The notes beneath the pieces are model-generated. The model saw only the letters and a list, made by a program, of their open reading frames with translations, did not search any database and was not told the origin of the DNA. From Bacteroidales bacterium (GTDB taxonomy: Bacteria > Bacteroidota > Bacteroidia > Bacteroidales > UBA932), in NCBI GenBank assembly GCA_017399865.1, contig JAFQAT010000053.1, positions 1-44,676 of the forward strand: a stretch of 44,676 nucleotides of DNA, read 5' to 3'. Both the position numbers and the translations under genes were made by a program. Positions 1 to 44,676 of the stretch are shown piece after piece. Each line of letters starts with the position of its first letter. Position 1 is the stretch's first letter.

Positions 1-303
1 CAGACCAGATTCGATATGATACCATTGCCGGATTGCGGAAATTATGAAGATTGGTTTACAGGAATGGTGTATTATGGATATTTCCCCGATTATAGGATTG
101 TCTGCAACTTCAAGAATTTTGTAAACAGGAGGTTTGCAAAGGAACTTATCAGACGATATCAGATAGAGGCAGAAGTCTATGATAATCCTGTACCGACAGA
201 AAAGGAACTCAAGGCGAGGTATAACACAATTATTGACAGACGGTATTCAGACGACGCAATGTTTGAGGAATCTATAAAGCAGATTGAAAAGTATCTGCAT
301 TGA
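1..303 (+). CDS. Unknown protein, 3' end only (window edge)
   Basis: The reading frame is open from the first base, so this is the C-terminal 100 residues of a longer gene; the first internal ATG is at 16. The visible part is rich in Tyr, Arg and acidic residues, with an amphipathic C-terminus that ends in IEKYLH. There is no signal peptide, membrane segment or motif I can name. It is followed by a 339-base non-coding stretch and faces the minus-strand gene at 643-1320. Function not recognised. Confidence 0.6.
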   Translation, partial: QTRFDMIPLPDCGNYEDWFTGMVYYGYFPDYRIVCNFKNFVNRRFAKELIRRYQIEAEVYDNPVPTEKELKARYNTIIDRRYSDDAMFEESIKQIEKYLH

Positions 304-337
304 ATTTTCCATAGAAAATACAAGTTGTTGATACAAT

Positions 338-356
338 CCTCGGCACCGTGCCGGGG
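338..356 (+). terminator. Possible terminator hairpin after the first gene
   Basis: CCTCGGCAC and GTGCCGGGG pair around a single C, with one wobble pair. The hairpin sits 35 bases after the stop of the upstream gene. There is no clear T-run after it, so termination is a guess from position. Confidence 0.35.
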
Positions 357-530
357 ATTCGTTGTATATATAAAGCGGCACTTGCCCTCGTCGTCTTTCT
401 CTGAAAGCCAACATCATCGACGAAGTCGCTTGAGCGCCAGCGAAAGAACGCAACCATCTATTGCCATGCACATATAAAACGCCCGGCAAGACTTCAGCCA
501 GCACAGCTGTCAGAAGACTTACCCTGATGG

Positions 531-572
531 GCAGAGCGGTATCAGAAGATTGTCAGCCTGCATCCGCTCTGC
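531..572. repeat. 9-bp perfect inverted repeat with 24-base loop
   Basis: GCAGAGCGG at 531-539 is exactly complementary to CCGCTCTGC at 564-572. Neither side has a T-run, so it is not an obvious intrinsic terminator. It lies downstream of the minus-strand gene at 643-1320. Confidence 0.5.
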
Positions 573-642
573 TCGATTAAACAAACAGCGGTCTTGAGAT
601 TTGAGTCTGACAGTTCCCAAAATTATTTATGTTGAACTGTAT

Positions 643-1320
643 TTATTTGAGCTCGATGAGAATGACACCATTTGATGTATCACCGAATTTCTTGTAGAGA
701 TCTACCTGATTATCCTTGAAAACATGGATGCTCTTGATCTGCTCTGGTGTAATTGAATCAAAACTTCCCTTTGAAATTTCGCCGTCTGGCTTCTTGATGA
801 TACATAGAGGATCTCCAGCCTGCATCTTTTCCCCTCTGGCAGAAATCACCACGACATCCTGAGTTGCATTCTTGTCCATCACAATGTCTCCGAGGTCAGA
901 CTTGTCCACCTGAACGGTCTTTGAAGGGTAATCGATCATTTTAAATGTAAGAAAGGCCTCGCCTGCAGGAAGACTCATCTGGAAGCGGCCGTCCATGTCA
1001 GTAACGACCCCGTTGTGAGTTTTCGGGGAAAGCACAGCTACTCCGATCATAGGCTTGCCCTCCGTATCGACCACTCTTCCGGAAATGACTCTGCCGTTTT
1101 TCGTGGTAATGATGACAACCTTTTCGATGCCGGTGACAATATTCATATTCTTGATTGCATCGCTCGGAAGCTCATCCGCAGCTGTCTTCAATGAAAGTAC
1201 TCCATCGATAAGATATAAAGTTTTGCTGCCGTCAGTTATATGTGTCTGTCTTGTGTGTTCCTGAGCAAATGCAAGACTGCTGGCCAAAGCCATCGAGATA
1301 ATAAGAATCAACTTTTTCAT
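643..1320 (-). CDS. Secreted TonB-plug-like / carboxypeptidase-regulatory-like protein
   Basis: 225 residues with a clear signal peptide (MKKLILIISMALASSLAFAQ), so exported to the periplasm or cell surface. Residues about 75-150 match the carboxypeptidase-D regulatory-like fold that begins SusC-type receptors (SGRVVDTEGKPMIGVAV... then VVTDMDGRF). The flanks look like fragments of a TonB plug: LYLIDGV...VVIITTKNG before it, and PLCIIKKPDG...IKSIHVFKD...NGVILIELK at the C-terminus. There is no outer-membrane barrel, so it cannot be a transporter by itself. It is divergent from the two-component system at 1488-3384 and shares its TGTTAA repeats, so it is probably a target or an accessory of that system. 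Function is inferred from domains only. Confidence 0.7.
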   Translation of the reverse strand: MKKLILIISMALASSLAFAQEHTRQTHITDGSKTLYLIDGVLSLKTAADELPSDAIKNMNIVTGIEKVVIITTKNGRVISGRVVDTEGKPMIGVAVLSPKTHNGVVTDMDGRFQMSLPAGEAFLTFKMIDYPSKTVQVDKSDLGDIVMDKNATQDVVVISARGEKMQAGDPLCIIKKPDGEISKGSFDSITPEQIKSIHVFKDNQVDLYKKFGDTSNGVILIELK

Positions 1321-1369
1321 AACAATGTTCCTTTAATGTTTGACAATGATGAAACCGGTTTTCCGATGG

Positions 1370-1377
1370 CAAATATA
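1370..1377 (-). promoter_or_regulatory. -7 box of the plug-like gene promoter
   Basis: On the minus strand this reads TATATTTG, an exact match to the Bacteroidota -7 consensus TAnnTTTG. It lies 50 bases before the start codon. No clean -33 TTG is present; the TGTTAA repeats occupy the upstream region instead, as expected for an activated promoter. Confidence 0.6.
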
Positions 1378-1398
1378 GAGACATAAATCCGCATTCTG

Positions 1399-1435
1399 TG
1401 TTAACTGTATGTTAATAAATGTTAACTAATGTTAA
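1399..1435. promoter_or_regulatory. Four TGTTAA direct repeats at 10-11 bp spacing
   Basis: TGTTAA begins at 1399, 1410, 1420 and 1430, one copy per helical turn. Three of the four continue as TGTTAAC. The array sits between two divergent -7 boxes, about 22 bp from the minus-strand one and 28 bp from the plus-strand one. OmpR-family response regulators bind direct repeats with this periodicity, and the array lies upstream of such a system. The inference is that the response regulator at 2701 binds here. Confidence 0.6.
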
Positions 1436-1462
1436 CTCGGTCTGCAAAGCGAAATTTATTGT

Positions 1463-1470
1463 TACTTTTG
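1463..1470 (+). promoter_or_regulatory. -7 box of the histidine kinase promoter
   Basis: TACTTTTG matches TAnnTTTG exactly and lies 17 bases before the ATG at 1488. That rules out the longer reading frame starting at 1419 and supports 1488 as the start. Confidence 0.65.
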
Positions 1471-1487
1471 CAATAAATACATTGAAA

Positions 1488-2711
1488 ATGTCACGAAAAT
1501 ACTTCAGAAACATATCAATCCTGGCGGTTGCATCCCTGCTTTGCCTTGCGGTGGTGCAGTCCGTATGGGTGTACCGAATGTATAATGATTCCGTGACAGA
1601 CTTCAGGAGGAGGGTGGAATCAGCCATATACAAGAGCATATACAAGGCTTTCAGGATGGATGCAATTCCCGGCCTGGCCGATGCTAAGTACATCAAGATC
1701 GATCTTGATGACTTCAGCCTCTACTTCGAACCTAACCTGATGGAACTTGATGCATTGCAGCCATATTATGCGGAGGTGCTTTTCCACGATGCCGGAGACT
1801 CGCGGGTAGTAATGACAAGAGGGGAGAAGCCGGCTCTGAACAACCCTATGACCACGGTCATACCTATCGATGATGACGGCGCGTATTCCCTTATGGTTTC
1901 CATCGAGACGCCTTTCAAGGTATTCCTTGCCAGGATGTGGGGTCTGATAGCATCGTCGCTGGCCATCATCATCCTTCTCGCGGGCGTACTTATATATATG
2001 GTCAGGACAATGTTCCGCCAGAAGACCCTTGAAGAGATGAGGCGTGACTTCACGCACAACATAACCCACGAACTGAAGACCCCTATATCCGTTGCCGTGA
2101 CAGCGACAGATGCCTTGAGGAATTTCTCGGCCGATGCAGATCCGGACAGAAGGAGCCGTTACCTTGAGATAGTGGAAACGCAACTTACCCAACTCTCGAC
2201 TATGGTCGAACACATCCTTTCTGTGTCTGTAGAAGGCAGGGAATACAAATATAATCCTACTGTTGTCTATCTTCAGGAAATCATCAGCGGACTCATTCAA
2301 GGAGCCGGGATGAACACAGGGAAGAAACCAGTGTTCAACATAGACTGTGCTGAGCATATAAAGATCATGGCAGATGAATTCCATATCAAGAATCTCCTTG
2401 CCACAGTCATAGACAATGCCGTCAAATATTCAGCAGACCCTGTAATTGACATCAGGGTATCAGATAAGACAGAAAACGTGACCATAGAGATAAAAGACAA
2501 CGGATGTGGTATATCGAAAGAACATCTTTCTCACGTTTTCGAGAAGTTCTATAGAGTCCCGACAGGAGATATACATTCTGTCAGAGGCTACGGCCTGGGC
2601 TTATACTATGCAAAACAGGTAGCAGAACTGCATAAGGGCACAATATCAATGAACAGCCGTGTCGGTAAGGGCACGACGGTAACAATCAAACTGCCGAGGA
2701 ATGAGCAATAA
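1488..2711 (+). CDS. Two-component sensor histidine kinase
   Basis: 407 residues from the ATG at 1488. An N-terminal membrane segment (about 8-28) and a second one (about 152-176) bracket a periplasmic sensor region of about 125 residues with no family I recognise. No clear HAMP domain follows. The catalytic core is complete: H-box HNITHELKTP with phospho-acceptor His194, N-box NLLATVIDNAVKYS, G1 IKDNGCGI, F-box FEKFYR and G2 GYGLGLYYAK. It autophosphorylates and passes phosphate to the response regulator encoded next, whose start codon overlaps this gene by 11 bases. Signal unknown. It resembles RprX-type kinases of Bacteroides in architecture, but I cannot confirm orthology. Confidence 0.93.
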   Translation: MSRKYFRNISILAVASLLCLAVVQSVWVYRMYNDSVTDFRRRVESAIYKSIYKAFRMDAIPGLADAKYIKIDLDDFSLYFEPNLMELDALQPYYAEVLFHDAGDSRVVMTRGEKPALNNPMTTVIPIDDDGAYSLMVSIETPFKVFLARMWGLIASSLAIIILLAGVLIYMVRTMFRQKTLEEMRRDFTHNITHELKTPISVAVTATDALRNFSADADPDRRSRYLEIVETQLTQLSTMVEHILSVSVEGREYKYNPTVVYLQEIISGLIQGAGMNTGKKPVFNIDCAEHIKIMADEFHIKNLLATVIDNAVKYSADPVIDIRVSDKTENVTIEIKDNGCGISKEHLSHVFEKFYRVPTGDIHSVRGYGLGLYYAKQVAELHKGTISMNSRVGKGTTVTIKLPRNEQ

Positions 2712-3384
2712 TATAAAGATACTTATCGTCGAGGATGAGCAGATGCTTGCCGAAATTCTGTCTGACACACTCTCCGACAGAAACTTTGATGTGCATCTTG
2801 CATATGACGGAGTACAGGCACTGGATGCTGTCAAAAGGGAGTCATTTGACGTCATTGTCAGCGACATAATGATGCCAAACCTTGACGGATATTCCCTTGC
2901 GAAGAAACTCCGTAACGAAGGATGCAGCACCCCGGTCCTCTTCCTTACCGCGCTCTCTGCGACAGAGGATGTGGTCAAGGGGTTCGAGACCGGAGGCAAC
3001 GACTTCCTGAAGAAGCCCTTTGCCATCGATGAACTGATAGTGCGTATCAAGGCCCTGGCCGGAAGAGTCCAGATACAGGAAAACTCCGAGACTGTCTATA
3101 AGATAGGCCGATATGAATTCTTCCCTACGACAAAGCTCCTGAAAGTGGATCAGTGCGAGATCATTCTCCCTGCAAGGGAAGCGGAAGTCCTGCTCAGGCT
3201 ATGCCGTGATTCCGGCAGGACAGTGAACTCATCAGCCCTCCTGAAGGAACTCTGGGGCGACGACAACTACTTCAACCTCCGCAGCCTCAATGTCTACATA
3301 ACCCGCCTGCGAAATCACTTCAAGACTGATCCGACCGTCGAGATCGAAAGCATCAGGGGTATAGGCTACAAACTTAAGTATTAA
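2701..3384 (+). CDS. OmpR/PhoB-family response regulator
   Basis: 227 residues. The N-terminal receiver domain (1-120) has acidic pocket residues at 11-13 (EDE), phospho-acceptor Asp55 in VSDIMMP and conserved Lys105 in LKKPF. The C-terminal winged-helix DNA-binding domain (about 130-227) has typical LREAEVLLRLC-like and NVYITRLR segments and ends GIGYKLKY. It overlaps the kinase gene by 11 bases, so the two are translationally coupled and form one system. Likely targets are the TGTTAA repeats at 1399-1435, giving autoregulation and control of the divergent plug-like gene. Confidence 0.95.
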   Translation: MSNNIKILIVEDEQMLAEILSDTLSDRNFDVHLAYDGVQALDAVKRESFDVIVSDIMMPNLDGYSLAKKLRNEGCSTPVLFLTALSATEDVVKGFETGGNDFLKKPFAIDELIVRIKALAGRVQIQENSETVYKIGRYEFFPTTKLLKVDQCEIILPAREAEVLLRLCRDSGRTVNSSALLKELWGDDNYFNLRSLNVYITRLRNHFKTDPTVEIESIRGIGYKLKY

Positions 3385-3394
3385 GCAAAAATAA

Positions 3395-3426
3395 TCCGGC
3401 CAGAAGACTCACGCCCTCTGACCGGA
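3395..3426. terminator. Bidirectional terminator between converging genes
   Basis: A 10-bp stem (TCCGGCCAGA with TCTGACCGGA, one wobble) encloses a 12-base loop. On the minus strand it is followed by ATTATTTTTGC, so it mainly terminates the gene at 3446-3832. It lies 11 bases after the response regulator stop and may serve both. Confidence 0.65.
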
Positions 3427-3445
3427 AAGGTGTTTGTGTTTAACG

Positions 3446-3832
3446 TCAGATTCGAGGTTTCTGGAATGTGCTGATAAGTATCGATATAAGATATATTAAC
3501 ATTGCGTAGACAAGGGGAGTGAGCATTCTCCATAATCCTCCTCCAAGAATGTTGGTTGAGTATGCTCCGTACCATTCCATGGCCTGAAACATCTGGCAGA
3601 GGTCGAAGACTACCCAGCAAAGAGAAGCTATTACTGCACCGAAACCGAAGTCTCTGACCCATGCAGGTGCTTTCCACGCTGAAACCAGTACTCCTATAAG
3701 GAATAAGGTTATGACACACATCGGGCCGATGCCGCCATTAAGAAAGTAGTCAGCAACATTATAGTCCGCCCAGTATGGAGTCTGCTGTGCTGTCTGAGTC
3801 GCAACCGTGTCGATGATTTCTTTTGTTTCCAT
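3446..3832 (-). CDS. Small membrane protein, possibly ExbB/TolQ-like
   Basis: 128 residues. A hydrophilic N-terminus of about 33 residues is followed by three hydrophobic segments (about 36-52, 62-84 and 97-121). The layout and the GGGLWRMLTPLVYAMLIYLISI segment recall the C-terminal half of MotA/TolQ/ExbB proton-channel proteins, but it is much shorter than ExbB (about 230) and the similarity is weak. No ExbD or TonB partner lies nearby. It stands alone, divergent from the LytTR regulator. Confidence 0.6.
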   Translation of the reverse strand: METKEIIDTVATQTAQQTPYWADYNVADYFLNGGIGPMCVITLFLIGVLVSAWKAPAWVRDFGFGAVIASLCWVVFDLCQMFQAMEWYGAYSTNILGGGLWRMLTPLVYAMLIYLISILISTFQKPRI

Positions 3833-3879
3833 TTCATTGATTTTTTTAAGGGTTTAACTTCAGCAGGAATTCCTGAATG

Positions 3880-3911
3880 CAAAGTTATCGGACTTGTATA
3901 AAATATCCCAA
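3880..3911 (-). promoter_or_regulatory. Promoter of the small membrane protein
   Basis: On the minus strand the -7 box TAACTTTG (3880-3887) is an exact TAnnTTTG match. A TTG lies 21 bases upstream (3909-3911), in the -33 position. Confidence 0.55.
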
Positions 3912-3984
3912 TTCAAATCCGTTTCACCTCATGTCAAATCCCCCTGACCTGTTTTGTGGTGTCGTAGAATTGAGTTTTTATTAC

Positions 3985-3992
3985 TACTTTTG
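3985..3992 (+). promoter_or_regulatory. -7 box of the LytTR gene promoter
   Basis: TACTTTTG matches TAnnTTTG and lies 18 bases before the ATG at 4011, which supports that start over the frame opening at 3954. No well-spaced -33 element is seen. Confidence 0.55.
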
Positions 3993-4010
3993 TTCGTAGA
4001 TAATCCTAAG

Positions 4011-4730
4011 ATGAACAAGCGTATTCTCATAACTGTCCTGTATTGGATCATAGCTGTACTGCTCATTTCTGCCGTACTAGTCAGTCTGAAATATAAGTTC
4101 GCTGATGCTTTTTTAATCAGCATTATGCTTGTTCCTGGGTGCATCGTCATGAAGTTCGTATTGCCGAAGGTATCTTTCTGCAATTTCAGAAAAGGACTGG
4201 CTGATATTTTCTTCATTTCTGCCGCAGTTATGGTTACTGAACTGCTTTTACTCTTCTGTTCCCATATTGCAGTACTGGGATTGTCTGAGATCAATAATGG
4301 CCATGCAAATGTTCCGTCCATGCTGATCAATCCGGCTTTCATTGCGATAGCGATGGCTTTCGTTACCGGCGGTGACTATCTCTTCTCAAGATATCTTAAA
4401 AATGCAGTTTCTGATGCCCCGACACCTGTAGTTTTTACTTCAGACTATAAGAAAGTCTCCCTGAATGCATCGGAAATCCTGTATGTAGAGTCACGTGATA
4501 CTGAAGTCTGGGTATATGCTACGGAAGGACGACATTTCCGTAACAAGACAGGCATCACCCAATGGGAGAATCTTCTAGGAGAAGACTTCATAAGAGTTCA
4601 CAGATCATATGTTGTCAGAAAAGAATCGATACAGGAGACTTTATCTGATTCGTTGATCCTTGCGGATGGCACTTCTGTTCCTGTTTCAAGGAAATACAGA
4701 GAGATTGTTGCATCGTTAAGCGACAATTGA
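4011..4730 (+). CDS. Membrane-anchored LytTR-family transcriptional regulator
   Basis: 239 residues from the ATG at 4011. About four membrane segments fill residues 1-130 and replace the receiver domain of classical LytR/AgrA regulators. The C-terminal LytTR DNA-binding domain (about 145-239) shows the typical path: a basic strand, ASEILYVESRDTEVWVYA, IRVHRSYVV and a final VPVSRKYRE. Such one-component membrane regulators are common in Bacteroidota and probably sense an envelope or lipid-soluble signal directly. The only nearby divergent gene is the small membrane protein at 3446-3832, which may be its target or partner. Confidence 0.85.
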   Translation: MNKRILITVLYWIIAVLLISAVLVSLKYKFADAFLISIMLVPGCIVMKFVLPKVSFCNFRKGLADIFFISAAVMVTELLLLFCSHIAVLGLSEINNGHANVPSMLINPAFIAIAMAFVTGGDYLFSRYLKNAVSDAPTPVVFTSDYKKVSLNASEILYVESRDTEVWVYATEGRHFRNKTGITQWENLLGEDFIRVHRSYVVRKESIQETLSDSLILADGTSVPVSRKYREIVASLSDN

Positions 4731-4772
4731 AACAGTTCAAATCCCATTTCATCTTTGGTATAGTTTCTGAAA

Positions 4773-4812
4773 TCTCAGTTCATGTCTCAAATCAATGAGA
4801 TACGAACTGAGA
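4773..4812. repeat. 17-bp imperfect inverted repeat upstream of the YtxH gene
   Basis: TCTCAGTTCATGTCTCA (4773-4789) pairs with TGAGATACGAACTGAGA (4796-4812) across a 6-base loop, with two mismatches in the middle. No T-run follows. It lies 43 bases after the LytTR stop and 24 before the next start, so it could be a weak terminator, a 5'-leader hairpin or an operator. Confidence 0.5.
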
Positions 4813-4835
4813 TTAACATTTAGATACGTAAGAGT

Positions 4836-5033
4836 ATGGATACAGGCAAATCAATGCTATGCTTCATCGCTGGTGCGATGGCAGGCGCAGTTGCGGCACT
4901 TTTCCTTGCTCCGGATTCCGGCGAGAACACCCGTGCCAAGATAAAGAAAGGTGCGGCTGATCTGAAAGGAAAGGCGAAGGAAAAGATCGCGGAAGGTCTT
5001 GGAATCATCGAGGAAGCTCTGGAGGAAGAGTGA
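4836..5033 (+). CDS. YtxH-domain small protein
   Basis: 65 residues. An N-terminal membrane segment with a Gly/Ala motif (FIAGAMAGAVAALFLAPDSGENTR) is followed by a charged amphipathic helix (KIKKGAADLKGKAKEKIAE), which is the YtxH pattern. These small proteins sit at the inner membrane and are often linked to general stress responses; the molecular role is not known. The stop overlaps the next start by one base (TGATG), so the two are cotranslated. Confidence 0.85.
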   Translation: MDTGKSMLCFIAGAMAGAVAALFLAPDSGENTRAKIKKGAADLKGKAKEKIAEGLGIIEEALEEE

Positions 5034-5446
5034 TGGATGAGAACAGGACCATTCTTGGAATTCTGTCCTCTGCTGTAGGGGAGTACCTCAGCATGAGGAC
5101 AGATGAATTCAAGAAGAACATAGTCACAAGCCTGTCTGTGGGCTTCAGCAGAGTGCTTGCAGTTCTGGTCATCATCCTGCTTCTGCTTATTGTGCTTGGG
5201 GTCTTTGCGTTCGCATTCATAGTCCTGATCGGAGAGGCAATCGGAAGCATGAGCGGAGCGGCCTTCATCGTCGGAGGTGTGTATCTCATCGCCCTCGTCA
5301 TACTCATCCTGCTGAGAAAGAGGCTCTTCCTGAACATGTTCACCAGTCTCTTTTCGGGAATAATCGAAGAAAAGTCCCCCTCAGATGGTTGGAAGACTCT
5401 TCTTCTGATGATCGTCAGGAACCTGCGGAGTAACCTGGATGCCTGA
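5033..5446 (+). CDS. Holin-superfamily-III-like membrane protein
   Basis: 137 residues from the ATG at 5033; an in-frame GTG at 5030 is the only alternative nearby. Two long hydrophobic helices (about 41-70 and 78-103) lie between an N-terminal amphipathic region and a basic cytosolic tail. This layout matches the phage-holin-3-6 family, which is widespread in non-phage loci. In Bacteroidota these proteins pair with YtxH proteins, as here (one-base overlap). There is no sign of prophage around it, so a stress or envelope role is more likely than lysis. Confidence 0.75.
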   Translation: MDENRTILGILSSAVGEYLSMRTDEFKKNIVTSLSVGFSRVLAVLVIILLLLIVLGVFAFAFIVLIGEAIGSMSGAAFIVGGVYLIALVILILLRKRLFLNMFTSLFSGIIEEKSPSDGWKTLLLMIVRNLRSNLDA

Positions 5447-5459
5447 GGTATAGCGTACG

Positions 5460-5894
5460 TCAGTTCTGATGGATGCTTATGCTGGTGAAGATGTCGCCGG
5501 CCGTCATGTTGATGATTGCCTGACGTGGCATGGCCGGGATGTTCTGGTCCACCTTTATGATCACGGTATTGCTGCGGCCTTTGTCCGGTACGGAAACATG
5601 GTACCATCCTCCGTCGAGAATGTCAAACATACAGGTCTCTTCACCTCCGGAAGAAGTGGGGTGGACATAGTTCCAGCGTTCCAATTTTCCGTCAGACATT
5701 TTCGCGTAGTCATATGCTTCGCTGATCCACCAGCGGCTGTAGTTCAGTACGACGACTACTTGTTCTCCGCCTTCAGAAAGAAAGTTGAGATGCTGCTTGT
5801 CAAGCTCCATCGGTTCCCATCTGCCGTCTTCAAAGACTTCGTCGCATGAACATATGCAGGCCAGAGCCGCAAGTAATGTAATTATCCTTTTCAT
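5460..5894 (-). CDS. Lipoprotein with BACON-like domain
   Basis: 144 residues. A type II signal peptide ends at the lipobox ICSC (lipidated Cys17), followed by acidic DEVFED, which resembles the Bacteroidota surface-export signal. The rest is beta-rich: LNFLSEGGEQVVVVL, a WWIS segment, and then VDQNIPAMPRQAIINMTAG..., ending ISIHQN. This is the BACON pattern (Trp-containing strand, N-x-x-x-x-R, terminal Q). BACON domains are thought to bind glycans or mucin or to act as spacers. It is the last gene of a minus-strand set of three, with an ATGA overlap with the gene before it. Confidence 0.7.
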   Translation of the reverse strand: MKRIITLLAALACICSCDEVFEDGRWEPMELDKQHLNFLSEGGEQVVVVLNYSRWWISEAYDYAKMSDGKLERWNYVHPTSSGGEETCMFDILDGGWYHVSVPDKGRSNTVIIKVDQNIPAMPRQAIINMTAGDIFTSISIHQN

Positions 5895-6487
5895 AATGTA
5901 ACTTCTGTTCCGTTTTCGCCTAATGTCATTGTTATCTCATCGATAATGGAGTCCTCCCGGTATATCATAAGACTCACCGAGCCCTCTCCTGTGGATCTGC
6001 CCCAGAAGTCATAGATACCTAAGACAAGCGGATGTATCGGATCTGTGATCGTCACGTGTCCCGATGGAAACTCGAATACAGACGTGACCTCGGATGTGCC
6101 ATGAAGCGTTTCGATCCATGACCTGTCCATGCCTTCCGCACTTACCTGGAACATGTGCCTTTCTTTGTCGTCTTTGCCAAGCCATATGACATGAGTGCTG
6201 AACTCGCGTGTTCCGAATCTGGTCGTGAACGCCCATTCGTTCGCACTGATCTCACTGTATGTGCAGCTGGTTTCTTGAAGCCCCTGCGTCATTTCGATCT
6301 CGGGATCCTGACCATCTACGATCCGTTCAGCAAGCGCAGCCGGTGTCATGATGCATATGTTGTACATCTTCTGTGCATATGTCATGAGACTTTCCCTGTC
6401 TCGTCCGGACCAGCCTCCGTCCATTATGGTGCATGAGCAGCACAATGCCGCAGCCAATATGTATATAAGTCTCTTCATGTTAATCAT
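5891..6487 (-). CDS. Lipoprotein of unknown function
   Basis: 198 residues from the ATG at 6487, or 195 from 6478 (MKRLIYIL), which is the more usual lipoprotein start. The signal peptide ends in a Cys-rich stretch, ALCCSC. The mature part is mixed, with several Trp and Thr-rich beta-like strands (ANEWAFTTRF, HVIWLGKDD, GHVTITDPIHPLVLG). No family recognised. It sits between the barrel protein (3-base gap) and the BACON-like lipoprotein (4-base overlap), so the three are cotranscribed. Confidence 0.7.
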   Translation of the reverse strand: MINMKRLIYILAAALCCSCTIMDGGWSGRDRESLMTYAQKMYNICIMTPAALAERIVDGQDPEIEMTQGLQETSCTYSEISANEWAFTTRFGTREFSTHVIWLGKDDKERHMFQVSAEGMDRSWIETLHGTSEVTSVFEFPSGHVTITDPIHPLVLGIYDFWGRSTGEGSVSLMIYREDSIIDEITMTLGENGTEVTL

Positions 6488-6490
6488 CCT

Positions 6491-7093
6491 TTAAAACCTG
6501 TAACCTATTCCTGCCATGGCTCCTGTGAACATTGTTCCTGCGCCCAGTTCGCAGAAACCGTATAGCTTTCTGCCGACTTCTATGCCGACAGGATTGAGCT
6601 GCGCCGACGGCAGGATCAGGAACTCCGACGACTCTGCATCTTTTCCGGTCATGAATCCCAGGCCTATCGTGCTGTACATCCTGACCGTCTCACGGTTGAG
6701 CCAGTTGAATCGGGCATTCGGGACCGCATGAATCATGAAACCGACATAGGCGCCGTTCTTCCGGTCGCTGACCGCGTCGAATTCATTCTGCCAGACCAGG
6801 TTTGCCGCAAGATCGAATGACAGCGTGAACCATTTCTTGAAATTGATTGCGAACCTGCCGGAAAAAGTTCCGCTGGAATACATCCTTGAATGATACGGCC
6901 GGTATATGTCGCGCAGGTCAGGATGGATATATCGGATAGCCAGCTCGCAGTCGGAGAACGGCATTTCATATGCCATCCATTCATAAGCAGGGTAGCCGCC
7001 CCATCCGAAACTGAACTGATATTCCGGATAGTCCTGTGCTCCGGCCGTCAGGGCCTGGGCAGTCAGCAATAAGATAAGCAGATACTTTTTCAT
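6491..7093 (-). CDS. Outer-membrane beta-barrel-like protein
   Basis: 200 residues from the ATG at 7093, chosen because the signal peptide MKKYLLILLLTAQALTAGAQ begins there. The mature part has alternating amphipathic strands and ends in aromatic Phe (MAGIGYRF), typical of Bacteroidota outer-membrane barrels of about eight strands. It heads a three-gene minus-strand set with two lipoproteins, divergent from an ECF sigma factor, so it is a likely member of that regulon. Ligand unknown. Confidence 0.7.
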   Translation of the reverse strand: MKKYLLILLLTAQALTAGAQDYPEYQFSFGWGGYPAYEWMAYEMPFSDCELAIRYIHPDLRDIYRPYHSRMYSSGTFSGRFAINFKKWFTLSFDLAANLVWQNEFDAVSDRKNGAYVGFMIHAVPNARFNWLNRETVRMYSTIGLGFMTGKDAESSEFLILPSAQLNPVGIEVGRKLYGFCELGAGTMFTGAMAGIGYRF

Positions 7094-7205
7094 CTGTTCG
7101 GGGATTATGGAATTCGTGTCGTCTGAGTTGTTCTGCATAAATAACGGCGGCATCTGCGGAATACTTCCGGAATATACGAAAATTTTCATCAACATTTTAT
7201 TTATG

Positions 7206-7213
7206 TACATTTG
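7206..7213 (+). promoter_or_regulatory. -7 box of the ECF sigma gene promoter
   Basis: TACATTTG matches TAnnTTTG exactly. Transcription from it would begin near 7220, downstream of the ATGs at 7107 and 7204. The start codon must therefore be later. Confidence 0.55.
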
Positions 7214-7259
7214 CGGAAGTATTTACATTCCTGTTCCGTTATATATAGCAGATAACCAA

Positions 7260-7820
7260 TTGGCAGATATAGGCAACATAGAGGACATCGAACTGGCTGG
7301 ATTGTGTGCCCGAGGGGATGACAAGGCCAGGAAGGAGCTGTATACGAGGTATGCGGCCGGGCTCTATGCGCTCTGTATCAGATATGTAGGGGACAGGGAA
7401 GAGGCAAGGGACCTGCTTCATGACAGTTTCATAAGGATCTTCGATACGATAGGGAAGTACCGCCCGACGGGAAGTTTGAAGTCCTGGTGCTCTAGGGTTA
7501 CCGTCAATCTGGTGATAGACAGCCTGCGGAAGAAGAAACGATTCGAGACGGTCCATCTGGAACAGGCTCAGGAAAAGATACCGGAGCCGGCCAAGGAGGA
7601 GATCATGAAGATTCCGAAGGCGGAGCTGATGAGGATGGTCGGAGAGCTGCCGAATGCAAAGAGGGTGGTCTTCAACCTGTACTGCGTGGAAGGATATTCG
7701 CATAAGGACATAGCGCAGATGCTGGCTATCAAGGAGAAGACATCGTCCTCGCTTCTGTTCAAGGCAAGGGAGCAGCTGGCGGAAAATGTCAGAGATTATA
7801 TAAGGAGAAACGGATTATGA
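7260..7820 (+). CDS. ECF-family RNA polymerase sigma factor
   Basis: The frame is open from 7107. The promoter at 7206-7213 and the family's usual N-terminus point to the TTG at 7260, giving 186 residues; ATG 7204 is the alternative. Region 2 holds ELYTRYAAGLYALCIRYVGDREEARDLLHDSFIRIF and GSLKSWCSRVTVNLVIDSLRKKKR. Region 4 holds LPNAKRVVFNLYCVEGYSHKDIAQML and a helix-turn-helix ending LLFKAREQL. It directs polymerase to a specific set of promoters. Its last codon overlaps the ATG of the membrane/barrel partner at 7817, which is the usual place for an anti-sigma factor. The divergent lipoprotein/barrel genes are likely targets. Confidence 0.9.
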   Translation: MADIGNIEDIELAGLCARGDDKARKELYTRYAAGLYALCIRYVGDREEARDLLHDSFIRIFDTIGKYRPTGSLKSWCSRVTVNLVIDSLRKKKRFETVHLEQAQEKIPEPAKEEIMKIPKAELMRMVGELPNAKRVVFNLYCVEGYSHKDIAQMLAIKEKTSSSLLFKAREQLAENVRDYIRRNGL

Positions 7821-9019
7821 TGGAAGACTGGACAGATATCATAGGAGAGGAACTCGAAAGCGTCGAGGTTCCGCTTCCTGCTGATGACTGGGATGTCCTT
7901 CAGCAGAAACATGCAGCCTTCAGGAGAAAGAAGAGGGCTGCTCTGTTCGCGTGGTCCGGCGGCCTCGCTGGGGCTGCCGCCGCTCTGGCTCTTGTCCTGC
8001 TTCTTTTCCGTCCGCAGCCGGTACATGAGTATGAATTTGTTGTGGCGGATGATATGAATCCGGCTGATGTCGTGGTGCCGGCAGATACTGCTGCCGTGGA
8101 GGTACCTTCGGAGGTGCATGAGGCTGCGGCGCCGGCGGGGCGGCGCAAGCCGCAGCCGGCCGTTGTGCAACGCCCTGTAGGTGACGTTCTGACTGCAGAC
8201 ATGATGGAAGAGCCTGCGGAAGAACCGACAGAGGATACTTTCGATGTAATCAGGGATACGGTTCCGTCGAACGGAGATCTTCTGGCCGACGCATCGTCAG
8301 TGTCAGAAACTTACGAACAGACTTTGGAAGACGATGAGTCTATGGAGGAACCGAAACGTAAGAGAATCCCGCTCTCCATCGGACTGTCCGGCTCCATGTC
8401 GGGAAGACCGATGCTTGATATGGTTATGATGGATGCGGAAGTTCCGAAAGATCCTGATTATGGGCTCAGTTCTCCTACAGATTCAGCCTTTTTGGAGAAG
8501 CCGGGGCCGTCTCCGGCCATGATGAGGAATAAGAGCGGTTACAGCGATTCATATACCCACGATGTGCCTGTATCTTTCGGTGTGTCTGCAAGGCTTTTCC
8601 TGACCGAAAGGCTTACATTCAATACCGGCCTGAACTATACCAGATACTCGTCGACGCGTGAAAGATATTATCATTCAGGACGTTCGGAACTTGACAGGCA
8701 GAATGTCCACTATCTCGGCATCCCATTGAGGCTTGACTGGATGATAGTGAACAGAAAGACCTTCAGCTTCTATGTGGGTGCCGGAGTCCAGATGGACAAA
8801 TGCGTCTATGCGTCCGTCGGGAAAGAAAGGCTGCGCGAAAAGGAGGTTCTGTTCGGCCTGAGCGGTGCCATGGGTCTCCAGGTCAATATCCTTCCGCGTG
8901 TCGGCCTCTATCTCGAGCCGGACATTTCATATGCCCTTAACGAAGGCTCTCTGCAGACCTTCCGGGCCGAGGAACATTTCATGTTCACGGCCCGCGCCGG
9001 TCTGCGCTTCACCTTCTGA
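7817..9019 (+). CDS. Putative anti-sigma-like protein with C-terminal outer-membrane barrel
   Basis: 400 residues, start overlapping the sigma stop (ATGA). Residues 1-40 are acidic and cytosolic-looking (ESVEVPLPADDWDVLQQKHAAFRRKKR). One membrane helix follows (about 42-62), then a Pro/Glu/Val-rich linker (about 65-175). The C-terminal part (about 178-400) looks like a porin-type barrel (PVSFGVSARLFLTERLTFNTGLNYTRYSS..., ending RAGLRFTF). The N-terminus therefore probably binds the sigma factor in the cytosol while the C-terminus sits in or near the outer membrane. Similar TM-plus-barrel proteins next to ECF sigma factors occur in Bacteroidota; whether they act as anti-sigma factors is an inference. 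Confidence 0.75.
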   Translation: MMEDWTDIIGEELESVEVPLPADDWDVLQQKHAAFRRKKRAALFAWSGGLAGAAAALALVLLLFRPQPVHEYEFVVADDMNPADVVVPADTAAVEVPSEVHEAAAPAGRRKPQPAVVQRPVGDVLTADMMEEPAEEPTEDTFDVIRDTVPSNGDLLADASSVSETYEQTLEDDESMEEPKRKRIPLSIGLSGSMSGRPMLDMVMMDAEVPKDPDYGLSSPTDSAFLEKPGPSPAMMRNKSGYSDSYTHDVPVSFGVSARLFLTERLTFNTGLNYTRYSSTRERYYHSGRSELDRQNVHYLGIPLRLDWMIVNRKTFSFYVGAGVQMDKCVYASVGKERLREKEVLFGLSGAMGLQVNILPRVGLYLEPDISYALNEGSLQTFRAEEHFMFTARAGLRFTF

Positions 9020-9068
9020 TCCTTTTGAGCACGGATTTTGTCTTGAAGAGAGGAAAAGCGATTTTGTT

Positions 9069-10001
9069 ATGAATGAGACTTTTCTTCTGCGTTCAGGTTA
9101 TGACGGCGTGGACATCAGCGTGCTTGTTTCAAGACCGGTTTCCGAACCGTCTGCGGTGCTCCAGCTCGCGCATGGGATGCGCGGATGCAAGGAGCGTTTT
9201 CTGCCATTCATGGAATTCATGGCAGCCCACGGGGTGGTCTGCGTGGCGAATGATCATCGCGGTCATGGGGAGAGCGTGAAGAGGAAGGAAGACCGCGGGT
9301 ACATGTATGCCGGCGGATATGTCGCTCTGGTCGAGGACATGAAGATGGTCACGGACTGGATACACGGAAAGTATCCGAAGTTGCCTGTGTTCCTTCTAGG
9401 CCACAGCATGGGCTCTCTTGCTGTCAGGACATATATGAAGAGGTATGATGGCGACCTGGACGGCATCTTCCTATGCGGCAGCCCGAGCGACAGTCCGGTC
9501 GCTCCGCTGGCGCTCGCCCTGGCCCGCATGCTCGCCGTCTTCAACGGCGGCCGCATGCGGACCGGCATATTCCAGAACATGACTTCGCGCATATTCAACA
9601 GGTCTTTCTCTTCAGAAGGCAGGAATGCCTGGACATGTTCCGATGCATCTGTCCGGAAGGCCTTCGAGACCAATCCTTCGTGCTCGTTCGACTTCACAGC
9701 CAACGGCATGATCGCCCTGATGTCGATGATGAAGGAAACCTATTCCGATAAGGGATGGACGATGTCCAAGCCCGATCTGCCAGTATACTTCATTTCAGGG
9801 GCCGACGACCCTTGCATGAGGTCGGAGGCAGCCTTCCATGCTTCGGCTCAGCATCTTGCTGAAATGGGCTATCATAACGTCACATCCGCCCTTTACACTG
9901 GGATGCGCCATGAGGTTCTGAACGAAGTGGGAAAGGAAATGGTCTGGGATGATGTGCTTTCTCATATTAATTTCATATCTTTATCGGACAATAACCGATA
10001 A
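9069..10001 (+). CDS. Alpha/beta hydrolase (serine aminopeptidase / monoacylglycerol lipase type)
   Basis: 310 residues from the ATG at 9069, where similarity to the family begins. The frame is open upstream into the previous gene, but that part is spurious. Typical features are the oxyanion motif LAHGMRG (33-39), DHRGHGES (62-69), nucleophile Ser113 in GHSMGS, acid Asp246 or Asp247 in ISGADDP and His281 in GMRHEVLNE. No signal peptide, so cytosolic. The family hydrolyses monoacylglycerols or other carboxyl esters; the substrate is not deducible. It lies 49 bases after the barrel gene and 4 bases before the next hydrolase, so it is probably in one transcript with both. Confidence 0.88.
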   Translation: MNETFLLRSGYDGVDISVLVSRPVSEPSAVLQLAHGMRGCKERFLPFMEFMAAHGVVCVANDHRGHGESVKRKEDRGYMYAGGYVALVEDMKMVTDWIHGKYPKLPVFLLGHSMGSLAVRTYMKRYDGDLDGIFLCGSPSDSPVAPLALALARMLAVFNGGRMRTGIFQNMTSRIFNRSFSSEGRNAWTCSDASVRKAFETNPSCSFDFTANGMIALMSMMKETYSDKGWTMSKPDLPVYFISGADDPCMRSEAAFHASAQHLAEMGYHNVTSALYTGMRHEVLNEVGKEMVWDDVLSHINFISLSDNNR

Positions 10002-10005
10002 TGAT

Positions 10006-10908
10006 ATGAAAAGATTGTTTTCCTTTGTCTGCGCAGTCGTGTTCATGACTTCATGCGCTTCCGGCCCTGTGGCTCCCGAAACAGTACAGTCTAAAGTGGT
10101 AGAAGACGGCGGAACAGGTCCGTACAAGGTCCTTATGTTCGAAGCTCCAGGATTCGAGGCCCATACAGTTTTCGCTCCGCAGGACCTCTCTCCGTTCGGA
10201 AAGAAGAATAAGCTCCCTGTTCTGGTATGGGGCAACGGAGCATGTACGAATTCTCCATGGGAACACTACAAGTTCCTGAACGAGATCGCTTCGCATGGAT
10301 TCCTTGTGATCGCTACAGGCCATATCCCTATGGAGGAAGTACCTTATCATGGTCCAAGGTCTACTTCCGCCCAGCAGCTTGAGTCTGTGGACTGGGCGAT
10401 AGCGCAGAATGCGGACAGGAACAGTCCTTTCTATGGCAGGATTGATGTCGATGCGATTGCGGCGGCAGGAATGTCGTGCGGCGGACTCCAGACTCTTGAC
10501 AACTCCGCAGATCCAAGATTCAAGACCCTCATGATCATGAACAGCGGCCTGTTCGTTAATCCTGCAGGAGCAGTCCCTGGCATGCCTATGCCGGAGAAGG
10601 ACAAGCTTCAGAAGATTCAGGTCCCTGTAATCTACATCCTTGGAGGACCGGAAGATATCGCATATGGAAACGGCATGGATGACTTCTACCGTCTTACCAA
10701 TGTCCCTGCCTTTGCAGCAAATTATCCTGTAGGCCATGGCGGTACATACAGGCAGCCTCATGGAGGCGAATTCACCATTCCGGCTCTGGCATGGCTCCAG
10801 TGGCATCTCAAGGGAGATGAGGAAGCAGCCAAGATGTTCACAGGCGATCCTTGCGGTCTTGCCCTCCGCGACGACTGGACGGTCGAGAAAAACGCTCTCT
10901 TGAAATAA
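10006..10908 (+). CDS. Lipoprotein alpha/beta hydrolase (chlorophyllase/dienelactone-hydrolase-like)
   Basis: 300 residues from the ATG at 10006, giving a lipoprotein signal peptide (MKRLFSFVCAVVFMTSC, lipidated Cys17). The fold is alpha/beta hydrolase: LPVLVWGNGACTN near the oxyanion hole, nucleophile Ser157 in AGMSCGG, and a late His in YPVGHGGTY. The overall pattern resembles chlorophyllase-like and polyester- or acetyl-esterase-like secreted hydrolases. It starts 4 bases after the cytosolic hydrolase gene. Being membrane-anchored outside the cytosol, it may act on an envelope or dietary ester. Substrate unknown. Confidence 0.8.
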   Translation: MKRLFSFVCAVVFMTSCASGPVAPETVQSKVVEDGGTGPYKVLMFEAPGFEAHTVFAPQDLSPFGKKNKLPVLVWGNGACTNSPWEHYKFLNEIASHGFLVIATGHIPMEEVPYHGPRSTSAQQLESVDWAIAQNADRNSPFYGRIDVDAIAAAGMSCGGLQTLDNSADPRFKTLMIMNSGLFVNPAGAVPGMPMPEKDKLQKIQVPVIYILGGPEDIAYGNGMDDFYRLTNVPAFAANYPVGHGGTYRQPHGGEFTIPALAWLQWHLKGDEEAAKMFTGDPCGLALRDDWTVEKNALLK

Positions 10909-10926
10909 GACGTCGATACAAGAAGA

Positions 10927-10950
10927 ACGGACAGCCGCCAGGCTGTCCGT
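10927..10950. terminator. Bidirectional terminator (10-bp perfect stem)
   Basis: ACGGACAGCC and GGCTGTCCGT form a perfect stem around GCCA. CATTCATTTT follows on the plus strand and TCTTCTTG on the minus. It lies between the converging hydrolase and aspA genes. Confidence 0.75.
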
Positions 10951-10958
10951 CATTCATT

Positions 10959-12386
10959 TTACTTGACCTTGATGTCGAGCTTTACAGGCTTGATCATGTT
11001 CTCTGGAGAGAGGATTGTGTCCAAGTCTTCCTTTGACAGGATCTCATGTTCGAGGACGAGGTCGTAGATGCTCTTTCCTGTTGCCATCGCTTCCTTCGCG
11101 ATTCTTGTCGAATACTTGTATCCGATCACAGGGTTGAGTGCCGTAACCACGCCGAAACTTGAGTGGATATACTTGTCGCACTGCTCTTCGTTGGCAATGA
11201 TGCCGTCTACGCAGTTCACGCGAAGTGTATCGAAACCGTTCATCATGATTTCCGCCGATTCGAAGCAGCACTGTGCCATTACTGGCTCCATTGCGTTTAG
11301 CTCCATCTGGGCAGCCTCTGACGACATAGCCACGCAAAGGTCGTTTCCGATCACCTTGTAGCAGATCTGGTTCATGACTTCCGGGATCACAGGATTCACC
11401 TTGCCCGGCATGATAGAAGAACCCGGCTGGCGTGCAGGAAGGTCAAACTCATGGAATCCGCAGCGAGGACCTGAGGAAAGAAGACGGAGGTCGTTGCATA
11501 TCTTGTTCATCTTTGTAGCGACACGGCGGAGGGCTGACGAGTAGCCTACCATGCATGATGTGTCGGATGTTGCTGCAACGAGGTTTTCAGCAAGCTTGAT
11601 GTCCCATCCTGTTATCTCGCGAAGGGCTGCGATGCACTTCTCTGCATAGCCCGGCTCCGAGCAGATTCCTGTACCTATGGCTGTCGCGCCCATGTTTACT
11701 GTCAGGAACTCTTCTGCAGCGTAGTTGAGGTTGCGGATCTCGTCGCGGAGGATTGATGCGAATGCTCCGAAAGTCTGTCCGAGGGTCATAGGAACTGCAT
11801 CTTCAAGCTGGGTACGTCCCATCTTGAGGATTCCTGCGAATTCCTTTGCCTTCGCTTCGAAAGAATCGATCAGCGGGAGGAAGTGCTTCATGAACTCAAG
11901 GTGGGTCGCATAAAGTCCGAGGTGGATTGCAGTAGGATATGCGTCATTTGTGGACTGAGAGCAGTTCACATGGTCATTCGGAGAGCAATGCTTGTATTTT
12001 CCGAGCGGATAGCCCATGATCTGGAGAGCGCGGTTTGCGATCACCTCATTTGCATTCATGTTGGTGGTCGTACCTGCTCCTCCCTGGATCATGTCTACAG
12101 GGAAGTATTCATGGTGCTTGCCTTCAAGAATCTCGCGGCATGCCTGTGTGATGGCCTTGTACTGCTCGTCGGTAAGGAGACCGAGCTGATGGTTGGCTTC
12201 TGCTGCGCCGAGCTTTGTCATTGCGAGGCCGTTGACGAACAATGGATAGTCGTTAAGATGGAAACAGCTTATAGGGAAGTTTTCCAGACCCCTTAGTGTC
12301 TGAACTCCATAAAGAGCATCTGCAGGAACTTCAAGCGAACCGATAAGGTCGCTTTCAATACGGACATTTTTTGAACAATCTTCCAT
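10959..12386 (-). CDS. aspA: Aspartate ammonia-lyase (aspartase)
   Basis: 475 residues, the usual length. It converts L-aspartate to fumarate and ammonia, and in anaerobic Bacteroidota it can feed fumarate respiration. Family hallmarks include GAGTTTNMNANEVIANRA (103-120), CSPNDHVNCSQSTNDAYPT (134-152) and the fumarase/aspartase signature GSSIMPGKVN (322-331). No signal peptide, so cytosolic. The TNMNxNEV form and residues around the signature favour aspartase over class II fumarase. Its end meets the hydrolase gene at a shared terminator. Confidence 0.93.
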   Translation of the reverse strand: MEDCSKNVRIESDLIGSLEVPADALYGVQTLRGLENFPISCFHLNDYPLFVNGLAMTKLGAAEANHQLGLLTDEQYKAITQACREILEGKHHEYFPVDMIQGGAGTTTNMNANEVIANRALQIMGYPLGKYKHCSPNDHVNCSQSTNDAYPTAIHLGLYATHLEFMKHFLPLIDSFEAKAKEFAGILKMGRTQLEDAVPMTLGQTFGAFASILRDEIRNLNYAAEEFLTVNMGATAIGTGICSEPGYAEKCIAALREITGWDIKLAENLVAATSDTSCMVGYSSALRRVATKMNKICNDLRLLSSGPRCGFHEFDLPARQPGSSIMPGKVNPVIPEVMNQICYKVIGNDLCVAMSSEAAQMELNAMEPVMAQCCFESAEIMMNGFDTLRVNCVDGIIANEEQCDKYIHSSFGVVTALNPVIGYKYSTRIAKEAMATGKSIYDLVLEHEILSKEDLDTILSPENMIKPVKLDIKVK

Positions 12387-12429
12387 GATAGGTGTAATAT
12401 TGGTTATAAATCATTATCAAAACGTCCTG

Positions 12430-12437
12430 CAAAGATA
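12430..12437 (-). promoter_or_regulatory. -7 box of the aspA promoter
   Basis: Minus-strand TATCTTTG is an exact TAnnTTTG match 44 bases before the aspA start. A -33 element is not clear. Confidence 0.55.
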
Positions 12438-12465
12438 ATAATCATAAACTAAAAATGAAATACAT

Positions 12466-12509
12466 TAAACGAGAATCGGGCAACCATAAGGCTGCCCGAT
12501 TCTCGTTTA
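12466..12509 (-). terminator. Strong terminator of the DUF2795-like gene
   Basis: A perfect 17-bp stem, TAAACGAGAATCGGGCA with TGCCCGATTCTCGTTTA, closes a 10-base loop. It starts one base after the stop codon on the minus strand and is followed by a T-rich tract (ATGTATTTCATTTTTAG). It insulates aspA from the upstream gene. Confidence 0.85.
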
Positions 12510-12731
12510 TTAATATTCTTCCTCGTTGAAGAAAAAGTCATCCTTTGTCGGATAGTCCGGCCAGATGTCTTCGATGCTTTCGTAGATCTCTCCGTCGTCT
12601 TCAAGTTCTTCAAGGTTTTCCACTACTTCGAGAGGTGATCCCGAACGTGTGGCATAGTCGATGAGTTCTTCCTTGGTTGCCGGCCATGGAGCGTCCTCAA
12701 GACGGTATGCAAGTTCAAGTGTCCAATACAT
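12510..12731 (-). CDS. Small DUF2795-like protein
   Basis: 73 residues, strongly acidic. ATKEELIDYATRSGSPLEVVENLEEL is the DUF2795 pattern (PATKxELIxYA), and the tail continues IWPDYPTKDDFFFNEEEY. Proteins like this are common and conserved in Bacteroidota but have no assigned role. It is monocistronic, with its own promoter (12796-12803) and a strong terminator directly after the stop, which suggests steady and insulated expression. Confidence 0.8.
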   Translation of the reverse strand: MYWTLELAYRLEDAPWPATKEELIDYATRSGSPLEVVENLEELEDDGEIYESIEDIWPDYPTKDDFFFNEEEY

Positions 12732-12795
12732 AGTTCTATGTTTTTAATGTGTTAATAATCAATATTTAAGCAATCCCTGTTCCTTAAGGGGGCGC

Positions 12796-12803
12796 AAATA
12801 TAG
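12796..12803 (-). promoter_or_regulatory. -7 box of the DUF2795-like gene
   Basis: Minus-strand TATATTTG is an exact TAnnTTTG match, 65 bases before the start, in the 128-base gap divergent from folE. Confidence 0.5.
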
Positions 12804-12859
12804 ATAAAAAAATCAATATTGCAGTTCTTTTTGTTAATTTTGCACAAAAATTTTGCAAT

Positions 12860-13447
12860 ATGGCTTACATCAAGGACGAAAGATACGACGAACAGACTAC
12901 TGCCGCTATAGCCGAACATTATAAGGAGATTCTCAAGCTTCTCGGTGAAGATCCTGAGAGAGAAGGACTTGTAAAGACTCCGGAGAGAGTCGCCAAGGCC
13001 CTTCAGTTCCTTACCCACGGCATGAATCAGGATGGTGCGGAGATTCTCCGAAGCGCAATGTTCAAGGAAGAATACCAGCAGATGGTCCTTGTAAAGGACA
13101 TCGAACTGTATTCGACCTGCGAGCATCATGTCATGCCTTTCATCGGCAAGGCCCATGTCGCATATATCCCGAACGGGACCATTACAGGTCTTAGCAAGAT
13201 TGCGCGCGTCGTCGAGACATTCGCCCGTCGTCTCCAGGTCCAGGAAAGGCTGACGACTCAGATCCGTGACTGCATACAGGAAACCCTTCAGCCCCTTGGC
13301 GTAGCAGTAGTTATAGAAGCCTCGCATACATGCATGACTCTGCGAGGTGTGCAAAAGGCCAATGCGGTAACGACCACATCGGCCTTCAGCGGTATCTTCC
13401 TTCGTGACGAGCGCACCCGCAACGAATTCCTCAACCTCATTAAATAA
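12860..13447 (+). CDS. folE: GTP cyclohydrolase I
   Basis: 195 residues. It converts GTP to 7,8-dihydroneopterin triphosphate, the first step of folate (and pterin) synthesis. The zinc ligands are visible at Cys87 and His90 (STCEHH) and Cys158 ([10 protein letters not shown]). [31 protein letters not shown] and a C-terminal NEFLNLI are typical of type IA enzymes. Cytosolic homodecamer in the family. A near-consensus -7 box (TTAATTTG, 12835-12842) lies upstream. It converges with htpG with no intervening base. Confidence 0.96.
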
Positions 13448-15445
13448 TTATTTCAAATAAGCGTCCTCCACGACCTTTGCACTACGTGCGATGAAGTCGC
13501 TGAGGTCCTTTCCCTTGAGCATACCGTTGGCAAGGAGCGCAAGGTCAGTGATCTGCTTGAGTATCTCATTGTCTCCGGCAAACGCCTCGAGGTCGGCTTT
13601 ATGTGCGGCTGCGGCACTTTCCTTAGCCTCGGTCACAGTCCTCTTAACATCTTCAGACGCATCCTTTGAAGCATCAGGAATCACCTGTGCCGGAGCGACC
13701 TCCGCTGTCTTCGACTCAAGAATCCTTGATACAAGAGGGTTCTCCATGTTGACGGTGATGTTGTACATCGCCGGCATTTCTCCATAGAAGTTCATTCCGC
13801 CTCCCATTGCGGACATTTCACGGTAGCGGCGCATGAACTCGCTCTGTGTGATGAGGATCGGTGCAGCAGCTGCTCCGAGATTGTCAGCCTGGACATAATA
13901 CTGGTTCTCTTTAGGGAGAACAGCCTGGAATATTACTGAAAGATCTTCCTGCTCCGCTTCGGTAAGCACGGGCTTCTCCTTGTCTTCCTTCGGGATGAGA
14001 TTGTCAATGCTGTCAGAGTCTACACGTGCAAATCTTGCGTTTTCGACCTTTGTCTCGAGGAGGTTAACGAAGTGGCTGTCAAGCTGGCAGTCCATCAGAA
14101 GCACGTCATATCCCTTTGACTTGGCGGCTTCTATGAATGTATACTGGCTTTCTACATCGGTTGCATAGAGGAATACCACCTTCTTGTCCTTGTCTGTCTG
14201 GCCTTCCTCGATGTTCTTCCTGTATTCCTCGATGCTGAAATACTTGCCTTCAGTGTTCTTGAGCAGGCAGAACTTCATCGCCCTGTCGCAGAACTTCTCG
14301 TCGGAAAGCATTCCGTATTCGATGAAGAGCTTGAGGTTATCCCATTTCTCCTCGAGCTGCTCCCTCTCGTTCCTGAAGATCTCGTCAAGACGGTCAGCTA
14401 CCTTCTTTGTGATGTAGGTAGAGATCTTCTTTACGTTTGCATCACTCTGGAGGTAGCTCCTTGACACGTTCAGAGGAATGTCAGGCGAATCGATCACTCC
14501 ATGAAGAAGGGTAAGGAAGTCAGGAACGATGTTGTCTACAGAGTCAGTCACGAACATCTGGTTGCAGTAAAGCTGGATCTTGTTGCGTGAGATCTCGACA
14601 TTGTTCTTGATCTTAGGGAAGTAAAGGATACCTGTCAGGTTGAAAGGGTAGTCCACGTTTAGGTGGATATGGAACAGCGGCTCTTCACCCATAGGATACA
14701 GCGCCCTGTAGAACTCATTGTAATCCTCGTCCTTGAGGTCCGCCGGCTTGCGTGTCCAGAGCGGCTCGACCTTGTTGATCACATTGTCCTTGTCAGTATC
14801 GACATACTTGCCGTCCTTCCATTCCTGCTCCTTTCCGAAGATGACAGGAACCGGCATGAACTTGCAGTATTTGCCGAGAAGACCTTCGATGCGCTTCTTC
14901 TCAGCATATTCCTTCTCGTCGTCAGCGATGTAAAGGGTTATGACAGTACCCCTGTCTGACTTCTTGCACTCTGTCATTTCATATTCTGGAGAGCCGTCGC
15001 ATGACCATTTGACTGCCTTGGCGCCATCCTTCCATGAAAGAGTCTCGATTGTAACCTTATCTGCGACCATGAATGCAGAATAGAATCCGAGACCGAAATG
15101 GCCGATGATGCTGCTGAGCTGGTCCTTGTATTTCTCAAGGAACTCTCCTGCGCTTGAGAAAGCGATCTGGTTGATGTACTTGTCCACTTCCTCCGAGGTC
15201 ATACCGATACCGCTGTCGATGACCTTAAGGGTCTTCTTCTTCTCGTCAAGCTCGATTCTGACATTCAGTTCTCCCAGTTCTCCGCTGAATTCTCCGGAAG
15301 CTGCGAGGGCCTTCATCTTCTGTGTCGCATCCACAGCATTTGCCACGAGCTCCCTGAGGAAGATCTCATGGTCTGAATAAAGAAACTTCTTGATCACCGG
15401 GAAAATGTTCTCGGTAGTAACTCCAATTTTACCTGTTGTTGCCAT
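13448..15445 (-). CDS. htpG: Molecular chaperone HtpG (Hsp90 family)
   Basis: 665 residues. The ATP-binding GHKL domain is N-terminal: LYSDHEIFLRELVANAVDA, LKVIDSGIGM and IIGHFGLGFYSAFMVADKV. The middle domain holds the conserved RGTVITLYI, the GILYFP region and YCNQMFVTD, with SRSYLQSD following. The C-terminal dimerisation domain ends VEDAYLK. The Bacteroidota form is longer than the E. coli protein (624). It folds and holds client proteins in the cytosol. The stop abuts the folE stop. No -7 box is obvious upstream, so an alternative (perhaps heat-responsive) promoter is possible. Confidence 0.96.
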   Translation of the reverse strand: MATTGKIGVTTENIFPVIKKFLYSDHEIFLRELVANAVDATQKMKALAASGEFSGELGELNVRIELDEKKKTLKVIDSGIGMTSEEVDKYINQIAFSSAGEFLEKYKDQLSSIIGHFGLGFYSAFMVADKVTIETLSWKDGAKAVKWSCDGSPEYEMTECKKSDRGTVITLYIADDEKEYAEKKRIEGLLGKYCKFMPVPVIFGKEQEWKDGKYVDTDKDNVINKVEPLWTRKPADLKDEDYNEFYRALYPMGEEPLFHIHLNVDYPFNLTGILYFPKIKNNVEISRNKIQLYCNQMFVTDSVDNIVPDFLTLLHGVIDSPDIPLNVSRSYLQSDANVKKISTYITKKVADRLDEIFRNEREQLEEKWDNLKLFIEYGMLSDEKFCDRAMKFCLLKNTEGKYFSIEEYRKNIEEGQTDKDKKVVFLYATDVESQYTFIEAAKSKGYDVLLMDCQLDSHFVNLLETKVENARFARVDSDSIDNLIPKEDKEKPVLTEAEQEDLSVIFQAVLPKENQYYVQADNLGAAAAPILITQSEFMRRYREMSAMGGGMNFYGEMPAMYNITVNMENPLVSRILESKTAEVAPAQVIPDASKDASEDVKRTVTEAKESAAAAHKADLEAFAGDNEILKQITDLALLANGMLKGKDLSDFIARSAKVVEDAYLK

Positions 15446-15502
15446 TTGCCTATATACTTTTAATTGTTTATTCTTTTACTGTGCAGGTGGCATTTGTATG
15501 GA

Positions 15503-15561
15503 AGGGACATTTTGCCACCCCCGGCTTGGGGGAGGGGCCCACGAAGTGGGAGGGGGTCCCT
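15503..15561. repeat. G/C-rich nested-palindrome element (REP-like)
   Basis: The 59-bp element is bounded by AGGGAC (15503-15508) and GTCCCT (15556-15561). Inside it are CCCCC-GGCTT-GGGGG and CCCAC-GAA-GTGGG hairpins. Composition is far from its AT-rich surroundings. It lies in the non-coding gap between htpG and the acyl-CoA synthetase gene. From memory, similar C/G-run palindromes recur in intergenic DNA of gut bacteria, so this is probably a dispersed repeat. Only one copy is seen in the window. Confidence 0.55.
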
Positions 15562-15584
15562 GGAATACATTGTCATCTGCTACT

Positions 15585-15614
15585 GAAAAAAGGTCGCCCT
15601 TGACAGGACGACCT
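15585..15614 (-). terminator. Rho-independent terminator of the acyl-CoA synthetase gene
   Basis: On the minus strand AGGTCGTCC and GGGCGACCT pair (9 bp, one wobble) around TGTCAA, followed directly by six T. It lies 61 bases after the stop of the gene at 15675-17309. Confidence 0.85.
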
Positions 15615-15674
15615 CATATAGTCAAAATATGTTCCAATCCCGGAAAACTGACTTATTGTCAGACCGGACTGACA

Positions 15675-17309
15675 CTATTTGTACATGAACCTCTTGATAC
15701 TCATCTTAGGAGTCTTCTCAAACGGCTCCGTCATGTACTCTACAACATTCACCTTGCTGTATGCCGGCATAGACTTGTTGACCTCTGCCATGATGGTCTT
15801 CTTGTACTCCTCAAGATCGGCACCCTCAGCCTTTGCCTTCTCCGTATCCATGTAGATAAGAGCAACGAGTCTTGCACCACGGTCTACAACTACAGATTCA
15901 ATCACATAAGGCTGGTTGTTCACGGCAGCCTCGATCTCCTCAGGGTAGATGTTCTGGCCGTTGGCAGAAAGGATCATGTTCTTGCTGCGGCCCTTGATGA
16001 AGATATTGCCCTTCTCGTCAAGAAGTCCGAGGTCTCCAGTGCGCATCCAGCCGTCTGCGGTGAAAGCGGCCTTGGTTGCCTCTTCATTCTTATAGTATCC
16101 GCTCATGATGTTCATACCACGCGCCTGGATCTCTCCTACCTTATTATATGGATCCTCGGAGTCGATACGTACCTCGACTGTATCGATGGCCTTTCCGCAT
16201 GACTTCGAAGCGAAATCCCACCAGTCCTCATATGCCATCAGAGGAGCTGCTTCGGTCATACCGTAACCGACTGTGAATGGAAGCTTGAACTTTCTGAACC
16301 ACTTCTCGACATCAGGATTGAGGGCAGCACCACCCATGACGATCTCACGTACATTGCCTCCGAATGCATTCATGAGGGATGTGCGGACCTTCTTGAAGAT
16401 GACCTGGTTAAGACCAGGAATGGCACAGATAGCCTTCATCACAGGCTTGTTCACGATAGGAGCAACCTTGCTCTTGAAGATCTTCTCCATCACGAGAGGA
16501 ACTGTAATCACGAGATATGGCTTGACTTCTGCCATAGCTCCGAGAAGAAGCGCCGGAGTAGGGGTCTTTCCGAGATAGTAGATAGACGAACCTCCGCAGA
16601 GAGGATAGATGAGCTCGAACATCATTCCGTACATATGCGCCATTGGGAGCATTGATACGATCTTGTCTCCAGGATAAGAAGGAAGCCTCTTCTGACCGAA
16701 TGCCACGTTTGCAGAAATGCACTCATAACGGAGCATGACACCCTTAGGCGCGCTGGTTGTTCCTGAAGTATAGTTGATGATCGCGAGTTCCTTGTCGTTG
16801 TCGGTAGGATATGAAACGTCTGAAGCGCTGAATCCCTTCGGATACTTTTCGTCGAAGAGGTTCTGGAGGTTGTCGTTTGCCTTGCTGATCTTCTCGTCAG
16901 CTGCATAGAGAAGCTTGAAGTCTGCTGTTGAAACCACCGCCTTGATCTGCGGCATCTTCTCGATGTCAAGCTTTGCCCAGATATCCGTATCGGTAAAGAG
17001 AACAGTACTTTCCGAATGGTCTACAAGTGAATTTACACTATCCGGATGGAAGTCTGCAAGGATAGGAACAACGACAGCCTCATATGTGTTCGCTGAAAAG
17101 AAAGCGATTCCCCAGCGTGCTGAATTCTTTGCACAGAGAGCAACCTTGTCTCCCTTCTCAAGCCCGATAGCCTCATACAGCACATGAAGTTTTGCAATCT
17201 GCGTTGCAACTTCTCCGAATGTAAATGTCTCGCCGCGATAGTTGCCCAGGGCAGGACGCTCCCAGTTCGCTGTCATGGCTTCTTGAAGTCTGGTAAAGTA
17301 ATGTTTCAT
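15675..17309 (-). CDS. AMP-binding long-chain acyl-CoA synthetase (FadD-like)
   Basis: 544 residues, full length for an ANL-family ligase. It activates a fatty acid with ATP to acyl-AMP and then to acyl-CoA (or an acyl carrier). The P-loop is YTSGTTSAPKG (180-190). Also visible are YGMTEAAP, DGWMRTGDLG, GRSKNMILSANGQNIYPEEIE and a C-terminal catalytic Lys region (KTPKMSIKRF). No signal peptide; a cytosolic or membrane-peripheral enzyme. A second family member at 22140-23816 is similar in length and layout. It is divergent from the HAD phosphatase, with a -7 box for each direction. Confidence 0.9.
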   Translation of the reverse strand: MKHYFTRLQEAMTANWERPALGNYRGETFTFGEVATQIAKLHVLYEAIGLEKGDKVALCAKNSARWGIAFFSANTYEAVVVPILADFHPDSVNSLVDHSESTVLFTDTDIWAKLDIEKMPQIKAVVSTADFKLLYAADEKISKANDNLQNLFDEKYPKGFSASDVSYPTDNDKELAIINYTSGTTSAPKGVMLRYECISANVAFGQKRLPSYPGDKIVSMLPMAHMYGMMFELIYPLCGGSSIYYLGKTPTPALLLGAMAEVKPYLVITVPLVMEKIFKSKVAPIVNKPVMKAICAIPGLNQVIFKKVRTSLMNAFGGNVREIVMGGAALNPDVEKWFRKFKLPFTVGYGMTEAAPLMAYEDWWDFASKSCGKAIDTVEVRIDSEDPYNKVGEIQARGMNIMSGYYKNEEATKAAFTADGWMRTGDLGLLDEKGNIFIKGRSKNMILSANGQNIYPEEIEAAVNNQPYVIESVVVDRGARLVALIYMDTEKAKAEGADLEEYKKTIMAEVNKSMPAYSKVNVVEYMTEPFEKTPKMSIKRFMYK

Positions 17310-17341
17310 TTTTTTTAGTCAGATTTTAGTTTTTTCAGCGG

Positions 17342-17349
17342 CAAAAGTA
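17342..17349 (-). promoter_or_regulatory. -7 box of the acyl-CoA synthetase promoter
   Basis: Minus-strand TACTTTTG matches TAnnTTTG, 33 bases before the start at 17309. Confidence 0.55.
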
Positions 17350-17356
17350 GCGAAAA

Positions 17357-17389
17357 TTGTTCTCGCGCATGTATAATTCATTATATTTG
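17357..17389 (+). promoter_or_regulatory. Promoter of the HAD phosphatase gene
   Basis: TTG (17357-17359), a 22-base spacer and TATATTTG (17382-17389), an exact -7 match. It places the start codon after about 17395, excluding the frame-opening ATG at 17357. Confidence 0.55.
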
Positions 17390-17419
17390 TGGCGAAACGT
17401 CCGTAATTGTGGCGTTTTC

Positions 17420-18277
17420 ATGGACCTTTTAAAGAATACGCATATGAGAAAGATGCCTATCGTTGCCCTCATATATGATTTTGACGGCACGCTCTCACCG
17501 GGAAACATGCAGGAATTCGGCTTCATCCAGGCCATAGGAAAGTCTCCTAAAGAGTTCTGGACCGAAAGTGACAATATCGCATTGGGACAGGACGCCAGCA
17601 ATATCCTCAGCTACATGAAGCTGATGTTCGACGAGGCACGCAAGGCGGATATAAAGCTACGCCGTGAAGATTTCCGAAGCTTCGGCGCTTCAGTAGAGCT
17701 CTTCAAGGGGGTTAAGGAGTGGTTCTCGCTTATTAACGCATACGGCAAGGAAAGGGGAGTGAAGGTTGAGCATTACATCAATTCATCAGGACTGGCGGAG
17801 ATGATAGAAGGAACGGAGATCGGCAATGAATTCAAACGTATCTTCGCATGCTCATTCATATATAATGAGGCTGGGGAAGCCGAATGGCCGGGAGTCGCTG
17901 TAGACTATACTGCGAAGACCCAGTTCCTTTTCAAGATAAACAAAGGCATCCTCAGCGTACGTGACAACAAGAAGGTCAATGAGAGCCAGGCTGAAGACAA
18001 CAAGCGTATCCCGTTCCCTCATATGATATATTTCGGGGACGGAGAGACAGACGTTCCTTGTATGAAGATAGTGAAGATGTTCGGAGGCAACTCCATCGCT
18101 GTCTATAATCCGGAGATCAAGAAGAAGGTCAATGTTGCCAAGAAACTTCTGAGGCAGCAGCGTGTGAATTTCATAACCCCGGCTGACTATACCAAGGAAA
18201 GCCGTACTTATCAGGTCGTCTGCGCCATCATAGATAAAATAAAGGCCGACTGGGTTCTGGCCGGCCTTGCGAAATAG
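17420..18277 (+). CDS. HAD-superfamily phosphatase (phosphoserine-phosphatase-like)
   Basis: 285 residues from the ATG at 17420; ATG 17444 is also possible. HAD motif I is DFDGTL (nucleophile Asp20, general acid Asp22). The motif II region is INSSGL, motif III a Lys in YTAKTQFL and motif IV GDGETDVP near residue 207. The cap lies between motifs I and II, as in phosphoserine phosphatases. It is a soluble cytosolic phosphohydrolase, longer than SerB's core domain; the substrate cannot be read from sequence. It converges with purT with a 12-base gap and no visible terminator. Confidence 0.82.
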   Translation: MDLLKNTHMRKMPIVALIYDFDGTLSPGNMQEFGFIQAIGKSPKEFWTESDNIALGQDASNILSYMKLMFDEARKADIKLRREDFRSFGASVELFKGVKEWFSLINAYGKERGVKVEHYINSSGLAEMIEGTEIGNEFKRIFACSFIYNEAGEAEWPGVAVDYTAKTQFLFKINKGILSVRDNKKVNESQAEDNKRIPFPHMIYFGDGETDVPCMKIVKMFGGNSIAVYNPEIKKKVNVAKKLLRQQRVNFITPADYTKESRTYQVVCAIIDKIKADWVLAGLAK

Positions 18278-18289
18278 ACTTCTATACTC

Positions 18290-19474
18290 TTAATATACTT
18301 TCACTTCAAGCTTTGCATATGCCCTTTCTGCCTTGGCAAGGGCTTCTTCGACCGTGTCTGCAGTCGCAAGAATGACTCCTACACGACGATGGCCGGCAAT
18401 CTCCGGCTTGCCGAACATCCTGATCTGCACTCCAGGCTCTTCAAGAACTTTGTCAAGGTTGCAGAACTCGTATTCCTTTGTATTGCCTTCCACGACGATT
18501 GCCTTTGATGCAGACGGACCATAGAATCTGATCTCAGGAACAGGAAGACCGAGAATTGCACGTGCATGGAGGGCAAACTCCGACATGTCCTGCGATATCA
18601 TGGTTACCATGCCTGTGTCATGCGGCCTAGGTGAAACCTCGCTGAATATCACGTCATCGCCCTTGATGAAGAGCTCTACGCCGAATATTCCGTATCCGCC
18701 GAGTGCGTCGGTTATTGCCTTGGCGATCGCTTCTGCCTTCTGGATCGCCGCTGGCGCCATAGGCTGCGGCTGCCATGACTCTCGGTAGTCGCCGTCCACC
18801 TGATGGTGTCCTACCGGCTTGACGAATGTCGTACCTCCGCAGTGGCGTACTGTAAGAAGCGTGATCTCATAGTCGAACTTTATGAATCCTTCGACTATCA
18901 CCTTGCCGCTTCCGGCACGGCCTCCCTCCTGAGAGATCTTCCATGCCTTGTCTATGTCTTCTGCACTTCTGATTGTGCTCTGTCCATGTCCTGAAGAGCT
19001 CATTACCGGCTTCACAACGCATGGAATGCCGATTTCTGCAACTGCGGCATCGAATTCCTCGCGTGTCTCTGCAAATCTGTACGGTGAGGTCGGAAGACCG
19101 AGAGTTTCGGCTGCAAGCCTGCGGATGCCTTCACGATTCATTGTCAGTCTGGTTGCCTTTGCTGTTGGGATGACATTGAATCCTTCCTCTTCCAGTCTGA
19201 CCAGTCTGTCGGTAGCGATAGCTTCAATTTCGGGGATTATATAGTCAGGATTCTCTTCCTTGATGACCGCTTCCAGCGCGTCACCGTCCAGCATTGAAAG
19301 CACGTGGTTTCTATGTGCGACATGCATTGCAGGCGCATTGGCATATTTGTCGAGTGCGACCACTTCCACTCCATAGCGCTGAAGTTCTATCGTCACTTCC
19401 TTTCCTAGTTCTCCTGATCCGCAGAGTACGGCTTTCTTGCCCGAATCTGTAAATGTTGTACCGATTTTTGACAT
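18290..19474 (-). CDS. purT: Formate-dependent GAR transformylase (phosphoribosylglycinamide formyltransferase 2)
   Basis: 394 residues, the normal length. It uses formate and ATP to formylate glycinamide ribonucleotide in step 3 of purine synthesis, without folate. The N-terminal GSGELGKEV loop and [13 protein letters not shown] are family-typical. The ATP-grasp region has [15 protein letters not shown] and [17 protein letters not shown], then [28 protein letters not shown]. This is PurT rather than PurK by the SSSGHGQS and RPHDTGMVT stretches. Cytosolic. It suits an anaerobe that makes formate by pyruvate-formate lyase. Confidence 0.95.
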
Positions 19475-19503
19475 GGTGTTCAGTGTTAAGTTATACGTTG
19501 ATA

Positions 19504-19511
19504 CAAAGATA
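19504..19511 (-). promoter_or_regulatory. -7 box of the purT promoter
   Basis: Minus-strand TATCTTTG is an exact match, 30 bases before purT. It lies directly against the T-tract of the ompA terminator, so the two genes are packed without spare sequence. Confidence 0.55.
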
Positions 19512-19513
19512 AT

Positions 19514-19549
19514 AAAAAAAGAAGACGTTCCCTATTGAGGAACGTCTTC
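19514..19549 (-). terminator. Terminator of the first OmpA-family gene
   Basis: GAAGACGTTCC pairs perfectly with GGAACGTCTTC (11 bp) around a 7-base loop, followed on the minus strand by seven T (plus-strand A at 19514-19520). It lies 21 bases after the stop at 19571. Confidence 0.9.
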
Positions 19550-19570
19550 CGAATGTATTTTATCGAATAA

Positions 19571-20683
19571 TTACTCGAATGATACAACTACTGCTCTGTC
19601 GAATGCAGCCTGACCGTTTGCAGCCTTGACAACAGCGTTCTTGACAACGATGTTCTCAGTTGCGATACCCTTCTGCTTGAGGAGGTTGATCATGTACTCT
19701 GCACGCTTCTTGCTGAGGTACTCGTTACGCTTAGCATAACCAGTGTTGCTGTCGGCAGTACCTGTAACGACTGTAGCCTTGCCGTTCTTCACGTTAGGAA
19801 GGATGTTCTCAAGGTAGAAGTCGAGGTGCTTAAGCTCCTTAGCGCTGAGCTCAGTCTTACCGATCTCGAAGAAGAATGATGCAGGAGCGATGTCCTTAAG
19901 ACCGTTAGCTGTTTCAGCAGCAACCTTAACGCTTTCAGTAAGCTGAACCTTTTCAGTCTCGAGAGCCTCAACCTTCTTCTCAGCCTTAACCTTGTCAGCA
20001 GCGAGAGCAGCGTTTGCAGCGGTAAGAGCGGCAGCAGCAGCTTCAGCAGCAGAAATCTTGTCAAGGTCAGCAGGGTTGTGGTATTCAGATGCACGAGTCC
20101 AGTCAGTTCTACCGAGGTTAACTGAAAGACCGAGAGCTGTGCTGATGAAGCCTGCAGGTCCGTGACGTCTGTAAACTGTTCCGCGAACATCGAGAGTAAG
20201 GTCAACTCTCTGGCTGAGGCGTACTACGTTGAGGAGACCGGCACCAGCAGCGATTTCTTTACCGTTGTCAATAAGGAGACCAGCGTGTGCATAAGGAACG
20301 AAATCCCAGATACGTGACTCCTTGTAACCGCCGATAGCGTTAGAGATGTTCCACATTGCGTCTCCGTGGAGGTATCCGTATTTGTTGTCCATACCGGTGA
20401 TACCGTTGAAGCCGACACGTGCACCAACGCATGGAGTCACCCACTTTCCTACGTTTAAGTCGATTGCGTAACCTGTCTCCCAGTCACCATCGTCATAGAA
20501 GAGGTTGAGACCTACTGGGTTTACGTTTACGAACCAGTTGTCCCAAAGACCGTTTGTAAGGTAAGGATGACGGACAGTGTTGCCCTCGGCATCCTTGTTC
20601 TCCTCTGCGTTAACAGCAGGAGCAGCAACCATTGAAACAACAGCGAGAGCCATAGCTCCCAAGAAGAATTTAACTGTTTTCAT
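19571..20683 (-). CDS. OmpA-family outer-membrane protein
   Basis: 370 residues with a signal peptide ending AVNA. An N-terminal eight-strand-type barrel (about 30-205) is followed by an Ala/Lys/Glu coiled coil (about 212-262, AAEAAAAALTAANAALAADKVKAEKK). The C-terminal OmpA peptidoglycan-binding domain (about 265-370) has FFEIGKTELSAKELKHLDFYLENI, GTADSNTGYAKRNEYLSKKRAEYMINLL and a final RAVVVSFE. It ties the outer membrane to the cell wall and is usually very abundant. Strongly biased codon use, a long AT-rich leader and a strong terminator fit high expression. The gene at 20886 is a tandem paralogue. Confidence 0.93.
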   Translation of the reverse strand: MKTVKFFLGAMALAVVSMVAAPAVNAEENKDAEGNTVRHPYLTNGLWDNWFVNVNPVGLNLFYDDGDWETGYAIDLNVGKWVTPCVGARVGFNGITGMDNKYGYLHGDAMWNISNAIGGYKESRIWDFVPYAHAGLLIDNGKEIAAGAGLLNVVRLSQRVDLTLDVRGTVYRRHGPAGFISTALGLSVNLGRTDWTRASEYHNPADLDKISAAEAAAAALTAANAALAADKVKAEKKVEALETEKVQLTESVKVAAETANGLKDIAPASFFFEIGKTELSAKELKHLDFYLENILPNVKNGKATVVTGTADSNTGYAKRNEYLSKKRAEYMINLLKQKGIATENIVVKNAVVKAANGQAAFDRAVVVSFE

Positions 20684-20761
20684 AACTACTGATAATTAAA
20701 CTTATTTTAGTAAAACTTAATTCCTGTTTTATGTGGCATGTACACTGCGCATACATAAATG

Positions 20762-20769
20762 CAAATATA
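20762..20769 (-). promoter_or_regulatory. -7 box of the OmpA-family gene promoter
   Basis: Minus-strand TATATTTG is an exact match, 78 bases before the start. The sequence upstream is very A/T-rich, as for a strong promoter. The leader would be about 70 bases. Confidence 0.6.
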
Positions 20770-20823
20770 GCACAACTTTTTTAATATTTTACTATTTTTC
20801 AGAAAAAATGCGCCTGATTATGC

Positions 20824-20856
20824 AAAAAAACAGGCATAAAACCCATTTATGCCTGT
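20824..20856 (-). terminator. Terminator of the second OmpA-family gene
   Basis: ACAGGCATAAA and TTTATGCCTGT form a perfect 11-bp stem around a 5-base loop, followed on the minus strand by a run of T (plus-strand A at 20824-20830). It lies 29 bases after the stop at 20886. Confidence 0.9.
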
Positions 20857-20885
20857 CATTTTATCCGATTGGTCCTTCAATTTGG

Positions 20886-22064
20886 TCATTTGAATGAAAT
20901 TATCACCGCCCTGTCCATCTTAGGATCCGCCTTCGCTTTCACAACTTCTGACTTGATAACCACCTTGTCTGCGTTGATTCCGTACTTCTCAGAAAGCAGT
21001 TTGACGATGTATTTTCCTCTCGCTTCACTCAGGTACTGATTTCTCTTTGCTGTGCCGGTGTTGCTGTCTGCAGAACCCATCACCACGATCTCCGCATTCG
21101 GATTGCCGTTTACCTTCTCGATTATGTTTCTTGCATAGAAATCAAGATGTTGCAGTTCGAGCTGGCCAAGGACTGTCTGGCCGATCGTGAAGTATACCGT
21201 GATCGGCTGCATCTCTTCATAAGACATCTCGAGAGCAGCCTCTTCTGTCTTCAGCTGCTTGACGTTCCTGCTGAGTTCGCTGTTCTTTTTCTGAAGCTTC
21301 ATGTTCTCCGCTTCAAGAGAAGCATTTGCGGCCTCGAGAGCTACGATTGCCGTTTCGAGGATTGCTGTCTTTTCTGCATTTGCAGCTTCGACAGCGCCGA
21401 GTATCGTCGATGTCCTGACGAATCCAGGCCATCCGAGGTTCACTGCCACTCCTGCGGTTACCGATGGAAGGACGGCAGGCCCTGATGTTCCGTGAATGTT
21501 TCCACTTACGACTGTCGCGCGCATGTCTATGATCACATCAATGCGCTCGTTGAGCTGGAGATTGTGCAGGATACCTGCACCTGTCGCGAATTCATTGTCG
21601 GCGAAATCGGAAGCATATGAACGGAAGAATCCGGCATGCAGATATGGTGTCACATCCCAGAATCGGCTTTCCTTGTAGCCGCTTAGGGCATTGGACATGT
21701 TCCACAGGAAGTCACCATGTATGTACATGTATCCGTATCTGCTGCTGTTGCCATCCTTGGTCGAGTCGAATTTCAAGCCCTGATATCCGGCCCTCATTCC
21801 GACGGAAGGAGTGAACCACTTGCCAAAATTCACATCCAGGCTTGGGCCGACCTTGACGTCATATCCGTTGTCAAGAAGCATGTTTATGCCGCCCCCGACT
21901 CCGACGAACCAGTTGTCACCGAAGCTGTTGGTCTCATATGGACCGCGCACGATGTTTCCGAATTCATCCCTGTTGCCGTTTTCCTGGGCATTGACACTGA
22001 CTTGCGCTGCCATCAGTACGGCAGCCAGAGCCGAGGCTCCATAAATAAAATAAAGACGTTTCAT
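20886..22064 (-). CDS. OmpA-family outer-membrane protein, tandem paralogue
   Basis: 392 residues from the ATG at 22064 (MKRLYFIYG...), which gives the best signal peptide; ATG 22070 is just upstream. Same architecture as the neighbour: signal peptide, barrel (GPYETNSFGDNWFVGVGGGINML ... NLGWPGF), coiled coil (about 225-280) and OmpA C-terminal domain (GQTVLGQLELQHLDFYARNIIEKV, MGSADSNTGTAKRNQYLSEARGKYIVKLL, RAVIISFK). The two share many positions, including the NWF barrel start and the C-terminal domain, so they arose by duplication and then diverged. Each has its own terminator and promoter. Confidence 0.92.
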   Translation of the reverse strand: MKRLYFIYGASALAAVLMAAQVSVNAQENGNRDEFGNIVRGPYETNSFGDNWFVGVGGGINMLLDNGYDVKVGPSLDVNFGKWFTPSVGMRAGYQGLKFDSTKDGNSSRYGYMYIHGDFLWNMSNALSGYKESRFWDVTPYLHAGFFRSYASDFADNEFATGAGILHNLQLNERIDVIIDMRATVVSGNIHGTSGPAVLPSVTAGVAVNLGWPGFVRTSTILGAVEAANAEKTAILETAIVALEAANASLEAENMKLQKKNSELSRNVKQLKTEEAALEMSYEEMQPITVYFTIGQTVLGQLELQHLDFYARNIIEKVNGNPNAEIVVMGSADSNTGTAKRNQYLSEARGKYIVKLLSEKYGINADKVVIKSEVVKAKADPKMDRAVIISFK

Positions 22065-22139
22065 AACCACTAATTTTAATGTGTATGAAACGTCCTATAC
22101 AAATTTGGTGTAAAAACCGTCTTTTCGCGAAAAAAGTTT

Positions 22140-23816
22140 TTAATTCTCCTTCTTCTCCTCTTCCACTGTAGGAGCAGAATCCTTGTATTTGAAGCGTCTG
22201 ATCTTCTGGGTCGCGGTCTTCTCGAACGGCTCCTTCATCACTTCGACAGAGCTTACCTGTGAAGACTTGTTGACGTTCTTGTTCACTACCTTGAGGACCT
22301 TTGCCTTCCATGCGTCAAGCTTCTCGTAGAGTTTGTCCTCGCTTTCGCTGTCCCATTCCACGAAGTCAGGCTGCACGAGTGCCACAAGGCGTCCGTCGCG
22401 TTCTACGACGATGGATTCGCTTACTCCCTCGACATTGTTGATGACGTTTTCGATCTCCTCGGGATAGATGTTTTCTCCTGAAGGTCCGAGGATCATGTTG
22501 CTGTTGCGTCCCTTGATGTAGAAGCGTCCCTTCTCATCCTGAACCGCGATGTCGCTGGTGCGGAACCATCCGTCCTCTGTGAACACGCTCTTGGTGCGTA
22601 CCGGGTCCTTGTAGTATCCGAGCATCACGTTAGGACCCTTGGCCACAACTTCGCCTTCACCGGTTTCCGGATTTACATTGTGGAGCTTGAGCTTTACGTT
22701 ATATACAGGGTAGCCGAACGAACCGACCGCCCTCCAGCCGTCCATAGAGTATCCGAGCAGAGGAGAAGTCTCTGTAAGTCCATAGCCGATTGCATAAGGG
22801 AACTTTGCCTTTAGCAGGAACTTCTCGACCTCCGGATCCAGTTTCGCTCCGCCGATTCCATAGAATGAAATATGGCCTCCGAATGTCTTCTTGAGCTTCA
22901 TTCCGATGATCCTGCACATGAGCCCGTTCATATGTTCGTTCATCCATGTCAGGGTGCGGCTCTTCTTTATTGTAGGGAGTACGCTGCCCTTATATACCTT
23001 TTCAATGATCAGAGGTACGGTCAGCATGGTTGTCGGCTTCACTATCGGCAGAGCCTTGAGTAGCAGTGATGCTACCGGCGGCTTTGGAAGATAGTAGACT
23101 GTAGCGCCGCAGTACATAGGATAGAGCATGCTGAGGGTCATCTCGAGGGTGTGCGCCATAGGGAGCACTGACAGCCATCTGTCCTTTTCGCCTCTCTTGC
23201 ATGAATGGTAGCATGTGATCACGTTCGAAGCCAGGTTCCTGTGGCTCAGGACTACTCCCTTTGCACTTCCTGTGGTTCCGGATGTGTAGATTATGGTCGC
23301 GATGTCTTCCGGAGTCGGAACGGAAGTTTTTCCGTCGCATGTGAACTGGTCGTCATCAGCCTGGAGCACTTCGAATGTGTCTATGTCTATTACCAGGGTC
23401 ATCCTGTCACGGCATTCCTTGCTCAGCTTTCCGGCGAGCTTCTTCGAGACGAAGATGACCTTGCTTTCGGAGTGGGTCAGGATATTTGTGACCTCGTTCT
23501 CGGAGCTGTCGGGAAGAATAGGGATCGCTATCCTTCCGAAAGGAACGGTCGCGAAGAATGCCACGGACCAGTTAGGCATGCTCTGGGACAGGATGGCCAC
23601 CTTGTCTCCGGCTCCGATGCCGTACTGGGTCAGCTTCTTCGAAAGACTGTCGCATTTGCCCTTGAACGAACTGTATGTATAACCGCCTTCCTTGGTGTCA
23701 TACCATTGGGTGTACTGGTTCTTCGAGTACACCGTTGTTGCATATTCATACAGTTTGGCGAGGGTGTCGACATATTTCTCCCTCATCCTCTGCATTCGTT
23801 TGTAGAGTTGAATCAT
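22140..23816 (-). CDS. AMP-binding long-chain acyl-CoA synthetase (FadD-like), second copy
   Basis: 558 residues. The P-loop is YTSGTTGSAKG (177-187), with YGLTETSPLLGYS, DGWFRTSDIAVQDEKGRFYIKGR, NSNMILGPSGENIYPEEIE and the C-terminal EKTATQKIRRFKYK holding the catalytic Lys. It has the same layout as the ligase at 15675-17309. It lies 14 bases after a PlsC-like acyltransferase gene and 580 bases after parE on the same strand. The pairing suggests fatty-acid activation coupled to lipid or phospholipid acylation. Confidence 0.9.
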   Translation of the reverse strand: MIQLYKRMQRMREKYVDTLAKLYEYATTVYSKNQYTQWYDTKEGGYTYSSFKGKCDSLSKKLTQYGIGAGDKVAILSQSMPNWSVAFFATVPFGRIAIPILPDSSENEVTNILTHSESKVIFVSKKLAGKLSKECRDRMTLVIDIDTFEVLQADDDQFTCDGKTSVPTPEDIATIIYTSGTTGSAKGVVLSHRNLASNVITCYHSCKRGEKDRWLSVLPMAHTLEMTLSMLYPMYCGATVYYLPKPPVASLLLKALPIVKPTTMLTVPLIIEKVYKGSVLPTIKKSRTLTWMNEHMNGLMCRIIGMKLKKTFGGHISFYGIGGAKLDPEVEKFLLKAKFPYAIGYGLTETSPLLGYSMDGWRAVGSFGYPVYNVKLKLHNVNPETGEGEVVAKGPNVMLGYYKDPVRTKSVFTEDGWFRTSDIAVQDEKGRFYIKGRNSNMILGPSGENIYPEEIENVINNVEGVSESIVVERDGRLVALVQPDFVEWDSESEDKLYEKLDAWKAKVLKVVNKNVNKSSQVSSVEVMKEPFEKTATQKIRRFKYKDSAPTVEEEKKEN

Positions 23817-23830
23817 ATTCTTTTTCAGGT

Positions 23831-24382
23831 TTAGTGAGTAACGTACATCTCAGGGTGTTTGCCGACAAGATGCATCTCTTCGTACAGTGCCTGTATGCGT
23901 GCCATGTCGGCCTTAGGATCGTCTGTGAGCTCGATCTTCTGGCCGCGGCTGATCCTTTTTGTGCCCCAGTCGAAATACCCCATGTATACAGGGCATCCTA
24001 CCTGACGGGCTATTGTGTGGAAACCGGTCTTCCATCTCTTTACCGGCTTGCGTGTGCCTTCGGGAGCGAGGGCAAGATGGATCACGGGAGTCGCCTTCAT
24101 TTCCTTGATAACGCTCAATGCTGCGTTTCCGCCTCTTTTTCTGTCTACGGGCACTCCTCCCAGCTTGCGGAGGAGCCATCCGAGCGGACCCCAGAAGAAC
24201 TCCCCCTTGATCATGCAGTATGGCTTTCCTCCTACTGATACATAATATAGGTATGAAACCACGAAGTCCCATGCCGATGTGTGAGGGACGCCGAGTATGA
24301 TGCATTTGTCCTCAGGGGCTACAGGGTCGACCGCGGTCCAACCCATCGCGCGGAGCAGCCATCCGCAGAATTTTCTCCACAT
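23831..24382 (-). CDS. PlsC-like 1-acylglycerol-3-phosphate acyltransferase family protein
   Basis: 183 residues, shorter than canonical PlsC (about 240). The catalytic HX4D motif is PHTSAWDF (His34, Asp39), and the acyl-acceptor motif is APEGTR (106-111), preceded by GGVPVDRKRGG. It lacks a strong N-terminal membrane helix, but a hydrophobic loop around 28-50 may bind the membrane. It belongs to a short acyltransferase subfamily common in Bacteroidota. It sits between parE (13-base gap) and the AMP-binding ligase (14-base gap) in one transcript. Confidence 0.85.
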   Translation of the reverse strand: MWRKFCGWLLRAMGWTAVDPVAPEDKCIILGVPHTSAWDFVVSYLYYVSVGGKPYCMIKGEFFWGPLGWLLRKLGGVPVDRKRGGNAALSVIKEMKATPVIHLALAPEGTRKPVKRWKTGFHTIARQVGCPVYMGYFDWGTKRISRGQKIELTDDPKADMARIQALYEEMHLVGKHPEMYVTH

Positions 24383-24395
24383 ATTATATATGTAT

Positions 24396-26327
24396 TTATA
24401 TGTTTACGTCTTCCAGTTCCTGGGCGCTTCTGAGGTTCGTGCTGATGAATATCTGCCTGTCTATGGTGTTCTCGCCCATGTAGAACTCCATGATGTCGGC
24501 AAGCGGCTCTTCGTCGCTGAGCCTTACCTTATCCAGACGCATGTCCTTGCCTATGAATCCGGTGAATTCGTCCCATGATATTTCTCCGAGACCTTTGAAT
24601 CTGGTGATCTCCACCTTGCCGGACATGGACTTCAGGGCCTTCTCCTTTTCCTCCTGGTTGTAGCAGTAGCGCACTTCGTTCTTGTTCTTGACTCTGAACA
24701 GAGGGGTCTGAAGGATGTAAAGGTGGCCGCGTCTGATCAGGTCAGGATGGTATTTCATGAAGAAGGTCAGCACGAGCATGCGGATGTGCATTCCGTCGTC
24801 ATCGGCATCGGTCGCGATGATGATCTTGTTGTAGCGGAGATCGTCAATGTCCTCCTCGAGTCCCAATGCGTTGATGAGGAGATTGAGCTCTTCGTTCTCG
24901 GCTATCTTCTTGCGGCTCTCCTTGTAGGAGTTGATCGGCTTTCCTCGAAGCGAGAACACCGCCTGGGTCTCTGCATTACGCGCTTTCGTGATGGTTCCGC
25001 TCGCAGAGTCTCCCTCCGTGATGAAGATGCTGGTCAGTTCGCGCAGCTCTTCCTTGCCTGCTGGAAGCTTGTCCTTGAGGTGGTATTTGCAGTCGCGGAG
25101 CTTCTTGTTGTATACGCTTGTGCGCTTGTTGCGCTCCTTTGTCTTCTTCTGGATGGACGAGATCTCCTGGCGCTCCTTCTCGGAAGATGCTATCTTTGCC
25201 TGAAGCGTTGGGATAATCTCCTTGTGCATGTGGAGATAGTTGTCGAGATGTGTCTTCACGAAGTCGTTCACGAAGCTTCTGACTGTCGGGCCGACGTCGT
25301 ATGTCTGTGTTCCGTCCTCCTTCTCGACCACCTTGTTCCACATGTATGGGGAACCGAGCTTTGTCTTTGCCTGGTTTGCGAATATTGGTTCCTCGATCTG
25401 TATGCTGATGGCTCCGATTATGCCCTGCCTGATGTCTTCCGGGGCAAAGTCCTTCTTAGCGTTTGTCTTGAAGAATTCCTTGAGGGTCTTCGATATGGCT
25501 TCCCTGACTGCAACCAGATGCGTACCTCCGTCACGGGTGTTCTGTCCGTTGACGAAAGATGTGATGTTCTCTCCATAGCTGTTGCCATGGGTTATCACTA
25601 TTTCGATGTCCTCTCCGCTGATGTGTATCGGAGCATAGAACGGTTCTTCAGACATCTTGTCGTTGATAAGGTCGAGGAGACCGTTCTTTGAGAGATATGG
25701 CGTTCCGTTAAGAGTCAGGGTAAGTCCTTTCTTGAGGTAGGAATAGTTCTTTACCATTGACTCGACGAATTCGATGTTGTACGAGTAGTCGACGAAGAGG
25801 TTTGCGTCAGGGACGAACCTGACGAATGTTCCGTTCTTTTCCTTTGTCTCCTTGGTGCCGTCATTGACGAGCTTTCCGGCCGCGAATTCCGCATATGCGC
25901 ACATGCCGTCACGATAGGCCTCGACATAGAAGAAGGAAGACAGGGCGTTCACCGCCTTCAGACCCACACCGTTCAGACCTACCGACTTCTTGTAGCCCTT
26001 GGAGTCATATTTTCCTCCGGTGTTCAGGATACTGACGGCCTTTACTACGGAGTTGAGAGGGATTCCTCGTCCGAAGTCCCTTACGGTCACTTCCTTTTCA
26101 GTTACGCTGATCTGGATCTGCTTTCCGAAGCCGGCGGAGAACTCGTCGATGGAGTTGTCCACTACCTCCTTGAGCAGCACGTATATACCGTCTCCAGGGT
26201 CGTCTCCCTTACCGAGGGTTCCGATGTACATTCCCGGCCTGTGCCTGATGTGGTCGATGCCGTCGAGAGTTCTGATGTTGTCGTCAGTGTAATTCGTCTG
26301 ATTTATATTTTCTGTCGCCATATTCAT
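24396..26327 (-). CDS. parE: DNA topoisomerase IV subunit B
   Basis: 643 residues; ATG 26327 or 26321 (MATENINQ) could start it. GHKL ATPase: EVVDNSIDEF, GRGIPL, GGKYDSKGYKKSVGLNGVGLKAVNALS. The Toprim domain has ITEGDSASG and DADDDGMHIR, followed by RFKGLGEISWDEF. It cooperates with ParC to separate linked chromosomes. The length, the ATPase loop with GYKKSVGLNGVG and the shorter Toprim fit ParE rather than GyrB. parC is not next to it here. The genes after it are lipid enzymes. A -7 box (TACCTTTG) lies 18 bases upstream. Confidence 0.9.
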   Translation of the reverse strand: MNMATENINQTNYTDDNIRTLDGIDHIRHRPGMYIGTLGKGDDPGDGIYVLLKEVVDNSIDEFSAGFGKQIQISVTEKEVTVRDFGRGIPLNSVVKAVSILNTGGKYDSKGYKKSVGLNGVGLKAVNALSSFFYVEAYRDGMCAYAEFAAGKLVNDGTKETKEKNGTFVRFVPDANLFVDYSYNIEFVESMVKNYSYLKKGLTLTLNGTPYLSKNGLLDLINDKMSEEPFYAPIHISGEDIEIVITHGNSYGENITSFVNGQNTRDGGTHLVAVREAISKTLKEFFKTNAKKDFAPEDIRQGIIGAISIQIEEPIFANQAKTKLGSPYMWNKVVEKEDGTQTYDVGPTVRSFVNDFVKTHLDNYLHMHKEIIPTLQAKIASSEKERQEISSIQKKTKERNKRTSVYNKKLRDCKYHLKDKLPAGKEELRELTSIFITEGDSASGTITKARNAETQAVFSLRGKPINSYKESRKKIAENEELNLLINALGLEEDIDDLRYNKIIIATDADDDGMHIRMLVLTFFMKYHPDLIRRGHLYILQTPLFRVKNKNEVRYCYNQEEKEKALKSMSGKVEITRFKGLGEISWDEFTGFIGKDMRLDKVRLSDEEPLADIMEFYMGENTIDRQIFISTNLRSAQELEDVNI

Positions 26328-26344
26328 TTAAAGACATAATCATG

Positions 26345-26352
26345 CAAAGGTA
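26345..26352 (-). promoter_or_regulatory. -7 box of the parE promoter
   Basis: Minus-strand TACCTTTG matches TAnnTTTG 18 bases before the ATG at 26327, so the leader is short. Confidence 0.5.
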
Positions 26353-26385
26353 GTAATTTTTCGCGAAATGATGAAAAATTTTAGG

Positions 26386-26432
26386 TTGGTCCCTTTGGTC
26401 CATGTTTTGTTCCGGAAGTGCCGTCCGGACGG
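26386..26432. promoter_or_regulatory. Repeats and palindromes upstream of the surface-operon promoter
   Basis: TTGGTCC occurs twice, 9 bp apart (26386-26392 and 26395-26401). They are followed by the palindromes TTCCGGAA (26410-26417) and CCGTCCGGACGG (26421-26432). All lie just upstream of the promoter at 26439-26469. They look like binding sites; the protein is unknown. Confidence 0.45.
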
Positions 26433-26438
26433 TTCCAT

Positions 26439-26469
26439 TTTGATATTTTGTGATTTTTTACCAAATTTG
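26439..26469 (+). promoter_or_regulatory. Promoter of the surface lipoprotein operon
   Basis: -33 TTTG (26439-26442), a 19-base spacer and -7 CAAATTTG (26462-26469), which has one mismatch to TAnnTTTG. It predicts transcription from about 26476, 16 bases before the first ATG. The weaker -7 box fits a regulated promoter. Confidence 0.6.
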
Positions 26470-26491
26470 CAGATTGAAAGATTCTTGACCA

Positions 26492-27907
26492 ATGAATATG
26501 AAATATCTGAAAGGTGCTGCCCTTGTGGGGCTGTTATGCGCCTTCCTGATGCCTCAATATGCTGATGCACAGACATATGTGAGGTATGTAGAACAATATG
26601 AACTGAAGTCGAAGACTGCACACGCCGACTCGGTCCTCCATTTTGTCCCCATGCCGCGCGGGGTCGCCGGACTGGACAATTACCCGAAGATCAATGTAGC
26701 AGCCCTCGAGCTTTCTTCTGCGCTTCAGAAGCCTGGAAGAGAGCTTCTTGAGGTATGGGTGTGCGGAAGCGCTTCCCCTGAAGGTGACTGGAACGAGAAT
26801 GTCCGCTTGAGCAGGGAGCGCACGGATGCAGCGGTCTCCTATATCAAGGAGATAATGGATATCCCTGACTATAAGATAAATAAGGAAAGCCTTAATGAAG
26901 ACTGGTATACTCTCTACCGACTTGTCGAGCAGAATGATGTGCCGCATCGTTACGATGTGCTTTTCATCATCAGGACCATGCAGGGAGAGGAGCGCAAGCA
27001 GGCGTTGAAGAAGCTTGATGGAGGAAAGGTGTGGGATTATATGCAGCGGGAACTGTTCCCTCAGATGAGGGGAGTGCGTTTTGCGATCTTCTGCAGCAAG
27101 GATCCTTACATCGAACCAGAAAAGACCTTGACAGATACGGTCTATGTCCGGGATACGGTGGTGATCATGAAGGAAGTGTTCTACATGAACCGGGAAGAGT
27201 CTCCTCAGACAGTTTCCCGCCCTGTGCCAAAGCCTGAACCTGAACCTCGTCAGGAACGTCAGCCGAAGGTCTGGGACACCCCTTGGCTGGCCTCGGTCAA
27301 GACCGATGTCGCTACGGATATCCTTGCACTGCCTCAGGCCGGAGTCGAGGTCCAGCTGTCCGACAGACTCTCCCTCGAATTCATGGGCTGGTACTCCGAA
27401 TGGCCGTATGTCAATTCATGCGACGATCATAAGGTATACGGTTTCAGACCGGAACTGAGGTATTGGATCAAGGGATCTATGCGTAGAGGCATATTCTTCG
27501 GCCTTCATGCGAACCTTGCATGGTATGCGATGATGGTGAACGGCAGGGATTTCTATCAGAATGCCTCGCTCTGTACCGATGCCTCCTGCGGCAGGAGACA
27601 TTTCTATCAGTACTCTTACCAGAACGAGGACGGCTTGACCATAACGAACAATTATCACGATACACCGGCCTGGAGTGCCGGAATGACGGTCGGCTATGCA
27701 CTTCCGCTGGACAGGCAGCAACGCTGGTCGGTGGAGTTCGTGGCTGGTGTGGGCTATGCCCATTATGAACAGAACTGGTATCAGAAGAGTTCTCCGTGGA
27801 CTCTGAAGACCATTGAAAATCCGCAGGTACGCGATTATTTCGGCATAACACGTGCAAGTGTAAACCTGGCATACCGCTTCTCCCTGCGCAGATATGAAAA
27901 ACAATAA
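26492..27907 (+). CDS. Outer-membrane protein: N-terminal OmpA-like domain + C-terminal DUF3575 barrel
   Basis: 471 residues; ATG 26492 or 26498. A signal peptide ends at YADAQ. Residues about 25-215 form an OmpA-like domain, recognised by VWVCGSASPEGDWNENVRLSRERTDAAVSYI (about 87-117). A Pro/Glu linker follows (about 245-262, PVPKPEPEPRQERQPK). The C-terminal part (about 268-471) is a DUF3575-type barrel (ATDILALPQAGVEVQLSDRLSLEFMGWYSEW... YRFSL). This is OmpA in reverse order. DUF3575 proteins are typical of Bacteroidota fimbrial and adhesin gene clusters. It heads the cluster with four lipoproteins and a second barrel, so it is likely the membrane anchor or assembly platform. Confidence 0.8.
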   Translation: MNMKYLKGAALVGLLCAFLMPQYADAQTYVRYVEQYELKSKTAHADSVLHFVPMPRGVAGLDNYPKINVAALELSSALQKPGRELLEVWVCGSASPEGDWNENVRLSRERTDAAVSYIKEIMDIPDYKINKESLNEDWYTLYRLVEQNDVPHRYDVLFIIRTMQGEERKQALKKLDGGKVWDYMQRELFPQMRGVRFAIFCSKDPYIEPEKTLTDTVYVRDTVVIMKEVFYMNREESPQTVSRPVPKPEPEPRQERQPKVWDTPWLASVKTDVATDILALPQAGVEVQLSDRLSLEFMGWYSEWPYVNSCDDHKVYGFRPELRYWIKGSMRRGIFFGLHANLAWYAMMVNGRDFYQNASLCTDASCGRRHFYQYSYQNEDGLTITNNYHDTPAWSAGMTVGYALPLDRQQRWSVEFVAGVGYAHYEQNWYQKSSPWTLKTIENPQVRDYFGITRASVNLAYRFSLRRYEKQ

Positions 27908-27937
27908 ATGCACATATTAAATTCATTAACCAAACAA

Positions 27938-30166
27938 ATGAGACGTTCAGGATTTCTTATTCCTTGCCTCGCGATCTTGTTGACTGCATGTAACGAGGGT
28001 GTCATTACCGGTCCTTCGGAGTCAGACTCCTCAGAGACCGGAATGGTGACATTCACCCTGTCGGCTGACATGCGCAATGACCTCGTGCAGGTAAAGTCTT
28101 CTGCGGAAGATATTTCCGTGGATGAGTTCTGGGTTGAGATCTTCAATTCATCCCAGAAGAGAATCTTTTGCGAAAAGTACGCTGACGCAAAGGATACGAC
28201 TCTCTTCATCAATTCAGGCGAATATACGCTGCTTGCAACGTATGGCACTGAAAATGGGGTCGGCTTTGACAAGCCTTATTACAAGGCTGAGAAAAACTTC
28301 ACAGTAGGTCCTCAGGAAGTAACCGACCTGAGCCTGACCGCAACCCTCGCCAATGTCAAGGTGGCGGTGAAATTCGATGAGAATCTCGGCAACAAGCTCT
28401 CGTACGACGAGTATTGGGCCGTGGTAAGGAACAACGGCAGGAAGCTTCGCTTCAATCCAAGCGAGAAGCGTGCAGGATACATTCCGGCCGGCGATCTGGA
28501 ATTTGTCCTGGTCGTGAAGATAAACGGAGAATACAAGCAGTATGTCCATCCCGCAGCAACATATGCGCCGAATGATTTCGTGACCTTCGACGTTAAGGCA
28601 GGGCTTATCGACGGCAGCATCGCCATCAAGATACTGGTGGATGATACGGTAGAAGTCGTGGAGGTCGAAGCTGTAGAAGTGCCTGTGGAAAGCATCCTTC
28701 CGATGAAGGAACCGATGATATTGTCGCAGGGATTCGACGGCGGGAACATGATCACATATACGGAAGGCAAGGCGGAACGTCTTGATGAGGTGTGGATCAG
28801 CGCAGCTGCGGAAGGTATCATGTCCAGCGCTGTCCTTGACATAGACTGTCCTTCATTGGGTCTTCCGGCATCTACGGATCTGATGACTGCCGATGCTTCA
28901 ACCGTCGCAGCGTTTGAGGAAAAGGGCATCTGGTGGAAATTCAACGATGACAGGACATCGCTGGCCATCAGCATGACGGATGCTTATAATGACCATATCT
29001 CGAAGATCGGCTATGCCGGTTATGATGCGGTCGCTCAGAAGTGCCTTCCTGTAGCGCAGATAAGCCTTTCGATTGAAACGGAGAAGGGATATGTGACGTC
29101 TGCAGAGGAAAGTTTCGCAGTCGTAGCCGAGCCTTATGCGGCGACAGGTACATTCTCATGGAATGAATATGATGTATGGGCGTGGAAGATCGTTAATCCA
29201 AAACTCACTCTAGGGGAAGGAAGCTACAACAAGACCAAGATACAGTACAGTACTGACGGCTCGACATGGATGGATTTCCAGGATGTCACTTCGGCAGCCC
29301 ATTCTATGGGAACAGTTGAGGGACTTACTCCGGGAACGACTTACCATCTCCGTGCGATGTATGACGGCTGGATCGAAGTCGCAGCTCCTGTAAGCTTTAC
29401 CACCGAAGCCGCCCAGCAGGTCGGCAATGCCGGATTTGAGGACTGGAGAGGCTCTGAGACCGAGCATGTGTTTGTAGCTAAACTTGTTTCGACAAAGAAT
29501 ATTGAGCGTCCTTTTTACGAACCATGGAAAGAGAATGAAACTGATAAGTGGTGGGCAGTAAACAGTAAGGTGTCAATGCCGTCGTCAGGTACGCAGACTG
29601 GCTTTAATGCTACGTATAATATAAGATGTTTTCCTGTAGTTGCATATTCGACAGCTTCCAATACAGGTTCGAAAAGTGCTTCTCTTCAGACCATAGCGAT
29701 CAGTGATTGGCTTACCACCTCGAATCTTACCGATGCAATGTATTATGTCGGTGAACTTTTCGTAGGTCAGGCAAATGATGATGGATCGCATAAGACAGAC
29801 GGTCATGCATTTGCATCAAGACCATCTGCTTTGAAATTCTACTATCGATATGCTTCAAACAATGGAGAGAAATTTCCTGTAACGATATATATCAAAGGAG
29901 AAAAAGGCAATAAATTGGCAGAGGAATATGTGGAAATCCCGGCACCTCAGTCATCAGCCACGTGGTATAGCTATGAACTGCCTCTTCAGTATGATGTCAC
30001 GGATGAAAAGGCTTCACTTATATATATATCATTCAGAACAGCAAATACGACTTCGCCTTCAGTTGCGAAAGATATTGATAATGCAGAGCATGAGATAGCT
30101 GGAATAAAACAGAAGGCTCATTTTGGCAGTGAGCTTCGGATTGATGATGTGGAACTCGTTTACTAA
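27938..30166 (+). CDS. Surface lipoprotein: DUF4493 + middle domain + Fn3-like + PCMD
   Basis: 742 residues from the ATG at 27938, chosen because the lipoprotein signal peptide (MRRSGFLIPCLAILLTAC) starts there; ATG 27908 adds ten residues. After lipidated Cys18 comes NEGVITG. Residues about 28-225 are a DUF4493 domain, a fimbrillin-like beta fold (FTLSADMRNDLVQVKSSAEDISVDEFWVEIFN). A middle domain (about 250-410), an Fn3-like repeat (about 418-488, GLTPGTTYHLRAMYDG) and a C-terminal PCMD-like domain (about 490-742, ending RIDDVELVY) follow. The PCMD part of this copy is the most divergent in the cluster. It is exported and probably surface-exposed. Ligand unknown. Confidence 0.75.
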   Translation: MRRSGFLIPCLAILLTACNEGVITGPSESDSSETGMVTFTLSADMRNDLVQVKSSAEDISVDEFWVEIFNSSQKRIFCEKYADAKDTTLFINSGEYTLLATYGTENGVGFDKPYYKAEKNFTVGPQEVTDLSLTATLANVKVAVKFDENLGNKLSYDEYWAVVRNNGRKLRFNPSEKRAGYIPAGDLEFVLVVKINGEYKQYVHPAATYAPNDFVTFDVKAGLIDGSIAIKILVDDTVEVVEVEAVEVPVESILPMKEPMILSQGFDGGNMITYTEGKAERLDEVWISAAAEGIMSSAVLDIDCPSLGLPASTDLMTADASTVAAFEEKGIWWKFNDDRTSLAISMTDAYNDHISKIGYAGYDAVAQKCLPVAQISLSIETEKGYVTSAEESFAVVAEPYAATGTFSWNEYDVWAWKIVNPKLTLGEGSYNKTKIQYSTDGSTWMDFQDVTSAAHSMGTVEGLTPGTTYHLRAMYDGWIEVAAPVSFTTEAAQQVGNAGFEDWRGSETEHVFVAKLVSTKNIERPFYEPWKENETDKWWAVNSKVSMPSSGTQTGFNATYNIRCFPVVAYSTASNTGSKSASLQTIAISDWLTTSNLTDAMYYVGELFVGQANDDGSHKTDGHAFASRPSALKFYYRYASNNGEKFPVTIYIKGEKGNKLAEEYVEIPAPQSSATWYSYELPLQYDVTDEKASLIYISFRTANTTSPSVAKDIDNAEHEIAGIKQKAHFGSELRIDDVELVY

Positions 30167-30174
30167 CATATAAA

Positions 30175-31527
30175 ATGAAAAAGATATTTTACCCGATACT
30201 GGCAGCAGCTGCAATACTTACAGCCTGCAATGAAGAAGTGATCACAGACGGCACCGGATCGCTTTCATTCAAGATAGGAGAGGTGGCCGACCAATATTAT
30301 ACAAAGGCTGATGCAGTCGACATAAACGAGTTCTTTGTCACGATCTCCGACTGGAACGGAAATCCGGTTACCTGCGACGGAGTGACCTACAGCAATGTTC
30401 CGTACAAGAATCTTCCTACGGAAATCAGCGGCCTGCCTTCAGGTCCGTATACAGTGGCAGTATCTTCTCACGAAGAGACTCCGGCTGCAGCATTCGACAC
30501 TCCAGTGTTCGGAGGATCGACCACTTTCAACGTGAAGACGGGAGCGACTACTCCTGTGACAGTGAAGTGCTCGGTCCAGAACGTGAAGGTGACTGTAAAT
30601 CCTACAGCGAAATTCCTCAGCGAACTCACCACTTACACGATTACAGTGAAGAACGAGCACGGAGGAACCATCCACTGGACCAACAACGCAGAACTTACAG
30701 GAACGAATGTCTCTGCTGACCTCACTCTTCCTGCCCACTTCTCGGTTTCTGCCCTTGACGTGACCGTCACAGGCTATCGCAAGATAAGCGGTGCAGAAGT
30801 CAATCTCGAGGAGAATGCAGACTGGAACGGAAAGATCACGGATGTGGCTGCCGCTGACCACCATATCATCAATATCGATGCGCAGACAACCGGCGGAATC
30901 GGCGGTGCGACGGAGGGTGACAACGGCATCACGCTGATTGTTGACGGTGCCGGTCTCAATGAAGTGAACACCGAACTTGAGATTCCGGGCTACGAGGATG
31001 TAGGAGTCGACGGACCGGACAGAGGTGAGAACGAGGATGGCGGGGACGAAGGTGCAGATGATGTAAAGATTACTATGGACTGGCCAGGTCATGAGGCGGA
31101 TGCAGACGGCGTGTTTGAACCTGTGGATATTGAAGACGGTATGTCAGTGGAACTTACAGTAGGAGCTGAAGCCGGTATCGCCGGATTTGTCATCAGACTG
31201 GAATCAGACACCCCTGCCTTTATGGCTCTTTGCAGTCAGATGACCTCGAATGTTCTTACTGCCGATCAGGCGAAGGAGCAGGGCTATGTCATGATAGATC
31301 TGATCGGAGACCCTACAGCTGTGGAACTTATGGCCGGAGTCGGCCTCAAGACGGGAAACAATCTGAAGAACCAGACATCGGTTCCGTTCAGCTTGTCGAC
31401 TCTGGTTCCTATGATTCCGTCGGCAGGTCAGGCCGGAAAGGATACAGATCATACGTTTATACTGACTGTCACAGATAATAATGGTGACCAGAAGTCCTGG
31501 ACGCTCACTTTCCATGTTCCTGCTTAA
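30175..31527 (+). CDS. Surface lipoprotein: DUF4493 + middle domain, no PCMD
   Basis: 450 residues. Lipobox LTAC with Cys18, then NEEVITDG. The DUF4493 domain (about 22-245) starts GSLSFKIGEVADQYYTKADAVDINEFFVTISDWNG. Residues about 277-296 are an Asp/Glu/Gly-rich stretch (GVDGPDRGENEDGGDEGADD). The middle domain (about 300-450) matches that of its neighbours (LTADQAKEQGYVMIDLIG) and the protein ends there. It therefore lacks the Fn3 and PCMD modules of the flanking lipoproteins and may be a stalk or structural subunit. It starts 8 bases after the previous stop. Confidence 0.78.
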   Translation: MKKIFYPILAAAAILTACNEEVITDGTGSLSFKIGEVADQYYTKADAVDINEFFVTISDWNGNPVTCDGVTYSNVPYKNLPTEISGLPSGPYTVAVSSHEETPAAAFDTPVFGGSTTFNVKTGATTPVTVKCSVQNVKVTVNPTAKFLSELTTYTITVKNEHGGTIHWTNNAELTGTNVSADLTLPAHFSVSALDVTVTGYRKISGAEVNLEENADWNGKITDVAAADHHIINIDAQTTGGIGGATEGDNGITLIVDGAGLNEVNTELEIPGYEDVGVDGPDRGENEDGGDEGADDVKITMDWPGHEADADGVFEPVDIEDGMSVELTVGAEAGIAGFVIRLESDTPAFMALCSQMTSNVLTADQAKEQGYVMIDLIGDPTAVELMAGVGLKTGNNLKNQTSVPFSLSTLVPMIPSAGQAGKDTDHTFILTVTDNNGDQKSWTLTFHVPA

Positions 31528-31549
31528 TAATCCCTAACAGTTTCAAGTT

Positions 31550-34024
31550 ATGTTGAAGAATATGTTGACAAGACTGACTGTCGCTCTTGCAGTCATCTCG
31601 CTGGCAGCCTGCAACGAAGCGGTGCTGGTAGGTGACGGATATGGCAGCATCGGTGTGAGTCTGGATTGGGATACTGCCCTCCAGACCAAGGCTGATGGCG
31701 CCGTGGAGCTTGGGGATGACACTCAGGTGACGATATCTGTCCTTGATGAGGACGGTGATGTCGTGGTGGAACCGACCACCTATGCCTATGCGGCCTTGAA
31801 GGAGGCTGAATTCGAGGTTCCGGTCGGTGTCTATACCGTGACGGCTTCTACAGGCAGCAATCACCAGGCTGCCTGGGGATCTCCTTTCTATTATGGAGAG
31901 GATGAGGTTACGGTCTATGCGGAAAGGAGCAATGCGGCAGAGATAGTCTGCACTCTTGCGAATGTGAAGGTTACCGTAGCCTTTGATGAAGGATTCGCAG
32001 ATTATTGTTCATATTATGGCGTTACAGTGGATAACGGAGCAGGAGAGGGCCTGACGTTCAGCAACGAGAACGGCAAGCTCGATGAAGAAGGCTATTTCGC
32101 TGTTACTGGTACACTTAAGTGGAAGCTGATCCTGGAGAACAATGACGGCAAGTCATACATCGCATCAGGTAATATCACCAATGTGAAGGCAAAGCAGCAT
32201 TATCCTCTGTCGTTCACTCTTTCTGAGGCTGTAGAGGATGAGAAAGGCTCATCAGTCTTCAAGATCACTCTAGACGACTCCATTACCGAGAAGGAGTTCG
32301 ACGCTGTGCTTGATTTCAGCCCTTCGGGAAGCTATGACGTGACCACTTCAGGCTTCGATTACGTGGCTGGAAACATCGCTGTTCCGATGGGCGACGAGAA
32401 TGTCAAGACGATTACGACTTCGATGACAAACGGAATCGCAAGCGCTCCTGTATGCGTGGACGGCAAGTGGTATGAACTTGTGAATGCTGACCAGACTACT
32501 ATAGACAGGCTTGCTGCTATCGGAGTCGGTGCTTCTGTGGTGAATTATGGCGCAACCTCGTTTACCATCGATGTGACCGACTACCTTGCCGGTATCGGAG
32601 AGTTCGGTGACTATCCTGTAACTGTTGCAGCGTACGATGTCAAGGGACTCAAGGTGGAGACAGTATTCGCATTCGAGATCATCTCGAATGTCGATGCATC
32701 AGCAGTTTCTGCGGTTCCATCGGCAACTTCTGCAGTGCTTACGGCTAAATGGTACTCAAGCACAAGACCGGAGGGACTTGGAATCGAATATAAGACCGTT
32801 TCCGGTACGGAGTGGACTCAGGTAGATGCAGCTGCAATCACTTACGATGAGACTCAGAAGAGATTCTCGGCAAATGTGACAGGTCTTGCTGCAGGTACTC
32901 AGTATTCGTTCCGCCCTTATTCTGTAAATCATAGGGATGAGATCAGCACGATGGATTTCTATACGAACTTTACAGCGCCTGTTTCTGTCGAGCCATGGGC
33001 TAAGTTTGCTGTAGTTACCGGAAAGTGGCTTACTGACACCAGACCGGATGGACTCTCATTCAAGTACAGGGTTTATGGCACTACAGGCTGGGTGGATATC
33101 GACTCGTCTAAATCCCGTATGACAGTCGATGACGCTTCCAAGACGTTCACAGCTGATATCACAGGACTTGATCCTGACTGTCCATATGAGTTCAGAGCGA
33201 TATCATCTGTCGATGCCGATTCTAATCAGGAGATTGTAGAGTTCAGAACCGAGAAAGCCGGAACTATATACAATATGAACTTTGATGAATGGTCTGAGAC
33301 CAAGTCAAATAACAAGACTGTCTATTATCCGTTTGCTGAAGGTGCTCAACACGTATGGGATTCAGCTAATGAGGCGGCTGTCACCTTGTCACAGTCATCT
33401 ACAACCCCTGTCAGCGGCAGTGATGCATACAAGGGTAAGGCTGTGAGGATGGAGAGCAAGTATATGCTCATAGCATTTGCCGCGGGTAATCTTTTTACAG
33501 GTGATTTCGTGACGATCGATGGTGTCGGTGCCGAATTGGATTGGGGTGTACAGTTTACATCAAGACCTGTCGCCTTGAAGGGTTACTATAAATATATACC
33601 GGCGAAAATAGACAAGTTGAATGAAGACAAACTCAAGGCAGGAGGATTGAATCCGAGTGATATCAAGGGCACACTTGATAAGGCGCAGATCCAGGCCTTC
33701 ACGGCAAACTGGGACAAGCAGTTCCGCATCAATACTACAGCCGGGCAGTTTGTGGACGTCAGTGAGAATAATAGAGACAATCTCGTGGCTTTCGGACGTC
33801 TTGAAAGTTCTGACACTCACGAATCCTACCATGAGTTCGTAATTCCGCTTACTTATAGGTCAAAAGAGGCTCCGACGTATGTGGTTATCTCTGCGGCAGC
33901 ATCATATCTCGGCGATTACTTTACGGGAGGAGTCGGTTCGGTATTGTATGTGGATGAATTCGAATTCATCTATGATATCGCCGAACTGACCGATGAAGAA
34001 GCAGCTTCAGTTAACTACAGATAA
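31550..34024 (+). CDS. Large surface lipoprotein: DUF4493 + middle domain + two Fn3-like repeats + PCMD
   Basis: 824 residues; ATG 31562 is an alternative start. The signal peptide ends LAAC, then NEAVLVGDG. DUF4493 spans about 28-240 (GSIGVSLDWDTALQTKADGAVELGDDTQVTISVLD), the middle domain about 260-380. Two tandem Fn3-like repeats follow (about 383-475 and 476-570): KWYSSTRPEGLGIEYK and KWLTDTRPDGLSFKYR mark the same strand in each. The PCMD domain (about 570-824) has FDEWSETKSNN, AAGNLFTGDF, GVGAELDWGVQFTSRPVALKGYYKY and YLGDYFTGGVGSVLYVDEFEF. PCMD was named for a suspected carbohydrate role; binding is not shown here. Largest member of the cluster. Confidence 0.8.
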   Translation: MLKNMLTRLTVALAVISLAACNEAVLVGDGYGSIGVSLDWDTALQTKADGAVELGDDTQVTISVLDEDGDVVVEPTTYAYAALKEAEFEVPVGVYTVTASTGSNHQAAWGSPFYYGEDEVTVYAERSNAAEIVCTLANVKVTVAFDEGFADYCSYYGVTVDNGAGEGLTFSNENGKLDEEGYFAVTGTLKWKLILENNDGKSYIASGNITNVKAKQHYPLSFTLSEAVEDEKGSSVFKITLDDSITEKEFDAVLDFSPSGSYDVTTSGFDYVAGNIAVPMGDENVKTITTSMTNGIASAPVCVDGKWYELVNADQTTIDRLAAIGVGASVVNYGATSFTIDVTDYLAGIGEFGDYPVTVAAYDVKGLKVETVFAFEIISNVDASAVSAVPSATSAVLTAKWYSSTRPEGLGIEYKTVSGTEWTQVDAAAITYDETQKRFSANVTGLAAGTQYSFRPYSVNHRDEISTMDFYTNFTAPVSVEPWAKFAVVTGKWLTDTRPDGLSFKYRVYGTTGWVDIDSSKSRMTVDDASKTFTADITGLDPDCPYEFRAISSVDADSNQEIVEFRTEKAGTIYNMNFDEWSETKSNNKTVYYPFAEGAQHVWDSANEAAVTLSQSSTTPVSGSDAYKGKAVRMESKYMLIAFAAGNLFTGDFVTIDGVGAELDWGVQFTSRPVALKGYYKYIPAKIDKLNEDKLKAGGLNPSDIKGTLDKAQIQAFTANWDKQFRINTTAGQFVDVSENNRDNLVAFGRLESSDTHESYHEFVIPLTYRSKEAPTYVVISAAASYLGDYFTGGVGSVLYVDEFEFIYDIAELTDEEAASVNYR

Positions 34025-34027
34025 TCC

Positions 34028-34960
34028 ATGAGAAAGGCTATATTGACGATATTGCTGGTCGTTTCCGACGCTCTTCTGCTCAGTGCAGGCTCCCTTTCAG
34101 GGAGGGCCTGCACTGAGCAGACGTGCCGGGATACCATCCGTATCGCAGATACGGTGTGGATGGCGCCTCCGGCGGCTCGTCAGGCCGTCAGGCCGGCCGA
34201 GCCGAAGCCGGAAGCCGTCTATCCCGCAGATCCGGTGCTGGATGATACCTTCGACAGGGGAATAGGAAAGGCTACGGCTCTCTTCGTTCCGAAAGGTACG
34301 CTTGCGTTCGGGCTGACCGCCTCCTACAGCTCCTATGATTTCGGCAATGCTGCAGATGATGTCGGCTATAAGATGCTATTCTCGCTGCTCAACGGTCTGA
34401 ACGCTTCCATGACGTCGTTCGGCGTCGCTCCGCATGTTTCCTATTTCTTTGCGGACAACACTTCGGTGGGACTCCGCTTTGATTACGGCAAGTCGGACAT
34501 GGGAATCGGGAATGCTAACCTGTCTCTTGGGGATGCGATGTCGTTCGGGGTGCAGGACATGTATTATCTTCAGCAGTCTTATTCCGGATCGCTTACCCTC
34601 CGGCATTATATGTCGATAGCGGACAGCAGACGTTTCGCGATCTTCGTCGAGGGCCGTGGTACGCTGGGATATGCCCAGTCCAAGACCTACCGTCTGGAAG
34701 GGAATGACAAGTTCGGAACATATCAGGACATAGACAAGGCTTCGCTCAGCCTTGTCCCGGGCATCGTCTGCTTCGTAATGGACAATGCGGCTTTCGAAGT
34801 CTCTGTCGGAGTTCTCGGCTTTGATTATCAGAAGGTGAGGCAGGTCACCAATCAGGTGGAGGTGAGCGAGATGAAGAGCAGCGGCGCCAATTTCAAGGTG
34901 AATCTCCTGTCGATCAATTTCGGCATGTCGTTTTATATATACCCTAAAAGAAACAGGTAA
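34028..34960 (+). CDS. Outer-membrane beta-barrel protein of the surface operon
   Basis: 310 residues. The signal peptide reads MRKAILTILLVVSDALLLSAG. A Pro/Ala-rich stretch follows (about 44-75), then a barrel (about 90-310) with strands such as GTLAFGLTASYSSYDFG, NTSVGLRFDYGKSDMGIG and LLSINFGMSFYIYP. It may export or anchor the lipoproteins encoded around it. Bases 34075-34121 of the coding region form a 16-bp perfect stem with an inner 5-bp hairpin, encoding the last part of the signal peptide and the first mature residues. The gene sits 3 bases after the previous stop and 3 bases before the next ATG. Confidence 0.75.
   Translation: MRKAILTILLVVSDALLLSAGSLSGRACTEQTCRDTIRIADTVWMAPPAARQAVRPAEPKPEAVYPADPVLDDTFDRGIGKATALFVPKGTLAFGLTASYSSYDFGNAADDVGYKMLFSLLNGLNASMTSFGVAPHVSYFFADNTSVGLRFDYGKSDMGIGNANLSLGDAMSFGVQDMYYLQQSYSGSLTLRHYMSIADSRRFAIFVEGRGTLGYAQSKTYRLEGNDKFGTYQDIDKASLSLVPGIVCFVMDNAAFEVSVGVLGFDYQKVRQVTNQVEVSEMKSSGANFKVNLLSINFGMSFYIYPKRNR
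34075..34121 (+). repeat. Long hairpin inside the barrel gene's 5' coding region
   Basis: TCTGCTCAGTGCAGGC (34075-34090) is exactly complementary to GCCTGCACTGAGCAGA (34106-34121). Between them TCCCT and AGGGA form a further 5-bp stem with a TTC loop. It begins 47 bases after the start codon. No T-run follows, so it is not a standard terminator, but it could slow translation or stabilise mRNA. Confidence 0.85.
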
Positions 34961-34963
34961 GTG

Positions 34964-36592
34964 ATGAGGAAGACGTTGACATTATTGGCTTTTGCTGTCA
35001 TGCTTTTCGGCGTGACATCCTGCTTGTTTGAAAACGACCTTTCATATCCGAAGACGGAGGCAGACATAACTTCATTCGAAGTCGAAGGCCAGCTTTCTGT
35101 GAAGATCGATGCGGAGAACCGGCATGTGGCAGTCGAGCTGGCTGAATCTGTCGACATTTCCCGTGTAAAAGTCACAGGCATAGCCGTAAGCGAAAAGGCG
35201 GAGATTGTCGGGGGAGTTCCTGCATATCTCGACCTCACCGGACCGGTCACCATAGTTGTCAAGACCTACTCGGAGGAAACGTGGACTGTTTCGGCCACGC
35301 AACCGGTCGTACGCTATATCGATGTGGAGGGGCAGGTCGGTGAGGCGGAGTTTGATGTGCCGAACCGTTCCGCTATCGTGTATGTTTCTGGAAGCCAGTC
35401 CCTTAAATCCGTGGTGTTCAAGGCTATGAAGCTTGAGAAGGAAGGGTCCGTAGTAGTCTCTACTTCCGGAACCGTTGTCGAAGGAACCCTTACCCATGAA
35501 GAGACTGAGGAATGTGTGTTCCCTATGACCCTGGAGTGTGTCATGCTGAGGAAATTCACCGTTGAGACGGATGGTGAGACGGTCGACTGGATAGTACGTG
35601 TCCTGAACAAGGATGTTGAGGTGGAAGTCACTTCAGTCAATGCATGGGCGACCCATGCCTACGTAACAGGGCTGTTTGACGGGACAGGCGAACCGTACAT
35701 CGAATACCGGAGGGATGGTGATGATTCATGGACAAAAGTTATTGGTGCTGTCGTTACGGGAACAGGAATCTCAGCTGACTTTACAGGACTCCAGCCGGGG
35801 GCAGCGTATGAAGTACGCGTCGTGAGCGGCGAGAATGCAAGCGCGCCGTTTGCATTCGAGACCGAAGACGCAGCACAGGTGCCGAATATGGATTTCGACG
35901 ATTGGTATTCATCGGATCCTTCTGCAGCCAAGGCTGTATGGTATCCGTATTCTTCGTCTGCAGACCAGGCATGGGATTCGGCAAATCCTGGAGCAGCCAC
36001 GTTCATAGGATCGTCGACTACTCCGGAAGAATCATTCGTCGTCTCAGGAAAGGCAGCGCGACTTGAAAGCAAATATGCCGTCATAGCTTTCGCTGCCGGA
36101 AACATCTATACCGGAAAGTTCGACAAGATCGCCGGTGTGGGTGCCGAACTGGACTGGGGCTATCCTTTCACATCAAGGCCTTCTGCCCTTAAAGGCTGGT
36201 ACAGCTACTCTCCGAAGCCTATAGACAGGGCTGATGCCTCGAAACTGTCTACCGGGGGACTCTCTGCCGGAGAACTGCTCGGAAAGCAGGACAAGTGTCA
36301 GATACTGGTCATTCTGGCTGACTGGGACTCGCAGTTCCATGTCAACACGACAAAAGGCCAGTTCGTGGATGTCGAGAACGACGGGCATATCATAGCATAT
36401 GGAGTGCTTGAGACCGATATGTCTACTGACGGCGAGTACAAGGAATTCACCATCGATCTGGAGTACCGTACGAAGAACCGCAGGCCGAATTACGTGGTGA
36501 TATCAGCATGTGCTTCGTACCTGGGTGATTATTTTACCGGAGGTGTCGGAAGTACATTGTATGTCGATGAATTCGAGTTCGTTTACGAATAG
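34964..36592 (+). CDS. Surface lipoprotein: Ig-like repeats + Fn3-like + PCMD
   Basis: 542 residues from the ATG at 34964 (a GTG at 34961 is in frame). Lipobox VTSC, then LFENDLSYP. The N-terminal half has two beta-sandwich repeats (about 28-115 and 116-205) resembling the DUF5018-type domains that precede glycan-binding modules (ITSFEVEGQLSVKIDAENRHVAVEL..., then YIDVEGQVGEAEFDVPNRSAIVYV). An Fn3-like repeat (about 210-300, GLQPGAAYEVRV) and PCMD (about 303-542, FDDWYSSD, AAGNIYTGKF, GAELDWGYPFTSRPSALKGWYSY, TGGVGSTLYVDEFEFVYE) follow. It shares the PCMD closely with the 31550 gene but not the DUF4493 part. Last gene of the operon; it converges with the metal exporter. Confidence 0.8.
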   Translation: MRKTLTLLAFAVMLFGVTSCLFENDLSYPKTEADITSFEVEGQLSVKIDAENRHVAVELAESVDISRVKVTGIAVSEKAEIVGGVPAYLDLTGPVTIVVKTYSEETWTVSATQPVVRYIDVEGQVGEAEFDVPNRSAIVYVSGSQSLKSVVFKAMKLEKEGSVVVSTSGTVVEGTLTHEETEECVFPMTLECVMLRKFTVETDGETVDWIVRVLNKDVEVEVTSVNAWATHAYVTGLFDGTGEPYIEYRRDGDDSWTKVIGAVVTGTGISADFTGLQPGAAYEVRVVSGENASAPFAFETEDAAQVPNMDFDDWYSSDPSAAKAVWYPYSSSADQAWDSANPGAATFIGSSTTPEESFVVSGKAARLESKYAVIAFAAGNIYTGKFDKIAGVGAELDWGYPFTSRPSALKGWYSYSPKPIDRADASKLSTGGLSAGELLGKQDKCQILVILADWDSQFHVNTTKGQFVDVENDGHIIAYGVLETDMSTDGEYKEFTIDLEYRTKNRRPNYVVISACASYLGDYFTGGVGSTLYVDEFEFVYE

Positions 36593-36602
36593 AATGCATG
36601 AT

Positions 36603-37850
36603 TTACATCAGCAGCATGGCTCCGAAGCCTGCTGCCAATGCGACAACACAGTTGATGAGCTTCGCCCAGGCGAAGCTCTTTCTGCTTTCTGCAAGCAGAG
36701 GAATGGACGCGTGGCCGTCCTGCGAGATCGAGCTTGCCAGAAGGACAGGGAACGGCACTACGCCGGTCGCAAAGAGCGTCACGAATATCATGTGAGGGCC
36801 CGATTCAGGGATTATTCCGATCAATGTGGCCAGAAGGATCATCAAGGCTGTATTGTCGCTGATCCAATGGTCGATTTCTACATATTGAAGGGCAAAGCCA
36901 AGAACAAGAAGCACTCCTAATGTCCATGCGAATATGGTGGGCAGATGTCTCTTTACTATATGTTCCCAAAGATGGCCTTCAACGAAATGGTCTGAAGCGA
37001 AAAGCAGGACGAAAAGAACTATGACGCTCAGACCGGCAAAGATGACGTTCATCCAGTCCTCGCTCAGAAGGTCAATGCCATGGCTTTGGATATCTTCTTC
37101 ATGATGGTGGTGTCCATGTTCGCAGGCCTCTGTATGTACATGGCCCTCATGACCATGGTCATGTCCTGCATGCGCAGAATGGTCGTGGCCGAGACGGCCT
37201 GTGGCCAATGCGGAAATGAATACCGCCAGTCCTGCAAACATCAGCATCCTCTTCCATCCGTAGTGGCGTTTCGGTGCATTGCAGTCATCCGTGCCGTGCG
37301 GATAAGGGGAACATTCCCCTTTGCTCCTGTTACCCGTTCCGCATGGTACGGATGACGGTGAACAGTAATGCTCGATATGTTCATCATGTACGACATACCC
37401 GTCGTGGCAGTCAGTGTCTGCACCGCACTCCGAATGGTCGTGCTTGTCACAGCTGCGGGAATGCATCCTGTCATGGACGAAATCCACTGCGACTCCGACC
37501 AGAATCGCCAGAACAAACAGCACAGCAAACAGAATCAGGGCCTGCTCCGGAATCATTGCCAGCATGACAAATGCCTCGTCGCCTGATGATGCGATCATCA
37601 TCGCCACGAGGGCGCCGAAACTGAACATCCTGTGGGTATACAGCGATACTGTAGCAAAACCTCCCATGCATCCGGGAATCGATCCCAGCAGGGAAGCTAT
37701 CACCACCTGACCGAACTTGGTCTTCTTCAATCCTTTGAACACCATGCCCCTTGACTCGATGTTAAGCGACTCGATCATCATCATCATCACCACCACAAGT
37801 CCGGTAATCAGCACAGCATTCCTCAATGCCTCAACAACTACATGCCACAT
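36603..37850 (-). CDS. Putative 10-TM heavy-metal (manganese) exporter, His-rich
   Basis: 415 residues. Two homologous membrane halves each carry a conserved turn: LLGSIPGCMGGF (about 54-65) and LIGIIPESGPHMIF (about 338-351). This is the pattern of the putative 10-TM metal exporter family (ArsP_2, also called putative manganese transporter). The cytosolic or periplasmic loops are rich in His, Cys and Asp: about 126-175 (HDRMHSRSCDKHDHSECG) and about 222-255 (HDHSAHAGHDHGHEGHVHTEACEHG). These probably bind metal. The exact metal is not known; manganese or another divalent ion is likely. The gene lies 6 bases after the DUF1573 gene. Confidence 0.78.
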   Translation of the reverse strand: MWHVVVEALRNAVLITGLVVVMMMMIESLNIESRGMVFKGLKKTKFGQVVIASLLGSIPGCMGGFATVSLYTHRMFSFGALVAMMIASSGDEAFVMLAMIPEQALILFAVLFVLAILVGVAVDFVHDRMHSRSCDKHDHSECGADTDCHDGYVVHDEHIEHYCSPSSVPCGTGNRSKGECSPYPHGTDDCNAPKRHYGWKRMLMFAGLAVFISALATGRLGHDHSAHAGHDHGHEGHVHTEACEHGHHHHEEDIQSHGIDLLSEDWMNVIFAGLSVIVLFVLLFASDHFVEGHLWEHIVKRHLPTIFAWTLGVLLVLGFALQYVEIDHWISDNTALMILLATLIGIIPESGPHMIFVTLFATGVVPFPVLLASSISQDGHASIPLLAESRKSFAWAKLINCVVALAAGFGAMLLM

Positions 37851-37856
37851 AAAATC

Positions 37857-38948
37857 CTATTCTATGAATCCTGCTATAAAGAGATTTACTATAGGTCTTA
37901 AAGGAGAGTTTGTGGTAAGTGTGACGATTGTAAGCGTCTCACCCTTGGAGAGACCGGAGGTATCCAGCTCGACCTTGAACGATACCGTCTCTCCAGGTCC
38001 TGCATCAGGAACACCGCTGCAAGCGATCTTCCCGTCGGCATCGACCTTATAAACCTTGAAAGGACTCTTGCCGTCATTCCTGAACTTGAATTCGGCATTC
38101 ACCTTCTGCCCCTTGCGGACCTTCCCGAACGAGTAAGTGCTCTCTGTGAATGTCGGCCTCGGACCGCTTCTCTTCTCTTCGGCTGAAACCCCGCTGAAAT
38201 CCTCCTTCGTGAACGCCCAGAAGCCGATCTGACTCTCGCCTTCGTTGCTTGTATATGTCTTTCCGTTCAGGACAGGTACGGCCCAATAGTAATTCTTTCC
38301 CCAGAGCGAACGGTCCGCCGTGACCGTGTATGACAGTTCGGCTGTGCCTCGTGCAGGGATCGGGTTAGGGGAGACAGAAAGCTTGAGATGGTCAGATACA
38401 TCGGCGAACGTTACCTTGAGTGGTGAGTCAGAGAGATTAGCCACCATCACGGATTCGCTTTTCTGGCCGTTCTGCTCCAGATTGCCGCCCTTGCTGATAT
38501 TCTCCTTCAGTCCCAGACTTCCGTATCTTACAGGGTACAGCTCCTCCAAAGGCTTTACCTTGTCCAGGGAAACGCCCCTCATCTTGAGGATTACCGGCTT
38601 CTTGTTGTCTGAAAGATACATCGTGAGACTCTTGTCGAAAGGGTAAGGGCCCTCGTCATTCGAATATGTCGCTGACACCTTTCCTGTCTTTCCCGGAAGG
38701 ACAGGCTCTTTGGTCCAATCGACATCCGTGCAGCCGCATGTGCTGGTCACATTGTATATCACTACAGGCTTGTCGCCTGTGTTCTTGAGTGTGAAGGTGC
38801 ATGACACAGGACCGCTGTCGAGAAGAATGTCGCCGAAATTGTGTACAAACTTATCTATCTCGAGCCCGTCCTTTATCTTTTCCTGTGCTGATGCTCCGAT
38901 GCAGGTCAGTATAAGTGATGCTGCCAATGCAGTGAATAATCTCTTCAT
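37857..38948 (-). CDS. Secreted DUF1573 protein with two Ig-like domains
   Basis: 363 residues with a signal peptide ending GASAQ. The first DUF1573 (about 28-125) has HNFGDILLDSGPVSCTFTLKNTGDKPVVIYNVTSTCGCTDVDW, and the second (about 265-363) has YSFGKVRKGQKVNAEFKFRNDGKSPFKVYKVDADGKIACSGVP. The second has replaced the CGCT motif with a single Cys. A middle beta-domain lies between. DUF1573 proteins are very common in Bacteroidota and sit in the periplasm or on the surface; their role is not known. It may be cotranscribed with the metal exporter, whose start lies 6 bases downstream of its stop. Confidence 0.85.
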   Translation of the reverse strand: MKRLFTALAASLILTCIGASAQEKIKDGLEIDKFVHNFGDILLDSGPVSCTFTLKNTGDKPVVIYNVTSTCGCTDVDWTKEPVLPGKTGKVSATYSNDEGPYPFDKSLTMYLSDNKKPVILKMRGVSLDKVKPLEELYPVRYGSLGLKENISKGGNLEQNGQKSESVMVANLSDSPLKVTFADVSDHLKLSVSPNPIPARGTAELSYTVTADRSLWGKNYYWAVPVLNGKTYTSNEGESQIGFWAFTKEDFSGVSAEEKRSGPRPTFTESTYSFGKVRKGQKVNAEFKFRNDGKSPFKVYKVDADGKIACSGVPDAGPGETVSFKVELDTSGLSKGETLTIVTLTTNSPLRPIVNLFIAGFIE

Positions 38949-38975
38949 TGTATGCCAGATTCATATGAAACAACA

Positions 38976-38983
38976 CAAAGATA
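38976..38983 (-). promoter_or_regulatory. -7 box of the DUF1573 promoter
   Basis: Minus-strand TATCTTTG is an exact TAnnTTTG match 28 bases before the start at 38948. It is back to back with the ferredoxin promoter. Confidence 0.6.
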
Positions 38984-39006
38984 GCATAAATCGGGCTATA
39001 CCTGTC

Positions 39007-39036
39007 TTTGAATATCGAAATTATTGTCTAAATTTG
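39007..39036 (+). promoter_or_regulatory. Promoter of the ferredoxin gene
   Basis: -33 TTTG (39007-39010), an 18-base spacer and -7 TAAATTTG (39029-39036): one of the best matches in the window to the Bacteroidota consensus. The leader would be about 57 bases. Confidence 0.7.
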
Positions 39037-39099
39037 CATCTGTAATGCATCACAGGCATTGAAAATGCATTTGAACACTAACATTTAAAACATATTACA

Positions 39100-39270
39100 A
39101 TGGCTTACAGAATTACAGATGACTGCGTATCTTGCGGAAGCTGCGCAGCAGAGTGCCCAAAGGAAGCTATCTTCGAGGGTGCAGAGCACTATGAAATCAA
39201 TCCAGATCTTTGCGAGAGCTGCGGAAAGTGCGCAGACGCATGCCCTATGGGAGCGATCGTAGCAGAGTAA
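39100..39270 (+). CDS. 2[4Fe-4S] ferredoxin
   Basis: 56 residues, so easily missed by length cut-offs. Two CxxCxxCxxxC(P) clusters are intact: CVSCGSCAAECP (9-20) and CESCGKCADACP (38-49). It is a clostridial-type low-potential electron carrier in the cytosol. The likely partner is pyruvate:ferredoxin oxidoreductase (nifJ), whose 3' end lies 3.5 kb further on, though other oxidoreductases could use it. It has its own promoter and a near-perfect palindromic terminator, consistent with abundant monocistronic expression. Confidence 0.95.
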   Translation: MAYRITDDCVSCGSCAAECPKEAIFEGAEHYEINPDLCESCGKCADACPMGAIVAE

Positions 39271-39288
39271 TCTAAGGTACACAAAAAG

Positions 39289-39328
39289 AAAAAAGTCCGG
39301 GAGTTCAATTGAACTCCCGGACTTTTTT
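39289..39328. terminator. Perfect 40-bp palindromic bidirectional terminator
   Basis: Bases 39289-39308 are exactly complementary to 39309-39328: six A, then GTCCGGGAGTTCAA, then the reverse complement ending in six T. It ends the ferredoxin transcript on the plus strand and the M16 peptidase transcript on the minus strand. Confidence 0.95.
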
Positions 39329-39335
39329 CTTCATG

Positions 39336-39367
39336 GTATCAGCTCCTTAGTTCTTAGGAGCTGATAC
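39336..39367 (-). repeat. 12-bp inverted repeat spanning the M16 stop codon
   Basis: GTATCAGCTCCT (39336-39347) and AGGAGCTGATAC (39356-39367) pair around 8 bases. The right arm lies in the last codons and the left arm reaches past the stop. It is followed 7 bases later by the bidirectional terminator. Confidence 0.7.
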
Positions 39368-42142
39368 TACCTGTACCATATTGTTCTGTGCCAGGATCGC
39401 CTGGAGCACAGTCTTGATGTCTTCTGCAGTGACAGAATTTACAGCAGCCTCGTATTCTGCGTCATAGTTGATGCCGAATTCATACCAGTCGTCGATAGCG
39501 CCCATCCAGTAAGAGTTGCTGATGCGCGACTCAGGAATGTTCTTCTTCAGATTCTCTATCGCCTTGCTGAGCTGCTCGTCTGTAGGGCCGTTCTGCGCGA
39601 GGTCGTTCAGGCCTTTGACAGCAAGTTCTATGAGTTTCGGTGCAGCTTCTGGGTTTGTATCGAACATGACCTGGATCACCGCTCTTTCGATAGGCATCCT
39701 CTGAGCCGCCATTGCCGTACCTACACCATATGTACCTCCTTCATCCTCACGGATTGTCTTTGTGTAGATCATGTCGAGGATATAGTTGGCCACTTCCAGA
39801 ACCACATCTGTCTTTGTGTCTACAGGCATGTATGCGGAGTAGACCTGGAATACTGTAGACTTAGGGGTCGCCATTACAAGCTCTACGGTCTTGTCTACAT
39901 CACCCTTTGCGAAGTTGATGTAGTTTGCTTCGTTGAGCTTGCGAGCCTTCTTGTTCTTAGCGATCGATCCGATGTACTTCTCTACCATAGGCTTGATCGC
40001 TTCAGGATCAACGTTGCCGACGATTGTGAGTCTTGCTCCGCCTGCATTCTTGAAGAGTTCGCGATATACCCTTTCGATAGTGGCAAGATTGGCCTTCTCC
40101 ACAACTTCTTCGTTGAGATCCACGACGCGTGGGTTGTTGTCGTAAAGAACCTTGTTCATTTCCTGCTGGAACTGGAAGTCCGGATTGGCAAGGATGTTAG
40201 GAAGAAGAGCCTTGATCTGCTGGATACCCGGCTCGTACTCGTTCTGGTCGAAGCGTGGGTCTGCGAAATACAGGTAAGCTATCTGCAGTGCGGTCTCGAA
40301 ATCCTTAGGAGCGCACTGGCCCTGTACACCGTGGCGTGTGTTGCTGATATAAGGGCTTACGGAAAGGTTCTTTCCGGCGAGCATCTTAGGAACCTGTGTG
40401 CCTGAGAACTTTGAGATACCTGAATTGTTCTGGAAGAGAGTCCAGATGTTGTCCTCGAAAGAAACCAGGTCTTCAGTCGCAATGGCGTTCTTTCCGCCCA
40501 CGAGCTCGATGTCGAAGAGTACCTGATCCTTCTTGTGCTGTGTAGGAAGGACAACTACCGTCACTCCGTTCTTGAGAGTCCATTCAGTAGCGCCATAGAT
40601 GGTTTCCTTCGCAGTCTTGACTGCAGCTCCCTTGAGTGCGTCAGCATCAAGGAAAGGCTCGTTGAGGCTCTCTTCTGCGTTAGCCTCGATCTCTGCCTGA
40701 GCGACAGCGGCAAGTACGCCTGTGAGTTCTGCCTCGGTAGGGTTTGCAAGGCCTTGCTTCTCGGGACCCTGGTATGTGATTATGATGTTCTCTGACGGAA
40801 GGAGCTGTGCCACTACCTGATTGAGTACCTGTGCGTTGATCTGTGCGCAGATGCTCTGAACTATCTGAAGTTCCGTCTCAGGAGTCATGTAAGCTTCGTT
40901 CTCGAAGAAATTGTACAGAAGCGGACGCACGAGCTCGGCGTTCTTACGTGTAGGAGCCGCCTCTACGGCCTTTTCGCATGCGCTGATGAGATTGTCCTTT
41001 GCGCGCTGTACTTCGCCTTCGTTGAATCCGAATCTCTTCATCTTCTCAAGCTCTGTCATCAGTGCTGTGAATGCCTCCACAGATGCACCGTCCTTGAAAA
41101 GGACTGCTGCATTGTAGGCTTCGCATGCGTTGCAGAGATCTCTTGTGAACAGACCGGCTGCAAAGAAAGGAGCATTCGGAGCTGCTGCGATATCGTTGAA
41201 TCTCTCATCCATTATGTTGGAAATGATGGAAATGAGAAGGTCGTTCATGTATGCGACGTCGGTGTTCTGGAACTGGGTAGGGATAGGTGCGTGCTTCCAG
41301 AGGATGTCGATGCGTGAGTTCTGGGCCTCAGGGTCGGTGATGATGCCGACTATAGGCTCAGCGTTGTCCGGAAGTGCAGGCTCGTCCTTTACAGCGACTT
41401 CGGCTGCCGGGATGCTTCCGAAGAGGTCCTTGATCTTCTGCTCCACCTGATCCACATTCACATCTCCTACTACGATCACGGCCTGGTTATGTGGCTGATA
41501 CCATTTCTTGTAGAAGTTTGTAAGGCTCTCATACTTGAAGGTCTTGAGCTGTTCCTCGCCTCCGATGAGGGTTCTTCTTGCATAGTGAGTGTCTCCGTAG
41601 AGATAAGGAAGAGACTTCTCGAACATTCTCCAGCTCGCGTCGCTTCTCTGTCTCTTCTCCTCAAGGATGACGCCTCTTTCCGCGTCGATCTCTGCAGGAT
41701 TGCAGGTCACGAAGTTGGAATAGTCATGAAGGATAAGGAGACATGAGTCAATGATGGTCTCCCTGACTACCGGAATGTTGTTCAGCATGTACTGGGTCTG
41801 TTCGAAACCGGTAGATGCGTTGATGTTTCTTCCGAACTCTGCTCCTATGCTCTGGAGGTACTCCAGAAGGGCCTTTCCAGGGAAGTTCTTTGTGCCGTTG
41901 AAACACATGTGCTCGAGGAAGTGGGCAAGACCGTCCTGGTCGTCAGCTTCCTGGTATGCTCCCACATTTGTGGCGAGATAGAACTCAGCCCTCTGTGCAG
42001 GCTGCTCGTTGTGGCGGATGTAGTAGGTCAGTCCGTTTTCCAGCTTGCCGGTCCTTACCTCAGGATCGTTGGGGAGCGGATTCTGTCCGAAGGCAACCGC
42101 AGCGGCGAAGATGGCCGCAATGAAAATGAATAAACGTTTCAT
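39347..42142 (-). CDS. M16-family zinc metallopeptidase (two-domain, PqqL-like)
   Basis: 931 residues with a signal peptide ending AFGQ, so exported, probably periplasmic. The N-terminal half holds the inverted zinc motif HFLEH (His74, Glu77, His78) and the distal ligand Glu155 in AERGVILEEKRQ. The C-terminal half has the same fold without the zinc motif, as in other M16 peptidases. It degrades small peptides inside a closed chamber; the natural substrate is unknown. The promoter (42174-42181) lies back to back with that of the LysR gene. Confidence 0.92.
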   Translation of the reverse strand: MKRLFIFIAAIFAAAVAFGQNPLPNDPEVRTGKLENGLTYYIRHNEQPAQRAEFYLATNVGAYQEADDQDGLAHFLEHMCFNGTKNFPGKALLEYLQSIGAEFGRNINASTGFEQTQYMLNNIPVVRETIIDSCLLILHDYSNFVTCNPAEIDAERGVILEEKRQRSDASWRMFEKSLPYLYGDTHYARRTLIGGEEQLKTFKYESLTNFYKKWYQPHNQAVIVVGDVNVDQVEQKIKDLFGSIPAAEVAVKDEPALPDNAEPIVGIITDPEAQNSRIDILWKHAPIPTQFQNTDVAYMNDLLISIISNIMDERFNDIAAAPNAPFFAAGLFTRDLCNACEAYNAAVLFKDGASVEAFTALMTELEKMKRFGFNEGEVQRAKDNLISACEKAVEAAPTRKNAELVRPLLYNFFENEAYMTPETELQIVQSICAQINAQVLNQVVAQLLPSENIIITYQGPEKQGLANPTEAELTGVLAAVAQAEIEANAEESLNEPFLDADALKGAAVKTAKETIYGATEWTLKNGVTVVVLPTQHKKDQVLFDIELVGGKNAIATEDLVSFEDNIWTLFQNNSGISKFSGTQVPKMLAGKNLSVSPYISNTRHGVQGQCAPKDFETALQIAYLYFADPRFDQNEYEPGIQQIKALLPNILANPDFQFQQEMNKVLYDNNPRVVDLNEEVVEKANLATIERVYRELFKNAGGARLTIVGNVDPEAIKPMVEKYIGSIAKNKKARKLNEANYINFAKGDVDKTVELVMATPKSTVFQVYSAYMPVDTKTDVVLEVANYILDMIYTKTIREDEGGTYGVGTAMAAQRMPIERAVIQVMFDTNPEAAPKLIELAVKGLNDLAQNGPTDEQLSKAIENLKKNIPESRISNSYWMGAIDDWYEFGINYDAEYEAAVNSVTAEDIKTVLQAILAQNNMVQVVSAPKN

Positions 42143-42173
42143 GTTCTGGTTGTTTTATAACTTTAATAATCTA

Positions 42174-42181
42174 CAAATATA
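42174..42181 (-). promoter_or_regulatory. -7 box of the M16 peptidase promoter
   Basis: Minus-strand TATATTTG is an exact match, 32 bases before the start at 42142. It lies only 14 bases from the -7 box of the divergent LysR-like gene, so the two promoters overlap. Confidence 0.6.
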
Positions 42182-42195
42182 CTAAAATCTTTTGC

Positions 42196-42203
42196 TAAAT
42201 TTG
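42196..42203 (+). promoter_or_regulatory. -7 box of the LysR-like gene
   Basis: TAAATTTG is an exact match. The ATG at 42219 is only 15 bases downstream, so the mRNA has a leader of about 9 bases, and the frame-opening ATG at 42192 cannot be the start. Confidence 0.6.
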
Positions 42204-42218
42204 CTTAAAATTAGCATC

Positions 42219-42830
42219 ATGTTGGAAGATTTCAGACTCAAGGTCTTTATGACCGTGGCAGAATCAGGCAGCTTTACCAAAGCTGCGGAGACTCTGCATA
42301 TATCTCAACCGGCTGTAAGCCAGAATATTGCAGAGCTGGAGAAGGTTGTAGGCAGACGTTTGTTCGACAGACTCCCCGGAGAGGCTGTCCTGACTTCATA
42401 TGGTCATGTATTCCGTGAGTATGCTGCCCGTATTGTTGCGGCATATGAGTCTCTGTCTTCGGTATTCTTCAATTCCGATCCGTGCCTTATCCGTCTGTGT
42501 GCATCCGGTGAACTGACAGATAACATCATCGCACCATTGCTGGAATCCTTCTTCACTATCCATCCTGAAATCACTTTCCAGGCTGCATCAGAAGACGATG
42601 CCGACCTGAAGATATCTCTGGTTCCGGCCTCTCCGAATCCGTTCGAAGTGCCTGCAGATTCCATATCCAGAATCAGATTGTCGGCATGCGGAGCACAAAA
42701 AATGGGCGGATATCAATCCGCCCATGAAAAACCATTCTATTTCGATCTGCTGTATCAGCCTTCTCCGCTGTTTGCGGGAACTGATCTTTGCAGGATTCTT
42801 AAAGAACATCTTGTTGCTTCGCTTATTTAG
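42219..42830 (+). CDS. Short LysR-family transcriptional regulator
   Basis: 203 residues from the ATG at 42219. The N-terminal winged helix (1-60) is textbook LysR: LKVFMTVAESGSFTKAAETLHISQPAVSQNIAELEKVVGRRLFDR. The linker helix follows. The effector domain is about half the usual size (family about 290-300 residues); the C-terminal FYFDLLYQPSPLFAGTDLCRILKEHL still looks folded. Its 3' end overlaps nifJ by 8 bases on the other strand and includes a strong hairpin (42697-42725) that acts as the nifJ terminator. It may repress the divergent M16 gene or itself through the overlapping promoters. Confidence 0.85.
   Translation: MLEDFRLKVFMTVAESGSFTKAAETLHISQPAVSQNIAELEKVVGRRLFDRLPGEAVLTSYGHVFREYAARIVAAYESLSSVFFNSDPCLIRLCASGELTDNIIAPLLESFFTIHPEITFQAASEDDADLKISLVPASPNPFEVPADSISRIRLSACGAQKMGGYQSAHEKPFYFDLLYQPSPLFAGTDLCRILKEHLVASLI
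42697..42725 (-). terminator. nifJ terminator embedded in the LysR-like gene
   Basis: ATGGGCGGAT (42702-42711) pairs perfectly with ATCCGCCCAT (42716-42725) around a 4-base loop. On the minus strand it is followed by six T (42697-42702, including one stem base). It lies 98 bases after the nifJ stop but within the last 45 codons of the plus-strand LysR-like frame. Confidence 0.8.
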
Positions 42831-44676
42831 CAAGTCTCTTGTAGGTCTCGAGTCTTACCTTCGCGAATTCCTCTGTCTTCTGGAGAAGTTCATCTGCAGA
42901 GTCAGGATACATCTTGTAGAGCGATGCGAAACGTACCTCACCCTTCAGGAAGTCCTGGAACTTGCTCCAGTCAGGCTCCTTGCTGTCGAGAGTGAACGGA
43001 TTCTTGTCTGTTCCCTCGAGTGCAGGGTTGTACCTGTAGAGGTGCCAGTATCCGCACTCTACCGCAAGCTTCTCCTCCCTCTGGCTCAGACCCATTCCGG
43101 CCTTGAGGCCATGGTTGATACATGGAGCGTATGCGATCACGAGTGATGGTCCGTCGTAAGCCTCAGCTTCCTTGATTGCGTTGAAGTACTGTGCTGGAGA
43201 TGCGCCCATCGCAACCTGTGCAACGTATACATAACCGTAGCTCATCGCCATCATACCAAGGTCCTTCTTGCGTACTCTCTTACCTGATGCAGCGAACTTC
43301 GCGATCGCTCCTGCTGGAGTAGCCTTTGAAGACTGTCCGCCGGTGTTGGAGTAAACCTCTGTGTCGAGAACGAGGATGTTCACATTCTCGCCTGAAGCAA
43401 GCACATGGTCGAGTCCGCCGTATCCGATGTCATATGATGCACCGTCACCGCCGATGATCCACTGGCTGCGTGCAGGGATGAATGTCTTGTACTCAACCAG
43501 GCCCTTGCATACGTCGCATCCGCAACCCTCGCAGAGAGGGATGAGCTTGTCGGCAACCTCGCGTGTAACCTTTGCATCGTTCCTGTTCTCGAGCCACTGT
43601 GTGAAGAGCGCCTTCATCTCGTCAGTGCAGCATGTGCAGCTGAGTCCCTGCTCCATGAGTCGGGCTACTGTAGCGCGTGCCCTGTCTGAACCGAGCTTCA
43701 TACCGAGACCGAACTCGCAGAAGTCCTCGAAGAGTGAGTTTGCCCATGCAGGACCATGGCCTTCGTTGTTCTTGCAGTAAGGTGCTGCAGGGAATGATGC
43801 GCCATAGATAGATGAACATCCTGTAGCGTTCGCAATCATCATGTGATCGCCGAAGAGCTGTGTGATGGTCTTGATATATGGAGTCTCGCCGCAGCCTGCG
43901 CAAGCGCCTGAGAACTCGAAGAGAGGCTGAGCGAACTGAGCGTTCTTCACGTTCTGCGCCTTAGGCTGCACATTGTCCTTGTATCCGATGTGTGAGTGGA
44001 GGTAGTCGAAGTTTGCCTGCTCTGCCTCCTGTGTTCCGAGCGGCTTCATCACGAGAGCCTTCTCCTTTGAAGGGCAGACGTCGGCACAGTTGCCGCAGCC
44101 TGTACAGTCGAGAACAGATACGCTGAGGGCGAACTTGTATGCCTTGAACTGAGCCTTGCCGTCCTGATACTTGAGGCCTGCAGGAACTGCAGCAGCCTCC
44201 TCGTCAGTCAGAAGGAACGGACGGATTGCAGCGTGAGGACATACGAATGCACAGCTGTTGCACTGGATACAGTGCTCTGCCTGCCATTCAGGAACCTTTA
44301 CTGCAACACCGCGCTTCTCGTATGCGGTTGTGCCTGCAGGGATTGTTCCGTCTACATATTTGTTGAATACGCTTACTGGAAGAGTGTCGCCTGCCTGAGC
44401 GTTCACCACGTCTGCAATCTCCTTCACGAATGCAGGAGCAAGACGTGCTGCGTTAGGATTCTCGAACTTCGCTGTGATGTCCTTCCAGTCAGCAGGGATC
44501 TCGACCTTCGTGTACTCGCCGCCGCGGTCAACAGCAGCGTAGTTCATGTTCACGATGTGCTCTCCCTTCTTTCCGTAGCTCTTCACGATGGCCTTCTTCA
44601 TGTATCCGACAGCCTCCTCGTAAGGGATGATGCCTGTGATCTTGAAGAATGCAGACTGGAGGATGGTGTTGGTGCG
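42823..44676 (-). CDS. nifJ: Pyruvate:ferredoxin (flavodoxin) oxidoreductase, C-terminal half
   Basis: The frame stays open past the ATG at 44601 to the window edge, so this is the last 617 residues of a protein of about 1,190. It oxidises pyruvate to acetyl-CoA and CO2 and reduces ferredoxin. Two [4Fe-4S] motifs are visible (CIQCNSCAFVCP and CTGCGNCADVCP), then the thiamine-diphosphate domain (SGACAGCGETPYIK, GGDGASYDIGYGGLDHVL, VLDTEVYSNTGGQ) with further conserved cysteines (NATGCSSIYG). It is the central pyruvate-oxidising enzyme of anaerobic Bacteroidota. The ferredoxin at 39100 is a likely electron acceptor. Confidence 0.97.
   Translation of the reverse strand, partial: RTNTILQSAFFKITGIIPYEEAVGYMKKAIVKSYGKKGEHIVNMNYAAVDRGGEYTKVEIPADWKDITAKFENPNAARLAPAFVKEIADVVNAQAGDTLPVSVFNKYVDGTIPAGTTAYEKRGVAVKVPEWQAEHCIQCNSCAFVCPHAAIRPFLLTDEEAAAVPAGLKYQDGKAQFKAYKFALSVSVLDCTGCGNCADVCPSKEKALVMKPLGTQEAEQANFDYLHSHIGYKDNVQPKAQNVKNAQFAQPLFEFSGACAGCGETPYIKTITQLFGDHMMIANATGCSSIYGASFPAAPYCKNNEGHGPAWANSLFEDFCEFGLGMKLGSDRARATVARLMEQGLSCTCCTDEMKALFTQWLENRNDAKVTREVADKLIPLCEGCGCDVCKGLVEYKTFIPARSQWIIGGDGASYDIGYGGLDHVLASGENVNILVLDTEVYSNTGGQSSKATPAGAIAKFAASGKRVRKKDLGMMAMSYGYVYVAQVAMGASPAQYFNAIKEAEAYDGPSLVIAYAPCINHGLKAGMGLSQREEKLAVECGYWHLYRYNPALEGTDKNPFTLDSKEPDWSKFQDFLKGEVRFASLYKMYPDSADELLQKTEEFAKVRLETYKRLAK

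Follow-up and report, generated by a model that had tools for sequence, protein, structure and literature searches.

The six genes at positions 26492–36592 on the forward strand of the 44,676-nucleotide stretch of DNA analysed here (the window), from a gut Bacteroidales genome (78% complete), form a predicted operon that appears to be a hitherto undescribed relative of the pilus-building machinery of Bacteroidales. We tentatively propose that their products could assemble into a pilus-like surface complex that is matured by proteolysis and presents ligand-binding PCMD domains. The original prediction, in which the genes build one surface complex, gains from the conservation of the set, its fimbrial context and the likely ligand binding of PCMD, whereas two barrels as a fixed part of the complex are not supported. 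Gut Bacteroidales encounter the glycans of host and food via surface lipoproteins, and many such surface operons are without a known function. In the open-licence literature searched, no paper was found on the six-gene set, on DUF4493, or on the PCMD domain, PF13201, PF14900 or PF12099, and DUF3575 appeared in expression tables alone. The operon represents a recurring unit with a defined core (OMP5 and LP6), an unnamed domain and testable predictions, namely a clip at a conserved Lys/Arg and a binding pocket.

Operon layout and conservation across Bacteroidales

The open reading frames at 26492–27907 (OMP1), 27908–30166 (LP2), 30175–31527 (LP3), 31550–34024 (LP4), 34028–34960 (OMP5), and 34961–36592 (LP6) are all on the plus strand, as predicted from the sequence. 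They are separated by 0, 8, 22, 3, and 0 bases, so that the range of gaps is 0–22 bases rather than the 3–30 given earlier. The recognisable promoter that had been claimed is of the Bacteroidota type: a promoter-like element, TTTG-N19-CAAATTTG, at 26439–26469 (plus strand) differs by one mismatch from the Bacteroidota consensus, and the relatives L006 and L058 have it at an identical distance. Although matches of this type are not rare across the window (4 versus 2.15 expected), a match with at most one mismatch within 200 bases 5' of the first gene was retained in 10 of the 13 loci checked, the window included, versus 1.3 expected from shuffled letters. A scan of the window for sigma-70 sites gave 9 versus 12.0 in shuffles, and no RNA elements were found in it at gathering scores. 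A terminator-like hairpin with 9 pairs (36657–36678, plus strand) lies within the 3' end of a convergent gene, and hairpins in the window are no commoner than chance (10 versus 7.6 expected, sd 2.6). A phase-variable promoter was also considered and rejected, as the only candidates were a 10-base inverted repeat, formed by two start-codon contexts, and one 79% repeat, both judged to be chance.

The run LP3-LP4-OMP5-LP6, with OMP5 single or doubled, was intact in 27 of the 37 loci from the first searches and in 22 of the 30 from an order-wide search. The 37 loci were collected by LP4 or OMP5 searches and so contain those two genes by selection; they omit L056 (the same record as L006), the short loci L001–L005 and L018–L054, and the own-genome loci L080–L083. 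The 30 loci derive from the 38 genomes, among 393 of the order, that gave strong OMP5 matches when up to six candidates were scored per genome, and they omit the own genome, G056, G226, G314, G364, G369, G375, and G410. In the locus table, L012 and L013 begin with an entry labelled L6 that is in fact a truncated LP2, negative gaps in such tables arise partly from choosing the first possible start codon, and the family counts (12 and 17) and the strong-match count (38) were tallied from tables.

Across both sets, 12 families share the order of the core genes, also where the genomic surroundings differ, indicating that the six-gene set is more than chance. It is therefore hardly credible that unrelated surface genes merely became neighbours behind a common promoter region, even though genes for DUF4493, DUF3575, and PCMD can be found separately as well, for example in L017 and L080. 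The lipoprotein/OMP5 set is thus strongly co-conserved, and the original prediction is not refuted on that count. An LP6-type PCMD lipoprotein lies directly 3' of OMP5 in 29 of the 30 order-wide loci, and OMP5 plus LP6 is the smallest unit seen, present by itself in L064, L073, and L078 of the 37-locus set and in L171–L173 of the 30-locus set; L165, L166, and L170 of the latter contain OMP5-OMP5-LP6 alone. The DUF3575 gene is an optional member. By its own profile (>100 bits) it heads 6 of the 67 loci, and many of those that lack it have a second OMP5 instead, while some have neither.

Presumed outer-membrane proteins and lipoprotein modules

OMP1 has a signal peptide, identified by eye, an OmpA-like stretch (residues 73–130), and a DUF3575 domain (residues 268–463; 91.8 bits against a Pfam cut-off of 21.1). 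The OmpA-like stretch is below the cut-off both in OMP1 (E = 0.055) and in its L058 relative (E = 2.6e-5). OMP5 is presumed to be an outer-membrane protein and belongs to a family without a Pfam name: no Pfam family was above the cut-off (best BBP2, E = 0.0068), and no relative was found in the PDB. OMP5 contains 13 amphipathic strands compared with 9.5 in shuffles (sd 1.5; the maximum of 200 shuffles was also 13), and OMP1 has 10 compared with 9.2. These counts do not discriminate between barrels and shuffled sequence, and the "anchor barrel" is a putative role of OMP5. A relationship between OMP5 and DUF3575 was not adopted, with 3.5% in a profile comparison that is a weak test given that its positive control (Mfa_like_1 versus Mfa2) failed.

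The OmpA-like stretch of OMP1, together with the stable position of the operon beside parE (16 of 37 loci), would fit a periplasm-facing complex for envelope structure or maintenance that is tied to peptidoglycan via OMP1. However, OMP1 is confined to a small minority of loci and strong OMP5 matches to a small part of the genomes scored, and Fn3, Ig, and PCMD modules with a ligand pocket suit the surface better, which makes such a role improbable.

The four lipoproteins carry the four module combinations that were originally described, with DUF4493 in three and PCMD in three according to Pfam. LP2 is arranged as DUF4493–M–Fn3–divergent PCMD by Pfam and profile comparison, where M stands for a domain common to several of these proteins that Pfam does not name; DUF4493 scored 113.5 bits and PCMD 30.3 bits (cut-off 28). 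LP3 consists of DUF4493 (128.4 bits), an acidic linker, and M, and LP4 of DUF4493 (145.8 bits), M, two Fn3 domains, and PCMD (140.3 bits). LP6 has two Ig-like domains, one Fn3 domain, and PCMD (149.3 bits). Lipoboxes, also claimed before, were read by eye at Cys28, Cys18, Cys21, and Cys21 of LP2, LP3, LP4, and LP6, respectively. Our own lipobox rule, which is not a trained predictor, recognized 83 of 93 DUF4493 open reading frames, and a laxer rule recognized all 67 DUF4493 proteins of other families, choosing the wrong Cys in a few. Taken with the reading by eye, these rules identify the proteins as signal-peptidase-II lipoproteins, the kind of subunit from which type V pili are built.

Comparison with type V pili

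Like the type V pili of Porphyromonas and relatives (FimA/Mfa1), the operon encodes several lipoprotein subunits, and it shares with them a genomic context. Three other loci in this genome, fimbrial ones, carry DUF3575 genes beside fimbrillin families. Moreover, a homologous lipoprotein of 600–650 residues is encoded upstream of the operon in ten related loci. It is above the fimbrillin (PF13149) cut-off in L068, L076, and L072 (G002:C384, 37.6 bits) and just below it in L071, and an alignment of nine of the ten proteins matches the fimbrillin profile at 96.8%. Both observations uphold the fimbrial context first suggested for the operon. Differences are also apparent. The operon in the window has no fimbrillin-family gene by Pfam and no Mfa2/FimB-type anchor above the cut-off (the best PF08842 match is LP3, E = 0.12), whereas it carries PCMD and Fn3 modules and a constant OMP5 partner. 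We know of no such constant partner in type V pilus loci.

By sequence, DUF4493 was not recognized as a fimbrillin. Profile comparison gave probabilities of 1.4% with fimbrillins, 2.6% with Mfa2, and 0.3% with the upstream lipoprotein, and no FimA-type PDB match was found at E up to 10. The negative profile comparison weighs little and is not strong counter-evidence, because the positive control also failed, the two pilin-type families Mfa_like_1 and Mfa2 matching at 1.1%. With the same method, Mfa_like_1 and the upstream lipoprotein are linked, as are three DUF4493 sets among themselves. In 25 of 28 single-domain DUF4493 proteins, the tail after the domain is at most 24 residues, so that no obvious donor strand is appended.

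A basic residue (Lys/Arg) just past the first N-terminal strand, as read from the sequence, is present in 77 of 83 DUF4493 proteins in the alignment column, from which the 10 of 93 open reading frames failing the lipobox rule were dropped; the following residue is Ala or Ser in 78 of the 83. Among families other than that of the window (L168, L176, and L177 omitted), Lys/Arg is found in 63 of 66 proteins (41 Arg and 22 Lys), one of the 67 sequences being gapped at this position. In the stretch that follows the lipid Cys, x-[KR]-[AS] occurs in 56 of these 67 proteins, versus 39% of 1072 same-protein control stretches and 10 of 26 LP6 proteins. The alignment column places the putative clip sites of the window at Lys63 of LP2 (28094–28096), Lys44 of LP3 (30304–30306), and Lys47 of LP4 (31688–31690), all on the plus strand. 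As judged by the presence of the residue, this Lys/Arg would match the clipping position of type V pilins. According to PMC5954841, processing of Mfa1 takes place at Arg49, and a cut of this kind has been proposed to expose the groove of FimA. A search of the 78%-complete genome for gingipain (C25) and clostripain (C11) proteases found neither, with a C25 control that itself matched nowhere.

In the pilus-like complex that we propose, OMP5, as a putative outer-membrane barrel, and LP6 would form the core, with OMP5 holding or passing LP6. LP2, LP3, and LP4 would be transported to the surface and clipped by a trypsin-like protease after the conserved Lys/Arg, as in type V pilins, which would free them from the lipid and the first strand. 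Strand complementation could then join them to one another or to the base. The DUF4493 lipoproteins would display two further PCMD domains, by which a glycan or other ligand may be bound and not cut, and the DUF3575 protein, where present, would be a helper common to fimbrial loci. A bolder version, which we consider unlikely, is that these proteins represent a new class of Bacteroidales appendage, in which clipped, strand-complemented DUF4493 subunits stand on an OMP5 platform (often tandem) with a fixed PCMD-lipoprotein partner. If it were true, the platform would supply the usher-like part that, according to PMC5954841, Porphyromonas fimbriae apparently lack. An assembly platform of this kind would bear on how pilin-like lipoproteins assemble without a known usher.

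PCMD domains and glycan-binding systems

The role suspected for PCMD in ligand binding is consistent with the partly conserved pocket of BT2081. In a residue-by-residue comparison covering LP6 and LP4, Phe206 of BT2081 is kept in 24 of 27 LP6 and 12 of 12 LP4 proteins, and all 12 LP4 proteins likewise keep the candidate catalytic Asp338 (25 of 27 LP6), Phe340 (26 of 27), and the calcium-site Asp351 (26 of 27). Asp259, the other of the two candidate catalytic residues, is found in 0 of 27 LP6 and 0 of 12 LP4 proteins. Glu336 and Tyr261, the latter reportedly invariant near BT2081, are not kept in this comparison. With Asp259 lost, PCMD is unlikely to be the type of hydrolase that was considered for BT2081, and an enzymatic role was rejected. 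The C-terminal PCMD and the pocket residues are thus common to LP6, LP4, and the BT2081 family (PF13201; 3hbz, 4jrl, 4het, and 3s30), whereas PCMD here is carried by longer proteins of the Fn3/DUF4493 type within an operon of fixed make-up.

The largely conserved pocket would also suit a static complex for glycan capture, in which intact, lipid-anchored lipoproteins hold or pass on a ligand in the manner of SusD-like and surface glycan-binding proteins, with no polymer and no clipping. Lipoproteins, Ig-like stalks, and a sugar-pocket fold are shared with SusCD systems, and four similar proteins that differ in module number would be compatible with a capture array. A DUF4493 gene lies beside a SusC/SusD pair elsewhere in the same genome (C52). 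In addition, the N-terminal region of LP6 weakly matches a DUF4960 protein of solved structure (8aa2/8a9y; profile E ~1e-6, with no single stretch significant by itself), a component of a levan-utilisation complex. However, neither a TonB-dependent receptor, SusD, nor a glycoside hydrolase is encoded by the six genes or the ten flanking genes scanned, so that the SusC/SusD pair of a polysaccharide utilisation locus is absent from these genes, and static capture accounts for neither the fimbrillin genes nearby nor the conservation of Lys/Arg. We regard it as possible but rather doubtful. A further feature of LP6 is a conserved Asn-Asp a few residues past the lipid Cys.

Organization of the operon and its surroundings

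The six genes OMP1, LP2, LP3, LP4, OMP5, and LP6 (OMP, presumed outer-membrane protein; LP, lipoprotein) lie in this order on the plus strand at 26492..36592. An ORF check of the window upheld the coordinates of all six reading frames in the original prediction, and the genes are spaced by 0 to 22 bases. Pfam placed DUF3575 in OMP1, DUF4493 in LP2, LP3, and LP4, and PCMD in LP2 (barely above the cut-off), LP4, and LP6, with the Fn3-like stretches scoring under the Fn3 cut-off. OMP5 matched no Pfam family above cut-off, and none of the six proteins had an NCBIfam match above cut-off. When 14 domain alignments were compared all-against-all by profile, 14 of the 91 pairs exceeded 15%, every one of them like with like. 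This comparison also revealed an extra domain, M, which is common to LP2, LP3, and LP4 at 95 to 98% and has no Pfam match above cut-off in any of them. The resulting architectures are DUF4493-M-Fn3-PCMD for LP2, DUF4493-M for LP3, DUF4493-M-Fn3-Fn3-PCMD for LP4, and Ig-Ig-Fn3-PCMD for LP6, where the Ig labels are based on a weak match to 8aa2/8a9y and on a reading of the sequence.

A promoter-like TTTG-N19-CAAATTTG stands upstream of OMP1, separated from its start codon by 22 bases. Matches with at most one mismatch (spacers 18–22) were found within 200 bases upstream in 10 of 13 loci, against 1.3 expected from shuffled letters, and a scan of the operon at spacer 19 gave no further match inside it. 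Downstream, the product of a convergent gene at 36603-37850 is a putative heavy-metal exporter of the 10TM type (ArsP_2) and contains His-rich stretches. At 19571-22070, two adjacent minus-strand genes carry C-terminal OmpA-family domains, with scores of 31.8 bits and 27.1 bits, the latter just below the cut-off of 27.2.

Conservation and variants of the module

This surface-type gene module is real and widespread and, as far as our searches show, undescribed in the literature. Searching genome contigs with LP4 yielded 12 loci, all in Bacteroidales or Candidatus Cryptobacteroides records; the order LP2-LP3-LP4-OMP5-LP6 is kept in 11 of them, with LP2 cut by a contig end in two. The OMP5 profile matched 23 of 61 genomes, comprising 22 of 37 in the window's genus (own genome counted) versus 1 of 24 outside it. 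Among 37 loci, window counted, taken as stretches of at most 20 kb, 27 show the run LP3-LP4-OMP5(-OMP5)-LP6, three (L062, L067, and L069) are cut by contig ends, three (L064, L073, and L078) are short OMP5-LP6 units, and four (L017, L075, L077, and L079) are single genes. As parE lies upstream on the opposite strand, adjoining the module or its fimbrillin-like gene, in 16 of the 37, the place of the module is old in the window's family.

Across the order, with up to six candidates scored per genome, a broader OMP5 profile matches at least 70 of 393 genomes at E 0.001, many weakly, and at least 38 of them, from 17 families, at E below 1e-20. The original prediction treated the genes as one set, and their neighbourhood is indeed conserved across Bacteroidales: in 30 loci from the strongly matching genomes, the LP3-LP4-OMP5-LP6 run is present in 22, and a PCMD lipoprotein of the LP6 type directly follows OMP5 in 29, the remaining locus (L174) having OMP5 alone. 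With the 37-locus and 30-locus sets taken together, 12 families show the full run.

The arrangement varies. LP2 follows LP6 in L152, L156, and L158; L165, L166, and L170 contain only OMP5-OMP5-LP6 and L171–L173 only OMP5 and a short LP6. The DUF3575 gene OMP1 heads six loci (window, L006, L007, L011, L058, and L177; own profile, >100 bits); Pfam was also run on L058 and L177. OMP5 occurs as tandem pairs in many loci, and the copies are unequal (e.g., L066:9067-10723, L165:8335-9944, and L155:9575-11166); the two could form different subunits of a single platform. Directly after LP6, L007:13321-18873 and L011:13641-18996 encode five further DUF4493 lipoproteins in a row, four small and one large (672–700 aa), which looks like an addition of pilin-like subunits.

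Residues of the PCMD pocket

In BT2081 (3hbz), a PCMD protein of known structure, the pocket is deep and has been interpreted as a binding site for carbohydrate (PMC2954218). The published numbering equals the chain number plus 19, which was hand-checked on eight residues in the alignment. Among the 27 LP6-family proteins, 24 have Phe at position 206 and all 27 have Phe or Tyr at 202; Asp338, Phe340, and the calcium-site Asp351 are kept in 25, 26, and 26, respectively. None has Asp at 259 or Glu at 336, and four have Tyr at 261. All 12 LP4 proteins keep Phe206, Asp338, Phe340, and Asp351, and none keeps Asp259 or Tyr261. We read the PCMD domains of LP6 and LP4 as putative binders, not enzymes.

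Likeness to type V pili

In 83 DUF4493 proteins aligned from the lipid cysteine onward, the column right after the first strand is Lys or Arg in 77, amid variable sequence, and the next column is Ala or Ser in 78; the runner-up basic column among the first 95 reaches 48%. The distance from the cysteine is 24 to 42 residues (median 29) in the 77 proteins. In a fresh alignment from other families' loci, such a column is Arg in 41 and Lys in 22 of 66 sequences (runner-up, 60%). Searched for as a simple motif, the signature occurs in 56 of 67 proteins; the corresponding figures are 39% for control stretches and 10 of 26 for LP6 proteins. The lipobox rule behind this count picks the wrong cysteine in a few proteins. 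LP6 proteins have a conserved Arg in 22 of 23, but 97 to 128 residues from the cysteine. Swapping of Lys and Arg at one position amid variable sequence is the pattern that a trypsin-like site would show. For Mfa1 the processing site is Arg49, and cleavage of FimA has been proposed to expose the groove for strand exchange (PMC5954841; for type V pili in general, PMC11316588). We infer that DUF4493 proteins are cut at the conserved Lys/Arg. Three observations count against this reading. The DUF4493 profile matched neither PDB pilins nor fimbrillins, Mfa2, or the upstream lipoprotein described below, although profile comparison also fails to link Mfa_like_1 to Mfa2. The C-terminal tails are short. 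In the 78%-complete own genome, C11 and C25 peptidases gave no match, the C25 profile being silent in every control genome as well. The module seems related in design to type V pili, of which it would be only a putative member.

A homologous lipoprotein of about 600 to 650 residues precedes the module in ten related loci (L065, L068, L070, L071, L072, L074, L076, L168, L169, and L178). Against the Mfa_like_1 profile it scores above cut-off in three loci (L068, 27.9 bits; L076, 41.7; and L072, 37.6, as G002:C384) and below it in L071 (25.3), and it has no Pfam match in the other six. By profile comparison, the alignment of nine of the ten proteins also matches the fimbrillin alignment at 96.8%, so one variant of the module is regularly accompanied by a fimbrillin-like protein. 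In the own genome, DUF3575 occurs at three further loci: beside DUF3868 (28.0 bits, against a cut-off of 27), Fimbrillin_C, and Mfa2 in C42; beside a P_gingi_FimA protein in C23; and, in C48, within an OmpA-DUF3575 protein followed by Mfa_like_1 proteins, three of them above cut-off. In C52 of this genome (L080:4295-9947), a DUF4493-DUF6359 protein lies just before TonB-receptor (SusC-like) and SusD-like proteins, and DUF4493 therefore also serves a nutrient-uptake setting.
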